Assembly: GCA_028282325.1 (NCBI GenBank)
Contig: JANQID010000061.1
Coordinates: 1 to 64,000 of the forward strand
Direction of reading: 5' to 3'
Length of the DNA stretch: 64,000 nucleotides
From: Chloroflexaceae bacterium
GTDB lineage: Bacteria > Chloroflexota > Chloroflexia > Chloroflexales > Chloroflexaceae
A program made the position numbers and the translations under genes. Under the pieces are notes generated by a model. The model did no database searches. It was not told where the DNA came from and saw only the letters and a program-made list of their open reading frames with translations. Below, piece after piece: positions 1 to 64,000 of this stretch. Positions within the stretch are counted from its first letter, which is position 1. Each line of letters opens with the position of its first letter.

Positions 1-97
1 CCCTGAGCGGAGCGAAGGGTCTCAGCGTCCCCGACAGCCGGGATTCTTCGCTGCGCTCAGAATGACCGCTTGCGGTAGATCCAAATTCGTTTGGTAG
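1..97 (+). repeat. Family 1 inverted-repeat element, copy A (cut by window edge)
   Basis: This is the right-hand part of a short non-coding element seen five times in the window. It starts inside the conserved CCCTGAGCGGAGCGAAGGG block, continues through the opposed block ATTCTTCGCTGCGCTCAGAA, and ends with the terminal repeat CGTTTGGTAG at 88-97. It is nearly identical to the same part of copy B (22754-22880), which shows recent spread. The left terminal repeat lies outside the window. It encodes nothing and ends about 20 bases before the pgsA promoter. Confidence 0.85.
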
Positions 98-115
98 CAG
101 CGCCGAGTGCGCCTG

Positions 116-124
116 TGCTATAAT
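116..124 (+). promoter_or_regulatory. Extended -10 promoter of pgsA
   Basis: TGCTATAAT is a perfect TG-n-TATAAT extended -10. No convincing -35 is present at the normal distance, which fits extended -10 promoters. Transcription would start near 131, giving a leader of about 40 bases before the ATG at 170. Confidence 0.6.
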
Positions 125-169
125 CCTGTCCAACGATAATTGTGCATCTTTGAAATCCCCGGACAGGTT

Positions 170-817
170 ATGTCGATCGCGCGCAGCCTCCCAAACATTC
201 TGAGCCTTTTTCGCATCGTGACTACGCCGCTCCTGGTCTGGTTGATTCTGGCGGGGACCGCTTCAGCCTATCTCTGGGCCGTCGGACTGCTTTTGTTGAT
301 GGCCATTAGCGACTTCGCCGATGGTCGCATTGCGCGACAGTTGAATGCCGTTTCACCGCTGGGCACTTTTCTCGATACGATCAGCGATAAGATTTTTGTT
401 GCAGGTACGCTGCTGCCGATGGCTGAAAGCGGCATGCTTTCGAGCTGGATTGCACTAATCATCATTGTGCGCGAGTTTATTATTTCCGGGTTGCGTTCCT
501 ACGCCGCCGCCGAGGGCAAGGTTATCTCGGCCGGCAAGTGGGGCAAACAAAAACTTGCCATAACCGTCACCGCGCTGGTCTGGCGGTTGCTCGCCGCCAG
601 CGCCGAGGCGGGCGGATTCCTGGCTACGTCTGGCGGCGGTGCGCTGGCGTTTTTGCTCAGCCTCTGGCCGATCCCAATGGCGCTGGCAGTTATCTGGACG
701 ATTTTCTCGGCGATTGACTATATCTGGAAGGCGTGGCCGTTGCTGCGGACAAGCTGGATTCCGTTTTCCAATGACGGCGAGACACCGACCCGGTCGGCTG
801 AAAAACCCCATGTCTAG
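170..817 (+). CDS. pgsA: CDP-alcohol phosphatidyltransferase, probable phosphatidylglycerophosphate synthase
   Basis: An integral membrane enzyme predicted to transfer a phosphatidyl group from CDP-diacylglycerol to glycerol-3-phosphate, the committed step to phosphatidylglycerol. The family signature D-x2-D-G-x2-A-R-x8-G-x3-D-x3-D is complete: D48, D51-G52, A55-R56, G65, D69, D73. Several hydrophobic segments surround it. I chose the ATG at 170, which is preceded by GGACAGG, over the in-frame TTG at 140. The protein is 215 residues, slightly longer than usual (about 180-200). The exact alcohol acceptor cannot be read from the motif, so a related transferase such as a cardiolipin or phosphatidylinositol-type synthase is possible, but the N-terminal sequence with NILSLFRI is typical of PgsA. 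Confidence 0.85.
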   Translation: MSIARSLPNILSLFRIVTTPLLVWLILAGTASAYLWAVGLLLLMAISDFADGRIARQLNAVSPLGTFLDTISDKIFVAGTLLPMAESGMLSSWIALIIIVREFIISGLRSYAAAEGKVISAGKWGKQKLAITVTALVWRLLAASAEAGGFLATSGGGALAFLLSLWPIPMALAVIWTIFSAIDYIWKAWPLLRTSWIPFSNDGETPTRSAEKPHV

Positions 818-1002
818 CGCACGTCTGTCTTGATGACGTCAGACCTTTTTCAGCATCGCTTCAGCCAAGAACGACGACACGTCGTCGTTCATATGTACAC
901 GGATTCTGAAGATCATGCTACGTCTGCTCTGATTGCATAACGTCAATTTGATGCGTGTCGTAGTGTCGGATAGCTGAAGGAAGCCAGGAAGGTCTTGGGC
1001 GT

Positions 1003-2304
1003 ATGTTACGTTGTTTCTGGAACATTATGCTTTTCTTGATGCCATTGGTTATATTAGCGCAACCCTCCGCCAGTGTGTCAGCGATAAACCAGGCTCCAGC
1101 TTCCTTGCAGCTCGATCGCAACCTGATGGGTATGGTTGCGCGTGATCCCTGGTATGAGTACGGCACGCATCCCGACTATCCGAATCAGCCCAACTACATC
1201 GCCCAGGAGCGTATGGGTCAGATATTGTCGCAACTCGGCGTGCGCTGGGTGCGTATCGAGTTTCGCGTCAATGGCTCTGATGTCGAAAGCCAGATCGCAC
1301 GCAACGACTATTTCATCAACAACGTCGCGCCGCGCTATGATCTCAAGGTGCTGGGCTTACTCAGCTTCGGTCTGGTGGCTGAACGTGATCCGCTCGATCC
1401 GAGATTTGGCCTGGTAGCGACATCTACATTCACCGATCCCGCCTATGGCGGCGGAGTCAACGATTATATGCGCACCTGGCTGGATCGCGCCCGCGCCGTG
1501 GTTAGCCGTTACAAAGGCAAGATTGCCGCCTATGAAATTCTCAACGAGCAGAATCGCCTCAACGCGGCGGGTGAAGGCATTTCAGCTACCGTGGCGGCGC
1601 GTCTGCACACCAAGTTCTATCGCTTTTTCCGGCAAGTTGACCGCGATGCCGGAGACGATCAGGAGTGGCGCGACAACATATATATCGTCCTTGGCGGTTT
1701 GCATCCGAAAGGCACCGGCAAACCCGGCAGCAAAGACTACGTTTCCGACCGCGAGTATGTGCGACAGAGCTATGCCTCCGATGGATTTGTGAGCTATCGC
1801 CAGACGTATGGTCAATTTCCCATTGACGGTCTGGGCTACCACCCCTATCCTGAAGAAATCCGCCTCAGCCTCCAGAGCGATATGGATCTGATCACGTCGC
1901 GTATGCAAGAGATGCGTAATCTGCTGGCGACTGAATTAGATGATCCGCTGCGGCCATTCTGGATTACCGAGATCGGATACAATGTCGCTTTTGGTCGTCA
2001 GACGGAGCGAGGCCAGGTCGATTTTATGCGCGCGGTCTACACCACTCTTGCCGCGCGGGGAGATGTCGCGACGATCTTCTGGTTCAAATACGAAGATTTC
2101 CCGCCTGCCTCCGGGCCGAACGCCCAACAATGGGGCGTGGTCTCCATTCCCTTCACTGAGAGCGCCGATTGTCCCGGCGGCGCGTGCTATGACGTTGCCG
2201 GCGAGCCGGAGCGCTGGCGACCATCCTTCTGGACTTACCGCGAACTTTCAGGAGTTTCAGAAGCGCCGGTAGAGCGTGTGTTCCTGCCAATCGTGCATCG
2301 TTGA
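1003..2304 (+). CDS. Secreted clan GH-A glycoside hydrolase-like protein
   Basis: A 433-residue exported protein with a signal peptide (residues 1-27, hydrophobic core FWNIMLFLMPLVILA) and a predicted TIM barrel. Two glutamates fit the catalytic pair of clan GH-A glycosidases: N181-E182 in YEILNEQN (acid/base) and E323 in FWITEIGYN (nucleophile). The nearest families by eye are GH5/GH39-like proteins, but I cannot assign the family or the sugar. GGAAGG upstream of the ATG is a fair ribosome site. The chain ends in VFLPIVHR, a short hydrophobic tail also hinted at in the small secreted protein at 30320-30553. It stands between pgsA and a glycosyltransferase, so a role in surface glycans is plausible. 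Confidence 0.7.
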   Translation: MLRCFWNIMLFLMPLVILAQPSASVSAINQAPASLQLDRNLMGMVARDPWYEYGTHPDYPNQPNYIAQERMGQILSQLGVRWVRIEFRVNGSDVESQIARNDYFINNVAPRYDLKVLGLLSFGLVAERDPLDPRFGLVATSTFTDPAYGGGVNDYMRTWLDRARAVVSRYKGKIAAYEILNEQNRLNAAGEGISATVAARLHTKFYRFFRQVDRDAGDDQEWRDNIYIVLGGLHPKGTGKPGSKDYVSDREYVRQSYASDGFVSYRQTYGQFPIDGLGYHPYPEEIRLSLQSDMDLITSRMQEMRNLLATELDDPLRPFWITEIGYNVAFGRQTERGQVDFMRAVYTTLAARGDVATIFWFKYEDFPPASGPNAQQWGVVSIPFTESADCPGGACYDVAGEPERWRPSFWTYRELSGVSEAPVERVFLPIVHR

Positions 2305-2330
2305 CCAGGCGAGGAGAAGCCGGTTATCTG

Positions 2331-2339
2331 TGCTATAAT
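2331..2339 (+). promoter_or_regulatory. Extended -10 promoter of the PMT-type transferase
   Basis: TGCTATAAT, identical to the pgsA element, lies in the short gap between the preceding stop codon and the next gene. No -35 at the usual spacing is seen. Confidence 0.55.
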
Positions 2340-2374
2340 CGCCCGGATTGGCAACTCATCTGGTAGATGTGCTT

Positions 2375-4432
2375 ATGGAACTGTCGCAGGCGCAACCTGC
2401 GTTGCGAGCGCGCACGCAGGCCGATATGCAGCGAAATGTTATCCTCGTCATCCTGCTTCTGATCATCGGGATCACCGCTGCAATTCCGCGCGCCGCCGGT
2501 CTGGCCGATTTCCTGACTACCGATGAGGCCTATCACTGGATTCGCCGCACCGAGCGTTTTCAGCTTGCGGTTGGCGAGGGCCTTTGGATTGACACGATCC
2601 AGTCCGGGCATCCCGGTGTCACGCTGATGTGGGTCGGCAGTCTGGGATTACAGATCGAGAGCTTTGCCGCCAACCAGGACTGGACGCAGATCGCTTCCCG
2701 GCTCGAACATCTGGCCTGGATGCGTTTGCCCGTCACGTTGCTGCACGCGCTCTGCGTTCTCGCGGGCTATGGGCTGATGCGTCGCCTGGTGCGCTCCGAG
2801 ACCGCGCTGGTCGCCGCGCTGCTGTGGGCCACGTCGCCATATCTGATCGCCCACGGACGGTTGTTGCACCTCGATGGATTGCTGACCGATTTTGTCACGT
2901 TGAGTTTGTTGTTGCTGTTGGGCGCAGTTCACGCGGATCGTGATGCGCGCTCGCTTGGCCGCTGGTCATTGCTCGGAGCGGGCATCTGTGCGGGCCTCGC
3001 CTTGCTGACCAAAGGTCCGGCGCTGATTGCGCTTCCCGTCGCGGGGTTGTTGCTGTTCTGGCAGATCGATGCGCCGAGTCTTGCGCGCCGTTTTGGGCGT
3101 TCAATCGGCTGGTACACGCTCTGGCTGGCTTCCGCCCTGGCGGTGGTCTGGCTGCTCTGGCCGGCGCTCTGGGTTGATCCGGCGCAGGCGTTGGGGCGTT
3201 ACTTCGGCGAAATTCTCGACAACGGCGGTCGCCCCAACGGCGACGGGCAGTTCTTTCTCGGCGCGGCGGTCGGAGATCCGGGCGCGCTATTTTATATCGT
3301 CGCCGATCTGTTTCGCCTGGCGCCGCTGGAATTGATCGGGCTGCTGGCGTTTCCGCTGGCCTTGTGGCGGCGCGACGCCGAACAACACCCGGCGGAACGA
3401 CAGGCGTTGCTGGGCTTGCTGGCCTTCGCGGCCTTCTGGACGCTGGTTATGACGCTGGGGCCGAAGAAGTTTGACCGCTATGTGTTGCCGACCTGGCCCG
3501 CCTTGATGCTGCTTGCCGCTGCTGGTTTGACCGCGATGTTCGATCGGTTCAATCGCCTGGCCCCGGTCTCCATCGCGCGGCGCGCGACGCCATTGCTCGG
3601 ATTGGCGCTGGTGTTGGCGGCCCAGGCGTCGATCCTGGCGTGGTATCATCCATACTACTTGAGCTATTACAACCCGCTGCTGGGCGGTGGACCGGCGGCG
3701 CAACGCACAGTGCTGATCGGTTGGGGCGAGGGGATGGACCAGGTCGGCGCGTATTTGCGCACGCGCCCCGATATTGATTACGGGCCGACACTCGCGGCGC
3801 TGCCGCCCACGCTGCAACCGTTTATTCCTGTGCCGGTGAAAGATGTGTTCACGCTAGGCCAGGCGCCGGCGAACTACGCGGTCGTCTATCTGGAATCGAT
3901 CCAGCGCGGTGCGTATCCGGAGATCTACAGCGAAATTCAACAAACGCAGCCGCTGCATCGCGTCGAAATCCACGGCATCGAGTATGCGCGCATTCATCAA
4001 CTTCCCAGGCCGTTTGCCATGCCAGTTGGCGCGCAGTTCGGCGCGGCGTTGCATCTGCGCGGCGTCACGATCAAGCAAGAAGCGGGGCGGCTGGTCGTCA
4101 TTCCGTCGTGGGATGTACAGGCTGCGCCCGCTGCCGATTACCTTATGTTTGTACATCTGCTCGATGCGCAAGGGCAGCGGGTGGCTCAGATCGACGCTCC
4201 GCCCGGCGGGGCCGAATTGCCGCCGACCGGCGCCTGGGAGGCCGGTCAGCAGATCGCGGTGCCGCTGCCTGTTGCGCTGCCCACGAGCCTGCCGTCGGGC
4301 GAGTACCGGCTGGCGGTCGGTCTCTACGATTCGGCGACGGGCGCGCGATTGCCGCTGATCGTCGGCGTCGGGGCCGACCCGGCGCTGGCCGGCCCCGACG
4401 CATTGCTGCTAGACAGCATAACGTTGCCGTAA
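2375..4432 (+). CDS. PMT/ArnT-type membrane glycosyltransferase
   Basis: A large polytopic membrane protein of the GT-C fold (dolichyl-phosphate-mannose mannosyltransferase / ArnT group), which moves sugars from polyprenyl-phosphate donors to outward-facing acceptors. After the first membrane helix (about residues 20-35) comes a periplasmic loop with TTDEAYHW, matching the acidic D-E loop used in catalysis by this superfamily. About ten more hydrophobic segments follow. From around residue 480 a soluble domain follows, ending in a beta-rich module. The ATG at 2375 is my choice; a later ATG at 2429 and an earlier TTG at 2348 are alternatives. Acceptor and sugar are unknown. The flippase-like gene directly downstream suggests a shared envelope glycan or glycolipid job. 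Confidence 0.75.
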   Translation: MELSQAQPALRARTQADMQRNVILVILLLIIGITAAIPRAAGLADFLTTDEAYHWIRRTERFQLAVGEGLWIDTIQSGHPGVTLMWVGSLGLQIESFAANQDWTQIASRLEHLAWMRLPVTLLHALCVLAGYGLMRRLVRSETALVAALLWATSPYLIAHGRLLHLDGLLTDFVTLSLLLLLGAVHADRDARSLGRWSLLGAGICAGLALLTKGPALIALPVAGLLLFWQIDAPSLARRFGRSIGWYTLWLASALAVVWLLWPALWVDPAQALGRYFGEILDNGGRPNGDGQFFLGAAVGDPGALFYIVADLFRLAPLELIGLLAFPLALWRRDAEQHPAERQALLGLLAFAAFWTLVMTLGPKKFDRYVLPTWPALMLLAAAGLTAMFDRFNRLAPVSIARRATPLLGLALVLAAQASILAWYHPYYLSYYNPLLGGGPAAQRTVLIGWGEGMDQVGAYLRTRPDIDYGPTLAALPPTLQPFIPVPVKDVFTLGQAPANYAVVYLESIQRGAYPEIYSEIQQTQPLHRVEIHGIEYARIHQLPRPFAMPVGAQFGAALHLRGVTIKQEAGRLVVIPSWDVQAAPAADYLMFVHLLDAQGQRVAQIDAPPGGAELPPTGAWEAGQQIAVPLPVALPTSLPSGEYRLAVGLYDSATGARLPLIVGVGADPALAGPDALLLDSITLP

Positions 4433-4534
4433 GATCATCGAGAAGAAGCTTGCGATGGTGCGAAGAGGCGACGATCATCGCGGTATCTGAGATGTGCCTC
4501 ATCGCATCCATATCACATTCTAATACAGAGACTT

Positions 4535-5554
4535 ATGCGTCTTGCTTTCAATTGGCGGCGTTTGCTAACGCCGTTTCGCTTCCTGATCAGCGGCGGGCTG
4601 CTCGTCTTCCTGATCTGGCAATCAAATCCGGTGTTGGTCTGGGAGGCCTGGAAGTCTGCCGATCTGCGCTTTATCGCGCTGGCTTTTGTGTTGCAACTGC
4701 TTGGCGTGATGGTTAGCGCCGCCAAGTGGAATGTGTTGTTGCACGCCCGCCGGCAAGGTCAGCCATACATCTGGACATTGGGCGTCTATCTGGCGGGTCA
4801 ATTCGCCAACAACTTCCTGCCCACCGCCGTCGGCGGCGATGCGGTCAAAATCGTCCAGCTCGGGCGGCGCATCGGCAGCTTCAGCGAAGCCAGCGCCTCG
4901 GTGTTTATGGAACGACTGACCGGGTTTGTCGCGCTCAGCCTGATCGCAAATATCGCGCTGGCGCTAACCTACACCAGCGCCTTTGGCACGCATCTGGCCA
5001 CCGACCCGATGTTGCAATGGGTCACGGCCATTTTCGCCCTGGCCGCTATCGCGACGGTCATCGCTTCGTTCAGTGCGCCGCGGCTGCTGCGTATGTTCGG
5101 CCGGCGCTTGCCCGATGTCATACGCGGACCGCTTCAAAAGATCGCCGAAGCGCTTGCCGAGTACGCGCCACAAAAGCTGGTTATGGCGCAAGTGCTGGGA
5201 TTGTCGTTTCTCTTTCATGCCTGCTGGATCAGTTCACACCTCGCCGTCGGCATGGCGCTTGGCATTCAGGCGCCGCCGCTGATCTATGCATTGATGGTGC
5301 CGATCACGGATATCGTCGGGCTGGCGCCGATATTCGTCAACAATGTCGGCGCACGTGATCTGGTGTTTACGCTTTATCTCTCGCAAGTCGGCGTTCCCTC
5401 GGCGTTGGCTATCGCGCTGGCATTCATCGTCTTCACCGTACGTCTGGTCGTGAGTTCGCTCGGCGGTCTGGCGGCGCTCTTTGGCGGTGCGGATTTGAAG
5501 ATCAGCCAGGCTGAAACCGATGCTCAGACCGCGGATTCGCGGCGCGTGACTTAG
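4535..5554 (+). CDS. Lysylphosphatidylglycerol synthase TM region / UPF0104 family flippase-like protein
   Basis: A 339-residue membrane protein with about eight hydrophobic segments. Signature pieces of the family are clear: NNFLPTAVGGDAVKIVQLGR (near residues 90-110), FMERLTGF, and VNNVGARDLVFTLYL near the C terminus. Relatives (AglD/MprF N-terminal type, PF03706) are thought to move or modify lipid-linked molecules; no soluble aminoacyl transferase domain is attached, so lysylation of lipid is unlikely. It follows the PMT-type gene by about 100 bases on the same strand, consistent with glycolipid export (inference). The ribosome site is weak. Confidence 0.75.
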   Translation: MRLAFNWRRLLTPFRFLISGGLLVFLIWQSNPVLVWEAWKSADLRFIALAFVLQLLGVMVSAAKWNVLLHARRQGQPYIWTLGVYLAGQFANNFLPTAVGGDAVKIVQLGRRIGSFSEASASVFMERLTGFVALSLIANIALALTYTSAFGTHLATDPMLQWVTAIFALAAIATVIASFSAPRLLRMFGRRLPDVIRGPLQKIAEALAEYAPQKLVMAQVLGLSFLFHACWISSHLAVGMALGIQAPPLIYALMVPITDIVGLAPIFVNNVGARDLVFTLYLSQVGVPSALAIALAFIVFTVRLVVSSLGGLAALFGGADLKISQAETDAQTADSRRVT

Positions 5555-5693
5555 CGCTTCCACGACGCTCCCCGTTGCTACGGCTCGCAGCAAGGGCGAA
5601 ACGTCTTTTGCCCCTGGCAACGATCATATCGACATAAACCGCGTATAATAGGCGTAAATCTGAAAGTTTGCCCTGACAAGGGATCATACGACT

Positions 5694-7037
5694 ATGGCTC
5701 AATCAATTGTCGCGATTGTGGGCCGACCGAACGTCGGCAAATCCACATTTTTTAACCGCTTGATCGGTGAGCGGCGTGCCATCATCGAGGATGTACCCGG
5801 CACCACGCGTGATCGTCTCTACGGTACGACCGAGTGGAATGGCATCGAATTCACCGTCGTGGATACCGCCGGACTGTTGTTCGAAGAAGAAGATCCTGCG
5901 CTGCCGCTGGCGGAAATCGCTCGCCGTACGCGCGAGCAAGCCGAGCTTGCAATCAATGAAGCCGATGCGATCATCTTTATGGTTGACGGTCGTGAAGGCG
6001 TCACCGCCGCCGACAGTGAAGTCGCCGAGGTGTTGCGCCGTACCAGCAAGCCGGTGATCCTTGCGGTGAACAAAGCCGATAGCCAGGAGCGTGCATTGAA
6101 TGCCGTCGAGTTCTACGAATTGAGCCTGGGCGACCCCATTCCGATGAGTGCGTACCATAGCCTCGGCACCGGCGATGTGCTTGACCGCGTCACCGAAGTG
6201 TTGCCGTATACGCCGCCCGATGATACTCCCGACGACCGGGTGCGCGTCACGATTGTGGGCCGACCGAACGTCGGCAAGTCCAGCCTGCTCAACCGGATAC
6301 TCGGCCAGGAGCGCAGCGTCGTTAGCAGTGTGCCGGGCACAACGCGCGATAGCATCGACACCGATCTTGTGTACAAAGGCCAGCGCATCACCCTGATCGA
6401 CACGGCGGGAATCCGTCGTTCGGGCCGGGTTGAGCGCGGCATCGAGAAATACAGCGTGTTGCGCGCGTTACGCGCCATCGAACGTTGCGATGTCGCTCTC
6501 TTGCTGATCGACGCGACCGAAGGGGTGACAGCTCAGGATACGCATGTTGCCGGGATGATCCTGGAGGCCAAAAAGGGCGTGGCGATCCTGGTCAACAAAT
6601 GGGATACGATTGAAAAAGACAACGACACGTTCAACGCGTACATCGATCGGGTCAAGGAAGCGTTCAAGTTTATGGACTACGCGCCGATCGTATTCATCTC
6701 GGCGCTGACCGGCCAGCGGGTCAACCGTATCCTCGATTTTGTGCTGGAGATCGCCGACGAACGGCGCAAACGCATCCCCACCAGCGAGCTGAACGAGCTG
6801 CTGCGTGCGGCGGTGCGCGACCAACCGCCGATGGCGATGAAGAAAGGCGCTCACTTGCGCATCTACTACACAACCCAGCCGCAGATCGAGCCGCCGGTGT
6901 TTCTGTTCTTTGCCAACGATGCCGAGATGGTACACTGGTCCTACGGGCGCTATCTGGAGAATCGCATCCGCGAGCGCTATAACTTCGGCGGCACTCCGAT
7001 CATCATCGTCTTCCGCAGTCGCGAGGAGAAGAAATAG
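5694..7037 (+). CDS. der: Ribosome biogenesis GTPase Der (EngA)
   Basis: An essential GTPase that helps assemble the 50S ribosomal subunit. Two tandem G domains are visible, each with its own P-loop GRPNVGKS (first at residues 10-17, second near 188-195), switch II DTAG motifs and NKxD specificity motifs (NKAD and NKWD). A C-terminal KH-like domain rich in basic residues ends the protein at 447 residues, normal for the family (430-490). The start has a good AAGGGA site ten bases upstream. A TATAAT at 5644-5649 lies upstream without an obvious -35. Confidence 0.97.
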   Translation: MAQSIVAIVGRPNVGKSTFFNRLIGERRAIIEDVPGTTRDRLYGTTEWNGIEFTVVDTAGLLFEEEDPALPLAEIARRTREQAELAINEADAIIFMVDGREGVTAADSEVAEVLRRTSKPVILAVNKADSQERALNAVEFYELSLGDPIPMSAYHSLGTGDVLDRVTEVLPYTPPDDTPDDRVRVTIVGRPNVGKSSLLNRILGQERSVVSSVPGTTRDSIDTDLVYKGQRITLIDTAGIRRSGRVERGIEKYSVLRALRAIERCDVALLLIDATEGVTAQDTHVAGMILEAKKGVAILVNKWDTIEKDNDTFNAYIDRVKEAFKFMDYAPIVFISALTGQRVNRILDFVLEIADERRKRIPTSELNELLRAAVRDQPPMAMKKGAHLRIYYTTQPQIEPPVFLFFANDAEMVHWSYGRYLENRIRERYNFGGTPIIIVFRSREEKK

Positions 7038-7151
7038 CGTGCGGGCCGGACAGCGAGTGATGCCAAGCTTGGTTAATGGTGATCCCAAGACTTAGCCAGA
7101 CGCGCGACAACGGCCAGGCGAGTAAATTCGAGGCAGATTTCACAAAAAACC

Positions 7152-7180
7152 TTGAAACCCGCGCTCCCCCGTGGTATTCT
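7152..7180 (+). promoter_or_regulatory. Sigma-70 type promoter of the 7228 gene
   Basis: TTGAAA (7152-7157), a 17-base spacer, and TATTCT (7175-7180) preceded by TGG. Transcription would start near 7187, about 40 bases before the ATG. Confidence 0.6.
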
Positions 7181-7227
7181 GATACTAACCAGGTGATCGG
7201 TATGGAAACTCGAAGGAGCGTTTCATT

Positions 7228-7608
7228 ATGGCGAAGATAGCGATCGGATTTGGATCGTTGCTGACCCTTATCGGTGTCGGATCATATTTTGGAACCGGGC
7301 AATCGAGCATTACTGCGCTGATCCCGGCGTTTTTCGGTTTGCCTATTGCATTGCTCGGCGTTGCGGCGCTGAAGGAGAGTCTGCGCAAGCACGCAATGCA
7401 TGCTGCTGTGGCGTTGAGTCTGCTAGGATTTCTCGGCACGGCGAGCAGTTTTCCCAAAGCAATCACTCTGGCGATCGGCGGCGCTGTTGATCGCCCCTTT
7501 GCCGTAGTAGTGCAGTTCGTGATGGCGCTCGGATGCGCGGCGTTTGTGGGGATGGGCGTCTGGTCGTTTGTGCAAGCGCGTCGGCAGCGCCAACAGGCGG
7601 CGGCCTGA
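7228..7608 (+). CDS. Small four-helix membrane protein, unknown function
   Basis: A 126-residue protein with four hydrophobic stretches (about residues 5-22, 30-48, 58-75, 90-115) and a basic, glutamine-rich C terminus (QARRQRQQ) expected to stay in the cytoplasm. AAGGAG lies nine bases before the ATG. It has its own promoter and no operon partner. I recognise the general layout of small uncharacterised bacterial membrane proteins but no named family. Codon usage looks like the neighbours. Confidence 0.7.
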   Translation: MAKIAIGFGSLLTLIGVGSYFGTGQSSITALIPAFFGLPIALLGVAALKESLRKHAMHAAVALSLLGFLGTASSFPKAITLAIGGAVDRPFAVVVQFVMALGCAAFVGMGVWSFVQARRQRQQAAA

Positions 7609-7806
7609 GCCGGCAAGCCGGACTCGCTCGGTACAGCGTTTTCATCGGGCGCGGCGCAGTCTTCAGGCTCTCAGGTATACCCCCATAACCGCTTCATTCC
7701 AGATGAAGCAGCCGCTTTAACATCCCGCGTGATGTTCATATCGCGCGGGATTTGCATTTCTCGCAAACTGCAATATCAGCGCACAGATCGTATCGATATC
7801 CGGCAA

Positions 7807-8667
7807 TCAGGAAGCAGGCTTGGCGGCGCGCACAAAGGTGCTGGCGAAACGACTGATGATTTGCGCGGCAACGTCCTCACCCATCCACGAAAGCAAACTC
7901 TGCTGCGACGATGGCAGATCGCTCAGGCTGAAACGGCGCGTCACTTTCATCTCAACACCGTTGAACCCGGCCCCGATCAGCCCATCGCGATACTCAGCAT
8001 CGGTCGACGCTCCGGCGAGGCAGCCTGCCCACGACGATAGATCACGCCGCGTTTCAATGTCGTCCGGCACGCTTGCGGGCAAGCCGCCGTGAATGATTAC
8101 ATCGGCGACGGCGAAACGTCCACCCGGCTTGAGTACGCGAAATGCCTCGCGGAAGAGCGGTTCCTTGTCCGGCAAAAGATTGATCGCGAAGTTCGAGATG
8201 ATTACATCCACGCATGCATCGGCCAGAGGCAGGGCTGCCATATCGCCGTTTATGAATGCGACATTCTTCACTTCAGCTTCATCGGCGATGCTCTGGGCCA
8301 GTTTTACCATCGTGTCGATCATGTCAACCCCATAGGCAAAACCGGTTTTGCCGATATGGCGCGTCGCGAAAAACACGTCAATGCCGCCGCCGCAGCCCAG
8401 ATCGAGAACCGTTTCGCCGGGTTGCAATCCGGCCATTGCCGTCGGGTGACCGCATCCCAACGCTGCTTGCATCGCTCGATCCGGAACTTGCATCAGTTCG
8501 TAGGCCGGATAAATATCGCGTGTGATCGGATCCGTCGCCTTGTCGCCGCTCGAGTCGCCGGAGCAGCACACTCCGGTCAGACCGTTCATCACATCAAGCG
8601 CAATCGCTTCATAGCGTGCGCGCACTACCTCGACGATTGCTTCGTATACAGCGGGATTGACAGTCAT
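7807..8667 (-). CDS. ArsM-like SAM-dependent methyltransferase lacking one arsenic-binding cysteine
   Basis: A 286-residue class I methyltransferase. The SAM loop DLGCGGGIDVFF (from residue 89) and the phrase YGVDMIDTM are typical of arsenite methyltransferases (ArsM). ArsM binds As(III) with conserved cysteines: one near the N terminus (here C34-C35), one in an I-S-N-C motif, and one in a G-C-x-x-G-A motif (here C216). At the second position this protein has F160 (ISNFAINLLPDK), so one of the key thiols is missing. Arsenic methylation is therefore uncertain; another thiol-bound metalloid or small molecule may be the substrate. A GAGGT site precedes the ATG. It is divergent from the copper-handling genes, and no arsR gene is nearby. 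Confidence 0.75.
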   Translation of the reverse strand: MTVNPAVYEAIVEVVRARYEAIALDVMNGLTGVCCSGDSSGDKATDPITRDIYPAYELMQVPDRAMQAALGCGHPTAMAGLQPGETVLDLGCGGGIDVFFATRHIGKTGFAYGVDMIDTMVKLAQSIADEAEVKNVAFINGDMAALPLADACVDVIISNFAINLLPDKEPLFREAFRVLKPGGRFAVADVIIHGGLPASVPDDIETRRDLSSWAGCLAGASTDAEYRDGLIGAGFNGVEMKVTRRFSLSDLPSSQQSLLSWMGEDVAAQIISRFASTFVRAAKPAS

Positions 8668-8783
8668 ACACTACCTCGCTAGTTTACAAGCTTTTTCTTC
8701 ACAGGGGATTGAACGCGCTCATTGTACCCGCATCGCGCTTTCTGCGCCAGATCGAGTCGTCGCTTGCCGCGCCCTTCGCTTCA

Positions 8784-8792
8784 TGTTAGAAT
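8784..8792 (+). promoter_or_regulatory. Extended -10 promoter of the copper-handling group
   Basis: TGTTAGAAT fits TG-n-TAnAAT. Transcription would start close to 8800, right at the ATG at 8803, so that gene may have a very short leader. Confidence 0.45.
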
Positions 8793-8802
8793 ATCTGTGA
8801 CG

Positions 8803-9240
8803 ATGTTCACTAATATCATCTTCGCCCAACCCAATCACCGATACCGGCGCTTCATTCGTCGCTCCGCCATACATTGGCAAGCTATGTTTCTTCAGGGATC
8901 GACGGTTGCCGTTGCACTCACGCTTGCTGCGCTCAATCCGCTGGCGTGCGCGTTGCATTGCCACATCGGCTTGTTGATCGCATCGGCAGATGGCTCAATC
9001 GCCGTTGCCGACGAACGATCACTGTTTCTCTGCAACTATCACGCTGACGCCGCTGCTGACGCGGCTCCAACGCCGCTCGATCAGCGCTTGATGCGCGCGT
9101 TGCTGGAGATTGCGCCGCCGTTGAGCGGGCTGGCCTTACCTACACCTGACCTGATCGCGGCGCTGGAATCGGTGCGCAGTCCCGATTGCGCTGCCAACGC
9201 TCCCGCGCCGCCCGCCCCGCCGCCGCGTCTCGCGATCTGA
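8803..9240 (+). CDS. Small Cys/His-containing exported protein of a copper gene group
   Basis: A 145-residue protein with no family I can name. Residues 27-52 form a hydrophobic segment ending in PLACALHCHIGLL, which places two Cys and two His beside the membrane exit and looks like a metal site. A later lone Cys (LFLCNYH) and a C-terminal Pro/Ala-rich tail follow. The ATG at 8803 fits the promoter at 8784-8792; an internal ATG at 8881 would make it start directly with the hydrophobic segment. The next genes on the strand are PCu(A)C and SCO1, so a role in copper handling is a reasonable inference, comparable to small DUF2946-type proteins. Confidence 0.6.
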   Translation: MFTNIIFAQPNHRYRRFIRRSAIHWQAMFLQGSTVAVALTLAALNPLACALHCHIGLLIASADGSIAVADERSLFLCNYHADAAADAAPTPLDQRLMRALLEIAPPLSGLALPTPDLIAALESVRSPDCAANAPAPPAPPPRLAI

Positions 9241-9317
9241 AACCGACGAACGTTGTAGCAGCTTCTTGAACGGTTCGTTTGCCATCGAAGGCTTGAAGTA
9301 TCAGGAAAGGACATCAT

Positions 9318-9848
9318 ATGATGAGCCGCTTTATCGCCGTTCTGAGCGTTCTGTTGAGCATCCTGGCGCTCGGTGCGTGCGGCGTGACTGCCGAGCCGAC
9401 ATCAGCGATAATGATTAGTGATCCCTGGGTGCGGGCCGCCGTCGTTGTCGATGCGATGCCGGAGGAGCCGACCGCGATGAGTATGTCGCAAGATGGTGCA
9501 ATGGCTGATGAGATGGACCATAACAACGCGATGGGCAGTACAAGCGCGGCGTATATGACGCTGCGCAACACCGGCGACGCCGACGATGCCTTGATCGGCG
9601 CAACTACCGATGTCGCCGCAACCGTCGAGCTGCACACCGTCGAACGCGACGGTGATGTGATGCGTATGCGCCCGATTAAACAGATTGACCTGCCCTCCAA
9701 CGGCAGCGCTGAACTCAAGCCGGGTGATTATCATATCATGCTGATCGGTCTGAAACAGGATTTGCAAACTGGCGATAGCGTAACGCTCACGCTCACCTTC
9801 CAGAACGCCGCACCGATGACCATAAGCGCCGCTGTGCACCAGCCGTAG
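9318..9848 (+). CDS. Periplasmic copper chaperone PCu(A)C, lipoprotein
   Basis: A 176-residue lipoprotein (lipobox ALGAC, acylated C21) of the PCu(A)C/DUF461 family, which delivers Cu(I) to the CuA centre of cytochrome oxidase or to SCO1. The copper motif H-x-...-M-x-M-...-H-x-M is present as ELHTVE, VMRMRP and YHIMLIGL. The usual H-M pair at the start is H-T here. A Met- and Asp-rich insertion (about residues 47-75, with MPEEPTAMSMS and AMADEMDHNNAM) sits in the first half and could bind extra copper. AAAGGAC precedes the start. It lies about 90 bases before SCO1. Confidence 0.88.
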   Translation: MMSRFIAVLSVLLSILALGACGVTAEPTSAIMISDPWVRAAVVVDAMPEEPTAMSMSQDGAMADEMDHNNAMGSTSAAYMTLRNTGDADDALIGATTDVAATVELHTVERDGDVMRMRPIKQIDLPSNGSAELKPGDYHIMLIGLKQDLQTGDSVTLTLTFQNAAPMTISAAVHQP

Positions 9849-9940
9849 TCCGCCGGATCGGGCCAGGCGCCGGGAACGTTGTTGTGGCGCTTCTGGCATC
9901 CCTGGTCTCGGTCGGCCATATAATATATAAGGATGCTGCT

Positions 9941-10573
9941 ATGCGCATCGCATTTCCAAGAAATATCGCGCTCGCAATCGCTCTGCTCGGCGTCGGGTTA
10001 GCGCTGAACGCGTGCGCAGCGACCGAAGCGCCGGCGATTATCAACGAAGAGGAGGCCGCATTCTCTGCCGGAACCGCGATTGATCCGCCCCGGACGCTCA
10101 GCGATTTTACGTTGCCCAGCACTGTCTCCCCGACGCTCAGCCTGAGCGATCTGCGCGGCAAGGTCGTGCTGCTCTACTTCGGCTACACGTTCTGTCCGGA
10201 CATCTGCCCGACCACGCTGGCCGAACTGGTTCACGTCAAACGTATGCTCGACGCCGATGCCGACAATGCCGCGTTCGTGCTGATCAGCGTAGATCCTGAC
10301 CGCGATACGCCTGGCGTGCTCACTCGCTACCTTGCGGCGTTCGACCCAGATTTCATCGGTATGAGCGGTGATGATCAGACATTGCGCGCCATCGGCTCCG
10401 ACTACGGACTCTACTACGAACGCCGCGCCGATCTCGCCACCAGCGCCGACTATCTTGTCGATCACAGCTCGGCCACCTACTTGATCGATCAGGAAGGACA
10501 GTTGCGGATGGTCTACAGCTATGGCACGCCGCCGGAGGTTATCGGTGCAGATGTTCAAGATCTGCTGCGTTAA
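9941..10573 (+). CDS. SCO1/SenC family copper-binding lipoprotein
   Basis: A 210-residue thioredoxin-fold protein for assembling the CuA site of cytochrome c oxidase. All three copper ligands are visible: C85 and C89 in FCPDICP, and H175 in VDHSSATYLID. The lipobox LNAC places the lipidated cysteine at C25. I chose the ATG at 9941 because AAGGA lies just upstream and the signal peptide begins there; an upstream in-frame start at 9884 has no such support. Its last 23 bases overlap the next gene, so the two are likely translationally coupled. Confidence 0.92.
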   Translation: MRIAFPRNIALAIALLGVGLALNACAATEAPAIINEEEAAFSAGTAIDPPRTLSDFTLPSTVSPTLSLSDLRGKVVLLYFGYTFCPDICPTTLAELVHVKRMLDADADNAAFVLISVDPDRDTPGVLTRYLAAFDPDFIGMSGDDQTLRAIGSDYGLYYERRADLATSADYLVDHSSATYLIDQEGQLRMVYSYGTPPEVIGADVQDLLR

Positions 10574-11009
10574 GCCGGGAGAGCAGCATCATACAGCCTG
10601 GCGGCGAACATCGGGACTGTTAATTGCCGTTCTGCTGTTGGCCGCGTGCGCGCAGGCGACGGCGCTGCCCGCACTCAGGGCCGACTATGCGCGCCAGCAG
10701 CAGCAGGATGGCGGTTTGACCTTTACGCTTGACGCGCCCGCCGCGCCACGGATTAACCAGCCACAACGCTTGTTCATCACGCTACGCGACCGGCGTGGCG
10801 CGCCGGTTCCAGACGCCGAGGTCTATTTCGACCTGGATATGGATATGCTGTGCTTGAGTCACAATCAGCCCATCGCCGATCACCTTGGCGACGGCAGCTA
10901 TGCTGCCGACACTGTCTACGTGATGGCCGGCGACTGGCGCATCCGGGTTATCGCAACCATCGAAGAGGTTGAATATCGCGCCCTGTTCACGACCAGCGTC
11001 GTGGAATAA
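10551..11009 (+). CDS. YtkA-like domain lipoprotein
   Basis: A 152-residue lipoprotein (lipobox LLAAC after the segment SGLLIAVLLLAAC). The mature part is a beta-sandwich typical of the YtkA/FixH-like domain: a start such as DGGLTFTLDAP, a central PVPDAEVYFDLDMDM, and an end of the type AGDWRIRVIATI. A methionine pair (MDMLC) and histidine (SHNQ) could touch copper. It overlaps the 3' end of the SCO1 gene and precedes a cytochrome c, the arrangement expected for oxidase assembly or copper supply (inference). An in-frame ATG at 10521 is less likely. Confidence 0.75.
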   Translation: MFKICCVKPGEQHHTAWRRTSGLLIAVLLLAACAQATALPALRADYARQQQQDGGLTFTLDAPAAPRINQPQRLFITLRDRRGAPVPDAEVYFDLDMDMLCLSHNQPIADHLGDGSYAADTVYVMAGDWRIRVIATIEEVEYRALFTTSVVE

Positions 11010-11030
11010 CGGCATAGACTGTGAGGAAGT

Positions 11031-11465
11031 ATGATGATGCGATCATCTTACCCATATAACATCGGCATTGTGTTCAGCATTATGCTCGCATTGCTAGCGG
11101 CCTGCGGCGTGAGCCAGCCTTCTGCCGGCCCAGGTGATGCAACCACGAACGGCGACGTAGCGGCGGGCGCCCGGCTGTTCGATGGCTCAGAGCGGGTTAA
11201 TGGGACTGTGCCATGTTCGTCTTGCCACACTGTTGATCAAGGTGGAAGCAGCGGGATCGGTCCCAATCTGTATGGCATTGCGACGCGCACCGGTTCGCGC
11301 CCAATTGATCTGTCGCCGGTGCAATATCTGCGCCAATCAATTGCTTCGCCCGACAGCTACATCGTCGAGGGTTACAGCGCTGGTCTGATGCCCAATACCT
11401 ACCGCATCCGTATGACCGAGCAGCAGATCGAGGATTTGGTCGCATATATGATGTCCCTGGAATAG
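11031..11465 (+). CDS. Membrane-anchored mono-haem cytochrome c
   Basis: A 144-residue class I cytochrome c lipoprotein (lipobox LLAAC, C25). The haem site C62-x-x-C65-H66 lies in VPCSSCHTVDQ. The sixth ligand is probably the Met in SAGLMPNTYR. An ending of EDLVAYMMSLE is typical of these electron shuttles. AGGAAG precedes three consecutive ATG codons, any of which may start translation. As the last gene after PCu(A)C, SCO1 and YtkA it is probably the electron donor to the oxidase these proteins mature. Confidence 0.9.
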   Translation: MMMRSSYPYNIGIVFSIMLALLAACGVSQPSAGPGDATTNGDVAAGARLFDGSERVNGTVPCSSCHTVDQGGSSGIGPNLYGIATRTGSRPIDLSPVQYLRQSIASPDSYIVEGYSAGLMPNTYRIRMTEQQIEDLVAYMMSLE

Positions 11466-11489
11466 TGCGCTGAGAACCGCCCATCCGTA

Positions 11490-11498
11490 TGGTACAAT
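11490..11498 (+). promoter_or_regulatory. Extended -10 promoter of argC
   Basis: TGGTACAAT fits TG-n-TAnAAT, 40 bases before the argC start, with no clear -35. Confidence 0.5.
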
Positions 11499-11537
11499 CC
11501 GAGCCAGCGTATTTGTGCTGAACGGGGGAAACAACCA

Positions 11538-12533
11538 ATGATTCGAGTGGGTATCTATGGAGCGACCGGCTATACCGGCTTCGAGCTGATCAAGCTGCTT
11601 CAATGCCACCCGCACGTACAGATCAGCTTTGCGACGGCGCGGTCGGCAGCTGGCAAACGCCTGAGCGACGAGTTCCCGACATTGATCGATCTGCCCATTA
11701 TCGCGCCGGAAGCGGCCGATCCCGCCACGGTTGACGTGGCTTTTTGCTGTTTGCCGCACGGAGCATCCGCGCCGACCGTGATGCAGGCGCTCGCCGCTGG
11801 CGCACGCGTGATCGACCTTAGCGCCGATTTTCGTTTACGCGATCCCGCCGACTACGAGCGTTGGTACAACGCGCCACACCCCGCGCCAGAGATGCTCGAT
11901 CAGGCCGTGTATGGCATGCCTGAGCTGTACCGCGAGCACATCCGTGATGCGCGGCTGGTCGCCAACCCCGGTTGCTATCCCACCAGTGTGATCTTGCCGC
12001 TGCACCCGCTGGCGCGCGCCGGGCTGCTGGCCGATCCCGTCGTGATTGTAGACAGCAAATCGGGCGTGTCTGGCGCGGGCCGTTCGCTCTCGCTCAAGAC
12101 CCACTTCGGCGAGACCCACGAAACCTTCAGCGCCTACAACATTGGGCGCAAACATCGCCACATCGCCGAGATGGATCAGGAAACCGGCGCGCGGATCATC
12201 TTCTCGCCGCATCTGCTGCCGGTGTTTCGTGGCATCCTCTCGACTATCTACGTTACCCTGAAGCCGGGCGTCGAGCTCGCTGCTGTGCGCGCCGCCTACG
12301 ACATATTCGCCGACGAGCCGTTTACCCATCTGCTGCCTGACGGGCGTTTACCCGAACTGCGCTATGTCGTCAATACTAACTTGTGCGTGATCGGCATCCA
12401 GCCGGTGGATGTGGACGCCGGGCGTTACATCATCGTGGCGGTTGAAGACAATTTGCTCAAAGGCGCGTCGGGGCAGGCGTTGCAGAATATGAATGTGATG
12501 TGCGGATTCGACGAAACGATGGCGCTAACGTAG
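11538..12533 (+). CDS. argC: N-acetyl-gamma-glutamyl-phosphate reductase
   Basis: Third enzyme of arginine biosynthesis: NADPH-dependent reduction of N-acetylglutamyl phosphate to the semialdehyde. The Rossmann motif GATGYTG (residues 8-14) binds NADP, and the catalytic cysteine is C146 in VANPGCYPTS. Length of 331 residues is shorter than the 345-residue average but complete, ending with GASGQALQNMNVMCGFDETM, typical of the family C terminus. It is alone: no other arg genes lie beside it, and it converges on ruvX. Confidence 0.96.
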   Translation: MIRVGIYGATGYTGFELIKLLQCHPHVQISFATARSAAGKRLSDEFPTLIDLPIIAPEAADPATVDVAFCCLPHGASAPTVMQALAAGARVIDLSADFRLRDPADYERWYNAPHPAPEMLDQAVYGMPELYREHIRDARLVANPGCYPTSVILPLHPLARAGLLADPVVIVDSKSGVSGAGRSLSLKTHFGETHETFSAYNIGRKHRHIAEMDQETGARIIFSPHLLPVFRGILSTIYVTLKPGVELAAVRAAYDIFADEPFTHLLPDGRLPELRYVVNTNLCVIGIQPVDVDAGRYIIVAVEDNLLKGASGQALQNMNVMCGFDETMALT

Positions 12534-12577
12534 GATTTAGCAAGCACAAGCAACGCGCGATCTCGCAGGGTTTGCTG

Positions 12578-13069
12578 TTATCCCTGTTGGCGGTTATGGT
12601 CAAGGTAATCCTGGAGGATGATCGATGCGGCGATTTCATCGATCCGCGCTTTGCGTTTTTCCGGCTTCACGCCCAGATCGCGCAGCATTTGATCGGCGGT
12701 AACAGTGGTCAGGCGTTCGTCGAAGAAATCGACTCCCTGACCAATCTGCTTCTCAATATCGGCGGCGAATGCCTGCGCCACGCGCGCCTGCGGGCCAAGC
12801 TCACCCCGCAAGGTGAGCGGCAACCCCACTACTACCACCGTAACGTCATATTCGCGAACTAGCGCCGCGATCTGCGCCAGCGCCTGAGGGCGCGGCGTAG
12901 CTTTGATCGTAGTAAGCGGCGAGGCGAGAAGTCCGTACGCATCGCTCAACGCCACGCCGATCCGCCGCGAGCCGATATCGAGCGCCATCACACGGCGCTC
13001 CGACGGCGCATGCGCTGGTTGATCGTCTTGGTCGTCGTCGGACAATTTCTGATTGTTGTGAGGATGCAT
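12578..13069 (-). CDS. ruvX: Putative pre-16S rRNA nuclease / Holliday junction resolvase YqgF
   Basis: An RNase H-fold protein that finishes 16S rRNA 5' processing. The first catalytic Asp is D31 in ALDIGSRRIGVALSD; a later conserved stretch reads FFDERLTTVTAD. The N terminus carries about 26 extra acidic, hydrophilic residues before the fold; translation could instead start at M28, which would remove them. It begins four bases after the stop of the upstream baseplate-J-like gene, so the two are in one operon with alaS. Confidence 0.92.
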   Translation of the reverse strand: MHPHNNQKLSDDDQDDQPAHAPSERRVMALDIGSRRIGVALSDAYGLLASPLTTIKATPRPQALAQIAALVREYDVTVVVVGLPLTLRGELGPQARVAQAFAADIEKQIGQGVDFFDERLTTVTADQMLRDLGVKPEKRKARIDEIAASIILQDYLDHNRQQG

Positions 13070-13073
13070 AGAA

Positions 13074-15113
13074 TCAAGGGGTTGTGGCGGCTGCGATCTG
13101 CAAGTTGATTTGGGAATCCCATCCCGGCAATGCTTCTCGGTCGGGCAACGTGTAGCTGCTAATCACCCCTTGCTGGACGAAATTCTCTAACGCAGCCTCG
13201 GCCTCAGCCCGCGATTTGCCTTTGATTGCGTCTTTGATTGCGGCCTGGGTTCGCGCATCAATCTGGTTTTCAGCGCCGGTCGGCTCCAGAATGCCGTCAA
13301 CGCTCAAGCGTTCGCCATCCCATTGCCAGTTATTGATGATGGGTGCCAGGCCATCGCTGGGAGTGATCAGTCCCGCTACCCGCAACTGCTCCGGAAGCGC
13401 GAGTTGAAGCTGCTCAGAAAGTTGTTGGCCTGGCGGCGTGGCTAGGGCGCTAAATTCACCGCGTACAATCACCTGGAACGCGCGACGTTCTGCGTCAACC
13501 AGTTCGCCGACCGGTGGAGTCACTGTGACCTCGTACCCTTGGCCCTGTGAGAGTTGTCTCGCCGGAGGATAGCCGGTGGTAGCTTCGAGCGCCAGAGTCG
13601 CGTTGCTGGCTTCCGTCTCAAGCATCGATCGGGCCTGATTATTCAGGCCGGTCAGCGCTTCGCCGAGCGTTTGCTGCACATCAGTATCTTTGACGATCCA
13701 GACTTCTTGTTCGCTGCCGCCGGTGATGGGACCATGCTGGATACGAATGAACCCGCCCGTAACATCGATCGGCGGTTGGTCTGGAATAATCATCTGAACG
13801 ATGCTATTGGCATCGACATTCGAAGCCGATCCTGACGACTGTGCATTCACAGCGACCTGCGCCTGGCCAAGATTAAGAATAATCTGCGCCCCCTGATCAT
13901 TCTGGCTGGCGGGCGGTACGGTAACTGCTTCGTTGTTGACGAAGCGCACTTCCTGGCCCTGGGCGTTCAGCGCGAGAAACACTGTACCTTGCGGCACGGC
14001 GAACGGCTGTTGGTTCTGACTGAGGATAGTCACCACGCCGCTAGCCGACGAAGCCGGAGCCATTGTTGAACTGGCGACCTGGCCAGTGGTCGTGTATACG
14101 GCTTCAATGCGTAATACCTGGGCCTGCACGGCAGATTGGCTGGCTTCGTCGTTGACTGCAATGCGTGGAATGACCTGATTGCTGAACGGGCGTTCTTCAA
14201 GGACAGGCTCGGGCAACGTAAGGCTGACCGTTGCTTGATTGCCGAAAATCAGCACCGCCCCGATAATAACCAGCAAGAGCAGCAAGATTACGGCAATCGC
14301 GATCACCATCCAGCCTGGACGGCGTGTGCCGATGGTCTCGTCTTCTGCCGCAGTCTGCTGGCGCGCTGGCGTTTTCGGGCGTGCGCCGGAACCGGGACGC
14401 ACCCGTCCGGTAGACTCTGCGCGCGACTTCTCTTCGTCCGTCAATTCAATGTCTTCAGGGCGAATGCGCTGCCGTGGCGCAGCGGATGGCGTCGTTGCAC
14501 CCGTTGCTGGAGTTGGTCGCTTGCCGACATCGCCCGGCATCATATCACTCAATGAGTCCAGCTCGGCGGCGAAGTCGTCATCCGCCGAAATCTCTCCTCT
14601 CGTTGACGCCCGATTCATCGTTTCGGAAAGCTCGTCCAGTGCGGCGAAGAGGTCTTCGTCTTCTGAACGAACAGCGGCGCCCGAGGCATCGCCGGACAGG
14701 CCATCAAGCGCCTGAAGGAAATCGGCGTCGCTCTCGCTCAAATCGGCGGGTATTTCGTTTTCCGCCGTTTCAACCGGAAGCGGGCGCGTTGCGTAGGGGC
14801 TGACGTCGCCGTGACCGCTCGCAGCCTTGCCCGGCGAATGAATCCGCGCGCCGTGTACACCTACCGCTTCGAGTTGGCAAATGCGGGCGGCTTCAAGCGT
14901 CTTTTCATCAGAAGAGATCAGCAGCAACGTAATGTTGGCGCTTTCGAGGGCGCGATGAAGACGTTCAACGCCTCCTAGCGCTTGCAACGCGGCAGTATCA
15001 TCAGGAACCAATAACTGAACATGGCTGGAGCCGGCTTCATATACCTTTGTGATAACATCATCAACTGTATCGCCTGGCTGTACCAGCACAAGGGCAGTCT
15101 CATCGGCAACCAT
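13074..15113 (-). CDS. Single-pass membrane protein with baseplate-J-like extracellular region
   Basis: A 679-residue protein in three parts. Residues 1 to about 90 look like a small Rossmann domain (QLLVPDDTAAL, LLLISSDEKTLEAA). A long acidic, disordered linker follows to about 260, with repeated ADLSESDADFLQAL- and EDLFAALDELS-like helices. A single membrane helix (near residues 267-290) precedes an exported region with features of the baseplate J/gp47 fold, for instance FAVPQGTVFLALNAQGQEVR and NAQSSGSASNVDANSI. Such proteins occur in non-phage settings in several bacterial phyla; the function is unknown. GGAGGT six bases before the ATG at 15113 fixes this start over one at 15170. It lies between alaS and ruvX, a pair often linked elsewhere. 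Confidence 0.7.
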   Translation of the reverse strand: MVADETALVLVQPGDTVDDVITKVYEAGSSHVQLLVPDDTAALQALGGVERLHRALESANITLLLISSDEKTLEAARICQLEAVGVHGARIHSPGKAASGHGDVSPYATRPLPVETAENEIPADLSESDADFLQALDGLSGDASGAAVRSEDEDLFAALDELSETMNRASTRGEISADDDFAAELDSLSDMMPGDVGKRPTPATGATTPSAAPRQRIRPEDIELTDEEKSRAESTGRVRPGSGARPKTPARQQTAAEDETIGTRRPGWMVIAIAVILLLLLVIIGAVLIFGNQATVSLTLPEPVLEERPFSNQVIPRIAVNDEASQSAVQAQVLRIEAVYTTTGQVASSTMAPASSASGVVTILSQNQQPFAVPQGTVFLALNAQGQEVRFVNNEAVTVPPASQNDQGAQIILNLGQAQVAVNAQSSGSASNVDANSIVQMIIPDQPPIDVTGGFIRIQHGPITGGSEQEVWIVKDTDVQQTLGEALTGLNNQARSMLETEASNATLALEATTGYPPARQLSQGQGYEVTVTPPVGELVDAERRAFQVIVRGEFSALATPPGQQLSEQLQLALPEQLRVAGLITPSDGLAPIINNWQWDGERLSVDGILEPTGAENQIDARTQAAIKDAIKGKSRAEAEAALENFVQQGVISSYTLPDREALPGWDSQINLQIAAATTP

Positions 15114-15227
15114 TGCCGTACCTCCGTTAGTGCAATACGAGATGGAGAGTCGCGGATTACGGAATGCCAAAGGCTGTGTTCCGCCCGCTGCTGCGCGCTC
15201 TATTTCCCGGCGGCCATCCGCGATGCG

Positions 15228-17936
15228 CTAACCGGCACGTTGCGCACTCAACAGCGCCTGTACCTGTGACAACGCTTCATCGAGCCGGGAACTGTCGCGC
15301 CCGCCGGCCTGCGCCATGTCCGGCCTCCCGCCGCCGCCGCCGCCGACAATCTGCGCCAGCGCTTTGACCAGCTTACCGGCGTGGTAGCCTTGCCTGACCA
15401 GATCGGATGTGATCATCGTCAGGAACTGCGGCTTGTCGTCGATTACGGCGCCCAGCACCACAACGCCGCTACCAAGCTTGTCGCGCAGCCAGTCGCCCAT
15501 TTCGCGCAGGCGCACGGCGTCGGGTGCATCGACGCGCGCGGAAACCAGCGCGATGCCATTGTCGCGCTGTACGGCATTAAGCAATGCCTCCAGCGTGCCG
15601 CGGGCGATCTGCGAACGCAATGCGTCGATTTCGCTCTGGCGTTGCTTGTTCTCAGCCAGCAACATATCGATCTTCTCGGCGACCCGCGCTGGAGGCACGC
15701 TCAGGCGCGTCGCAACATCGTGCAACAGCAACGATTGCGCTTCGGCCCATTCTTCGGCCCCGCGACCGGTCAAAGCCTCGATGCGCCGTATGCCGCTGCC
15801 AATGCTGCTTTCGCCGACCAGATGCATAAAACCAATCTCACCGGTGCGTGTTACGTGAGTTCCGCCGCACAATTCGCGCGAGTCGCGGCTGGCGAAGGCC
15901 GCTATCCCGGAGGCGACAACCTCGCCGGAGGTTGGTTCGCCTCGACGAACATGCACGACGCGCACGCGGTCGCCGTATTTTTCGCCGAACAGCGCGATCA
16001 CGCCGCTGTCGATAGCGCTCTGATAATCGGTGACATCCCACGAAACCGCCCCATCGGCGCGAATCCAGGCATTGACCCGATTCTCGATGGCGCGCAACTG
16101 CTCGTAGTCGAGCGCGCGGGTGTGGGTAAAATCGAAACGCAGTCGGTCAGGCGCAACGAGCGAGCCGGCTTGTGCGGCATGTTCGCCTAATACGTCGCGC
16201 AACGCTCGGTGCAGCAGGTGCGTGGCGGTGTGATTGCGCTGAATATCGGCGCGACGCAACGCATCAACCTGCGTCGTCAAGACGTCGCCCTGGGCGACCT
16301 GTCCTTGCGTCACGACACCGTAGAGTACAATCACCCCCGGCGCCGGGCGTTGCGTATCTTCTACACGCACGCTGCCCTGCGCTCCTTCAAGCACGCCTGT
16401 ATCGCCGACCTGGCCGCCGCTCTCGGCGTAGAACGGTGTGCGATCGAGGACAATCTGCACTTCCTGTCCCTCGCGCGCGACGCTGACATCATCTCCGGCG
16501 ACGGTTAGCGCCAGAACGTGTCCCTCGCCAACCAGTTCGGCATAGCCGATAAACTCGGTCGGCGGCAGATTGCGGTCGGTCCAGACATCAACATCGACGC
16601 CGCGCTTGAACTGTGCGGCTGCTCGTGAACGTTCGCGCTGCTCTTCCATCGAACGTGCAAAGCCGATTTCATCCACCGTCAAGTCGCGCTCGGCGGCAAT
16701 CTTTTGCGTCAGATCAAGCGGGAAACCATCCGTGTCTTTGAGGCGGAAGGCGTCTTTGCCGGAGACAACTGTAGCGCCGCTCGTTTGTAGATCCGCGATG
16801 ATCGCATTCAGCTTGGTCAGGCCGCTGGAGAGCGTGCGAAGAAATTGGCGCTCCTCGGCATCCGTCGTTTCGAGGATAAACTGACGACGCTGGTGCAATT
16901 CGGGGTAGGCCGCGTCCATCGCGCCGATCACCGAGGCGACAACTTCGGCGAGAAACGGCCGCTCGAAGCCGACCAGGCGGCCCTGGTACGCAGCCCGGCG
17001 CAGAATACGGCGCAACACATATGAACGCCCGTTGTTGCCGGGCAATACCCCATCGGCGATCAGAAAGGCGATAGCGCGGCTATGGTCGGCGATGGCGCGA
17101 TATGGCGCCAGGTTGGCGTGATAGTGTCGCTCATCGCTGCCCAACAACCCCAGCGTACGTTCGATGATCGGGAGGAACAGGTCGGTGTCATACGTCGAGT
17201 ACACGCCCTGCATCACCATCGCCATTCGCTCCAGTCCCATACCGGTATCAACCGACGGGCGCGGCAGCGGTTGCATCGTGCTGCGCTCGAACTGTATGAA
17301 CACGTTGTTCCAGATCTCGACATAGTTGGGATCGTCGCTATTGACGCCTTGTGCTTTCATCTTGCTGAGATCGTCGCCGATGTACATTGTGATTTCTGAG
17401 CACGGTCCGCATGGCCCGGTATCGGCCATCACCCAGAAGTTATCCTTCTCGCCAAAACGCAACACCCGCTCTGGTGCTGCGCCGGCATCGATCCAGAGGC
17501 GTTCAGCGTCTTCATCGGGGGGCACCCTATCGTTGCCCTCGAACACGGTGAACCAGAGCCGCTCGACCGGCAGTTGAAACTCTTCGGTGAGCAGCTTCCA
17601 TGCCATTGGAATAGCCAGATCCTTGAAGTAGTCGCCGAACGAGAAATTGCCTAGCATCTCGAAGAATGTGTGATGACGCGGCGAGGGGCCGACCTCTTCC
17701 AAGTCGTTGTGCTTGCCGGAGACGCGCAAGCACTTTTGCGCGGTCGTCGCCCGCGTATAAGGACGCTTCTCCAGTCCCAGAAACAGATTCTTGAACTGCA
17801 CCATGCCGGAGTTTGCAAAGAGAAGCGTCGGATCGTCGGTAACGACAAGCGAGGAACTGGGAACAATCGTGTGACCGTGCCGCTCGAAAAACGCAAGGTA
17901 TTTCTGGCGGATCTGCGCCGCTGTGAGCTTTTCCAT
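15228..17936 (-). CDS. alaS: Alanyl-tRNA synthetase
   Basis: Charges tRNA-Ala. The 902-residue chain has the class II aminoacylation domain at the N terminus (FANSGMVQFKNLFLG, GPCGPCSEITMYIG), the editing domain with zinc ligands NHTATHLLH and CGGTHV, and a C-terminal C-Ala domain with a glycine-rich run before RPDMAQAGG. The ATG at 17936 follows AAGGG and suits the promoter upstream; a GTG at 17954 is possible. It heads an operon with the baseplate-J-like gene and ruvX. No T-box is seen in its short leader. Confidence 0.97.
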   Translation of the reverse strand: MEKLTAAQIRQKYLAFFERHGHTIVPSSSLVVTDDPTLLFANSGMVQFKNLFLGLEKRPYTRATTAQKCLRVSGKHNDLEEVGPSPRHHTFFEMLGNFSFGDYFKDLAIPMAWKLLTEEFQLPVERLWFTVFEGNDRVPPDEDAERLWIDAGAAPERVLRFGEKDNFWVMADTGPCGPCSEITMYIGDDLSKMKAQGVNSDDPNYVEIWNNVFIQFERSTMQPLPRPSVDTGMGLERMAMVMQGVYSTYDTDLFLPIIERTLGLLGSDERHYHANLAPYRAIADHSRAIAFLIADGVLPGNNGRSYVLRRILRRAAYQGRLVGFERPFLAEVVASVIGAMDAAYPELHQRRQFILETTDAEERQFLRTLSSGLTKLNAIIADLQTSGATVVSGKDAFRLKDTDGFPLDLTQKIAAERDLTVDEIGFARSMEEQRERSRAAAQFKRGVDVDVWTDRNLPPTEFIGYAELVGEGHVLALTVAGDDVSVAREGQEVQIVLDRTPFYAESGGQVGDTGVLEGAQGSVRVEDTQRPAPGVIVLYGVVTQGQVAQGDVLTTQVDALRRADIQRNHTATHLLHRALRDVLGEHAAQAGSLVAPDRLRFDFTHTRALDYEQLRAIENRVNAWIRADGAVSWDVTDYQSAIDSGVIALFGEKYGDRVRVVHVRRGEPTSGEVVASGIAAFASRDSRELCGGTHVTRTGEIGFMHLVGESSIGSGIRRIEALTGRGAEEWAEAQSLLLHDVATRLSVPPARVAEKIDMLLAENKQRQSEIDALRSQIARGTLEALLNAVQRDNGIALVSARVDAPDAVRLREMGDWLRDKLGSGVVVLGAVIDDKPQFLTMITSDLVRQGYHAGKLVKALAQIVGGGGGGRPDMAQAGGRDSSRLDEALSQVQALLSAQRAG

Positions 17937-17976
17937 CTCTGACGCCCTTAGCACATTTAATCGCTATTACTGCTGC

Positions 17977-18006
17977 ATTGTACGCTATCGTGACGTTAAC
18001 TGTCAA
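17977..18006 (-). promoter_or_regulatory. Sigma-70 promoter of alaS
   Basis: On the minus strand TTGACA (18006-18001), an 18-base spacer, and TACAAT (17982-17977). This is the closest match to consensus in the window and places the start of RNA about 35 bases before the alaS ATG. Confidence 0.7.
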
Positions 18007-18222
18007 CTGTTTTCATTTTAAGATGAGCATTATGAAAATGTGTCTGAATGCTGATCCTGGCCCATTCTGGTGACAACTGACCTGTCAATGGGTGACATAA
18101 GCATTACATAGTTGCGCTTAGTCAATGAGAAAAGCGTTATACAAGGTTTATGTGCATCCTGACCAACAACGTTTATAATAGCAGTTAGCGTATATGGGTA
18201 TCAAAAGTTCACCCACAGGCTT

Positions 18223-20928
18223 ATGAATAATCCGAGGGAACAAAGGCAGAGCGTTGCCCGGACAACCGATCACTTCCACGCTGAGAGCGGCGTACATTCG
18301 TCGCACTCTCCAGAGCCTGCAATTGTTGCTTCATCTTCCACGCATCACCACGCAATGGGCATTGCCACACGTTTGATCGGTCGCGATACCGAGCTTCAAC
18401 AACTGTTCGACGCGCTCTATATCGAAATTGAGCAACGGGGCGTCCAGCTCGTATCGATCACAGGCGAACCGGGGATTGGCAAGTCGCGCCTTATCGATGA
18501 ATTCCTCCAGATCGTCGCGCGTCTCCCCGATCCTATACTGACTTTCCGTGAACAAGCCAGCCCGCGGGCGTCCAGGCTGCCCTATAATCTTCTGCGTGTG
18601 GTTGTATCGCACTCCTTCGCCATCAGCGAGAGTGATACGGCTGCGATGGTGTGCGACAAACTTGAGCGCGGGTGCAGCGGCCTGATCGGTGCTGAGGGCC
18701 AATCCTGTGCTCACTTGATTGCCTATCTCATCGGTCTCGATATGACGACTAGCCCGCATCTGCGCAGTTGGAACACAAACGCAGAGCACCTTCACGAGCG
18801 TGCAATCCGGGCGTTCCTGCGTCTGATCACCGAAATGACCGCCATCTATCCGGCGGTGATCATCATTGATGATCTGCATTGGATTGATGACGGCTCGCTT
18901 GAAGTGATCGAGCGCCTGCTCCACGATGTGCCCGATGCGGCGGCGTTGATTGTCACCACGAGTCGCCTGGAGGATCATGAGCGCTGTTTGCGTTTGAATG
19001 CGGCAGCCCTTTCACATACGCGTATCGAATTGGATGCATTGTCGGAGCAAGATAGCCAGCGGCTTGTCGCCGAGATACTCCGTAAGGCCGGACGCATTCC
19101 GTCGGCTGTGCGCGATCTTATCGTCAGCCGCGCCGAGGGTAATCCGTTCTACATCGAAGAATTGATTCAGATATTGATCGAGGATCGCGTGATCGTGGCC
19201 GATTCCGAACATTGGCATATCTATCCGCAGTTGCTCGCGACCGTTCGTGTTCCACCCACGCTCACGGCGCTGATTGAGAGCCGATTAGCCATGCTCGCTC
19301 CCGACGAATTGGCGCTGCTTGAACGTGCAGCGGTAATCGGTCGCGTCTTCTGGGATGGTGCACTTGTGCAATTGCACGCTGCCGCTGCGATTCCATCGAC
19401 GAACAAAGCTGCATTGCATATGCAAACCGATGCGTGCACCACTGCCGACTTGCTTGAGCGTCTACATCGCAAAGAATTCTTTATCGAACAGCGTGCCACG
19501 ACATTTGCCGGGAATCGTGAGTTTAGCTTCAAACATGCCATCCTGCAAGAAGTTGCCTACAAACGCATCGATGCAGAGACCCGCCGGCTCTATCATGCTC
19601 AGATGGCGGTCTGGTTGGTGGAGCAGAGCGGCGCGTGGAGTGAGGAATATGCCGGCGTTATCGCTGAACATTACGAGCGCGCGGCGATGCCGGTCGAAGC
19701 GGTTGCGTGGTATGAGCGTGCAGCCTATCAAGCCCGTATAACGTACACGATTGACACTGCGATCGAGTATTATCATCGCGCTTTGAATCTGCTGCCCGAA
19801 ACCATCGACCATATCCAGAAACGGATAGTGCTTTACGAAGGTTTGGGTGAGATGCTCAACTGGCGTGCTCACTTCGATGAAGCCACCGCGCTTTTTGCCC
19901 AGATGCGCATATCTGCGGAAGTAATCAATGATTTTGCAGCGCAAGTGCGCGCCTGGCGCGGTCTTGCCTGGGTGCATAATCGCCAGCACAATCCTGACGC
20001 TGCTTTGGAATGCCTGATTTATGCCGAACATCAAGCGCGTGCGGTTGATGCGCCCAAAGAATTGATCGCTGTTCTGATCGAAAAAGGCTGGGCGCTGCAC
20101 TACCTCGATAACCCCGATGCCGTAACCGCCGGTCGCCAGGCGTTGGATCTCAGCACCGGGATGGATGATCGCGCCGCAATGGCCAACAGCTTGAGTTTGC
20201 TTGGCGCTGCTTATGGTATGCTCGAACGGTATGATCTGGCCGACCATTGCGAGCGTCAGGCGCTGATGATCTACCGCGAATTGAACGACTTGCGCGGCGA
20301 AGCGGCGATGCTCAACAACCTCGGCTCTACCGCCGATACCCGCGGCGATTGGGAAACCGCTGCAATGCTCTACGAAGAAGCTCTGCTGATCGCCCGCTCG
20401 ATCAATAACCGTGACAAAGAGTGTTTCACGCTTACTAACCTGGCCCATGCCCGACTGCGACTTGGTGACATCAACACTGCCGAGTCCAATGTGCGCGAGA
20501 GCTTGCGCTTGGCCGAAACCTACGGCAAGATGCGCTGGTCGTTCGCCTACAGCATTCTGGCCGAAGTGCATCTGGCTCGTGGCGAAAACGAAGAAGCTAT
20601 GACTGCCGCACGGCAGGCGGTTGAGTTAGGTATGCAGATGAAGAGTCAGAGTGATGTCGGCGTGGCCTGGCGAGTGATAGGCGTTGTGATGGGGCGCTTG
20701 TCAGAGGGCGCCGGCGCTGTACCATGTTTCACCAAGAGCGCCGATATCTTCGCCGAGATTGGCGCAGAGAGCGAGCGCGCCCGCACATTGCGCGAGTGGG
20801 CTATTTATGATATGACTAGGGGTAACCGGGAGCGTGGCTATGAGTTGTGGCACGAAGCGCATGCCATTTTCGCTCGCCTTCACCTTGATCTTGAGCTGGC
20901 CCGGATGCCGACGCTCGTCGATGGGTAG
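18223..20928 (+). CDS. STAND-type AAA ATPase with TPR repeats, no effector domain
   Basis: A 901-residue cytoplasmic protein. A Ser/His-rich leader of about 45 residues precedes an ATPase domain beginning at LIGRDTELQQL. Walker A is GEPGIGKS (near residues 86-93) and Walker B is VIIIDDLHWID (near 211-221). A winged-helix-like linker follows (about 335-500), then roughly ten TPR helices to the end (for example AMANSLSLLGAAYGMLERYD, EAAMLNNLGSTADTRGDWE). Related proteins usually carry an N-terminal adenylate cyclase or kinase, or a C-terminal LuxR HTH; none is present here, so its output must come through a partner. A TATAAT at 18174-18179 is the likely -10. Confidence 0.8.
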   Translation: MNNPREQRQSVARTTDHFHAESGVHSSHSPEPAIVASSSTHHHAMGIATRLIGRDTELQQLFDALYIEIEQRGVQLVSITGEPGIGKSRLIDEFLQIVARLPDPILTFREQASPRASRLPYNLLRVVVSHSFAISESDTAAMVCDKLERGCSGLIGAEGQSCAHLIAYLIGLDMTTSPHLRSWNTNAEHLHERAIRAFLRLITEMTAIYPAVIIIDDLHWIDDGSLEVIERLLHDVPDAAALIVTTSRLEDHERCLRLNAAALSHTRIELDALSEQDSQRLVAEILRKAGRIPSAVRDLIVSRAEGNPFYIEELIQILIEDRVIVADSEHWHIYPQLLATVRVPPTLTALIESRLAMLAPDELALLERAAVIGRVFWDGALVQLHAAAAIPSTNKAALHMQTDACTTADLLERLHRKEFFIEQRATTFAGNREFSFKHAILQEVAYKRIDAETRRLYHAQMAVWLVEQSGAWSEEYAGVIAEHYERAAMPVEAVAWYERAAYQARITYTIDTAIEYYHRALNLLPETIDHIQKRIVLYEGLGEMLNWRAHFDEATALFAQMRISAEVINDFAAQVRAWRGLAWVHNRQHNPDAALECLIYAEHQARAVDAPKELIAVLIEKGWALHYLDNPDAVTAGRQALDLSTGMDDRAAMANSLSLLGAAYGMLERYDLADHCERQALMIYRELNDLRGEAAMLNNLGSTADTRGDWETAAMLYEEALLIARSINNRDKECFTLTNLAHARLRLGDINTAESNVRESLRLAETYGKMRWSFAYSILAEVHLARGENEEAMTAARQAVELGMQMKSQSDVGVAWRVIGVVMGRLSEGAGAVPCFTKSADIFAEIGAESERARTLREWAIYDMTRGNRERGYELWHEAHAIFARLHLDLELARMPTLVDG

Positions 20929-21122
20929 TCAAAGCGCCTGCTACAATCCGCATCTCCTCTGTTTTGTGTGCAGCGACTATGCTGCCGTCTTACCCGTCCC
21001 GGCGTCGTAGGGTTTCAATGTCGTTGAATCTGCGAATTATCCAATAGGCGCCGAAATGACCTTCGTTTGCCAAACAATTCTTCATCGCAACAGTGGAAAC
21101 GCTATGAGAGAAGATAGGATCT

Positions 21123-22400
21123 ATGCACATATCAGTAAACACCCAGGATTTGACCAATGATGCGTCGCTGCCGCAGCTCTATCGAGTGCGTCAGCTTTGG
21201 AACACCCAACCGGTAACTAATATTCCGGCTCTCGTGCGTCAGCAACTGGACGATGCCGGAATACGCGCCCGACTCGCGCCGGGGATGCGGGTCGCCGTTA
21301 CTGCCGGCAGCCGCGGTATCACCGACATCGTGCCGATCTTGCGCGCAAGCGTCGATTGGCTGCGTGAGGCCGGGGCCGAGCCATTCGTCGTTCCGGCGAT
21401 GGGCAGCCACGGCGGCGCAACCGCGCCCGGCCAGGTCAAGCTGCTCGCCCGCCTGGGCGTCACCGAGGAGTCGATGGGCTGCCCGATCCATGCGACTATG
21501 GATGTTGTCGAGCTGGGTCGGATCGCCGATGGCACGCCGGTGTATATGGATCGCTACGCCGCTGAAGCTGACGGTGTGCTGGTTGTTAATCGGCTCAAGA
21601 CCCATACCTCGTTCGAGGGGTCGATTGAGAGCGGGCTGGCGAAGATGTGCGCCGTGGGGTTGGGTAAGCGCCAGGGCGCGGAGATCGTCCACTGGCGGGG
21701 CGTTTATGGTTTGGCCAACCAGATGACGCCGATGGCGCGCGTGGTCGTCGAACGCGGCAAAATCCTGGGCGGGCTGGCGATCCTCGAAGATGCCCACGAC
21801 CAGACCGCCGACCTCGTCGGGTTGCCGCCGGAGGATATCGGCGGCGCGGGCGAAGCTACTTTGTTGGAGCGTAGCAAGCGTATGATGGCGCGCCTGCCGT
21901 TCAAGACAATGGAAGTGCTGGTGGTCGACGAGATTGGCAAGAACTACAGCGGCACGGGTATGGACACCAATATCATCGGACGGCTGCCTATTCCCGGCGA
22001 GGCGCAACCGACCAGCCCGTTGATCTATGTAATTGTCGTGTTGGATCTGTCGGAAGCCACCGCGGGCAACGCCAACGGTATGGGCCTGGCCGACATCACC
22101 ACCGCGAAGCTGGCAAGCAAGATCAACTTTCACGACACCTATGTCAACGTGTTGACCGCCGGGCTGGTCGGTTTGTGCAAAGGCGGTATGCCGATTGTGC
22201 TGCCGACCGCGCGTGATGCGATCGCGACGGCGCTGAAAGTGTGCGGCCAGCCCGAACAGGACCAGATCCGGCTGGTGCGCATTCCCAACACGCTCCACCT
22301 AGAGGAGTTGTTGGTTAGTGCAGCGTTGCTGCCCGAAGTAGAGGCCAATCCTAACCTGGAACTGCTCGGCCCGGCGGAGTGGTACGGCGTGGTGGAGTGA
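21123..22400 (+). CDS. LarA-like (DUF2088) family protein
   Basis: A 425-residue soluble protein resembling the nickel-dependent lactate racemase family. Features by eye: a nucleotide-like start VAVTAGSRGITDIVPIL, the conserved VVPAMGSHGGATAPGQ, and NRLKTHTSFEGSIESGLAK, whose lysine-histidine region is expected to hold or bind a cofactor. No larB/larC/larE genes for making the nickel pincer cofactor are nearby, so the cofactor and the substrate (some 2-hydroxyacid) are unproven. AGGATCT just before the ATG is the ribosome site. It appears to be a single-gene unit, with a decayed CHAT gene downstream. Confidence 0.65.
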   Translation: MHISVNTQDLTNDASLPQLYRVRQLWNTQPVTNIPALVRQQLDDAGIRARLAPGMRVAVTAGSRGITDIVPILRASVDWLREAGAEPFVVPAMGSHGGATAPGQVKLLARLGVTEESMGCPIHATMDVVELGRIADGTPVYMDRYAAEADGVLVVNRLKTHTSFEGSIESGLAKMCAVGLGKRQGAEIVHWRGVYGLANQMTPMARVVVERGKILGGLAILEDAHDQTADLVGLPPEDIGGAGEATLLERSKRMMARLPFKTMEVLVVDEIGKNYSGTGMDTNIIGRLPIPGEAQPTSPLIYVIVVLDLSEATAGNANGMGLADITTAKLASKINFHDTYVNVLTAGLVGLCKGGMPIVLPTARDAIATALKVCGQPEQDQIRLVRIPNTLHLEELLVSAALLPEVEANPNLELLGPAEWYGVVE

Positions 22401-22440
22401 CGATGCCAAACGGACATATGCAGCCGTATCCTGGGAGTGC

Positions 22441-22753
22441 AGGCCTCTGACCCGCATACGCGCGGGACGCGCGTTTCCACCGAGCGCGCGGCATATTCAC
22501 GATGTACTTGATCTACCATTCGTGCGTGGTCTCCCCCCCGATCGGCGCGGCGCGGTTCCTTCGCTCAATACTGGACTGCATATTGTAGCTGTCCCCGCCA
22601 ATCCGCTCGACGCGACTGTCAAGCCGCTTAACATCGATGGTGAGTGGCAGCGGCTCAAAGAGATAGTCCAACAAGTACCGGCGGCTCTGACTCTAGAGCG
22701 TTGCCGTCCCGCTACGTTGGAACAGTTGCGTCGGCTAGTTGCGGGGCGGCAGC
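22441..22753 (+). pseudogene. CHAT-domain protein gene relic, cut by a family 1 repeat
   Basis: One frame runs open through this stretch and reads like the middle of a CHAT (caspase-like) protein: GLHIVAVPANPLDATV, then NIDGEWQRLKEIVQQVPAAL, TLERCRPATLEQLRRLVAG. In CHAT proteins this block comes just before the H-x-x-H-F-x-G-H-G catalytic histidine. Here the frame meets repeat copy B at 22754. Right after the repeat the sequence can be read as R-V-I-H-F, the phrase expected next, but then it diverges. There is no N-terminal half, no start with a ribosome site, and no catalytic cysteine block, so the gene is dead. The family call is by pattern only. Confidence 0.55.
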
Positions 22754-22880
22754 TACCAAACGATAATGAACAGGCCATATGTCACCCTGAGCGGAGCGAA
22801 GGGTCTCAGCATCCCCGACAGCCGGGATTCTTCGCTGCGCTCAGAATGACCGCTTGCGGTAGATCCAAATTCGTTTGGTA
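22754..22880 (+). repeat. Family 1 inverted-repeat element, copy B
   Basis: A complete 127-bp copy. Terminal repeats TACCAAACGA (22754-22763) and TCGTTTGGTA (22871-22880) are perfect inverses. Inside are two opposed blocks, CACCCTGAGCGGAGCGAAGG and GATTCTTCGCTGCGCTCAGA, that can pair to form one long hairpin. If TA is a duplicated target, the mobile unit would be CCAAACG...CGTTTGG. It lies inside the CHAT gene relic. It encodes no protein and must depend on a transposase elsewhere. Confidence 0.88.
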
Positions 22881-23064
22881 GCAACGCGTGATCCACTTCG
22901 CACTCCTCAAGGCGATCCCCCAGACTCTGAATCCCGACTGGCTCTGGCCGCTCAAATCTCAACGTCATCTCCTCCAGATCCAACGGTCGCGACGGTGGTG
23001 AAGAAGGCGGGCAGCAGCACGTGCTGCGCCCAGAAGCGCGAAGCTGTTCGTAGGAGATCCACAC
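22881..23064 (+). other. Right flank of the interrupted CHAT relic
   Basis: From 22885 one frame starts R-V-I-H-F-A-L-L and stays open to about 23000. The first five residues suit the CHAT domain; the rest does not, so the gene seems to have been deleted or rearranged here too. The stretch ends in AGGAGATCC, the ribosome site of the next gene. Confidence 0.35.
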
Positions 23065-23065
23065 G

Positions 23066-23485
23066 ATGATTACTTATGTGTACACAAGTGCAGGCATCGC
23101 GCCCTGGCAAATCGAGGGCTTTTTTGAGGGCTGGCCAAATCCGCCGACTCCGGAGACGCACTTGCGGATATTGGCGCAGAGCGCAGAAACGGTTTTGGCC
23201 ATCGACGACGAGACGGATGCGGTCGTGGGCTTCATCAACGCGGTGAGCGATGGTGTGTTGGCAGCGTACATTCCCCTGTTGGAGGTATTGCCGAAATATC
23301 GCGGGCGAGGCATCGGGTGCGAGCTTGTGGAGCGAATGTTGACGCGCCTGGAGGGCTTGTATATGATAGACCTCGCCTGCGATGAGGATCTCCAGCCGTT
23401 CTACGAGCGCATAGGGATGCGACGAGCCATCGGTATGCAGATCAGGCGCTATAAGCATCAGTCGGGGAGAGCAAGCGGTTCTTGA
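23066..23485 (+). CDS. GNAT family N-acetyltransferase
   Basis: A 139-residue acetyl-CoA-dependent acetyltransferase. The acetyl-CoA binding motif A reads VLPKYRGRGIGCELVERML (near residues 76-94), with the R/Q-x-x-G-x-G/A pattern intact. A following YERIGM element is motif B, ending with the usual aromatic-rich strand. AGGAG lies seven bases before the ATG. Substrate unknown. It stands between a pseudogene and a repeat, in a stretch that looks like an accessory island. Confidence 0.85.
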   Translation: MITYVYTSAGIAPWQIEGFFEGWPNPPTPETHLRILAQSAETVLAIDDETDAVVGFINAVSDGVLAAYIPLLEVLPKYRGRGIGCELVERMLTRLEGLYMIDLACDEDLQPFYERIGMRRAIGMQIRRYKHQSGRASGS

Positions 23486-23538
23486 TAAAGCGATAGGGTT
23501 GGAGTGGTCTTTGCTGGCAACTCAGATTTTAGGTGTTC

Positions 23539-23677
23539 TACCCCAACCATGTTGATGGCCTCAATATGTCACCCTGAGTAAAGCGAAGGAGAAGGGTCTC
23601 GACCTCAGAGCCAGGGATTCTTCGCTGCGCTCAGAATGACCGTATGCGGTACATCCAATATTGTTTATTGTTTGGTA
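23539..23677 (+). repeat. Family 1 inverted-repeat element, copy C
   Basis: A diverged 139-bp copy. The left end is worn (TACCCCAACCATG in place of TACCAAACGATA) and the right end is good (ATTGTTTATTGTTTGGTA). The internal blocks CACCCTGAGTAAAGCGAAGG and GATTCTTCGCTGCGCTCAGA are kept, and a short extra GGAGAA is inserted in the first. Confidence 0.8.
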
Positions 23678-24068
23678 GCTACGTGATGCTTGTAAACCTT
23701 CCTGATATTGTGAGATACAGACTTTCTAACTATTTAATAGAGTATGTTTAAGGGTTCGCATTTTGCATAAGAGTAAGTGCGAACCCGAAACCGACAACAA
23801 TTGGCTCTCTGCGTTTATAGAACAGCTTTTGCCCCCCACCACAAAATTCCCCGGAACTTTCCGCTCGCCGGCAACGTCATTCTGGCGACGCGCCTGATGC
23901 CTGGACAGGCGCATCACTCCCCAGGCAATGATGATTTGATCGTGACAAATTCTTGTGTCGATTCGGGGCGCTTCGGCGTCTGGCAGGCCGGAACCAGCAC
24001 ATACGCTGCGCTTTCCATAATCCTGTACGCTGCGGCGCTCCGGCTCGCACCGAACCAGGGAGCAATCA
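23678..24068 (+). other. Non-coding stretch with no recognised feature
   Basis: No credible reading frame, hairpin or regulatory motif is seen apart from AGGGAGCAATCA directly before the VWA gene, which is its ribosome site. Overlapping open frames here have no ribosome sites and no protein-like composition. Confidence 0.5.
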
Positions 24069-25727
24069 ATGCCTACCGCAATCATGCGCCTGATCCGCGC
24101 GCCGATCGTCGTGATCGCGCTAATCATCCTGACCGCCTGTGGCGGGGCAGGCGCCCCTGTCCCCGCCGCCGAGCCCGCTGACACGCAACGCCAGAACGAA
24201 CAGTCCCAAGCTACCGAAGGGGATGCCATCCAACCCGGCCTCGGCGCCAGCGAGGAAGAAGCCGCCCTTGAAGCAGGTGCGCCGCCGCCCGAAGCTACCG
24301 AAGGAGCCGCCGCCGCTGTCGAGGAAGAAGTCGCCCTCGAAGCAGGTGCGCCGCCGCCCGAAACAGATGCAAACATTGAGCCGCCCCAGGTTGAAGTGAA
24401 TCCCTATACACTTGCCAGCGAAGACAATCTCTCCACCTTCGCGCTCGATGTGGATACCGCGTCTTACAGCGCCGCACGCAACTATCTCAACGACGGCGCC
24501 CTGCCGCCACCCGACGCTGTGCGCGTCGAGGAGTTCGTGAATTATTTCGACTATGACTATTCGCAACCCGTCGAGAGCGATTTCGGCATCTATGTAGACG
24601 CAGTCGCGTCGCCGTTGCACGCGCCGGATACCCAGATCGTTCGCGTCGGCATCCAGGGTCGCGAGATCGACGCCGGCGACCGCAAGGATGCTATGCTGAC
24701 GTTCGTCATCGATGTCAGCGGCTCGATGGCTGAGCCGAACCGTCTGCCGCTGGTTAAAGAGAGCTTGCGCCTGCTGGTCGAAGAATTGCGCCCAACCGAC
24801 CAGGTGGCGGTTGTAGTCTATGGCGATACGGCACGCACGGTGCTGGAGCCGACCAGCGGTTCCGAGCGCGAGACGATTATGCGGGCGATCGAGGGACTCC
24901 AGAACGAGGGCTCAACCAACGCCGAAGCCGGGCTGCGTATGGGCTACCAACTGGCAAGCGACCACTTTGGCGTCGGCCAGATCAACCGCGTGATCCTCTG
25001 CTCCGATGGCGTGGCGAACGTGGGCGCAACCGACCCCGACGCCATTCGCCAATCGATCCGCGACTACGCCGCTCAGGGCGTGCTGCTGACCACCGTCGGC
25101 TTCGGGATGGGCGATTACAACGACTATCTGATGGAGCAACTCGCCGATGATGGCAACGGCAACTATGCCTACGTGGACGACATAGACGAGGCGCAGCGGA
25201 TTTTTGTCGAGAACCTGACCGGTATGTTGCAGGTGATCGCGAAAGACGCCAAGGTGCAGGTCGAGTTCAACCCGGATGTGGTGGCCCAATATCGGCTGCT
25301 GGGCTATGAAAACCGCGCCGTCGCCGATGAAGACTTCCGCAACGATCAGGTGGACGCCGGCGAGATCGGCGCGGGTCACAACGTCACCGCGTTGTACGAA
25401 GTCGTGCTGACCGGTCAGGGCGAGGGGACGGCGCTGACCGTGCAGATGCGCTACGCCAACCCGGAGAGCGGCGAGGTGATCGAACTCGCCCAGCCACTTG
25501 CGAGCGCCGATTTTGGCGCCGATATGGCGGAGGCTGCGCCTCACCTGAAGCTGGCCATCGCGGTTGCCGCCTTTGCCGAGCACCTGCGCGGCAGCGGCTA
25601 TGTCGCCGAACGCCCGCTGGCGGATGTTTTGGCCATCGCCGAGGAAGCTGCGACGCAACTTCCCAACGATGCTGACGCACAGGAATTCGTCGAACTTGTG
25701 CGCCGGGCGATGGTCGTCGAAGACTGA
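24069..25727 (+). CDS. YfbK-type von Willebrand factor A lipoprotein
   Basis: A 552-residue surface lipoprotein (lipobox LTAC, C24). A disordered Pro/Glu/Ala linker contains two near-identical units, each ending EAGAPPPE (about residues 63-98). Then come the N-terminal YfbK domain (NPYTLASEDNLSTFALDVDT, VRVEEFVNYFDYDY), a VWA domain with a complete MIDAS metal site D215-x-S-x-S (VIDVSGSM), and a C-terminal DUF3520-like domain ending LPNDADAQEFVELVRRA. Members bind partners through a divalent metal; the partner is unknown. The linker repeat is also visible as a direct DNA repeat of the GAAGCAGGTGCGCCGCC type, which could change copy number by slippage. Confidence 0.85.
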   Translation: MPTAIMRLIRAPIVVIALIILTACGGAGAPVPAAEPADTQRQNEQSQATEGDAIQPGLGASEEEAALEAGAPPPEATEGAAAAVEEEVALEAGAPPPETDANIEPPQVEVNPYTLASEDNLSTFALDVDTASYSAARNYLNDGALPPPDAVRVEEFVNYFDYDYSQPVESDFGIYVDAVASPLHAPDTQIVRVGIQGREIDAGDRKDAMLTFVIDVSGSMAEPNRLPLVKESLRLLVEELRPTDQVAVVVYGDTARTVLEPTSGSERETIMRAIEGLQNEGSTNAEAGLRMGYQLASDHFGVGQINRVILCSDGVANVGATDPDAIRQSIRDYAAQGVLLTTVGFGMGDYNDYLMEQLADDGNGNYAYVDDIDEAQRIFVENLTGMLQVIAKDAKVQVEFNPDVVAQYRLLGYENRAVADEDFRNDQVDAGEIGAGHNVTALYEVVLTGQGEGTALTVQMRYANPESGEVIELAQPLASADFGADMAEAAPHLKLAIAVAAFAEHLRGSGYVAERPLADVLAIAEEAATQLPNDADAQEFVELVRRAMVVED

Positions 25728-25786
25728 TGCTGCTGGTTCAGGCGCGGGAGGTTTGCATTGCAGGCCGCCCGCGCCTGAGGCGTGAA

Positions 25787-26548
25787 CTACTGCGCGGTGC
25801 GTCCGCCGTCCACCACCATCGCGTGGCCGGTGACAAATGACGCCGCATCCGAACACAGCCAGAGCACCGCTGCCGCGATCTCCTCCGGCTCTCCCATGCG
25901 ACCCAATGGCTCTTCCTCGGCGAACTCTTCCATAATCTGGGCGTTGCCGCCAGTGAACTGCGCAATCATCGGTGTGTGAATAACGCCCGGGCACACGGCG
26001 TTGACGCGAATGTTCTGGCGTGCGTATTCCAACGCGGCGGTCTTGGTCAGGCCAATGATGCCGTGTTTACTGGCGACATAGGCCGGGACGCGGCGCGTGC
26101 CAACCAGCCCGGCCACCGACGAGGAGTTGACGATCACGCCGCCGCCCTGTTCCAACATCTGGCGGATCTCATATTTCATCGATAACCAGATGCCCTTTAG
26201 ATTAATACTGATCACGCGATCCCAGTTCTCTTCGCTGCACTCCGCCGTCGGCGCGGATCCGCCCGAAATGCCGGCATTGTTATGGGCGCAATCGATGTGA
26301 CCGAAGGTTTTCACCGCCTGGGTCACCATCGTTGCAACATCCGCCGCCTGCGAAACATCCGTCCGAATGAAAATCGCTTCGCCGCGCGCTTCGTGGATCA
26401 TCTGCACCGTCTCTTCGCCGCCGTCAACGTTGATATCGGCGACAACGACCTTTGCGCCCGCGTTGGCGAAGGCCAGCGCCGAGGCGCGCCCGATGCCCGA
26501 ACCGCCGCCCGTCACAAGGGCGACCTTGTTATCCATATGTAGGAACAT
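25787..26548 (-). CDS. Short-chain dehydrogenase/reductase
   Basis: A classical SDR of about 253 residues. Cofactor motif TGGGSGIG (from about residue 12), NNAG motif (AHNNAGISG), catalytic Ser in VNSSSVAG, and the Y-x-x-x-K pair in YVASKHG are all present. The Asp after the second strand (VVADINVDG) suggests NAD rather than NADP. The C-terminal sentence SDAASFVTGHAMVVDGG is typical. I selected the ATG at 26548 because AAGGAG lies eight bases before it; further in-frame starts exist on both sides. Substrate unknown. Confidence 0.88.
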   Translation of the reverse strand: MFLHMDNKVALVTGGGSGIGRASALAFANAGAKVVVADINVDGGEETVQMIHEARGEAIFIRTDVSQAADVATMVTQAVKTFGHIDCAHNNAGISGGSAPTAECSEENWDRVISINLKGIWLSMKYEIRQMLEQGGGVIVNSSSVAGLVGTRRVPAYVASKHGIIGLTKTAALEYARQNIRVNAVCPGVIHTPMIAQFTGGNAQIMEEFAEEEPLGRMGEPEEIAAAVLWLCSDAASFVTGHAMVVDGGRTAQ

Positions 26549-26732
26549 CGCCATGACTCCTTGCTCTGACAACCAGGATTGGATTTTTGCTCGCCTCGCA
26601 CCAGTTATCGATCAGCATAGTTTCAAATCATTCGCTGTCCGGTAGGATGCGATGGGTAATCGGGTCTGGTAATATTGTGAACTTATGCACATATAATTAT
26701 CATACTACAAAATTGACCGAAATGTATAACCC

Positions 26733-26762
26733 TTGACACTATTGCTACTTCAGGTGTACACT
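26733..26762 (+). promoter_or_regulatory. Sigma-70 promoter of the VanW gene
   Basis: TTGACA (26733-26738), 18-base spacer, TACACT (26757-26762). RNA would start near 26769, giving a leader of about 35 bases before the GTG start. Confidence 0.65.
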
Positions 26763-26804
26763 GAGCCTGTATCTACGTTGTATTTGTAAGCTTTTCTTTC
26801 AGCC

Positions 26805-28682
26805 GTGAGCGAATATGCTACATCAGATTCGCATACGCTAACGCCGCAGGTCGATAGCGCGGAACCAACCGCGCCTCGGTCCGCCCGGCGCGCCCGCATG
26901 TCGCAGCGTCGTGTCAGCCGCCCCATCGAGTGGGTGCTGGTCGGCTTGGTTGGACTGACGTTACTCGGTGTGTTGGCGGCGATGCTCTTGTTGTTTGGCG
27001 AACGCGATTACCTCGACCGCGTCTATCCCAACGTCAGCGTGCGTGGCCAGAATCTGGGCAACCTGCGCGGCATACAAGCCCGCGGTGCGCTTGAACAACG
27101 CTATGCCGCCTTTCTCGCCAACCCCGTCGAACTCGTCTACGCCGGGCAGGTCTGGCGACCTGACGCGGCGGATCTCGGCGTCACGCTTGATATTGACGGC
27201 GCGGTTCGGGCAGCGCTGGCAGTTGGGCGCGAAGAGACGCGCCTGAACAGCGCGCGCACCGTTGCAGAGACCTGGCAGCAGGGCGTCGAGATGCCGCTGC
27301 GGGTGATCATCGACCAGGAGGTGATGCAGCGCTACCTGGTCGGATTGGCCCGCGAGGTGGAGCGTGCGCCGCACGATGCAGATTTGCACCTGGACGGCGC
27401 TGCTATTGTTGTCACCCCCGAAGAGAGCGGCGTGCAAGTCTTGATCGACGAGACGCTGTATGAAATCACCGCTGCGTTGTACGATCTTGAACCACGCCAG
27501 GTGACGGTGCGCACGCGTGCATTGACGCCGCGCCTGCGTGATGCCGACGTCGCGCCGGTGGTTGAGGAAGCGCGCGTCTTGCTTGATGGCCCGATCGTGC
27601 TGGCCGGCGATGATCAACAGTGGCAATGGTCGCCGGAGCAAATCGCCGCCTGGGTTCGCGTGCGGCGTATCACTGCTACCGACGGGAAGCCGATGATCGG
27701 CCTGAGCATCGAGCAAAATGCGGTGCGTAGCGCGCTGATGGAAATTGCTGCTGCGGTGCGACGTGACGGTGACCTGCCGCGTGTCGATTGGAACGGCGGC
27801 GATTTGCAGCTTAGCGAGCCGGGAACCCCCGGTCAGGGTCTGGATGCAGCTCTGGCGCTGGCCCAGGTCAATGCAGCTTTGCGTGGCGGATCGCGTGTTA
27901 TCGATCTGCCGTTGATCGAACTACCGCCACCGGTGACCGAGGCCAACCTCGCCGCATTGAATATCGTTGCACCGGTTGCCGCTGGTGAAAGCTCGTTCCG
28001 CGGCTCAGAGGCCTATCGCATCACCAACATCCGCGCCGGCTCGCGGCGTATGCACGGGCGGCTGATTCCGCCAGGCGCGACCTTCTCGTTTAATGACACG
28101 CTAGGTGTGGTTGACGCGGCGGGCGGCTTCGTCGAGGGCTACGCGATCGTCGATAATCGCACGCAGAAGGAGTGGGGCGGCGGGCTGTGCCAGGTCTCGA
28201 CCACCGTGTTTCGTGCGGCGTTCTGGGCCGGCCTGCCGATCGCCGAGCGTCACGAGCATTCGTTCCGCATCATCTGGTACGAAGATCTCGGCGAGCCGCC
28301 CGGCCTCGATGCGACGATCTTCACTGGCGTGAGCGACCTGCAATTCGTCAACGACACCGGCGGCTGGTTGCTGCTGCAGAGCGCGGTTGACCTTCAACGC
28401 CAGCGGCTGACCATCGCGCTGTATGGGCAGCCGACGCAGCGCACGGTCACTATGGATCACCAGATCCTCGAACGCACGCCGCCGCCGAACGAGCCGTTGT
28501 ATGTCGATGATCCGACGCTGCCGGCTGGCGCGTTCAAACAGACCGACGTGGCGCGGGGCGGAATGAAGATAGAGGTTTATCGCGAGGTTCGCGAAGATAG
28601 CCGCCTGGTGCGGCGCGATACGTTCCCCACCACCTTCCTGCCCTGGCCTGACATCTACGTGCGCGGTACGGGCGGTCGGTGA
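26805..28682 (+). CDS. VanW family protein with peptidoglycan-binding-like repeats
   Basis: A 625-residue protein anchored by one membrane helix (about residues 46-66, VLVGLVGLTLLGVLAAMLLL). The outer region has YoaR/PG-binding-4 type modules (VYPNVSVRGQNLGNLRG; then two related domains to about 385), followed by the VanW domain (about 415-545): GRLIPPGATFSFNDTLG, GGGLCQVSTTVFRAAFWAGL and ERHEHSFRI. No G5 domain is attached. The family is linked to cell-wall binding and vancomycin resistance clusters but has no proven activity. The GTG start suits the promoter; no other start is in frame nearby. Confidence 0.88.
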   Translation: MSEYATSDSHTLTPQVDSAEPTAPRSARRARMSQRRVSRPIEWVLVGLVGLTLLGVLAAMLLLFGERDYLDRVYPNVSVRGQNLGNLRGIQARGALEQRYAAFLANPVELVYAGQVWRPDAADLGVTLDIDGAVRAALAVGREETRLNSARTVAETWQQGVEMPLRVIIDQEVMQRYLVGLAREVERAPHDADLHLDGAAIVVTPEESGVQVLIDETLYEITAALYDLEPRQVTVRTRALTPRLRDADVAPVVEEARVLLDGPIVLAGDDQQWQWSPEQIAAWVRVRRITATDGKPMIGLSIEQNAVRSALMEIAAAVRRDGDLPRVDWNGGDLQLSEPGTPGQGLDAALALAQVNAALRGGSRVIDLPLIELPPPVTEANLAALNIVAPVAAGESSFRGSEAYRITNIRAGSRRMHGRLIPPGATFSFNDTLGVVDAAGGFVEGYAIVDNRTQKEWGGGLCQVSTTVFRAAFWAGLPIAERHEHSFRIIWYEDLGEPPGLDATIFTGVSDLQFVNDTGGWLLLQSAVDLQRQRLTIALYGQPTQRTVTMDHQILERTPPPNEPLYVDDPTLPAGAFKQTDVARGGMKIEVYREVREDSRLVRRDTFPTTFLPWPDIYVRGTGGR

Positions 28683-28723
28683 AGATCTGGCTTCAATGAT
28701 CAAACGTCTGGAGAATATGAGCG

Positions 28724-29455
28724 ATGGCGACTATCTATCGGGATCAGAGTTGGCGACATCGCGAGGTGCTGATCGTTCTGGCGCTGGCGATCGTGTCGTT
28801 GCTGCTCTGGCGTGCGCCCTTCGTCGGGCTGCTCTTCTATCCTTTCCGCCTCTTTGGCGTGTTTGTTCACGAGATCAGCCACGGTCTGGCCGCGATGATC
28901 ACCGGCGGCGAGTTTCATCGTTTCGCCGTTCATCCCAATCTGTCCGGCGTGGCGTTGGCCGAGGGCGGCATCCGCTGGATTATCGTCAGCGCTGGTTACG
29001 TTGGCAGCGCGATCTTCGGCGGGCTGCTGGTAATCCTCGCGGCGCGGGGCTCGCCGGCGCGTCGGGTTCTCCTGGGGTGGGGCGTTGCGTTGGGGTTGCT
29101 CTGCTTGCTGTTTGTGCGTAACCTTTTCGGCATTGCAACCGGCTTGCTGTTGAGCGCTGGGCTGATCGTCGCCGGTCGGCGTTTGCGCGAAGAGTGGGCC
29201 GACGGTCTGTTGCTCTTTCTGGCGGTGCAGATGATGCTTGACGCGCTGAACAGCCTGCTTGACTTGCTGCTCATCTCGGCCGCTCGCCCCGGCGTGCTTA
29301 CCGACGCGGAAATTATGGCCCGCGCCACCGGCGTTCCGGCGCTGTTCTGGGCGCTGCTGTGGGGTGTTATCGCCGGCGTCGTACTCTACACGTCGCTGCG
29401 CCTGGCCTATCGTCAGCCGCCGCCCACCCTGCGTCGCCCCGCCTCGCGGGTCTGA
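28724..29455 (+). CDS. M50-like membrane zinc peptidase family protein
   Basis: A 243-residue protein with about six membrane segments. H-E-x-x-H occurs in FVHEISHGLAAMITGG (near residue 50), as in the M50B-like family, and a second conserved piece NLFGIATGLLLSAGL follows. A classical N-P-D-G third ligand motif is not obvious, so activity as an intramembrane protease is likely but not certain. It follows the VanW gene by about 40 bases, and GGAG precedes the ATG, so the two may be co-transcribed. Confidence 0.75.
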   Translation: MATIYRDQSWRHREVLIVLALAIVSLLLWRAPFVGLLFYPFRLFGVFVHEISHGLAAMITGGEFHRFAVHPNLSGVALAEGGIRWIIVSAGYVGSAIFGGLLVILAARGSPARRVLLGWGVALGLLCLLFVRNLFGIATGLLLSAGLIVAGRRLREEWADGLLLFLAVQMMLDALNSLLDLLLISAARPGVLTDAEIMARATGVPALFWALLWGVIAGVVLYTSLRLAYRQPPPTLRRPASRV

Positions 29456-29469
29456 TCCCATTCGCCGCA

Positions 29470-30108
29470 TCAGTGCGTTGCGACCACAACTTCGCTCGGT
29501 ACGCCGAATTGCACCACCGCCTCGCGCTTGACCTGCACGAATCCGGCCTGGCACACCAGTGCGGCAAGCTGCAACGGACGACAGCCGCCACAGGCAACCG
29601 GGCTGATCGCGTAAGCCAGTTTCCACATATCGACAATTGCCCGGCTCACCGGCGTCATGCCTTCGGTCAGGGCGACCAGCGCGAGACGACCGCCGGGCCG
29701 GAGCACGCGCTTGAAGTCGGCGAGCAAGTCAGGCAGATCGGCGAGCGGCAACAGATCGAGTACATAGGATGAGAACAGCCGGTCGAAGCTGGCGTCGGCG
29801 AATGGCAGGCGCACGGCGTCGGCGCGACATAGCGGCCCGGCGGCGCGTGTGCGTGCCAGATCGAGCATCACCGGCGAGAGATCTGTCCCATAGGCTGCGC
29901 CGGATGGCGCGACTGCTGTCTGGATCTGGCGTAGCTCTTTGCCCGTTCCCACGCCAACATTCAGCACCCACTGACCCGGTTCGAGCGCAAGCAATTCCAA
30001 TGCACGCTGCTTGACGCGACTTTCGTACATCTCGGCTTGGTCGTGGCGGGCACCTAGCCAATCATAAAAACGTCGGGCGGATTCACGTGAAATCGTATCG
30101 GTGATCAT
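29470..30108 (-). CDS. UbiE-like class I SAM-dependent methyltransferase
   Basis: A 212-residue soluble methyltransferase. The SAM-binding loop is VLNVGVGTGKELRQI (near residue 45), followed by the acidic residue in YGTDLSPVM, motif II in ADASFDRLFSSYVLDLLP and motif III in RVLRPGGRLALVAL. The C-terminal half contains a Cys-rich phrase VACGGCRPLQLA that I cannot explain. I chose the ATG at 30108 because GAGGTG lies six bases upstream; the longer open frame to 30252 has no support. Substrate unknown. Confidence 0.8.
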   Translation of the reverse strand: MITDTISRESARRFYDWLGARHDQAEMYESRVKQRALELLALEPGQWVLNVGVGTGKELRQIQTAVAPSGAAYGTDLSPVMLDLARTRAAGPLCRADAVRLPFADASFDRLFSSYVLDLLPLADLPDLLADFKRVLRPGGRLALVALTEGMTPVSRAIVDMWKLAYAISPVACGGCRPLQLAALVCQAGFVQVKREAVVQFGVPSEVVVATH

Positions 30109-30259
30109 CTTTGACACCTCAATGGCAACAACGCCGTCTATAGATACGTTGCAACGAGTCTGGAAATCTTTCGCCGTTAGAATAGCACAAATGCAAACGC
30201 GATCGCCATGATGACGCCCACGTTTGCATCTCCTCAACTTGTGCGATCGCAAACGTTAA

Positions 30260-30292
30260 AGGGCTGCCGATCCCTCAAGGATCGGCAGCCCT
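30260..30292 (-). terminator. Rho-independent terminator of the small secreted protein gene
   Basis: A perfect 14-bp stem AGGGCTGCCGATCC / GGATCGGCAGCCCT with a 5-base loop. Read on the minus strand it is followed by TTTAACG. It lies 28 bases after the stop codon of the gene at 30320-30553. Confidence 0.8.
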
Positions 30293-30319
30293 CCTGCCGT
30301 AGGTACGGTTCAATCCCGC

Positions 30320-30553
30320 TTAGCGTGACACGTTGCTTTTCAGAATCATCGGCAGGCAAGCGCCATACGGTTCGCCGCAATACTCCCCCACGCTCGGATA
30401 GGAGGGGTTCGGATAGGAGGGGTCCGGATAGGAGGGGTCCGGATAGGCGTCGTCGCTTGCATGAAGGTTGTTGCCGCTGTTGCACAGAGCGATCAGAATC
30501 GCCAGGAGCGTTGCTGCAATGGTGGAAAGAGGAAGCTTCAATGTCTGCATCAT
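30320..30553 (-). CDS. Small secreted protein with YPDPS repeats
   Basis: A 77-residue protein: a signal peptide (hydrophobic core STIAATLLAILIALC), then three copies of a five-residue unit (YPDPS, YPDPS, YPNPS) ending in YPSVGEYCGEPYGACLPMILK. The repeat is exact at DNA level over 15-bp units near 30400-30447. Two cysteines flank the last turn and may pair. GGGAG precedes the start (30553, or the next codon 30550) and a strong terminator follows, so this is a real single-gene unit despite its size. No family recognised. The end with a Leu-Pro-hydrophobic run recalls the tail of the glycosidase at 1003-2304. Confidence 0.65.
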   Translation of the reverse strand: MMQTLKLPLSTIAATLLAILIALCNSGNNLHASDDAYPDPSYPDPSYPNPSYPSVGEYCGEPYGACLPMILKSNVSR

Positions 30554-30654
30554 ACTGTCTCCCGTTACGATAACATATGGTCTGGAGCTTATTGCCGATG
30601 GACGAACTCAGTGACCTGACGTATGATACACCTTGCCTGTAACGAAAGTGTTTC

Positions 30655-30792
30655 TACCAAACAATATTGGAGACACCGCATGCGGTCATTCTGAGCGCAG
30701 CGAAGAATCTCGGACTCCAAGGCCATCGAGACCCTGACCCTGAGCGAAGCGAAGGGGAAGGGTGACATGCAGCATACGCATCATCGTTTGGT
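30655..30792 (-). repeat. Family 1 inverted-repeat element, copy D
   Basis: A 138-bp copy in the opposite orientation to copies A-C. Terminal repeats TACCAAACAATA and CATCGTTTGGTA match. Internal blocks CATTCTGAGCGCAGCGAAGA and CCCTGAGCGAAGCGAAGGGG are conserved. It fills much of the gap between two promoter regions upstream of the beta-glucosidase gene. Confidence 0.85.
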
Positions 30793-30993
30793 ATCGACTG
30801 TGTCATTTCGACATACCGGGCGGAGGGTGACTGCCGATTCGGCGTGGTCGTGTATGCATTGCGAACCGGTATCAAACCGGCGGCGACGGCGCACCGTGAT
30901 CGGTGTACAATAGGCTCGCAAAAAGCAGGAGGTACAGTTTGCTCCTGTTGCTTTGACAAGGTTTCTAACGGTGGTGATTGCGAGGAGGCGGCT

Positions 30994-32339
<1,346 letters not shown>

Positions 32340-32343
<4 letters not shown>

Positions 32344-33377
32344 GCTTCTCCCTCTTTCACATTCTCGACGCCTTTAAGCGCGAGTTCGCCGGCGAAATGG
32401 CACGCTGCGAAATGACCCGGCTGATACTCTTTCCACTCCGGCGTCGTGGTTTTACATATTTCCTCGGCGTAGCGGCAGCGTGGGTGAAAGTAGCAGCCCG
32501 ACGGTGGATTCGCCGGGTTGGGGATTTCGCCGGCCAGAGCCACCGGGCGCATCGGTTGGTCGGGATCGGCTTCGGGAATGGCCGAGAGCAGCGCCTCGGT
32601 GTAGGGATGGAACGGATTGGCAAACAACTTTGGCGTCGCGGCCAGTTCAACCAGTCGCCCCAGATAGAGCACGGCGACGCGATCGGAAATATGCTCGACG
32701 ATGCTTAAATCGTGGGCGATGAACAGATAGGCCAGATTAAGCTCGACCTGCAAGTCTTGCAGCAGGTTGATCACCCCCGCTTGCACAGATACGTCGAGTG
32801 CGAAAACGGCCTCGTCGCAAACGATAAACGCCGGGTTGAGCGCCAGCGCGCGGGCGATGCCGATGCGTTGGCGTTGGCCGCCGCTGAAGGCATGCGGGAA
32901 ACGACGCAGGTGTTCGATGTTGAGCTTGCAGCGCAAGGCAATATCACGCACCTGTGCATCGATCTCCGTCCGATTGCTTGTCCCGTTCACCACCAACGGC
33001 TCGGCGATGATGTCGCGCACGGTCATACGTGGGTTGAGCGATGAGTACGGATCCTGGAAGATCATCTGCATATTGCGCCGAAACGTCCGCAACTCGTTCA
33101 TCCCCAGGCTGGTGACATCAACCGTCTGTCCTTCGTCCATATGGAACAGCACTTTGCCGCTCGATGGCTCGATCGCCCGCAGCAATGAGCGACCGATAGT
33201 TGTTTTTCCCGACCCGCTTTCTCCCACCAGCCCCAGCGTTTCGCCGCGATTGATCGTGAAACTGACATCGCTGACCGCTTTGATCGAGCCCTGCGTTCGG
33301 TTGAAAAAGCCTTTACGCAGCGGAAACTCTTTGGTCAGATTGCGAACTTCCAAGAGGGTATGATTGGTTGTCGTCAT
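32340..33377 (-). CDS. Opp/Dpp-type ABC transporter ATP-binding protein (OppF-like)
   Basis: A 345-residue ATPase. Walker A GESGSGKT, Q-loop IFQDPYSSLNPRMTV, signature FSGGQRQRIGIARAL and the C-terminal cysteine cluster (GCYFHPRCRYAEEIC...AACHF) seen in Opp ATPases are all present. Walker B and D-loop read VCDEAVFALDVS; most relatives have DEPVSALDVS, so two conserved residues (P to A, S to F) are altered. It is the last gene of the opp operon and converges on bglA with overlapping stops. Likely importing oligosaccharides rather than peptides, from context only. Confidence 0.9.
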
Positions 33378-33395
33378 CCGTCTGGCTCCCTGGTC

Positions 33396-34415
33396 TCACT
33401 CATACAGGAAACAACTCGTCGTGTGATCCGGCCCGATCTGGGTCAGCTTTGGAGCGTACACGTCGCACGTGCCATGGGTGCGCTGGGAGCAGCGGGTATG
33501 GAAGATGCAACCCGTCGGACGCTCCAGCGGGCTGGGAACGTTGCCTTCGATCGCGGCCAGCCGGGTGCGTGACTGCCCTACCTTGGGAATCGCTTTGAGC
33601 AGATTGACCGTGTAGGGGTGTTTGGGGTTGTGAAAAATCTCCCTGGTCGGACCCTTCTCAACGATGGTTCCCAGATACATCACCACAATCTCTTCGGCGA
33701 TCTGTGCGATCACGCCCAGGTTGTGGGTGATGAACAGGATCGCCATACCGAGATCGCGTTGCAGATCCTTCATCAACTCAAGCACCTGCGCCTGAATGGT
33801 GACATCGAGCGCCGTGGTCGGTTCGTCGGCGATGAGCAGCGATGGGTTGCACGAGAGAGCCAGGGCGATCATCGCGCGCTGGCGCATACCGCCGGAGAAC
33901 TCGAATGGGTACTGATCGATGCGCCGTTCCGGGTTGGAAATGCCGACCCTGGCCAGCATATCGATGGCGATAGTGCGCGCTTCCGGCTTGTTGACATCGC
34001 GATGGAGCAAAATAGCTTCCATCATCTGATTGCCGATGGTGTACACCGGCGAGAACGAGGCCGTCGGCTCCTGGAAAATCATCGCCACCTCGCCCCCGCG
34101 AATGGAGCGCATACGTTTGCTATTCGGGTTGATCTGGGTGACATCAACGACTTCCGCGTCTGAGCCGTTGCGTGACTGGCGCAACAGAATTTCGCCGCGT
34201 TCAACGATTGCGTTCCCCGGTAGAATGCGCAGAATACTCTGCATCGTGACGCTCTTGCCCGAACCGCTTTCGCCGACCACGCCGATGATTTGTCCGGGCT
34301 TTACGGAAATGGAAACTCCATCCACTGCGCGCACTTTGCCCTCATCGGTTTTGAATGAGATCGCCAGGTCGCGGATGTCGAGCAATGCGTCGCTCTGAGC
34401 TGGTAGAGTGTTCAT
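33396..34415 (-). CDS. Opp/Dpp-type ABC transporter ATP-binding protein (OppD-like)
   Basis: A 339-residue ATPase paired with the OppF-like protein. Walker [10 protein letters not shown]-loop [13 protein letters not shown], signature [15 protein letters not shown], Walker B and D-loop [14 protein letters not shown] and switch His (FITHNLGV) are all standard. The end has the usual cysteine cluster ([17 protein letters not shown]). The start lies 22 bases after the stop of the oppC-like gene and its own stop lies 18 bases before the oppF-like start. Confidence 0.93.
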
Positions 34416-34437
34416 ATCTTCGCTTTCTGGTCAACTA

Positions 34438-35598
34438 CTATGAGCCGGTCACCGTGTACGGATCGGCGGCATCGCGCAGACCATCGCCCAGCACGGTAAA
34501 GGCCAGTACGGCAATGACCAACACGGCTGCCGGTATGAACAGCCACGGCGCTTGCTGAATGGCCCGAATATTCTGCGCCTCTTGCAACAACACGCCCCAA
34601 CTGATCGCCGGCGGTCGTAATCCGAGACCTACGAAACTGAGCGCCGTTTCACTCAAGATCATGTAGGGAAACGAGATGACCAGGTCCACGATGATATAGC
34701 TGGAAAATGCCGGCAGCAAGTGAACGGAGATGATTCGCGATGCTTTGGCTCCGGCCAGGCGCGCCGCTGTGACGTAGTCCTCATTGCGCAGCGTCAACAA
34801 TTGGCTACGAATGCGTCGGGACAGGGTGGGCCAGCCCACCAGGCCCAGAATGAGCGTCATCGCGAAGAAGACTTGCTCGGTAGACCACTCGCGCGGGAAG
34901 GAGGCGGCAAGGCCCATATAGAGTGGAATTACCGGCGCCACGCGCACGATCTCGGTGAGCCGCTGAATGATATAGTCGATCCAACCGCCGAAGTATCCGG
35001 CGATGCCGCCGATGATTAGCGCGAGCACAAATGCGATGAGTACGCCCAGTACGCCGATCGACAGCGATGTGCGTCCGGCGTAGAGCACGCGCGAAAAGAC
35101 ATCGCGCCCGATGTCGTCGGTGCCGAACAGATGCAAAAAGCCTTCATCTGTGCCAAACAGGTGGATGTCGGATCGGAACAGGCCAAAGAATGTGTAGCTA
35201 TCGCCGTGAGTGAAGAAGCGGATGTACCAACGCGTTTCGGGATCTGCTACTGGCAGCGGGCGCAATGTTACCGGATCGCGTTCGGTCTTCACGCCGTGAA
35301 CAAACGGGCGCAACGAAAAGCCGTTTGTGTCCCAGAACCGAATGGGTTGCGGCGGGCCAAGCAGATATTCTGTGTTGCGGGTTGTCCCCGTATATGGCGT
35401 TAAGAATTCGGCGAAGGCGCCAGCCAACGCGATAACGATAAGCACGATACCGCCGGCCAGCGCCGTCCGGTGATGCCGGAAGCGCCACCAGATAAGCTGC
35501 CATTGCGAAGCCGAATAATAGCGTAGAGTCGCCTCGGACTCGCCTGATCTGACGGTGGGGATGCTGGTATCCTGAGACGTCTCGTTGAGAATAGTCAC
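34438..35598 (-). CDS. Opp/Dpp-type ABC transporter permease (OppC-like)
   Basis: A 386-residue permease. After the first helix (GGIVLIVIALAGAFAEFL) comes an unusually long exported loop of about 110 residues (roughly 70-165), then the core with five helices and the EAA-type loop RLAGAKASRIISVHLLPA. The loop is longer than in peptide transporters and is often seen in oligosaccharide-type Opp systems (family knowledge). It starts with GTG; AAGGAGG within the end of the upstream gene, seven bases before, couples the two. Confidence 0.9.
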   Translation of the reverse strand: MTILNETSQDTSIPTVRSGESEATLRYYSASQWQLIWWRFRHHRTALAGGIVLIVIALAGAFAEFLTPYTGTTRNTEYLLGPPQPIRFWDTNGFSLRPFVHGVKTERDPVTLRPLPVADPETRWYIRFFTHGDSYTFFGLFRSDIHLFGTDEGFLHLFGTDDIGRDVFSRVLYAGRTSLSIGVLGVLIAFVLALIIGGIAGYFGGWIDYIIQRLTEIVRVAPVIPLYMGLAASFPREWSTEQVFFAMTLILGLVGWPTLSRRIRSQLLTLRNEDYVTAARLAGAKASRIISVHLLPAFSSYIIVDLVISFPYMILSETALSFVGLGLRPPAISWGVLLQEAQNIRAIQQAPWLFIPAAVLVIAVLAFTVLGDGLRDAADPYTVTGS

Positions 35599-35601
35599 CG
35601 A

Positions 35602-36597
35602 TTATCCTCCTTGAAGCCTGACGCGTGGATCGAGCATGGCCAGCACGATGTCAGAGAGAAAATTCATAAAAACGATCATAAATGTGAGAATGAGCAAAAT
35701 TGCACCGGCGACGAACATGTCCAGGTCGAGAAACGATTTGATGAGCAACTCGCCGAGTTCGGGCAAGCCCAGCACCAGCGCGACAATGGGCAATTCGGAA
35801 AAAATACGGTTGATGTCGAAGCCGATGGTGCTAACGACCGGGTTGATGGCCAGACGTGCCGGGTATTTGAGCAACAGCCGCGTCTCTGGCACGCCGCGCG
35901 CCCGTGCGGCGGCGACCGAAAGCTTGTTGATTTCGTCGAGCATCGTGGCGCGTACAGTCTGGATTTGCAGGGCAGTCGCCGACCATGCCAGCACGATGGT
36001 GGGAACGATCAGGTGTTGCAGCAAATCGACTGCCTTGGCGAAGCTCCAGGGCGCATTGGCATATTCCGGCGAGAACAGCCCGCCGACGCTCGACCCGAAT
36101 GCGGTAACGCTGATATAGAGCAATACCAGTGCAAGCAAGAAGTTGGGCAACGCCAGACCCAGGTAGCTAAACACCGTCAATGAATAGTCGGCTATAGAGT
36201 GGCGTCGGATTGCTGCGTAGATGCCGATCGGAATAGCGATCAGATAGGTGAGAATGAGTGTTGAGAAGAGGATTGCCAGCGTTAGCCAGATACGTTGACC
36301 GATAACTTTATTCACCGATGTCTCAAACGCAAACGCCGGACCGAAGTCGAAACGGGTGATGATGCCGCCGATCCAACTGATGTAGCGTTCCCAAGGCGGC
36401 TTATCCAGACCAAGATCGACGCGAATGCTCTGAATATCAGCCTCCGACAGGGTCACGCCGGTGCCCGAGAACTTGCGAAAGGCGTAACGCTCGGCATAAT
36501 CGCCGGGCGGTAGTTCCATAATCGCGAACACCATGATGGAGACGAAAAACATCGTCACCGCCAGGCCCAGCACGCGCTGGAGAAGAAATTTCACCAT
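35602..36597 (-). CDS. Opp/Dpp-type ABC transporter permease (OppB-like)
   Basis: A 331-residue permease with six membrane helices. The N-terminal helix with MVKFLLQRVLGLAVTMFFVS and the loop AAARARGVPETRLLLKYPA (the ATPase coupling helix) are family hallmarks. The ATG at 36597 follows a GAGG; a GTG six codons upstream is possible. Its end carries the ribosome site for the next gene. Confidence 0.92.
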   Translation of the reverse strand: MVKFLLQRVLGLAVTMFFVSIMVFAIMELPPGDYAERYAFRKFSGTGVTLSEADIQSIRVDLGLDKPPWERYISWIGGIITRFDFGPAFAFETSVNKVIGQRIWLTLAILFSTLILTYLIAIPIGIYAAIRRHSIADYSLTVFSYLGLALPNFLLALVLLYISVTAFGSSVGGLFSPEYANAPWSFAKAVDLLQHLIVPTIVLAWSATALQIQTVRATMLDEINKLSVAAARARGVPETRLLLKYPARLAINPVVSTIGFDINRIFSELPIVALVLGLPELGELLIKSFLDLDMFVAGAILLILTFMIVFMNFLSDIVLAMLDPRVRLQGG

Positions 36598-36719
36598 AAT
36601 CGATTGCCTCGTCACGACATTGGTTGGAGAGGAACGAAATGCCGCATATTTTCCGATGAGCGTGGTTATGTGCGCGGCGACAGGGATGGCATTTGAAGAT
36701 CGCGTCGGTAAAAGCTATC

Positions 36720-36797
36720 CTAATTCAGGTTGTTAGACCTGACAGATTTCATGAACCTGTCAGGTCTTTGCGTCAGTCTCTAATCAAATGTGGTTTT
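36720..36797 (-). repeat. Family 2 hairpin element, copy 1, at the 3' end of oppA
   Basis: A stem of 11 bp, AGACCTGACAG (36735-36745) and CTGTCAGGTCT (36757-36767), is flanked by a left TAATTCAGG and a right TAATCAAATGTGGTTTT. The same layout occurs at 40138-40230. The right end touches the oppA stop codon. After oppA the hairpin may stop or weaken transcription, which would keep the binding protein mRNA more abundant than the rest of the operon (inference). Confidence 0.65.
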
Positions 36798-38928
36798 ATT
36801 GGTCGTTGAAGTACCACTGCTGAGCCCGGTACGGATAGGACCAGTAGTAGTCATAGCTCCTGGCGGTATACGTTGGGAAGTTTGCCAGAGTGTTGTGGTG
36901 TACCACCGGCTCGGAAAGGTCGCCGACAATGCCGATCTTCCACAGATTCTGGACATGGATATCGACAATTTCGGCGCCGATGCGATTGCTCTCTTCGCTG
37001 CCCAGTGAGTATTGCAGCCACTCGGTGGACAACTCGTAGAGGCGCTTGACATCTTCGGGCGGCTCGATGCCTTCCGCGCCGTCGGAGTTCATCCAGTTGT
37101 CCCATTCGAAGCCCGTGCCCGGGTTGAAGTAGCTGCCGAACGGTGGGATGAAGCGCACGGTGTTGCCCGAAATCGTGACGCCGCTGGTGTTGTCGTTACG
37201 CCAGACGGTGAGGTCAAGGTCGTTGTTGTTGGCTTGCTCACGATATTCATCCGACGTGACTTCCTTGAGATCGGCGCGGATTCCCACCGCTTCCCAGTAG
37301 TCCTTGACCAGTTCGTGCAGACGAACCGGGGCGCCCTGGTTCGAGTATTGGATCAGGAGCACGAGCGGCGATCCGTCGAGCTTCTCGCGGAAACCGTCGC
37401 CATCGCTGTCTACCAGACCCATTTCATCAAGCAGCGACTTGGCGCGATCAGGATCATACTCGATGAACGCGGTCAAGTGATCTTCGGTGACAAAGGTGAC
37501 TGTGCGCGGATCAGCCGGGGTTGCTTGCATCGGTCGGCCCTGGCCGAGATAGACGACCTCGTTGATCTCATCGCGGTTGAGCGCCAGCGACATCGCCTGG
37601 CGGAAGCGCAGATCGTTGAAAATCGTGCGCAGTTCTTCGTCTTTGTGTGTGGTGTTAAAGGCGTAGAAGACGTTTTGTCCCAGCGCCACCGGCAGATCAA
37701 CGGTGTAGTTGCCCTTGGCCTCATTCTCTTTGTAGAGCGAGTAGTTCTCGATAAAGACCGCCTGGGTCTTGTAGTCAACCTCGCCGTTGGTGATCTTGAG
37801 GTTGCGAACTTCCTCGTCGGGCATGTAGACTTCGTTGATTTCGTTGATATAGGGCAACTGGTTGCCGGCGGTGTCAACCATATGGAAGAAGGGGTTTGCC
37901 ACTATGCGGCGACCTTCCGACGTCTCCTCGACCAGGATGTGCGACTCCAGCGTTGGCACGACGATCGTGTCGCTGTCGTCGATCAACGGCGATGGAACGT
38001 CCTTCCAGTCGCTGCCGCCGTAGTAGTTGTTGAGCAGTTCGGCCCAGTTCTCGAAGCCCTTCTCCTCCGCCAGGGCGTCGGCGTCGGGATTGTAGGTGAT
38101 GTGGAACTGCGACAGGAAGTGTTTCGGCTGGAACGGCTGGCCATAATCGACGGCCATCAAATTGAGAACGCCCGGTGCGGGTACCGGGAAGGTCCACTTC
38201 ACGGTCGTTTCATCGACTACCTCAACCATCATTGGCTCGCCGTCAAACAGCCAGCGGCTGGGGGTTTCCGGGTAAATATCCGTGTTAAGGATCAGATCGT
38301 CGTACCAGAACTTGACGTCTTCCGCCGTGAAGGGCTCGCCGTCTGACCACTTGTGGCCCTTGCGCAAAGAGAAGGTCAATTCGGTGAAATCGTCATTCCA
38401 CTGCCAACCCTTGGCAACGTTGGGAACGATGGTTTGCAGATCGTCGGAGTAGCGCACCAGGTTGACATGGCGCAAGCTCAGCAGGTCGGATGTGCCGGCC
38501 TCAGTAGCGTTGGACAGACCGTCGAGCACGCCGCCATAGACGCCGATTGAGTCATATGGCGCAACGACCAGCGACTCTTCAGGCAGACGTTCGGCGACGG
38601 GCGGCAAGTCGGCAGGGTTGCCGCCGATGCGGGCGTTAAGCTCAGCGATGCTTGGATTTTCCGAGAACGCCAATTCGCAGCCGGCCAGTTCTTGGAATTC
38701 GGCCAGATCATATTGCTGCGGGAACGCGCCAGCAGCCACACCCTGGTCGTTAGCCACAGTCACAGCCGGACAGCCGCCATCGGCCTGACCGGCGCCTTCG
38801 GGAGCAGTTGTCGGATTTTCGGCGGGAACTTCGGTCGCGGGAGTTTCGGCGCTTGGAGCGCCGCATGCGCTCAATATCACGCCAATGGCCAGTAAAATGG
38901 CGCTCAACCGTAGCATTTGCTTGTGCAT
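36796..38928 (-). CDS. ABC transporter substrate-binding lipoprotein, SBP_bac_5 (OppA-like)
   Basis: A 710-residue lipoprotein (lipobox LSAC, C21) with an acidic Thr/Pro-rich spacer. Family 5 binding protein features include LRKGHKWSDGEPFTAEDVKF (near residue 190) and the middle block DLRFRQAMSLALNRDEIN. A stretch DSDGDGFREKLDG resembles a calcium loop. At 710 residues it is longer than peptide-binding relatives (about 540), as is common for oligosaccharide-binding members (family knowledge). It is first in the operon, with its own promoter and a palindromic operator candidate at 38996-39015. Sugar binding is inferred from the beta-glucosidase neighbour. Confidence 0.88.
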   Translation of the reverse strand: MHKQMLRLSAILLAIGVILSACGAPSAETPATEVPAENPTTAPEGAGQADGGCPAVTVANDQGVAAGAFPQQYDLAEFQELAGCELAFSENPSIAELNARIGGNPADLPPVAERLPEESLVVAPYDSIGVYGGVLDGLSNATEAGTSDLLSLRHVNLVRYSDDLQTIVPNVAKGWQWNDDFTELTFSLRKGHKWSDGEPFTAEDVKFWYDDLILNTDIYPETPSRWLFDGEPMMVEVVDETTVKWTFPVPAPGVLNLMAVDYGQPFQPKHFLSQFHITYNPDADALAEEKGFENWAELLNNYYGGSDWKDVPSPLIDDSDTIVVPTLESHILVEETSEGRRIVANPFFHMVDTAGNQLPYINEINEVYMPDEEVRNLKITNGEVDYKTQAVFIENYSLYKENEAKGNYTVDLPVALGQNVFYAFNTTHKDEELRTIFNDLRFRQAMSLALNRDEINEVVYLGQGRPMQATPADPRTVTFVTEDHLTAFIEYDPDRAKSLLDEMGLVDSDGDGFREKLDGSPLVLLIQYSNQGAPVRLHELVKDYWEAVGIRADLKEVTSDEYREQANNNDLDLTVWRNDNTSGVTISGNTVRFIPPFGSYFNPGTGFEWDNWMNSDGAEGIEPPEDVKRLYELSTEWLQYSLGSEESNRIGAEIVDIHVQNLWKIGIVGDLSEPVVHHNTLANFPTYTARSYDYYWSYPYRAQQWYFNDQ

Positions 38929-38995
38929 ACTTACTCCTCGTCACACACGATCACTTGTCACTGGCCTGCGCGCAAGGCCAATGAAGACAGCGAGC

Positions 38996-39015
38996 TTATT
39001 GGTATATACCAATAA
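38996..39015 (-). promoter_or_regulatory. Perfect 20-bp palindrome, candidate operator of the opp operon
   Basis: TTATTGGTATATACCAATAA is a perfect inverted repeat with no spacer. It lies just downstream of the predicted start of transcription and 67 bases before the oppA start. The core GGTATATACC resembles sites of GntR-family repressors (HutC/YtrA type, G-T-n-T-A-n-A-C). A repressor bound here would block RNA polymerase early. No such regulator gene is in the window. Confidence 0.65.
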
Positions 39016-39025
39016 AACCCGCGGG

Positions 39026-39034
39026 AGTATAGCA
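39026..39034 (-). promoter_or_regulatory. Extended -10 promoter of the opp operon
   Basis: On the minus strand TGCTATACT, an extended -10. Transcription would begin near 39019, so the palindrome at 38996-39015 covers the first transcribed bases. Confidence 0.55.
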
Positions 39035-39151
39035 TACAGCCGTTGGGTTGCGATTAAGTCTTTGTTAAATCTTGGTTAAACTTCGGGGTTATGTTTATGA
39101 TGTATCCAGCGCGGCTTCTTTTCCGTCACTGGTATGCGGCTAGCGCGCAGG

Positions 39152-39511
39152 CTAATCAATGACGTAGAGCAAGGAACCGCTATCCTGTAAAAGTAACACC
39201 ACAGCTTCGCGTCGCGGATTGTAGGATCGCAGCAGCTCAAGAGCTTCTCTCGGCCAATCGGGATTGGGCAGCTTGGCCGGAGCGTACGCGATGGGGAGGT
39301 TTCCGGTGGCACTGCGCAGATCGACGCCCCGCAGATCGATTTTCAGCAGCCCTCGTCCAGACTGAGCGCGGCCTGTTTTGGCAAGCGCCTTCAACTGTGT
39401 GCTCAATATTTGCACATAGCAATCTGAGATATCGACCGGGTCGGATTGGGGATCATCAAGCAACTGGCGCAGACGAATGAGATCCTGGCGTCGTTGGTCA
39501 TTCTCCTTCAT
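39152..39511 (-). CDS. Hypothetical 119-residue soluble protein
   Basis: No family recognised. The first 45 residues are charged and helical (MKENDQRRQDLIRLRQLLDD). The second half has a strand-rich stretch (GRGLLKIDLRGVDLRSATG, later EAVVLLLQDSGSLLYVID). AAGGAGATATC before the ATG is a very good ribosome site, so it is expressed. It is transcribed on its own, away from the membrane-protein gene at 39676. Confidence 0.7.
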   Translation of the reverse strand: MKENDQRRQDLIRLRQLLDDPQSDPVDISDCYVQILSTQLKALAKTGRAQSGRGLLKIDLRGVDLRSATGNLPIAYAPAKLPNPDWPREALELLRSYNPRREAVVLLLQDSGSLLYVID

Positions 39512-39675
39512 GATATCTCCTTCAGAACATTTGCCTCATCGATGCTCGCTACCGACGCGCAGCGCTCATCCCTGTAACCAGGGCGCTATTATAACAGACC
39601 CGCCGCGCGCATCGATTATAATAGCCGCGCGTATACGGAAGCTTGCAGCAACTTACGATGGAGGAAAATGGCGTA

Positions 39676-40113
39676 ATGGGGCGTAAAATTCTGGGCAAAT
39701 TTGGCTTTCTGCTCTCAAACGTGTTCGTGATGATTATTCTTCACGGTAATTCGAAGCAGTTCTGGCCTAAGATACCCTATCTGAGTTTGCGCAACGAGAG
39801 TATCCCCGAACATTCACGGCTCTTGTTCAATACGTTGATGGTTGTGACTGTTGGACAGGCAGCGCTGAAGAAGCTGCCGCGCGAACGCTGGTTCCCGCGG
39901 ACAATTGTGCTGGGCGCTCTGCCGGCAGCTTTGCCGCTCCTGATACTCTTTGGGCAAAAAGTTCTTCGGCTTGAAGGCGAGGCGGCCGAGCGCTACAACC
40001 TGTCGATGGTGCCGCTGTTGCCGATCGGAGCGATAGTGCTCGAAGACGCGTTAACAGCATATGCGGCGAAATCGGCGCTGAGTGATGCGCCGGTTGAGGA
40101 TCACAACACGTAA
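39676..40113 (+). CDS. Hypothetical membrane protein
   Basis: A 145-residue protein with about three or four hydrophobic segments (LLSNVFVMIIL, FNTLMVVTVGQAAL, IVLGALPAALPLLILFG, MVPLLPIGAIVL). GGAGG lies eleven bases before the ATG at 39676, and TATAAT at 39617-39622 provides a -10. A longer frame from a TTG at 39643 lacks support. Family not recognised. The family 2 hairpin follows 25 bases after the stop. Confidence 0.65.
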   Translation: MGRKILGKFGFLLSNVFVMIILHGNSKQFWPKIPYLSLRNESIPEHSRLLFNTLMVVTVGQAALKKLPRERWFPRTIVLGALPAALPLLILFGQKVLRLEGEAAERYNLSMVPLLPIGAIVLEDALTAYAAKSALSDAPVEDHNT

Positions 40114-40137
40114 CTTGCACCTGTAGTGATTGGAATG

Positions 40138-40230
40138 ATACCAAATTCGGCCCAAGGGATGGGTTGCCAGACCTGACAGGTTTTGGAAGACTGTCAGGTC
40201 TTTATATACGCCTTTAACCGAATGTGGTAT
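40138..40230 (+). repeat. Family 2 hairpin element, copy 2, between a membrane gene and kaiC
   Basis: A 93-bp element with terminal repeats ATACCAAATTCGG (40138-40150) and CCGAATGTGGTAT (40218-40230), 12 of 13 matching when inverted. In the middle is the stem AGACCTGACAG / CTGTCAGGTCT (40169-40179 and 40191-40201), followed by TTTATAT. It can act as a two-way terminator for the converging genes on both sides. Confidence 0.75.
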
Positions 40231-40309
40231 AACGTAAACACTGATGCTCCTGCTTATGATTTGACCATAAGCAAGAGCGCCAGAATTTTCCTGGGCTTAA
40301 ACTAACGAG

Positions 40310-41854
40310 TTATCCGCTCACCGATTTGTCGTCATCCTCGCGGAACAGATCGCTGATGCGTTCGATCTCGCTGGGGAAGACCTGCATGAACTGCCCGGAG
40401 AGAATGCCCGATATGTTACGGAACGGCTTGCCGATATGCATGCCAGAGCCGTCAATCGAAAACTCACGAATATCTTTATCGTGCGCCGACCCGCGCATCT
40501 TCAGCACGGTCAGGCCACGCCGCATTTCGCCATACAGCTCGACATAACGCAATAGGATAATCGAGTCGGTAATCGTTGAGATATGCCCCTCGGTGATCGA
40601 CGAACCGCCCAGCAGTGTCGGCGTCGTCGAAGTGTATAGGCCGGCGACTTCCTGGTGCTTGATGAATGAGGTGATGCCGATGACGAACTCGCGGAACCCC
40701 TTGATCGTGGAGACGCGTTCGAGCGCCGAGAGGCTGTCGATCGCTACCCGCTGCGGCTGGAATTCGTCAATCTCATCTTTCATCGAAATGAGCTGATCTT
40801 CCAGGCTTGCGACTTCAGGATACTTGCAGACGACCCTAAGCTTGCCTTCGCGCTCCATCTGCTCGAAATCAATGCCCCATCCGATCGCGTTGCGGAACAA
40901 CTGATCCCGACTCTCTTCGAACGCAAATAGCAAGGAACGCTCGTTGCGCAGCGCGCCCGAGGCCATAAAGGTCGTCGACATCAACGTCTTGCCTGTACCG
41001 GTCGCTCCTGAGACCAGGACGATTGAGTCGCGGAAGAAGCCGCCGCCGCACATTCGGTCCAACTCGGTACTACCTGAACTAATGCGTACATTTGAAGAAC
41101 GCTGCTCAAGCTCAATCGCTGAGAGCGGAATAACGACGATACCTTGCCGTGGAATGACGGTGAACGGGAAGCTGCCTTTCTGATGCGATGTACCCCGGAA
41201 CTTGAGAATTTCGACCGTACGGCGGCGCTTCTCTTCCTCAAGCAAGTTACGCAAAATGACGACATCGTCTGCGACGAATTCCTCAACGCCATAGCGGGCA
41301 ATCTCGCCATACTCCTGGGTGCGTTCGCCGGTCAGCACTGCGGTGACCCCCATCCGCTTGAGAGCCGAGACAATCCGGAAGAGTTCGTTGCGCACTGTCA
41401 CCGTATCGGTGAGTCGAGTGAGCACAGCGCCCAGCGAGTCCATCGAAACTCGTTTCGCATTGACGCTCTTGATAGCATGCTCCACTCGCGCCAGAAGCGC
41501 GCCCAGGTCGTATTCGCCGATCACTATGGCTTCATCATTATTAAACTGTGGTGAAGCATCAACAAAAACCCACTTGCTTTCTTTTTCCCAGCGCTCGATA
41601 TCCCAGCCAAAGCCGCGCATATTCCTACGGAGATCGGCGGGCGACTCTTCAAAGGTGATAAAAACCCCGGCTTCATTCGAATGGACGATGCCTGACGCCA
41701 AAAACTGAGCAGCGAAAACAGTTTTTGCACTACCGGCAGTCCCTGAGATCAATGTGGTGCGACCTTTGGGCAATCCCCCATTAGAGATATGATCAAAGCC
41801 GGGTATTCCCGTGAGAAGTTTTTCGATATAGCTTGGTTCCTGTTCCAAAGTCAT
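40310..41854 (-). CDS. kaiC: Circadian clock-type ATPase/autokinase KaiC
   Basis: A full two-domain KaiC of 514 residues. Walker A motifs are GTAGSAKT (38-45) in CI and GATGTGKT (283-290) in CII. Catalytic glutamate pairs are E69-E70 and E313-E314. The three phosphorylation residues of cyanobacterial KaiC (T426, S431, T432) are matched by T421, S426 and T427 in SSITEGHISTITD. The C-terminal A-loop, which KaiA grips, is kept as ISGILSG (481-487) with a tail of 27 residues behind it. The protein thus looks able to run a phosphorylation cycle, not just to hydrolyse ATP. Its ATG overlaps the kaiB stop (ATGA), so KaiB and KaiC are made together. Confidence 0.97.
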   Translation of the reverse strand: MTLEQEPSYIEKLLTGIPGFDHISNGGLPKGRTTLISGTAGSAKTVFAAQFLASGIVHSNEAGVFITFEESPADLRRNMRGFGWDIERWEKESKWVFVDASPQFNNDEAIVIGEYDLGALLARVEHAIKSVNAKRVSMDSLGAVLTRLTDTVTVRNELFRIVSALKRMGVTAVLTGERTQEYGEIARYGVEEFVADDVVILRNLLEEEKRRRTVEILKFRGTSHQKGSFPFTVIPRQGIVVIPLSAIELEQRSSNVRISSGSTELDRMCGGGFFRDSIVLVSGATGTGKTLMSTTFMASGALRNERSLLFAFEESRDQLFRNAIGWGIDFEQMEREGKLRVVCKYPEVASLEDQLISMKDEIDEFQPQRVAIDSLSALERVSTIKGFREFVIGITSFIKHQEVAGLYTSTTPTLLGGSSITEGHISTITDSIILLRYVELYGEMRRGLTVLKMRGSAHDKDIREFSIDGSGMHIGKPFRNISGILSGQFMQVFPSEIERISDLFREDDDKSVSG

Positions 41855-42150
41855 CGCACGAGATCTCCTTCGATGTATGGTGGCAAATTCAATGCTGTTA
41901 AAACGTCGGCTATATTGCTCAGATCACCAATGACCCGCCGACGAGGAAGCGGTTCGTCTTTAATAAGCGTTGGCGTCGCCAGAATTTTTTCTATCTCCGC
42001 CTGTTGTGGATCCGCGAGCACATCGATTACAACAAGCTCGCACTGGTAATCCTCCAGCTCTTGCTCGCAGATTCGACGTAGATTTGCAATTGCTCGTTCG
42101 GATCGCGACGTGCGACCGGCAATGAACAACCGTAACGAAATCTTACTCAC
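41851..42150 (-). CDS. kaiB: Clock protein KaiB
   Basis: A 99-residue thioredoxin-like KaiB. The conserved block VIDVLADPQQAEIEKILATP, then TL and later RRVIGDLSN, is almost the cyanobacterial sequence and includes the ATPT cis-proline region tied to fold switching. AGGAG lies seven bases before a GTG at 42150, which I chose; a TTG at 42168 overlaps the upstream stop and would add six residues. The gene starts 14 bases after the KaiA-like gene stop and overlaps kaiC by 4 bases. KaiB competes for and binds phosphorylated KaiC (family knowledge). Confidence 0.95.
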   Translation of the reverse strand: MSKISLRLFIAGRTSRSERAIANLRRICEQELEDYQCELVVIDVLADPQQAEIEKILATPTLIKDEPLPRRRVIGDLSNIADVLTALNLPPYIEGDLVR

Positions 42151-42164
42151 ACGTGCGCTCCTAC

Positions 42165-43805
42165 TCAACGACGAGATTGGTTACGTGATTCGGCAGGTCC
42201 TCGATTCACAAGCCCTTGGGCGCTCAAGACGTATGATCGGTAAAATGAAGTCAGATTACCCATTAATTCAAGCACCAACACCCGGCCCTCTTCCATATAT
42301 ACCTGAAGCTTTTGCGGAGTCGCCGTAGCGCTTTGCTTGCGAATAGCGGTAAGGTGCAACTCGACGACATCGCGGGGAGAACTTTGGACTTGCCCCATCA
42401 TACGCGCAAGATGCTCAATTTCCGGTTCCAGGCTGCCTTCGATTTTGTATGCGCGCAATTTCAGAGCCTTTTCCAACATTGCAGTATAGTTATCAACGGC
42501 TGCATTGAACGCGTCCGGGTCGCGCTCGCGCAACGACCCTAAGCCGGCGGGACGCACCGTGGCTTCTGTTGCTGGAAGCGCTGAGAAGTGCTCGAATGAC
42601 TTCATCTCGCGCTCTTGCTCCAACATTCGTTCACGCAGCGCTTCCGCTTCGGCACGCGCTTTGGCGGCTCGTTTCTGGTCAGTAATGTCGCTGTGTGCGA
42701 TGACCAACCCGGGTTGCCGATCGCTTTGCAACGGTACGACGCGCATGAGGAACCAGTGATCGCCGAGAGGCGAGCGGTGAGCATATTCCAATTCAAAAGA
42801 CGGCTGCTCTCCATTCAACACGGTATGGATCCCTTGCAATGCTTCCGGCGCTTGCCCCATAGATTCTTTTGACGCATTGCGAAGAGCCTCAAAGTAATTT
42901 GCTCCGACCCCGGTATGCTCTTGCAACGTGTCGCCGCTTTCGGCAGTGAATATAAGCCAGGCTTCGTTGACGGCGACAATCGTACCATGCTCGTCAACCA
43001 CGGCGATGTGCGTGGTCAGCGAATTCAGGATGGCCCGGCTGAACGCCTCGGCGTCACGCAGGGCTTCCTGGTTGCGCTTGCGCTCGGTGATGTCACGGAG
43101 CGAAACAACGTATGCAAGATCGTTTTCCCAGTGTGTTTCGACAACGCGCATCTCAGCGACAAAGATTTCGCCGTCATTGCGCAAAATATCTAACTCGGTT
43201 CGGTTGCCGTCAATAATCGGAAACCCGAACGCTTGCCCCAGGAGCCGCTCCGCCGATCGTCCAAGCAACGTTTCAGCGGCCGGATTGACGAACTGCACAT
43301 GCCCTTCGCGGTCAACGACAATAATGCCATCGGCATTCTTATTGATAATCGTAAGCAGGCGGGCTGTACTTGCCTCGGCCTGTGCAATTGAATAACGTAG
43401 CTTCTGCTGTATTCGATGGCGATCAAGCGCGTTGCGAATAATTTGTACTGTGCTAGGGCTGCCGATGCCGATGGCGTCTCTGATAAGATAATCCTGAATG
43501 CCCCAGCGAAACGCCTGGTGGATAAGCGGATCTTCCTCGTTTTCAACCAGCGCAATCACTGGAATGTGCGAAGCTTGCGTCTGGACGAATGACGGAATAT
43601 CCGTTTCGTTCTCGATATCCTGATCCAGACTCAGAACAACGGCCGCTATCAAGTCTTCTGAGAGATATTGTTGCGCTTCGGAGACATCTCGAACGGTTAC
43701 AAGACGAAAGCGAGGAGCCTCAATTTGCGACAATACCTCTTGCAGTTGATTGATAACGGATTTATCAACGCCTATCAGCACGAAACTATGTGCTGCTTCG
43801 GTCAT
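42165..43805 (-). CDS. Pseudo-receiver/PAS/PAS protein with KaiA/RsbU-like C-terminal domain (KaiA-like candidate)
   Basis: A 546-residue protein, first gene of the kai operon. Residues 1-130 have a receiver-like pattern, but the acidic pair is missing (FVLIGVDKS) and the phospho-Asp position is Ser (AAVVLSLDQ), so it is a pseudo-receiver. Two PAS domains follow (about 145-245, with GHVQFVNPAAETLLGRS; about 252-378, with GTIVAVNEAWLIF and HSDITDQKR), then a coiled coil (378-405). The C terminus (about 425-525) is a helical bundle with RDVVELHLTAI and LVLELMGNLTSFYRSYV, resembling the C-terminal domain of KaiA and the related RsbU N-terminal domain. No kinase, phosphatase or cyclase domain is present. 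GGAG precedes the ATG at 43805; an open frame extending to 44474 is not supported. Function as a KaiC activator is an inference. Confidence 0.75.
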   Translation of the reverse strand: MTEAAHSFVLIGVDKSVINQLQEVLSQIEAPRFRLVTVRDVSEAQQYLSEDLIAAVVLSLDQDIENETDIPSFVQTQASHIPVIALVENEEDPLIHQAFRWGIQDYLIRDAIGIGSPSTVQIIRNALDRHRIQQKLRYSIAQAEASTARLLTIINKNADGIIVVDREGHVQFVNPAAETLLGRSAERLLGQAFGFPIIDGNRTELDILRNDGEIFVAEMRVVETHWENDLAYVVSLRDITERKRNQEALRDAEAFSRAILNSLTTHIAVVDEHGTIVAVNEAWLIFTAESGDTLQEHTGVGANYFEALRNASKESMGQAPEALQGIHTVLNGEQPSFELEYAHRSPLGDHWFLMRVVPLQSDRQPGLVIAHSDITDQKRAAKARAEAEALRERMLEQEREMKSFEHFSALPATEATVRPAGLGSLRERDPDAFNAAVDNYTAMLEKALKLRAYKIEGSLEPEIEHLARMMGQVQSSPRDVVELHLTAIRKQSATATPQKLQVYMEEGRVLVLELMGNLTSFYRSYVLSAQGLVNRGPAESRNQSRR

Positions 43806-43853
43806 AACGCTCCTGCCACTTCTGGTTGTGAGACTGCCAGCTTGAGTTGACAA

Positions 43854-43882
43854 ACTATACTTGATGTACCGGAGATATGCAA
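43854..43882 (-). promoter_or_regulatory. Promoter of the kai operon
   Basis: On the minus strand TTGCAT (43882-43877), a 17-base spacer and TATAGT (43859-43854). RNA would start near 43847, about 40 bases before the KaiA-like ATG. Sequence between here and 44258 shows no gene or clear motif. Confidence 0.6.
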
Positions 43883-44258
43883 CAAAACTACCCTGACCTG
43901 CGCAGTTGAGCCGTTGCCCTTGTTCACGAGATGGAATGCCTGTCACATAATTTCGATAGGAGCGGATCATGTTTCGCGGCAGCAGGAGCTTCCTTGACTT
44001 TACATTATAAAGGAAATGCGGGTGATGTCCACCCCTAAACAGCTTGAGATAGTGCTTGACCGGTTCGTTAAAAAGTATAATCATAGTACAACGCAGGGAA
44101 ATAATAGCAATATCCCTCCGAGAAGAGGCTTTGCAGTATAGTCGGCGCCTTGATCGAATGTCTGGATGCAGTTCGCACGGATTCTGGATTGTTAGATTAT
44201 CAGGGGAAGCTATAATAAATGCAACGACATCAATAATCGTTGCATCAGTTTTGCCACG
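43883..44258 (+). other. Non-coding region between the kai promoter and a decayed GGDEF gene
   Basis: AT-richer than the surroundings, with many stop codons in all frames. I see no hairpin, repeat or coding signal. A long minus-strand frame through it is an unsupported extension of the KaiA-like gene. Confidence 0.5.
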
Positions 44259-44650
44259 GTGCGTACCTATGCGCAGCATGGGCGTGAGATCAAGATAGCG
44301 GCGACGTGCGATGCCTTGACGGGTGTATTTAACCATACTATTATTCACAGTCACATAGAAGCTTGCGTTATGGATGCATTGCAGCACGATTCTCGTCTGG
44401 CGCTTGCTATTGTCAAGATTGATAGCCTTGCAGCGATCGACATGTGGCCACGCTGCCGATGATGACGCTCTCAAAGCGTTGACGCGTCTTCTGCGGCATC
44501 GCCTGGGCGATGTCGCAGATACACTTCAGCGGCGGTATCGTCAACTCGCCATACTATTGGGATGCGGAATAACTGGTGGAGGCCGCCGAGAATGCCCTCG
44601 CTCAAGCCAGGCGTTTGGGAGGCGATCAGCTCATACTTGCCGATGAGTGA
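44259..44650 (+). pseudogene. Decayed GGDEF-domain (diguanylate cyclase) gene
   Basis: Three frames must be joined to read this. Frame one gives KIAATCDALTGVFNHTIIHS and LALAIVKIDSLAAID, the start of a GGDEF domain. A shift near 44455 leads to HAADDDALKALTRLLRHRLG and RRYRQLAILL, where the GGDEF signature itself is lost. A second shift near 44570 gives LVEAAENALAQARRLGGDQL followed by ILADE and a stop at 44648-44650. This is the order of a real GGDEF domain, with the active site and upstream sensor parts destroyed. Confidence 0.75.
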
Positions 44651-44729
44651 CCTGCACGGCTACACGCTCTATGGTGATGCGTCAAGCTGGTGTTGGTAAC
44701 GAGAGCGTATTAGGAAGGAGCGGAGAAGT

Positions 44730-45884
44730 ATGCCTCATGATGCTCAACCTCGTGTTCTGATCATCGATGACGATGCCAACGTGAGAGAGCTCGTTGACAC
44801 GGTGCTGAGCCACGCCGGCTATAAAGTCATCAGCGCCCAATCGGGGGAAGAAGGTTTTGGCCAGGCGATTCGCACTCCGCCCGATCTGATCATCTCTGAT
44901 GTCGTGCTTCCGGGAATCGATGGATACACGCTCTGCAAACGCTTGCGTCAACATCCCGCGACGCGTTATGTGCCCATTCTGATGTTAACCTCGCAGGATG
45001 ATATCAGCGCCAAGGTGGCCGGCTTTGAAGCCGGCGCGAATGATTACATCACCAAACCATTCGCTCCCCAAGAGCTGCCCTATCGTGTGAAAAACCTTCT
45101 GGCGCGCGTGCCGGCGCCAAGTGCGGATGATGCATCATCCAAGGGGCGGGCTGTTTTAGTGTTTGGAACGAAGGGCGGCGTCGGCAAAACGACATTATCG
45201 GTAAATCTCGCGCTGGTGTTTCGGCTGCGCACTAAAAAACGCGTTGCTCTCTTCGACGCCGATTTCCATTTCGGTGACATCAGCGTCCATCTCAACCTAT
45301 CGCCTACCCGCACCGTTATTGATCTCGTTGAGCGCATTGAGGATCTTGATCAAGATTTGCTGAGTCAGGTGATGATGCCGCACCCTTCCGGCATTCACGT
45401 ATTGCTCAGCCCGTTTCGCCCTGAAGAAGCCGAGCTGGTCAAAGCTGAGCACGTCGGCTTGTTGATGGAATCGCTGGTGCGCAATTATGATTATGTTGTT
45501 GTAGACTGCCAGGCAAGCTATGATGAGCGTATGCTGGTGGCTCTGGAACATGCCGATACAATTTTGCTTGTTGTGACGCCTGAGATCGGCCCGCTCAAGA
45601 ATACGAGTCTGTTTCTGGATCTCGCCGAAAAGCTGGGGTTGTCATCAAAACAAATCTACATTGTCCTGAATCGCGCTAACTCAAATGTTGGCATTGATAT
45701 CGCTGAGATCGAGCGGGCCCTGAAACATCCCGTCTCATTCCAGATTGTCAGCGGCGGTCGTCCGGTTGTTTTCAGCGCCAACCGCGGCGTACCGTTGATC
45801 GCATCTCAACCCAAACATCCCTTTGCGCAACAAGTTATTGGTGTCGCCGATAGTTTGATCAAGACCTTGACGCTTGATAAATAG
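44730..45884 (+). CDS. Response regulator fused to a MinD/ParA-type ATPase (CpaE-like)
   Basis: A 384-residue protein. The N-terminal receiver (1-120) is intact: acidic triad IIDDD (residues 12-14), phospho-acceptor D57 in IISDVVLPG, and the K of ITKPF. It is joined to a deviant Walker A ATPase: FGTKGGVGKTTLSVNLAL (near residues 145-162), then LFDADFHFGDISVHL and VVVDCQ. This matches CpaE/TadZ proteins that place machines such as pili at a pole. No pilus genes are near, so a role in positioning or signalling beside the Kai operon is open. GGAG lies before the ATG; the next gene follows after 73 bases. Confidence 0.85.
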   Translation: MPHDAQPRVLIIDDDANVRELVDTVLSHAGYKVISAQSGEEGFGQAIRTPPDLIISDVVLPGIDGYTLCKRLRQHPATRYVPILMLTSQDDISAKVAGFEAGANDYITKPFAPQELPYRVKNLLARVPAPSADDASSKGRAVLVFGTKGGVGKTTLSVNLALVFRLRTKKRVALFDADFHFGDISVHLNLSPTRTVIDLVERIEDLDQDLLSQVMMPHPSGIHVLLSPFRPEEAELVKAEHVGLLMESLVRNYDYVVVDCQASYDERMLVALEHADTILLVVTPEIGPLKNTSLFLDLAEKLGLSSKQIYIVLNRANSNVGIDIAEIERALKHPVSFQIVSGGRPVVFSANRGVPLIASQPKHPFAQQVIGVADSLIKTLTLDK

Positions 45885-45957
45885 TGATGTATCGTTAATG
45901 TTCTCTCCTCATCGTAAAAACCGTCGGCAGCAGCGATACGGATAGAGGCAAGACGTC

Positions 45958-47637
45958 ATGTCTGACCACACTGCATTCGCTTCTTTTCAAGATCAATTTG
46001 CTGCGCTGCGCCGCGAGTTTGAGCAGCAGCTTGAGCAGGATTTGCTTGATATCGAAGCAACCTGGCGTGATGTACTTGCTGATGATACAAATCATGCAGC
46101 CGCTGTCCGATTGCATCAGCAGGTTCACAAATTGACCGGAACCAGCGCAACGTTTGGTTTTGTTACACTGAGCGGCATTTCCCGCGCGCTAGAGAGGTTC
46201 TTGCGTGCGAGCATTGAGGACGTGACCGGGTTTGATGCAGACCAGCGCATGCGGATTGAAACCGATATTGAATCGTTGAAGCTCGCTGCATGTCTTGGCG
46301 AGCCTGTCACCTCTGATAATACCGAAGCTTTTCCCCCTCCTGTCAATAGTAGCGTGCAGCAGGAGGTCGACAGAAACCGGACCATCTTCCTGATCGAAGA
46401 TGACACGATGCTGATCCGCGAGTTGTCGTTGCAGATTAGCTATTTTGGCTACTCCGTCCAGGCTTTCAGCCAGCTTTTCGATCTCCAGACTGCGGTTCAG
46501 CAAGTATGCCCGGCTGCGGTCATTATGGATATTATCTTTCCGGAAGGCGATCTTGCCGGCGCCGATGCGATACGCTCTCTACGCAATGAAATGCACGCCG
46601 ACCTGCCGGTGATCTTCATCTCTTCGCGAAGCGATTTCATTGCTCGGTTGCACGCGGTTCAAGCCGGTGGAAGCGCCTACTTCACCAAACCAATTGATAT
46701 TAGCGGGTTGATCGATAAGCTGGATACGCTCACGGCTCACAAAATTCCAGAACCGTATCGCATCTTGATTGTCGAGGATGATTCCTCGCTGGCGATGTAC
46801 TACGACTTGATTCTGCGCCATGCGGGAATGCTTACAACGATTGTCACCAATCCGATGCAAGTGATGGAGCCGCTCAGCGATTTTCGGCCCGATCTTATCT
46901 TGATGGATGTCTATATGCCAGTCTGCAACGGTCTTGATCTGGCTGCGGTGATTCGCCAGGAAGAGACCTACGTCAGTATTCCAATCGTGTTCCTCTCCAG
47001 CGAGACCGACACCGACAAACAACTGGCCGCGATGAGTCTGGGCGGCGATGACTTCCTGACCAAACCCATTCAACCCGATCACCTGGTGTCATCGGTATTG
47101 GCCCGCGCCCAACGCTCACGTATTCTGCGCTCGTTTATGGTTCGCGATAGCTTGACCGGTCTATATAATCATACACGGATCAAAGAGTTGTTGAATATTG
47201 AAATCACGCGTGCGCTGCGCCAACGGACGCCGCTGACATTTGCAATGATTGATATCGATCATTTCAAGTCGGTCAACGACACATACGGGCATTCCGTCGG
47301 GGATCGCGTACTGAAAAGCCTGGTGCATATGTTGCAACAGCGGCTGCGCAAGACTGATATTATCGGGCGTTATGGAGGCGAGGAGTTTGCCATCGTGCTG
47401 ACAAACATTGATACAGCGAAAGCGTATATAATCCTCGATGAGCTGCGTGAGCAATTTGCTCGGCTCCGCCAACATTATGGCAAAGATACATTTTCGGTAA
47501 CATTCAGTTGCGGTCTAGCTTCCCTCGCGGATTATCGGGATGCTATTGCTATCAGCGATGCTGCTGATAAGGCGCTGTACGAAGCCAAGCGGAGTGGCCG
47601 CAACCGCGTTGTCGTGGCCACCGAGTACACCATGTAA
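45958..47637 (+). CDS. Hpt-REC-REC-GGDEF diguanylate cyclase
   Basis: A 559-residue multi-domain signalling protein. An Hpt domain carries H57 in VHKLTGTSATFG. Two receivers follow, each with an Asp acceptor (VIMDIIFPEGD and LILMDVYMP) and a TKP lysine loop. The C-terminal GGDEF domain is active-type: DSLTGLYNHTR, IDIDHFKSVNDTYGH, and GRYGGEEFAIVL, with an RxxD inhibitory site (RKTD) five residues before GGEEF. It should make cyclic di-GMP from two GTP, with product feedback. The Hpt domain means it can also take phosphate from a kinase; the GAF kinase at 50502 is the only one nearby. It follows the receiver-MinD gene and is probably in its operon. Confidence 0.93.
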   Translation: MSDHTAFASFQDQFAALRREFEQQLEQDLLDIEATWRDVLADDTNHAAAVRLHQQVHKLTGTSATFGFVTLSGISRALERFLRASIEDVTGFDADQRMRIETDIESLKLAACLGEPVTSDNTEAFPPPVNSSVQQEVDRNRTIFLIEDDTMLIRELSLQISYFGYSVQAFSQLFDLQTAVQQVCPAAVIMDIIFPEGDLAGADAIRSLRNEMHADLPVIFISSRSDFIARLHAVQAGGSAYFTKPIDISGLIDKLDTLTAHKIPEPYRILIVEDDSSLAMYYDLILRHAGMLTTIVTNPMQVMEPLSDFRPDLILMDVYMPVCNGLDLAAVIRQEETYVSIPIVFLSSETDTDKQLAAMSLGGDDFLTKPIQPDHLVSSVLARAQRSRILRSFMVRDSLTGLYNHTRIKELLNIEITRALRQRTPLTFAMIDIDHFKSVNDTYGHSVGDRVLKSLVHMLQQRLRKTDIIGRYGGEEFAIVLTNIDTAKAYIILDELREQFARLRQHYGKDTFSVTFSCGLASLADYRDAIAISDAADKALYEAKRSGRNRVVVATEYTM

Positions 47638-48432
47638 TTAATGGCAGCTCTCGCAGGTGAGATCCGGGTCGTTGGGATGCGGCACATCGACAGCGTGCAT
47701 ACTGTGGCATGACGGACATCCGATGCGTTGCGGCGTTCCGCTGTGGCACTCGCGACACTGTGGTGCGACCGGATGCGGCATCAGCACGACATCGGGCGTG
47801 TGCTGGTTGTGACAGTCGATACACGCCAGATATTGCACTAACCCGGCAGGAATGTCGTCGCTCGATGGCTGGATCGGCTCCGGGGCGGTCGACGCCTGAG
47901 CGACGGCTTCCATGTCGAGCGACATCAAAAAGGCGACCAGGTGCTCGGTTTGTCCATCGGTCAACACTTCCTGATAGTCTTTGCCTTGCATGCTAACGAG
48001 CAGTCCTGGCTCGTACCCTTCGACGACATAGTCATCGTGAACTCGAATGGAACGACGGATGTATTCGTCGGCGGAAACTCCTGGTATGCGCGTTTCTCCC
48101 TGGATGCTCACTTCCAGGAGATTCGGGGCGATCAAGTCCTCCTTGCCTGGCTCAAAGCTATGGCAGGTCTTGCAAGCGAGAAAACCGTCAATCTCAGCTT
48201 CACCTTGAAAGATTCGCTGGCCTGTTTCCGGATCGCCTCTGCCGGGTTCAACCGGCGGCGCTGGTTCGTCGGTTGGCGCTCTGCGCGCTTCCGCGATAAC
48301 ATTGGCCGCTTCTTCCATCTCCAGATCTTGGATGACCGCACCTCCGCCGCAACTTGCTAACAGCATCAGCCCGATTACAGCCAGCACGGTTACGATAGCA
48401 GTCCGTGGCGTGACTGTATAAAGCCGAAGCAT
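47638..48432 (-). CDS. Five-haem cytochrome c lipoprotein
   Basis: A 264-residue lipoprotein (lipobox LLASC, C28) with five CxxCH haem motifs: 87-91, 204-208, 226-230, 239-243 and 260-264. The first lies in a mono-haem cytochrome c domain (GDPETGQRIFQGEA to VAFLMSLDME) that resembles the cytochrome at 11031-11465. The last four lie in a compact C-terminal multi-haem module of 60 residues, and the very last codon is the His of CESCH. It looks like a fusion of two cytochrome types. Expected on the outer face of the membrane, passing electrons. AAAGGAG precedes the ATG. It is divergent from the VTT gene with only 36 bases between starts. Confidence 0.9.
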   Translation of the reverse strand: MLRLYTVTPRTAIVTVLAVIGLMLLASCGGGAVIQDLEMEEAANVIAEARRAPTDEPAPPVEPGRGDPETGQRIFQGEAEIDGFLACKTCHSFEPGKEDLIAPNLLEVSIQGETRIPGVSADEYIRRSIRVHDDYVVEGYEPGLLVSMQGKDYQEVLTDGQTEHLVAFLMSLDMEAVAQASTAPEPIQPSSDDIPAGLVQYLACIDCHNQHTPDVVLMPHPVAPQCRECHSGTPQRIGCPSCHSMHAVDVPHPNDPDLTCESCH

Positions 48433-48468
48433 ATTCAGACTCCTTTCTTTGTCTCCAAGGGTATGCCT

Positions 48469-49044
48469 ATGTCAGAACCGATTCCTTCTTCTGAAGCATC
48501 TGCGCGACAACGCTGGAAGCGCTGGATCCGTCCGGGATTGGCCGGTGCAGCAGTGGTTTTCCTGAACATTCTGGCGTACATCCTGATCCCGGTCGATGTT
48601 CTGCAACGAGCAGGCGCTTTCGGGTATGTCGGAGCATTCATCACCGCCGCTATCGCTAATGCCAGCGTGGTTGTCCCTGTCCCCTACTATCCGGTGATCG
48701 CACGGCTGGCCCAGGCGCTGGATGTGTGGGGCGTTGTGCTTGCAGCCGCCGCCGGTTCGGCGTTGGGCGAGTCGGTCGCGTTCTTCGTTGGTCGTATGGG
48801 GCGCGCCGCTGCTGAGGAAACGCGCTTCTATCGCTGGGTGCGGCGTCAACTCCAGCAGCCCTGGCGGGCGGCGCTGGCGTTGTTCATTCTATCGGCGCCG
48901 CCAAACCCGGCCTTCGATGTCGCTGGCCTTCTGGCGGGCGCGCTGGGCGTGCCGCTCTGGATGTTTCTGAGCGCCGTTTTTTTGGGGCGTATGATCCGTA
49001 TGGCTCTGGTGGCGTTGGTTGGCGTAGGGCTGGCTGAGGTGTAG
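48469..49044 (+). CDS. VTT-domain (DedA/YqaA-like) membrane protein
   Basis: A 191-residue protein with about four or five membrane segments. The region FGYVGAFITAAIANASVVVP and GSALGESVAFFVGRMG carries the small-residue pattern of VTT/SNARE-associated family membrane proteins, some of which are lipid scramblases or transporters. The ATG at 48469 is eight bases after AAGGG and is preferred over one at 48463. Function unknown here. Confidence 0.72.
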   Translation: MSEPIPSSEASARQRWKRWIRPGLAGAAVVFLNILAYILIPVDVLQRAGAFGYVGAFITAAIANASVVVPVPYYPVIARLAQALDVWGVVLAAAAGSALGESVAFFVGRMGRAAAEETRFYRWVRRQLQQPWRAALALFILSAPPNPAFDVAGLLAGALGVPLWMFLSAVFLGRMIRMALVALVGVGLAEV

Positions 49045-49183
49045 CAATTCATTTGTGATGCGGCCCGTAATGAAATAAAGTTGTCGAATGTTAACTGTAG
49101 AACGCCGCGAAAGGAAACCATAAAAGTTAGAAAACGCTTAATGGGCAAGCAACTTTTTAACGGTATCGAACCGAAACTGCAAT

Positions 49184-49978
49184 TTATGCTGGTATGACTT
49201 GCTGAATGGCAGCGTCAAGGTCGAAGACAGGGCCGTCACGTTGGAGCCAGGCGAGGAACTCGACATTGCCGGCCGGCCCGGTAATCGGCGAGCGGGTCAG
49301 GCCGCGTGGGGGCAATCCAAGTTGATCCGTCGCGTGCAGCACATCACGCAAGACCATACGATGCACTGCCGGATCTCGCACAACGCCACCTTTGCCAACA
49401 TGCTCTTGTCCGGCTTCGAATTGCGGCTTGATCAGCGCTACGATCCAGGCATCAGGCGTGAGCAAGCGTTTTACAGCGGGCAGCGTCAGCCGCAGCGAGA
49501 TAAACGACACATCGATGCTCGCACATCGGGCCAGTATCGGCGCGTCGCCTTCCGGCGCCGGCAGGGCTTCGAGATAGCGGGCGTTGGTGCGCTCCAGCAC
49601 GACGACGCGCAGATCTTGGCGTAGACGCCAGTCGAGCAAGCCATATCCGACATCGATGGCATACACTCGACGCGCGCCCCGCTGGAGGAGCACATCGGTG
49701 AAACCTCCAGTCGAAGCGCCGATGTCGAGCGCGACAAGGCCATCCGGGCTCAGTGCGAAGTGATCAAGTGCGTGGGCCAGCTTGTAGCCGCCTCGGCTGG
49801 CGTAAGGCAGAGCGTGAGCCACAGTCAACTCGCACTGCGCATCGACCGTTGTTCCGGGCTTCGATTGAACCTGCCCATTCACCCGCACGACTCCAGCCAG
49901 CACCAGCGCCTGAGCGCGATTGCGACTCTCGGCCAGACCGCGAGTAACCAGCAACTGATCGAGGCGCGCTTTAGCCAC
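49184..49978 (-). CDS. tlyA: 16S/23S rRNA (cytidine-2'-O)-methyltransferase TlyA
   Basis: A 264-residue protein with an N-terminal S4 RNA-binding domain ([20 protein letters not shown]) and an FtsJ-like methyltransferase domain ([30 protein letters not shown]). It adds 2'-O-methyl groups to rRNA cytidines, and its loss gives capreomycin resistance in mycobacteria (family knowledge). The start is a GTG at 49978 overlapping the end of the upstream gene by eight bases. A longer frame to 50062 is a read-through of the upstream gene region. Confidence 0.93.
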
Positions 49979-50327
49979 GGATATCCTGCTCCAGGCGTAT
50001 GATTTCGCGTTCGAGATCTGCGATGTAGGGTGCGAGCCAATCCGGCGCCGACGATCCTGCAATGACCTGCTGCCCGCGTAACCGACGCAACTCGGCCCGT
50101 CGCCGTTGAAGTTCGACGTGCATATGCTCAGCCGACTCCGACGTAAGCGGCGCTTCTGGTTCGGGCTGTTGTTCGAGGTGGCGGATGACGAGTTCGGTCA
50201 TCAGCTCCTCCAGTTCGATGCCCTGTCGACGTACAATCCCTTCCAGTTGGGCGCGTTGCTCCGAAGTCAGAAATATTCGTGTTGGGATAACAAAACGACC
50301 TTCTGGCATCATACGGTCTTGTAGCAT
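49971..50327 (-). CDS. Hypothetical coiled-coil protein, ribbon-helix-helix-like start
   Basis: About 118 residues. The front [19 protein letters not shown] resembles a ribbon-helix-helix fold, and the back is a charged coiled coil ([30 protein letters not shown]). No named family. The start is unclear: ATG codons at 50354, 50327, 50312 and 50309 are all in frame and none has a strong ribosome site. Its end overlaps the tlyA start, so the two are coupled. Confidence 0.6.
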
Positions 50328-50416
50328 ACGTGCAGTATGCCATAATGTTTGCAACGTTGTTCTTGACGGCTATAGATTATACTCCATATTACTTATGGGT
50401 AACGCTGAACAGGCTA

Positions 50417-50425
50417 TGGTAGAAT
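50417..50425 (+). promoter_or_regulatory. Extended -10 promoter candidate of the GAF histidine kinase
   Basis: TGGTAGAAT fits TG-n-TAnAAT, about 77 bases before the TTG start at 50502. Confidence 0.4.
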
Positions 50426-50501
50426 AAGGGCAAGAGCGCGAGGAAGTTACTTTTGACGATAGAGACAATTTGCTTGAACATGTCATCCTGACGATGAAAC
50501 T

Positions 50502-52322
50502 TTGGAACAGCAATCAATAGCGCATTTAAAGTTACTCTATGATATTAGCCGCACGCTCATTGCAGGCGGTAGTTTGCAAGACCTGCTAACCCGTCTGCTT
50601 GATCGCACTGTGTCTGTGACATGTGCGACCCGCGGTAGCATTATTGTCTTACACCATGAATTGCCAGGCCAAGGTCTTGTGATTCGCGCCGGAGCTGGCA
50701 TTGCTTCTCCATCTTCTGATATCGAACGCGTACTGCGTGATGGCGCCGCCGGCCATGCCATTGCAACACGACAAGCAATTGTTGTTTACGATGTGCGTCA
50801 GGATCCCCGCTGGGTGCCAAGCACGATTGATGTCGCTTCTGAATCCCCGCGTTCAGCTCTGGTTGTTCCGCTGATCCATAATACGACGGTTGTCGGGGTG
50901 ATGACCCTCTGGCATGTCAACGTCGGTTACTTCACCCCCGATCTGGTTGATGTGATCAATGCCGTCGCGGCTCACGCCGCTGTCGCCATCGAGCGGGCCA
51001 TTGTCTACGAGCGCGCTCAGCAACGGGCTGAGGAACTGGCTCGCTCCAACCGCCAGCGCGATCAGCTCTATATGCAGGAGCGCCAACGACGCCTTGAACT
51101 ATCTCACCTCTATGAAGCGACGCTGGATATCTCCAAAGGTGATGATCTCAACCATATCGCCACGCGCCTGGCGTCTCAGGCGCGCTGGCTGATCGCAGCG
51201 GATAGCGCGTGGGTGTATTTGTGGGATGTGCAACAGGGTGATCTGGCGCTTGCTCAGCACGATGGCGCTGCTAGCGGTGACGTGAAATTGCGCATCGCGA
51301 TCGGAGAATGTCTTGTAGGCCAGGCGGCTGCACTGCGACAGGTCGTTTCCAGCGCTGATGTCAATGCGGATGGTCTCGATTCGGCTGCGTGCTGCTCCTA
51401 TCTGGGCGCTGCTATGGCGGTTCCACTGCTCTGCGGCGAAAGTTTGCAGGGCGTCGTGGTAGTGGCGCGCCTTGACAAGACGCATACCTTCTCGGAGCAA
51501 GAAATCACGCTGCTGAATATGTTGGGAGCGCAGGCCGCCGTGTCGTTGGCGAACGCGCGATTGTATATTGATCTTCAACGGATCAACGACGAGCTGACCG
51601 CCGCGAATCGACTCAAGAGCGAGTTTCTGGCAATGGTCTCGCACGAACTCCGGACGCCCCTCCATTCGATCTCCGGCTATACCGAGATGCTCCTGGAAGG
51701 ATTCTACGGCCCGCTATCCGATCTGGTCAATGACCCGCTGAACCGCATTCAACGCAATGCCCAGCACCTGACGCATATGATTAGCGATGTTCTCGACCTG
51801 AGTATGATCGAGTCTGGGCATGTGCAGATCGCCAGGGAGCCATATGATCTGGTTGTGCTGGCGCGTGAGGTCTGCTTCGATGCAGCCCGCAACGCTCGCG
51901 CCCAGGGGCTGGATTTACAGACCGAAATTATAGCTGAATTGCCCCTGGTCATAGGCGACGAGCGGCGTATACGCCAGGTTATCGAGTATTTGCTTGACAA
52001 TGCGATCAAGTTCACCGAGCGCGGCTGCATCAAGGTGCGTGTCTTTCCTCTGCCAGCCGATACTGCCGATGCCGACCGCCGGCGTATGGTCTGCATTGAA
52101 GTAGCGGATACCGGTATCGGCATCCCGGAAGACTTTCAAGAGGTTATCTTCGAAGCGTTTCGGCAAGTCGATAGCTCATCAACCCGCCGTTTCGATGGCG
52201 CCGGACTGGGCTTAACGATCATCTCGCGTCTGGTGCGTTTGATGGGAGGAAGCGTCGAGGTGTCGAGCGAAGTTGACGTCGGCTCGACGTTTCGGGTTCT
52301 CATTCCGCTGAGCATCGATTGA
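50502..52322 (+). CDS. GAF-GAF sensor histidine kinase
   Basis: A 606-residue soluble kinase with no membrane segments. Two GAF domains (about 25-165 and 205-350) precede a HisKA domain with H381 in AMVSHELRTPLHSISGY, and a HATPase domain with N box LLDNAIKFTERG, G1 box VADTGIGIPED and G2 box FDGAGLGLTIIS. There is no receiver attached, so it must phosphorylate a separate regulator. The Hpt-REC-REC protein and receiver-MinD protein upstream are candidates (inference). Translation seems to begin at a TTG at 50502, because a stop lies nine codons upstream and no ATG is near. Confidence 0.9.
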   Translation: MEQQSIAHLKLLYDISRTLIAGGSLQDLLTRLLDRTVSVTCATRGSIIVLHHELPGQGLVIRAGAGIASPSSDIERVLRDGAAGHAIATRQAIVVYDVRQDPRWVPSTIDVASESPRSALVVPLIHNTTVVGVMTLWHVNVGYFTPDLVDVINAVAAHAAVAIERAIVYERAQQRAEELARSNRQRDQLYMQERQRRLELSHLYEATLDISKGDDLNHIATRLASQARWLIAADSAWVYLWDVQQGDLALAQHDGAASGDVKLRIAIGECLVGQAAALRQVVSSADVNADGLDSAACCSYLGAAMAVPLLCGESLQGVVVVARLDKTHTFSEQEITLLNMLGAQAAVSLANARLYIDLQRINDELTAANRLKSEFLAMVSHELRTPLHSISGYTEMLLEGFYGPLSDLVNDPLNRIQRNAQHLTHMISDVLDLSMIESGHVQIAREPYDLVVLAREVCFDAARNARAQGLDLQTEIIAELPLVIGDERRIRQVIEYLLDNAIKFTERGCIKVRVFPLPADTADADRRRMVCIEVADTGIGIPEDFQEVIFEAFRQVDSSSTRRFDGAGLGLTIISRLVRLMGGSVEVSSEVDVGSTFRVLIPLSID

Positions 52323-52351
52323 ATTCAACTCCGCATCATCGCTGTAAGACG

Positions 52352-52395
52352 GGCATCCCTGCGCGCGACTGAGCGATGCAATCGGCAGGGATGCC
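52352..52395. terminator. Two-way terminator hairpin between the kinase and glyS
   Basis: GGCATCCCTGC (52352-52362) and GCAGGGATGCC (52385-52395) form an 11-bp stem between two converging genes. The U tract is weak on both sides. Confidence 0.5.
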
Positions 52396-52407
52396 GCCGC
52401 CGCGCAA

Positions 52408-54021
52408 TTACTTCATCTTTTCACCGAGATACGCGCGTAACTCAGCGATTGGCACACGCTCCTGATCCATTGTGTCGCGATGGCGCACCGTGACGGTGCC
52501 CTGAAGCGTCGCGTCTTTCCCCTGGCCCAGCGTGTCGAAATCGACCGTAATGCAGAATGGCGTTCCGATTTCATCCTGGCGGCGGTACAGGCGACCGATA
52601 GCCCCGGTATCGTCGTATACCGTGCGCATCGTGCCGTCGAATTGCAAATCTTTGCGAATTCTGCGCGCCAGCGCGACGATTTCCGGGTTGTTGCGTTTGA
52701 GCGGCAGCACGGCCACTTTGATCGGCGCCAGGAATGGCTTCAGGTGCAGCACGGTGCGGAATGCTTCATCAAGGGCCGGCTCGGCTTGCCCGCGCAGCTT
52801 TTTGCTCAACTCGATGCTGCCGGCGCCAGGCATATCGAGCAAGGCGATGACCTGGGGCAGCGTGACAGGCAAGTCACGACTGATCGCTTCGCTGCGTTCC
52901 AGCAGTGCATCGCGCTGTTCGGCAGGCAGCTTGTCGTTGCGCGAGACGCTCTTTATAAAGGCGGCCAGCGCATCGGCGACGGCTTTCTCGCGTTCGGGCG
53001 TGAGCGCCTTGATCTGCTGTTCATCGTAGGCCTCGGTCAGGAGAGCGAGCACGCCGCGATCAACGCCGGCTGACGGCTCGATTACGAATGGTGTCAGGTG
53101 GCGGTTGTTGGCCTGATCAAAGTAGGTCAGGCGCGCAGTACTGGCGTGATTCTCGATGACGCGCGCGGTCAGTCCCAGCCGATCCTGATCCTTCGAATGC
53201 GAGCCCAGGTCATAGTCGCTGCGGCTGGCGATGCCTTCAAGCTCCTCGAAGCCGATTGGGAAGCGATACATCAGGTCGTAGGTCGCTTTGGAGTAGTGGG
53301 CGAGTTCGCCCGGCGGCACTGTGTATACCTGGAGATTATCGCCGCTCAACCCCATCGCGCGCCACCAGGCGAGGCGATCTTCCAGCCAGCGCTGATGCCA
53401 CTCGTCCTCGCTTCCCGGCATCACGAAGTACTCGATTTCCATCTGCTCAAACTCGCGCACGCGGAAGATAAAATTGCGCGGGTTGATCTCGTTGCGGAAC
53501 GCTTTGCCCATTTGCGCGATTCCAAAGGGCAGCTTGCGGCTGGTTGTCGCCAGCACGTTGGCGAAGTTGACGAAAATGCCTTGCGCCGTTTCAGGGCGCA
53601 AATACGCGAAAGAATGCTCATCTGCCACCGGACCGACCTGCGTTTTAAACATCATGTTGAACGGGCGCGGATCGGTCAGGTCGGTTGAGCCGCAGTTGGG
53701 ACAGCGACCCTGAATGTGGTCGGCGCGCCAGCGGCTCTTGCAGTTGCGGCAGTCTACCAGCGGGTCGACGAAGGTGTCCTCGTGGCCGGAATATTTCCAG
53801 GTCAGCCGGTTCATCAAAATCGCGGCATCGAGTCCTTCCATATCATCGCGTTCGTAGACATTGGCCCGCCACCAGGCGGCTTTGAGATTGTTCTTCAACT
53901 CGACGCCAAGCGGGCCGTAATCATAGGTTCCCTGAAGACCTCCATAAATATCGCTGCCGGGAAAAATAAACCCGCGCCGTTTGGTCAATGCGACAATCTG
54001 TTCCATCGTAGCAGCCGGCAT
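52408..54021 (-). CDS. glyS: Glycyl-tRNA synthetase, single-chain homodimer type
   Basis: A 537-residue class II synthetase charging tRNA-Gly. The opening [20 protein letters not shown] and the phrase [10 protein letters not shown] are the hallmark of the alpha2 (eukaryote/archaeon-like GlyQS) form, not the bacterial alpha2beta2 form. Zinc-type cysteines occur in CRNCKSRW and CPNCG. Motif 2 [17 protein letters not shown] and a C-terminal anticodon-binding domain ([20 protein letters not shown]) are present. A T-box leader upstream controls it. The ATG at 54021 is 20 bases after the terminator of the leader. Confidence 0.97.
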
Positions 54022-54040
54022 AAACTCCCCCTTGCATACA

Positions 54041-54274
54041 TAGAAAAACCCCAGGCGACGTCATATATCGCCTGGGGACGCATTACATTCGCAATGCGCG
54101 GTTCCACCCCAGTTAGCAGCCTGACAGCGCTGTCGGCGCTGCACCGGCTCCTCCCTCTGGTTTACTTGTGTGGCTCCACAGCGCCCTTCCGCCGCACCCT
54201 GCCGCCAGGCTTGCACCGCCCCTGGCTCGCTGCCGACCGGCCCGCGACGTACTCCTCTGCTTCAACGCCAATTG
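54041..54274 (-). promoter_or_regulatory. Glycine T-box riboswitch upstream of glyS
   Basis: Read on the minus strand, the T-box antiterminator sequence GGTGGAACCGCG lies at 54108-54097. It is followed by a terminator hairpin (ten-base arms at 54077-54068 and 54058-54049, TATATGACG between) and TTTTT at 54048-54044. In the stem I region GAAGGGCGC contains a glycine codon GGC (54185-54183) in the place expected for the specifier, after AGTA on the other arm. Uncharged tRNA-Gly would pair with it and with the antiterminator, allowing transcription of glyS. Starved cells thus make more synthetase (family knowledge). Confidence 0.9.
54049..54077 (-). terminator. Terminator hairpin of the glyS T-box
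   Basis: CCCCAGGCGA / TCGCCTGGGG arms with loop and a five-U tail at 54048-54044 on the minus strand. Regulated by the T-box above. Confidence 0.85.
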
Positions 54275-54280
54275 GTGTGC

Positions 54281-54309
54281 AGTATAGCATGCTCGTAGTC
54301 AGGTTGCAA
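54281..54309 (-). promoter_or_regulatory. Promoter of the glyS T-box leader
   Basis: On the minus strand TTGCAA (54309-54304), a 17-base spacer and TATACT (54286-54281), also preceded by TGC. RNA would start near 54274. It lies partly within 30 bases of the end of the xer gene. Confidence 0.75.
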
Positions 54310-54312
54310 CGG

Positions 54313-55317
54313 TCAGGCTTCGCGATCAACATCAACATCGGTTTGAAGCAACGCATTATAGGAGCCATTGCGCAGACCGTTGCCGATCGCTGGGGGCGTC
54401 GAACGTATTGCCTGCGTCGGCGTCAGGCGCTGTTCTCGCGCAGCTTCTTGCGATTCTTGATTCTTGTTGTTGGATAGGTTAGCGTAGATCTGGGTTGTCG
54501 AGAGCGAAGCATGACCAAGCATTTCCTGAACCTCGCGTAGCTCGGCCCCGCGGTTGAGCATATGTGCGGCGAAGGAATGGCGCAATACGTGCGGCGTCAA
54601 ATCGTGCAGACCAACCTGTTCGGCATACCCTTTCAGGATCAGCCAGAATCCCTGGCGAGTCAGGCGTTTGCCGCGATGATTGAGAAACGCGGCATCGGTT
54701 GGTTGAGCGCTGCTGCGGGCCATTTGCGGGCGAGCGATGTCGAAATACTCTTCCAAGGCGGTAGATGCCGATTCGGCCAGGGGGAGAATGCGCTCGCGAC
54801 CGGCTTTGCCGGGGCAGTGAACGCCGACGTTGGCAAAATCGATACTGCCGACATCCAGCGCAACCAGTTCGCTCACACGCATCCCGGTGGTGTAGAGCAG
54901 TTCCAGCATTGCCTTATCGCGCAGACCTTCCGGCGTTGAAGAGCGCAACGGCAACTCCAGCAACTCATCGACCTGGTGAGGCGAGATGGCGCGCGGTGGG
55001 TAGCGATTCACCTTTGGCGCGTCAATGTGCTCGGTCGGATCCTGCGTGATTAGCTGATTTGACAGGAGATACCCGTAAAATGATTTCACCGCAGCGGTGC
55101 GGCGTGCGATCGTCGAGTTGGCATACTGGCGCTCGCGCAAGAAGAGCATAAATGCGAGCATATCCTCACGCGTCGCAGCGAGGGGATCAGACATGCCGCG
55201 TTCGCGCAAGAATGCATTGAACTGTTCGAGGTCAGTTCGGTAAGCAGCTGTGGTGTTGGCGGTCATTCCACGTTCGCTTACGATATGGGCAAGGAACTGT
55301 GCTACATAATCTTGCAT
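54313..55317 (-). CDS. Tyrosine recombinase of the XerC/XerD family
   Basis: A 334-residue site-specific recombinase, probably resolving chromosome dimers at dif. All active residues are present: R147 (TTGMRVSELVAL), K171 (GKAGRERILPL), H243-x-x-R246 (HVLRHSFAAHML), H269 (LGHASL) and Y278 (TQIYANLS). The N-terminal SAM-like DNA-binding domain covers residues 1-95. It is longer at the C terminus than XerC/XerD (about 300), with about 40 extra polar residues. AAGGGA precedes the ATG. No integrated element is seen around it, so it is more likely a housekeeping Xer than an integrase. Whether C or D cannot be told. Confidence 0.9.
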   Translation of the reverse strand: MQDYVAQFLAHIVSERGMTANTTAAYRTDLEQFNAFLRERGMSDPLAATREDMLAFMLFLRERQYANSTIARRTAAVKSFYGYLLSNQLITQDPTEHIDAPKVNRYPPRAISPHQVDELLELPLRSSTPEGLRDKAMLELLYTTGMRVSELVALDVGSIDFANVGVHCPGKAGRERILPLAESASTALEEYFDIARPQMARSSAQPTDAAFLNHRGKRLTRQGFWLILKGYAEQVGLHDLTPHVLRHSFAAHMLNRGAELREVQEMLGHASLSTTQIYANLSNNKNQESQEAAREQRLTPTQAIRSTPPAIGNGLRNGSYNALLQTDVDVDREA

Positions 55318-55656
55318 ATGGAATCCCTTACGCCCGCCTGCGCTGGGGGGAAGAATAGTTGCAGTTCAGTACGGACTTGATTCTAACACTATTTTGCATA
55401 ACAAAGTCGTGAGGCGCATGGTACAGCAAAGCGAGAGGCGTGTCAACCAGCATCAACCATTCTGTCGGGCTATTGCACCGTATCTGGAAGTACGGCTGCC
55501 GGGGTTTGGGTTGTGAAATTATTACGATAGGTAAAAAAACGGTTTCTCCAGGTATTTCGGAGTCGAAGTATTATGGGCCGTGTGCCATATCCCCACTTGA
55601 ATTGCTAGAGCTAATCGGTTTTCATTGACATAAGATTATCTTGAAAGGTAAGCGCG
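55318..55656 (+). other. Non-coding stretch between xer and the CPBP gene
   Basis: No gene recognised. The minus strand start region of xer lies at the left, and AAAGGT before the CPBP start lies at the right. A TTGACA at 55626 lacks a matching -10 at normal distance. Nothing repeated. Confidence 0.5.
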
Positions 55657-56343
55657 ATGGTTTCGCGAGCGATGCCCCTAGGAAATGCCGAGCAATCTAC
55701 GCAGCGACGATTAACGTGGTCCTTTGGCCTGGTAGGCGTGATCTGGATTGTCGGATTGATCGGCCATTTCACTGTGGTCAAGGAGTGGCCAGCGCTCTTC
55801 ATCTATGTTCTGGGCGGGATCGGTCTAACTGTCTATTATTGTTGGCGTTACAATGCCTGGCAAGAAGTGTATATCACGCGGACGAATCTAAAAACCGCGT
55901 TGTTGTGGGGCGGCGGTATTGGCCTGGCGTTGTTCTTTATGGACGTGTTCAACACGTATCAGTACTATCGCGGCGGCGGCGAACCGATGGCCCAGATGGA
56001 AGCGATCCTGGTTGAGATGAAGCTGCTGTATCTCTTCCCGGTCTTGATCATTGCCGAAGAGTTTTTATGGCGCGGGTTGATGTTCTCCGCCTTGCTCGAT
56101 CGCGGAGTGAATAAGCATCTGGTTGTCGTAATCACTACGTTGCTCTATATGGCCAATCACTTCGCCGTGGCCCCGGTCGGCATGCTTGAGCGCGGCCTGA
56201 TGGCGGTGATGGCGCTGCCGATCGGGATTGCCGCCGGGTATCTGGTCATCAAGACCAAAAATCTCTGGGGCGGCGTCACCTTGCATATGTTGACAATGAT
56301 CTCGATGGCCGCCGACATCTTTATCATTCCCAACCTCGTGTGA
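55657..56343 (+). CDS. CPBP family (CAAX protease-like) intramembrane metalloprotease
   Basis: A 228-residue membrane protein with about six helices. The three motifs of the CPBP/Abi family are present: E-E-x-x-x-R in IAEEFLWRGLMF, F/Y-x-x-x-H in LYMANHFAV, and a late His in GVTLHMLTMIS. These residues coordinate metal in relatives such as Rce1. Some family members protect bacteria against their own bacteriocins, others work in surface protein processing; nothing nearby tells which. AAAGGTAAGCGCG precedes the ATG. Confidence 0.82.
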   Translation: MVSRAMPLGNAEQSTQRRLTWSFGLVGVIWIVGLIGHFTVVKEWPALFIYVLGGIGLTVYYCWRYNAWQEVYITRTNLKTALLWGGGIGLALFFMDVFNTYQYYRGGGEPMAQMEAILVEMKLLYLFPVLIIAEEFLWRGLMFSALLDRGVNKHLVVVITTLLYMANHFAVAPVGMLERGLMAVMALPIGIAAGYLVIKTKNLWGGVTLHMLTMISMAADIFIIPNLV

Positions 56344-56369
56344 GAGCGTAACGCATGTGCAGATTCGTG

Positions 56370-56409
56370 ACAGGGCGGATGCCAGCAAAAATATTGGCAT
56401 CCGCCCTGT
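56370..56409. terminator. Two-way terminator between the CPBP and GH13 genes
   Basis: ACAGGGCGGATGCCA (56370-56384) and TGGCATCCGCCCTGT (56395-56409) form a perfect 15-bp stem with a ten-base AT-rich loop. It lies between two converging genes. A uridine tail is poor on both sides. Confidence 0.65.
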
Positions 56410-56428
56410 CTGTTGGTGTTGAAGCGGT

Positions 56429-58036
56429 TCAGCCTGAGGCGCGGATCAGGTGGATGATCAGCCCTTCGTCGGCGCGCATAGCCAGCTTTGCCAGATCGAC
56501 GGTTCCGGAGCGATCCAGGTGCGTCGAGCATAGCGCTTCGCCAGTTGCGCCGATCGTAGAGAGGTCAAGCTCGTGTGTGGTTGCGCTGAAGTTGAGGACG
56601 ATGAGTACGCGCTGGTCGTGATCGGTGCGCAGGTAGGCGAAGATCGCCGGATTAGCTATATCCAGCGAGTGGTAGTCGCCAATCGTCAGCGCCGATATGC
56701 TTCGGCGCAAGACGATCAGCCGTCGAAAGAGCGTCAGTTCGGATATTGGGTCAACGTCTTGCCGATGAACGTTGCGTGCGGCATAGTCAGTGGCGAGAGG
56801 CAGCCAGGGTGTGTTTGCGGAGAATCCGGCGTTGGGACCGGCATCCCATTGCATAGGCGTGCGCACAGGATCGCGGCTGTAGCCCGGCGAGCGGATGCCT
56901 TGCGGGTCTTTCACCTGCTCCTGCGTGATCGGCGTGTCGCGCATCCCGATCTCATCGCCGTAATAGCACGTCGGTGTGCCGCGTAGCGTCAACAGCAGCA
57001 TCTGAGCGACTCGCGCCTGCGCCAGGCCGACGCGGCTGGCTATGCGCGGGCGATCGTGGTTGCCCAGAACCCAGTTCGGCCAGCCGCCTTCGGGTAGCGC
57101 CGCCTCGTAGGCGTCGACCGCTTCGCGCGTCTGGCGCGCATCCCAACCTTGCATCAGCAGCAGTTGGAAATTAAAAGGCATATGCACTTCGTCGAGGTTT
57201 GGGCCGTAGTAGTGCACAAGCTTGGTGATGGGCAGGTAGATCTCGCCGATGAACGCCCGATCCGGGTAGGCGTCGATCACAGCACGCATTGCGCGGATCA
57301 CGTCGTGAACTTCGGGCTGGTCTTCGTTGTAGAGCTTTATCTGGCGCAACCAGGGTGGATCGCCGGGTTTCCAGTCGGGGTTGACCGGATTGTCTCGGAG
57401 TTGCGCATCTTTGATCAACATCCAGATAACGTCAACGCGGAAGCCGTCAACGCCACGATTGAGCCAGAAGCGCATAACGTCGAGCATTGCGGCGCACACC
57501 TTGGGGTTGCGCCAGTTGAGATCGGGTTGTTTCGGGTCGAAGAGGTGCAAGTAATACTGGCCGGTTGCCGGATCAAATGTCCAGGCGGGGCCGCCAAAAT
57601 AGCTGTCCCAGTTGTTCGGCGGGCCGCCGTCGGGCGCAGGATCACGCCAGATATACCAGTCGCGTTGAGGATGCTCGCGGCTTGAACGCGCGGCGAGGAA
57701 CCAGGGGTGTTCGTCGGAGGTATGGTTGGGAACTAGGTCGAGCAGCATTTTTATGCCGCGCTGATGTGCCGCGTCAAGCAAGCGATCGAAATCGACGAGC
57801 GTGCCGAAACGGGGATCGATTGCGACATAATCCGAGATGTCGTAGCCAAAATCCGCCATTGGCGAAGGGAAAATCGGCGAAAGCCAGATCGCGTCAATGC
57901 CGAGCGATTGCAGATAATCGAGGCGACTGAGTATGCCTGGCAGATCGCCGATCCCATCATCGTTGCTGTCTTGAAAACTCCACGGGTAAACCTGATAGAT
58001 CACCCCGGTTTGCCACCACACATAGGATCGAGTCAT
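56429..58036 (-). CDS. GH13 alpha-glucosidase (oligo-1,6-glucosidase-like)
   Basis: A 535-residue cytoplasmic alpha-glucosidase of GH13. Conserved regions: DLVPNHTSDEHPWF (region I), GFRVDVIW with the nucleophile Asp (region II), FIGEIYLP with the acid Glu (region III) and LGNHDRPRIASR (region IV). The opening WWQTGVIYQVYPWSFQDSN suits the alpha-glucosidase branch (GH13_17/30 like). The end is a beta-domain with YLRTDHDQRVLIVLNF. It probably splits maltose-type or isomaltose-type sugars. The start is uncertain: ATG at 58036 lacks a good ribosome site and a GTG at 58063 is possible. The phoU gene lies directly upstream on the strand. Confidence 0.9.
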   Translation of the reverse strand: MTRSYVWWQTGVIYQVYPWSFQDSNDDGIGDLPGILSRLDYLQSLGIDAIWLSPIFPSPMADFGYDISDYVAIDPRFGTLVDFDRLLDAAHQRGIKMLLDLVPNHTSDEHPWFLAARSSREHPQRDWYIWRDPAPDGGPPNNWDSYFGGPAWTFDPATGQYYLHLFDPKQPDLNWRNPKVCAAMLDVMRFWLNRGVDGFRVDVIWMLIKDAQLRDNPVNPDWKPGDPPWLRQIKLYNEDQPEVHDVIRAMRAVIDAYPDRAFIGEIYLPITKLVHYYGPNLDEVHMPFNFQLLLMQGWDARQTREAVDAYEAALPEGGWPNWVLGNHDRPRIASRVGLAQARVAQMLLLTLRGTPTCYYGDEIGMRDTPITQEQVKDPQGIRSPGYSRDPVRTPMQWDAGPNAGFSANTPWLPLATDYAARNVHRQDVDPISELTLFRRLIVLRRSISALTIGDYHSLDIANPAIFAYLRTDHDQRVLIVLNFSATTHELDLSTIGATGEALCSTHLDRSGTVDLAKLAMRADEGLIIHLIRASG

Positions 58037-58064
58037 ATTTTTTGCGCTTGCTTTCTGATGCACA

Positions 58065-58724
58065 TCAAGGATTCAACTCAACAATTTCGCCGTTGACCAT
58101 AAAGATGATCCGTTCGGCAATATTGGTCGTTCGATCGGCGATTCGTTCGGTGATATGGGTGGCCGCAAGCAGATCACTGGCATACGCGGCGGTGTCGGCA
58201 TCCTCCCGGATGATGCCGATCAACTCGCTTCGGATCTGCTGGCTCAAAGCATCGGCACGATCATCTTCCTTGGCCAGCCGGTGCGCCAGGGCTGCATCGA
58301 GCTTGATAAACGCATCAAGCACCATATCCAGCATATGGATTGCCTGCCGCGCCAGTTCGCCAATCTGGCTGTGGCACGATAGGCGGGGCTGATCGGCGTT
58401 GCGCAGGGTGATTTTGGCAATATTCTTGGCGTAGTCTCCGATGCGTTCGAGTTCGCCGGAGATGGCATTAACGCCCATCAAGCGTCGCAAATCACGGGCG
58501 TTTGGTTGCTGGGTGGCGATAATCACGAGAACATGCCGTTCGAGATCGAACTGCGTTGCGTTGATGTGGCGATCGTCGGCGATGATCTTTTGCGCTGCTG
58601 CGACATCATGCATATCCAGCGCATGAATTGCGCGCGTCAGCGCGTCGATGACCGTCGTGCCGAATTCGCGCAGTTCGCCGTGGAGAGCGTCGATCTGGCG
58701 GGCGTAATGGTCGCGGATTTGCAT
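58065..58724 (-). CDS. phoU: Phosphate signalling protein PhoU
   Basis: A 219-residue all-helical protein of two repeats. Each has the metal-binding E/D-x-x-x-D pattern: ELERIGDYAKNIAKI in the first and ITERIADRTTNIAERIIF in the second. PhoU damps phosphate uptake by the Pst transporter and turns down PhoR/PhoB signalling. No pst or pho genes are in view. AAGGAG precedes the ATG at 58724; a GTG directly before it could also start. It is upstream of the GH13 gene with nearly no gap. Confidence 0.94.
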   Translation of the reverse strand: MQIRDHYARQIDALHGELREFGTTVIDALTRAIHALDMHDVAAAQKIIADDRHINATQFDLERHVLVIIATQQPNARDLRRLMGVNAISGELERIGDYAKNIAKITLRNADQPRLSCHSQIGELARQAIHMLDMVLDAFIKLDAALAHRLAKEDDRADALSQQIRSELIGIIREDADTAAYASDLLAATHITERIADRTTNIAERIIFMVNGEIVELNP

Positions 58725-58838
58725 CACAGTTCTCCTTTACGATAAGCTCCAATCAGGTTCAGGATACCATACGTCGCGGCGGACCTGACGTAAAGGGCGC
58801 TTACCGTACGTGATGATCCGATCTCCGGAAGGCGATGG

Positions 58839-59537
58839 CTAATCGAGGAAAGCGAGGCATCGTTCGCGCATACTGACATATTGCCCGTGGCCGATCACCA
58901 GGTGGTCGAGCACCTGAATATCTAACAGCGCTCCGGCTTGAACGATTTGCTTAGTGACCTGTACATCTTCGGGCGAAGGCGTCGGATCGCCGGATGGGTG
59001 GTTGTGGACAATGATCACGGAGGCGCTGTTCAGCTTGATCGCTTCCTTGAAGACTTCCCCAATGCGTACGACCGACGCGTTGAGGCTGCCGACATAGACC
59101 GTGTGAACTTTCTGGACTTTGTTTTTGGTGTCGACGCAGATGGCGCGCAGGTGTTCTTGATCCAGGTGGCCCATTTCGACTTGCATCAGTTTGGCCACGT
59201 CGGCGGGCGATTTGATTTGAAATCGCTCTCCGTAGCTTAATATCGCCAGCCGGCGTCCGATTTCCAGCGCGGCTTTGAGTTGAGCCGTTTTGGCTTCGGC
59301 AACGCCTTTCCAGCGGCTCAAGTCTTCGAAGCTGGCGCTTTGCAATCCGTTCCAGCCGCCAAATTCTTTCAACAACGCTTGGGATAGTTGCAGCACGCTG
59401 GAGCCTGTCACGCCGGTGCGCAGCAAAATTGCGAGCAACTCGGCGTCTGAAAGAGCGGAGGGGCCGTGTGCGATCAGCCGTTCGCGGGGTTTTTCGCTGG
59501 TCGGCAGTTCTTTGATGAGCAAGCTGTATTCAGCCAT
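58839..59537 (-). CDS. radC: RadC family JAB-domain protein
   Basis: A 232-residue protein with an N-terminal helix-hairpin-helix-like region ([18 protein letters not shown]) and a C-terminal JAB/MPN domain. Zinc ligands appear in [18 protein letters not shown], with the E in GEVFKEAI. The name RadC is historical; a DNA repair role is doubted and the true job is unknown. AAGGACG before the ATG at 59537 fixes the start; the frame to 59603 is longer but unsupported. Confidence 0.95.
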
Positions 59538-59631
59538 ACAACGTCCTTTTTTGTGGATGTCAATGCATGATAGTAAACGTCTGGCAACTATACCGTGTCG
59601 CACAAGTGTGGAGATACGTGAAAAGCGAGTA

Positions 59632-59640
59632 TGCTACAAT
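59632..59640 (+). promoter_or_regulatory. Extended -10 promoter of the histidine phosphatase gene
   Basis: TGCTACAAT fits TG-n-TAnAAT, about 35 bases before the GTG start. Confidence 0.5.
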
Positions 59641-59675
59641 GACGCGGGTCTGGCGGATATCCTGATAGGCATGCT

Positions 59676-60281
59676 GTGAAAGTGTATTTGATTCGCCACG
59701 CGCAGAGCGTAGAAAATGTGCTGGATCTCAGCACGCGAACGTCCGTCGGTGATTTTTATGATCTGTTGGAACGTTCACCTGACGCTCCGATTACGCCAGA
59801 GGGAGTGCGGCAGGCGCGTATGTTGGCTGCGCAGTTGCGTATGCGCGCGACTATCGCTCGCCTGTACAGCAGCCCATTCACCCGCGCTTTGTCCACCGCC
59901 GCGATCATCGGCGAGGCGATCGGTCTTACGCCACAGGTGCTGCCCGAATTGCGCGAGGTGTTGCCGCAGCCCGCGCGCGTGCGGCGTTCTCCGCGCCGCA
60001 ATCGTTCGTTGCGCTGGCTGTTCGTTCGGTCGTATCTGGAGATGCTCTGGCCGTATGGCGAAGGAGAATCGTGGATGGAGAGCTATCGACGCATCCGGGC
60101 AGCGTGGCGGCAGATTACTGCCGAGCCTGCCCCGGAGGTCGCAGTGGTCGCGCACCGAGCGACGATCTGGCTCATCCTTTTGTCGTTGCGCCGCGATCCG
60201 CGCTGGAAGGTTGTACAGAGCGATTTGTCGAATAGCGGCATATCAATCGCGGTCAGTGTGGAGGAACGCCCCGTTGTGTAG
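59676..60281 (+). CDS. Histidine phosphatase superfamily protein
   Basis: A 201-residue phosphoglycerate-mutase-like phosphatase. The catalytic RHA motif is LIRHAQSVEN (His 8), followed by the second Arg in SSPFTRALSTA and a Glu in ELREVLPQ. A second catalytic His lies in VVAHRATIWLIL. The start is a GTG with the promoter just upstream. Substrate cannot be told. An unusually Arg-rich stretch (ARVRRSPRRNRSLRW) sits in the middle, in place of a shorter loop in relatives. Confidence 0.85.
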   Translation: MKVYLIRHAQSVENVLDLSTRTSVGDFYDLLERSPDAPITPEGVRQARMLAAQLRMRATIARLYSSPFTRALSTAAIIGEAIGLTPQVLPELREVLPQPARVRRSPRRNRSLRWLFVRSYLEMLWPYGEGESWMESYRRIRAAWRQITAEPAPEVAVVAHRATIWLILLSLRRDPRWKVVQSDLSNSGISIAVSVEERPVV

Positions 60282-60290
60282 AGGCGTTCC
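60263..60290. terminator. Hairpin at the end of the histidine phosphatase gene
   Basis: GGAACGCC (60263-60270) and GGCGTTCC (60283-60290) form an 8-bp stem spanning the stop codon, followed by CGTTATT. It may stop transcription for both converging genes, weakly. Confidence 0.4.
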
Positions 60291-60311
60291 CGTTATTGCG
60301 TCGAGCTTTCC

Positions 60312-61460
60312 CTACTCGACGATGACCTCCTGGAGGGTAATCCACGAACTCTGGCCGCAGGCGGCGTCAAGCGCTTGCGCGCGCAACCAGTATCGCCCCG
60401 CCGGTATGCCATCGATGCGCATCTGGTTCTCCGCGCTAAACCACTTCGAGACGCCGTCAGGATCTTCTCCCAGGTACAGGCGATATCCCGCAATGCCTGA
60501 TCCGCGACCATCGTCCGCCGGATTCCAAGTGAGCGTAAAAGGCGCATTGGCGGTGTAACGCCGGGCAGGCATATCGCCGGGTGCTTCAAAGACGGGATCG
60601 CTCGCATCATAGCCGATCGGCCCAAAAGTGGCCAGAGTTTGCTTGCCGCTTTCGTCCCAGGCGCGCACATTGATCGTGTGCATCCCCTCGCCGGCCCAGG
60701 CCAGTTGGACGTAGCCGGTCTGAGCGGCGAATTCAGGGGTCGCGTTGCCGGGGTCGTGGTCGAACGCCTGGCTAAATCCGACGACGCGACGGTCGTCATC
60801 GACGCGAAATTCGATGTGCTGGTCGTTGCAATACCATTGCTCCGGGCGTACAGACGTGCTGAAGGTAACTGCGGGCGGTTCGACATCAACGGCCGGGCGA
60901 GCAACGATGTGTTTGCCTTGGTGTTGGCTGCATCCCGCCGTGTCGTGGAAGCTGTAGCCATCGGCGAAATCGAGTTCGAGCAACGTACGCTGGTAAGCTC
61001 CTCGGTCGGGCGCATAGAAGAAGTTGAAATGCAGGTGGGCGATGCCGGTTCCTACACTGCCCACGCGACCGATTTCGTCGCCCTGGCGTACGGTCAAGCC
61101 GGGGCGGGTGGTGATCACCTGCTGGAGATGCGAATACATTGTATAAAAGCCGTCGCCGTGCGAGAGTATCAGGGTGCCGGTGTGTCCTTCCCAGACGAAC
61201 GTCGTTCCATCGGCGGCGGCGCGAACGGGCGCTCCGGCGGTGCGCCCGGATGCATTAACAAAATCGAGCGAGCGTGATTGACGGCCTACGTGCGAGCCGC
61301 AGTAGAAGCCTTGGAGTATCTCCCATGTTTCGCCGATCGGCGTTGGGAGCCAGAGTTGCGGCGGATTGGCCGCATAGACGGCGGCAGGTTGCGACGCAAC
61401 GATTGCCCATAGTAAGAGTATAACGGGCCAGAGCAGTGCACGACGCAATGCAGGGCGCAT
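60312..61460 (-). CDS. Secreted M23 family metallopeptidase with Ig-like tail
   Basis: A 382-residue exported protein with a signal peptide (residues 1-30, PVILLLWAIVASQPAAVYA). An M23/LytM-type domain follows: a His and Asp in GSHVGRQSRSLDFV, GAPVRAAADGTTFVWEGHT, and the HxH motif in GIAHLHFNFF. Then come one or two beta-sandwich modules (about 190-380) with fibronectin-like NAPFTLTWNPADDGRG. It probably cuts peptidoglycan cross-bridges or other peptides outside the cell. The family 1 repeat copy E lies just 26 bases upstream of its start. Confidence 0.85.
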   Translation of the reverse strand: MRPALRRALLWPVILLLWAIVASQPAAVYAANPPQLWLPTPIGETWEILQGFYCGSHVGRQSRSLDFVNASGRTAGAPVRAAADGTTFVWEGHTGTLILSHGDGFYTMYSHLQQVITTRPGLTVRQGDEIGRVGSVGTGIAHLHFNFFYAPDRGAYQRTLLELDFADGYSFHDTAGCSQHQGKHIVARPAVDVEPPAVTFSTSVRPEQWYCNDQHIEFRVDDDRRVVGFSQAFDHDPGNATPEFAAQTGYVQLAWAGEGMHTINVRAWDESGKQTLATFGPIGYDASDPVFEAPGDMPARRYTANAPFTLTWNPADDGRGSGIAGYRLYLGEDPDGVSKWFSAENQMRIDGIPAGRYWLRAQALDAACGQSSWITLQEVIVE

Positions 61461-61485
61461 AGCTATATACGAACCTCCTGGTCGC
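61461..61485 (-). promoter_or_regulatory. Ribosome-site region of the M23 gene
   Basis: Minus-strand AGGAGGTTCGTATATAG lies just before the ATG, with AGGAGG about eleven bases upstream. There is little room for a promoter between it and repeat copy E, so the repeat itself may carry or have replaced the promoter. Confidence 0.45.
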
Positions 61486-61619
61486 TACCAAACAATATGG
61501 GAGACACCGCATGGGGTCATTCTGAGCGCCGCGAAGAATCTCAGATTCCCACAACGCCGAGACCCTTCCCCTTCGCTGCGCTCAGGGTGACATACGGCAT
61601 GGGTATCATCAGTTTGGTC
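61486..61619 (-). repeat. Family 1 inverted-repeat element, copy E
   Basis: A 134-bp copy in the same orientation as copy D. Left end TACCAAACAATA is perfect, the right end is slightly worn (CATCAGTTTGGTCG). Internal blocks CATTCTGAGCGCCGCGAAGA and CCCTTCGCTGCGCTCAGGG are conserved. It sits between the M23 gene start and the end of the mutase gene. Confidence 0.83.
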
Positions 61620-61718
61620 GCTTGCAATATTTAGTTCCAATGCGCTAGGATTGCAAATCGCGCGGAAGATAGCACAGAGGGAAAAATTTGTCAAATTTTT
61701 CTTAAAAACACAACGACA

Positions 61719-61741
61719 GGGATCGGTTATGCACCGATCCC
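61719..61741 (-). terminator. Terminator of the methylmalonyl-CoA mutase gene
   Basis: GGGATCGG / CCGATCCC stem with a seven-base loop, followed on the minus strand by TGTCGTTGTGTTTTT. It lies 36 bases after the mutase stop codon. Confidence 0.65.
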
Positions 61742-61776
61742 CGCCGCGTCAGCGTAAGTTTGGTTGTCTTCTCGCC

Positions 61777-63966
61777 TCAGACCTCTGGCTCGACAATGCG
61801 TCGCTTGAGTTCGTCGAGGATCTTTTGTGCGGCGACCGGGATTACCGTGCCCGGACCGAAGACGGCGCTTGCTCCGTTCGCTTTGAGGAATTCATAGTCT
61901 TGCGCCGGTATCACGCCTCCGATGACGACTAGGATGTCTTCGCGACCGAGTTGCTTCAATGCCTCGGCTACCTGCGGCAACAGGGTTTTATGCCCGCCAG
62001 CCAGCGAACTCATCCCGACGATGTGGACGTCATTCTCGACCGCCTGGCGCGCCGCTTCTTCCGGGGTTTGGAACAGAGGCCCGATGTCCACGTCGAAGCC
62101 AAGGTCGGCGAACGCGGTGGCGACGACCTTCGCGCCGCGATCATGGCCATCCTGCCCCATCTTGGCGATCATAATGCGCGGGCGGCGGCCTTCGATTTGC
62201 TCAAACTCATCGGCCATCCGGCGCACCTCGGCGACTTCGCTTTCATCACCGAACTCGGTGCTGTAGACGCCGGAAATGGATCGAATCACTGCTTTATGCC
62301 TCCCGAATATTTTTTCCATTGCATCAGAAATCTCGCCCAGGCTGGCCCGTGCGCGCGCCGCTTCGAGCGCGCGTTCCAGCAGGTTGCCCTCGCCGGTTTC
62401 GGCGGAATGGGTAATGGCGTTGAGCGCGGCCTGGGCGCGGGTCTCGTCGCGTTTGGTGCGAAGTTTTTCGAGCCGCTTGATCTGGGCCTGGCGCACGGCG
62501 GTGTTATCCACTTCTAGGATCTCGATGGGCGCTTCCTGGGCCAGACGATACCGGTTGACGCCGATGATCGTCTCTTTGCCGGAGTCGATATGCGCCTGCC
62601 GACGCGCGGCGGCTTCTTCGATGCGCATCTTGGGCAATCCGGTCTCGATGGCTTTGGCCATGCCTCCCAGCGACTCGACTTCCTCGATGTGTTCCCAGGC
62701 GCGCCGCATCAGCGCATCGGTCAGCGCCTCGACGTAGTAGGAGCCGCCCCATGGATCGACCACGCGGCAGATGCTGGTTTCGTCTTGCAGCAGAAGCTGC
62801 GTATTGCGGGCGATGCGGGCGGAGAAGTCGGTTGGCAGGGCGATCGCTTCGTCGAGCGAGTTGGTATGCAACGATTGGGTGTGGCCGAGCGCGGCGGCCA
62901 TCGCCTCGATGCAGGTGCGCACGACGTTGTTGAACGGATCTTGCTCGGTCAGGCTCCAGCCCGATGTTTGCGAGTGTGTGCGCAACGCCATCGATTTGGT
63001 ATCCTGCGGATTGAACTGCTTGATCAGTTTGGCCCAGAGCAAACGCGCGGCGCGCATCTTCGCCACTTCCATAAAGTAGTTCATCCCGATGGCCCAGAAG
63101 AACGACAACCGCGGCGCGAATTTATCGACATCCATACCGGCTTGCAACCCGGTGCGCACATACTCCAACCCGTCGGCCAGGGTGTAGGCCAGCTCCAGAT
63201 CGGCGGTTGCCCCAGCTTCCTGCATATGGTAGCCGGAGATGCTGATGCTGTTGAAGCGTGGCATATTCTGCGCCGTGAAAGCGAAGATGTCGGCAATGAC
63301 GCGCATCGACGGTTCGGGTGGATAGATGTAGGTGTTGCGCACCATATATTCTTTGAGTATGTCGTTCTGGATCGTGCCGGTGAGCTGCGGCAGCTTGACG
63401 CCTTGCTCCTCGGCGGCGGCGATGTAGAAGGCCATCACCGGCAACACTGCGCCGTTCATCGTCATCGACACCGACATCTGGTCGAGCGGGATGCCATCGA
63501 ACAAAATCTTCGCGTCGAGGATCGAGTCGACCGCTACGCCGGCCTTGCCCACGTCGCCCACCACACGCGGGTGATCCGAGTCGTAGCCGCGGTGCGTGGC
63601 CAGGTCAAATGCGATCGATAACCCCTTTTGTCCGGCGGCGAGGTTGCGGCGATAGAATGCGTTGCTCTCCTCGGCGGTCGAGAATCCCGCATACTGGCGC
63701 ACGGTCCAGGGACGCAGCACATACATCGTTGCGTAGGGGCCGCGCAGGTAGGGCGGAATGCCTGCCGTATAGCCAATATGCTCAAGCCCGGCGGTATCGT
63801 CAGCCGTGTAGAGCGGCTTAACGTCGATCTGCTCCATTGTTCGCCAAACCAGTTCATCGAGCGATTGCCCGGTCGCCTGCTCAACCTGTGCGCGCCAGGC
63901 GGCGACATCGACCGGAGCGCGGCGGGGCGCGTAGGCAATGGTGGTGAAATCAGGCGTTTTGTTCAT
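61777..63966 (-). CDS. Methylmalonyl-CoA mutase, large (alpha) subunit
   Basis: A 729-residue cobalamin enzyme that swaps succinyl-CoA and (R)-methylmalonyl-CoA, used for propionate breakdown and, in phototrophic Chloroflexota, for the 3-hydroxypropionate cycle. The TIM-barrel part has [19 protein letters not shown] and [20 protein letters not shown]. The C-terminal B12 domain has the D-x-H-x-x-G base-off motif in [12 protein letters not shown], then [14 protein letters not shown]. The length fits the catalytic chain. The gene starts with ATGA overlap to the upstream gene, so they are coupled. Whether it works with a small subunit depends on the gene beyond the window. Confidence 0.96.
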
Positions 63967-64000
63967 GCGATGACTCCAATCTTACGCAGCAACTGATCCA
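63963..64000 (-). CDS. 3' end of an upstream gene, partial
   Basis: The last 11 codons read [11 protein letters not shown], then stop, overlapping the mutase start as ATGA. It is likely a partner of the mutase (for example a small subunit), but too little is visible to name it. Confidence 0.6.

Follow-up and report, generated by a model that had tools for sequence, protein, structure and literature searches.

In the window, by which we mean the whole stretch of 64,000 nucleotides that was analysed, a kaiA3-like gene is the first of three genes and is followed by kaiB and kaiC (Table 1). An AGGAG-like site is found directly 5' of its ATG start. Because the ORF coordinates place overlaps of 4 nt both between this gene and kaiB and between kaiB and kaiC, translational coupling of all three is probable. 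The genome carries type-II reaction-centre genes and for this reason the host, a relative of Chloroflexus, is presumed to be an anoxygenic phototroph. Divergent genes are located upstream (44730-47637, +), for a receiver plus ParA/MinD-type ATPase and for an Hpt-REC-REC-GGDEF protein, and downstream of kaiC lies an ORF of 119 aa without family match (39152-39511, -).

Table 1. Features of the Kai operon in the window, and loci of the PAS-PAS-...-GGDEF(-EAL) genes in other Chloroflexaceae
Feature	Coordinates	Strand	Basis or remark
kaiA3-like gene (degenerate receiver - PAS - PAS - coiled coil - KaiA3-type C-terminal domain)	42165..43805	-	546 aa
Receiver-fold domain, residues 1-143; Ser59 at phospho-Asp site, Asp14 retained	43377..43805	-	receiver HMM, AlphaFold, structure comparison
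PAS domain 1, residues 148-241	43083..43364	-	Pfam, AlphaFold model
PAS domain 2, residues 260-379	42669..43028	-	Pfam, AlphaFold model
Long helix, putative coiled coil, residues 375-407	42585..42683	-	AlphaFold model
KaiA3-type C-terminal four-helix domain, residues 425-534	42204..42533	-	profile search, predicted fold
Signature E-L-H ... R-V-x8-L-x3-Y-R, residues 482-523	42237..42362	-	pattern search
kaiB	41851..42168	-	ORF coordinates, Pfam; sole KaiB found in genome
kaiC, KaiC3 type; two KaiC ATPase domains, T-E-G-H-I-S-T phosphosite segment, A-loop, C-terminal tail	40310..41854	-	sole KaiC found in genome
PAS-PAS-...-GGDEF(-EAL) loci	L042:6247-8823, L041:106-2688, L035:612-3173, L038:1-2205		
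PAS-PAS-...-GGDEF(-EAL) loci, continued	L046:1-2373, L050:3-2114, L045:1-1797, L034:6550-7998		

With Pfam the whole protein gave two PAS domains and a receiver match below threshold; no family was matched in the last 150 residues and no output domain (kinase, DNA-binding, GGDEF) was recognised, the last point being one that the sequence-only reading of this gene had anticipated. The order of two PAS domains, coiled coil and C-terminal bundle which that reading proposed was recovered in the full-length AlphaFold model, where a beta-alpha-5 receiver (up to residue ~143), two PAS folds, the long helix and the bundle follow one another, the placement of the domains being unreliable in a model built on an alignment of 15 rows (mean pLDDT 81, pTM 0.36). 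The modelled receiver resembles those of PleD and NtrX (Z 15-16). It had been described as a pseudo-receiver with neither phospho-Asp nor acidic pair, of which the first part is correct, as Ser59 occupies the site, but of the acidic pair only the Glu is lost (V13). Serine is also present at the aligned position in some cyanobacterial KaiA3 members, and the KaiA of Synechococcus likewise begins with a pseudo-receiver. An HMM of cyanobacterial KaiA3 receivers scores the domain at E 1e-10, a value that ordinary receivers in the window nearly reach. No cofactor signature was identified in the PAS pair, and its tuning by redox or light is a guess.

The affiliation of the C-terminal domain was assessed with a profile, A1, made from the alignment of 22 Chloroflexaceae C-terminal domains and searched against 339 genomes of the cyanobacterial phylum. 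Thirteen residues are invariant in the 22 sequences, among them the VELH histidine and the Tyr-Arg of the last element. Of the 339 genomes, 27 gave a match, in 20 cases at E<=2e-40 (the best reaching 3e-48), and all 20 strong loci encode a protein of ~295 aa composed of a receiver and the C-terminal domain, with kaiB as the next gene. This is the published plan of KaiA3, and on these sequence matches the domain is assigned to the KaiA3 type. In a tree of the C-terminal domains the window protein falls among the kaiB-linked members of Chloroflexota. PAS proteins with a KaiA3-type C-terminal domain were also seen in small-genome members of the cyanobacterial phylum (L209-L212, also L152-L155), with no kaiB or kaiC recognised around them by the queries used.

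Koebler et al. 2024 (PMC11372060) describe KaiA3 as a receiver joined to a KaiA-like C-terminus and report it outside cyanobacteria, Chloroflexus and Roseiflexus included, with kaiA3-kaiB3-kaiC3 synteny, so that the earlier idea of an unreported third Kai component outside cyanobacteria does not hold. In vitro the Synechocystis protein (Sll0485) binds to KaiC3 and increases the level of KaiC3 phosphorylation, and KaiB3 favours dephosphorylation (PMC11372060). With Sll0485 the window protein shares the family of the C-terminal domain, the N-terminal receiver, the kaiA3-kaiB3-kaiC3 gene order and a KaiC3-type partner. It differs in having a Ser in place of the phospho-Asp, in the PAS pair and coiled coil that separate its receiver from the C-terminal domain, and in its anoxygenic phototrophic host. 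The insertion of two PAS domains departs from the two-module plan of the described KaiA3 members, and the protein is for this reason regarded as a variant of KaiA3 and not as an ordinary member. Such a PAS-bearing KaiA3 looks like an undescribed variant, no description of it having been found in the Kai literature searched. Dvornyk and Mei 2021 (PMC8113500) report kaiABC operons in a few non-cyanobacterial records, with no PAS, and cite the sensing of redox state (quinones) by Synechococcus KaiA via its N-terminal domain. In the main text of PMC11372060 the PAS-bearing form is unmentioned (the word PAS occurs 0 times). The genome that we take to be C. aggregans has a stand-alone gene for receiver and domain at a distance from kaiBC, and the gene that precedes kaiB encodes the PAS-PAS-domain form. 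As the main text of PMC11372060 calls C. aggregans the exception to the kaiA3-kaiB3-kaiC3 order, this suggests that the PAS form was left out of the KaiA3 count for that species.

The sequence-only reading had also likened the C-terminal region to canonical KaiA, on account of two elements, RDVVELHLTAI at residues 478-488 and LVLELMGNLTSFYRSYV at 510-526, which are indeed at these positions. The predicted structure of the domain (pLDDT 89) agrees with that likeness. In Foldseek, ranks 1-11 were all KaiA C-terminal structures (E 0.05-0.28, probability ~1, TM to 0.69 by target). With VIA-align rows 1-8 were KaiA, at rmsd 2.6-3.7 over 90-103 residues and Z 10.5-11.0, which is within the range for which the tool itself warns on helical bundles. 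The domain is thus predicted to have the four-helix fold of the KaiA C-terminus. In the structure alignments the domain is ~11-16% identical to canonical KaiA, which has no PAS pair. Moreover, PF07688 does not match the protein; on cyanobacterial KaiA3 this model scores no more than 16.5-17.7 bits, below its cut-off of 22.2. No KaiA was retrieved when the domain was searched with phmmer and as a profile against PDB sequences, which gave chance matches only. Alignment of the domain family to KaiA with hhalign brought the E-I-H and Y-R elements into register with a score of 19.5. This score was reached in 2 of 300 column shuffles, but it is not significant against the other controls, being reached in 53 of 200 block shuffles while the reversed alignment scored 19.3, and it is not taken as proof. 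The pattern [ED][ILVM]H-x(20-30)-R[LVM]-x8-L-x3-YR, drawn up after inspection of the data, is present in 83/88 KaiA and 94/108 KaiA3-family sequences and in 0/3062 other ORFs. Its spacing from E-H to R is constant within each group and one residue apart between them (24 in KaiA, 23 in the KaiA3 family), the KaiA version reading E-[IL]-H ... R-L-x8-L-x3-Y-R. From sequence alone the tie between the KaiA3-like family and canonical KaiA is weak; the two also have in common the first place in the operon.

The KaiC encoded in the window is of the KaiC3 type: it is 69-72% identical to the KaiC proteins encoded at cyanobacterial kaiA3 loci, and 51-56% to canonical KaiC1, also where that KaiC1 comes from a kaiA3-bearing genome. 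It retains the T/S/T phosphosites as well as the A-loop and the tail. The KaiC3 of two cyanobacteria and two archaea were phosphorylated without KaiA (PMC5520375), and because of this the KaiC of the window might need no activator.

The distribution was surveyed in 41 Chloroflexaceae genomes searched with the C-terminal domain and KaiB. Domain and KaiB occur together in 33 and are both absent from seven; KaiB alone is present in one and the domain alone in none (Fisher p 3.6e-7, or 3.8e-4 when counted by genus, kinship being handled at genus level only). In 33/33 genomes a copy of the domain lies <=1 kb from kaiB, by coordinates read by eye. The one genome with KaiB and without the domain (G030, C509:1288-1530) is 88% complete and gave no reaction-centre match. 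The operonic form consists of receiver and domain in two genomes and of receiver, two PAS and domain in four, the window included, and in the remaining 27 it has two PAS and the domain, the receiver being gone (part of these were checked in the full locus, and in one, G027, the gene is split across contig ends). PAS-bearing proteins are thus the operonic form in about 31 of the 33 genomes. The sequence-only reading had proposed a search for this domain order beside kaiBC in other Chloroflexota; in the sister family and in other Chloroflexota the operonic form is a plain receiver with the domain. In the C-terminal-domain tree, which was made by a quick method and has many weakly supported forks, the large PAS-PAS group is the sister of the window protein (SH-aLRT 96). 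As the window protein has kept its receiver, it appears to be an intermediate between KaiA3 and the PAS-PAS form that lacks one. The remaining three receiver-PAS-PAS proteins sit elsewhere on the tree, as does another PAS-PAS group, and, for this reason, a single origin of the PAS-bearing form and several origins are both compatible with it.

Taken together, we consider with good confidence that the gene encodes a protein of the KaiA3 lineage in which a tandem PAS sensor has its place between the receiver and a KaiA-type C-terminal domain. Its best reading is that of an environment-gated KaiA3 which would activate the cognate KaiC. By analogy with the biochemistry of KaiA and KaiA3, the C-terminal domain would dimerise and grip the C-terminal tail of KaiC, which would promote autophosphorylation at the Ser/Thr of the CII domain, with KaiB opposing. 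The architecture suggests that the PAS pair and the degenerate receiver, joined by the coiled coil, may tune the C-terminal dimer, and an internal signal could thereby set the phase or the level of KaiC phosphorylation directly at KaiA.

The C-terminal domain could instead dock on KaiC or on KaiB-KaiC, with the PAS-receiver part relaying the state of the clock and KaiC not being stimulated. We regard this as unlikely: the fourth gene of several Chloroflexaceae operons, PAS-PAS-GGDEF-EAL, has a similar PAS pair, which means that the PAS domains may contact partners, and KaiC3 proteins can be phosphorylated without KaiA as said above, but the protein lacks an output domain of its own and its gene occupies the place of kaiA, the studied KaiA3 being a stimulator of KaiC3 (PMC11372060). 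A bundle of the RsbU/RsbR type, belonging to a stressosome adaptor that acts on a switch kinase and is near kaiBC by accident, is very improbable. RsbR-type N-terminal domains have a similar helical-bundle fold and come next after KaiA in the comparison (3zta Z 10.3, 2bnl Z 8.6), and RsbU is absent from that list, an absence which is not counted as excluding it. Against this stand the lack of a sequence match to these proteins, with no RsbU_N, C-terminal PP2C phosphatase or STAS domain found by Pfam, a different gene neighbourhood, the direct membership in the KaiA3 family, and the constant vicinity of the domain to kaiB and its absence where KaiB is absent. Nor did Pfam recognise the HisKA/DHp or HATPase domains of a histidine kinase, with which the C-terminal fold also disagrees; the fold comparison that the sequence-only reading had proposed for this region ended with KaiA first and RsbR-type domains next. 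Still less probable is a decayed and inactive fusion from a hybrid kinase, with a non-functional bundle. The receiver without phospho-Asp and the missing enzymatic domain would fit such a remnant, but the frame is open, with a ribosome-binding site and the overlap with kaiB, and the invariant residues of the C-terminal domains speak for conservation.

Within the reading of an environment-gated KaiA3, it is conceivable, though doubtful, that Chloroflexaceae possess a true KaiABC oscillator in which KaiA is the environmental sensor, its tandem PAS module setting the clock, and to which the PAS-PAS-GGDEF-EAL protein encoded beside kaiC in relatives links c-di-GMP. If true, anoxygenic phototrophs outside cyanobacteria would own a clock in which a single protein combines input and core. 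Most of the Chloroflexaceae sampled have, in their kai operon, two classical sensor domains in the input slot of KaiA. Timekeeping in non-cyanobacterial phototrophs is an old question which now becomes approachable with three proteins, and an entry point for the signal is indicated.

In many Chloroflexaceae the gene 3' of kaiC encodes a PAS-PAS-...-GGDEF(-EAL) protein (Table 1) with a PAS pair similar to the one in the KaiA3-like protein, an indication that the Kai system has a branch to c-di-GMP. No PAS-PAS-GGDEF gene follows kaiC in the window genome, where the best match to that protein is to the PAS domains of the kaiA3-like gene. The Kai operon of genome G005 (L032) has KaiA3 between two receiver-PAS-histidine kinases (L032:905-2401 and L032:5239-6747). 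Their receivers resemble KaiA3 receivers and one of their PAS domains is 54% identical to PAS1 of the window protein, so such a kinase is a possible source of the PAS insert. Two genomes have a second, stand-alone gene for a receiver and a KaiA3-type domain (G000:C25, L220:11687-12643; G006, L219:8194-9111). The C-terminal domain is common to these and the window protein, whereas their receiver looks phosphorylatable, a PAS histidine kinase adjoins and there is no kaiBC nearby. They were rejected as the operon's KaiA because of this location, and possibly provide a two-component input into KaiC. In addition to the operonic kaiB, several Chloroflexaceae carry KaiB-like genes in tandem pairs at other sites (G036:C132:4208-4801, G006:C1:1687526-1688051 and others).
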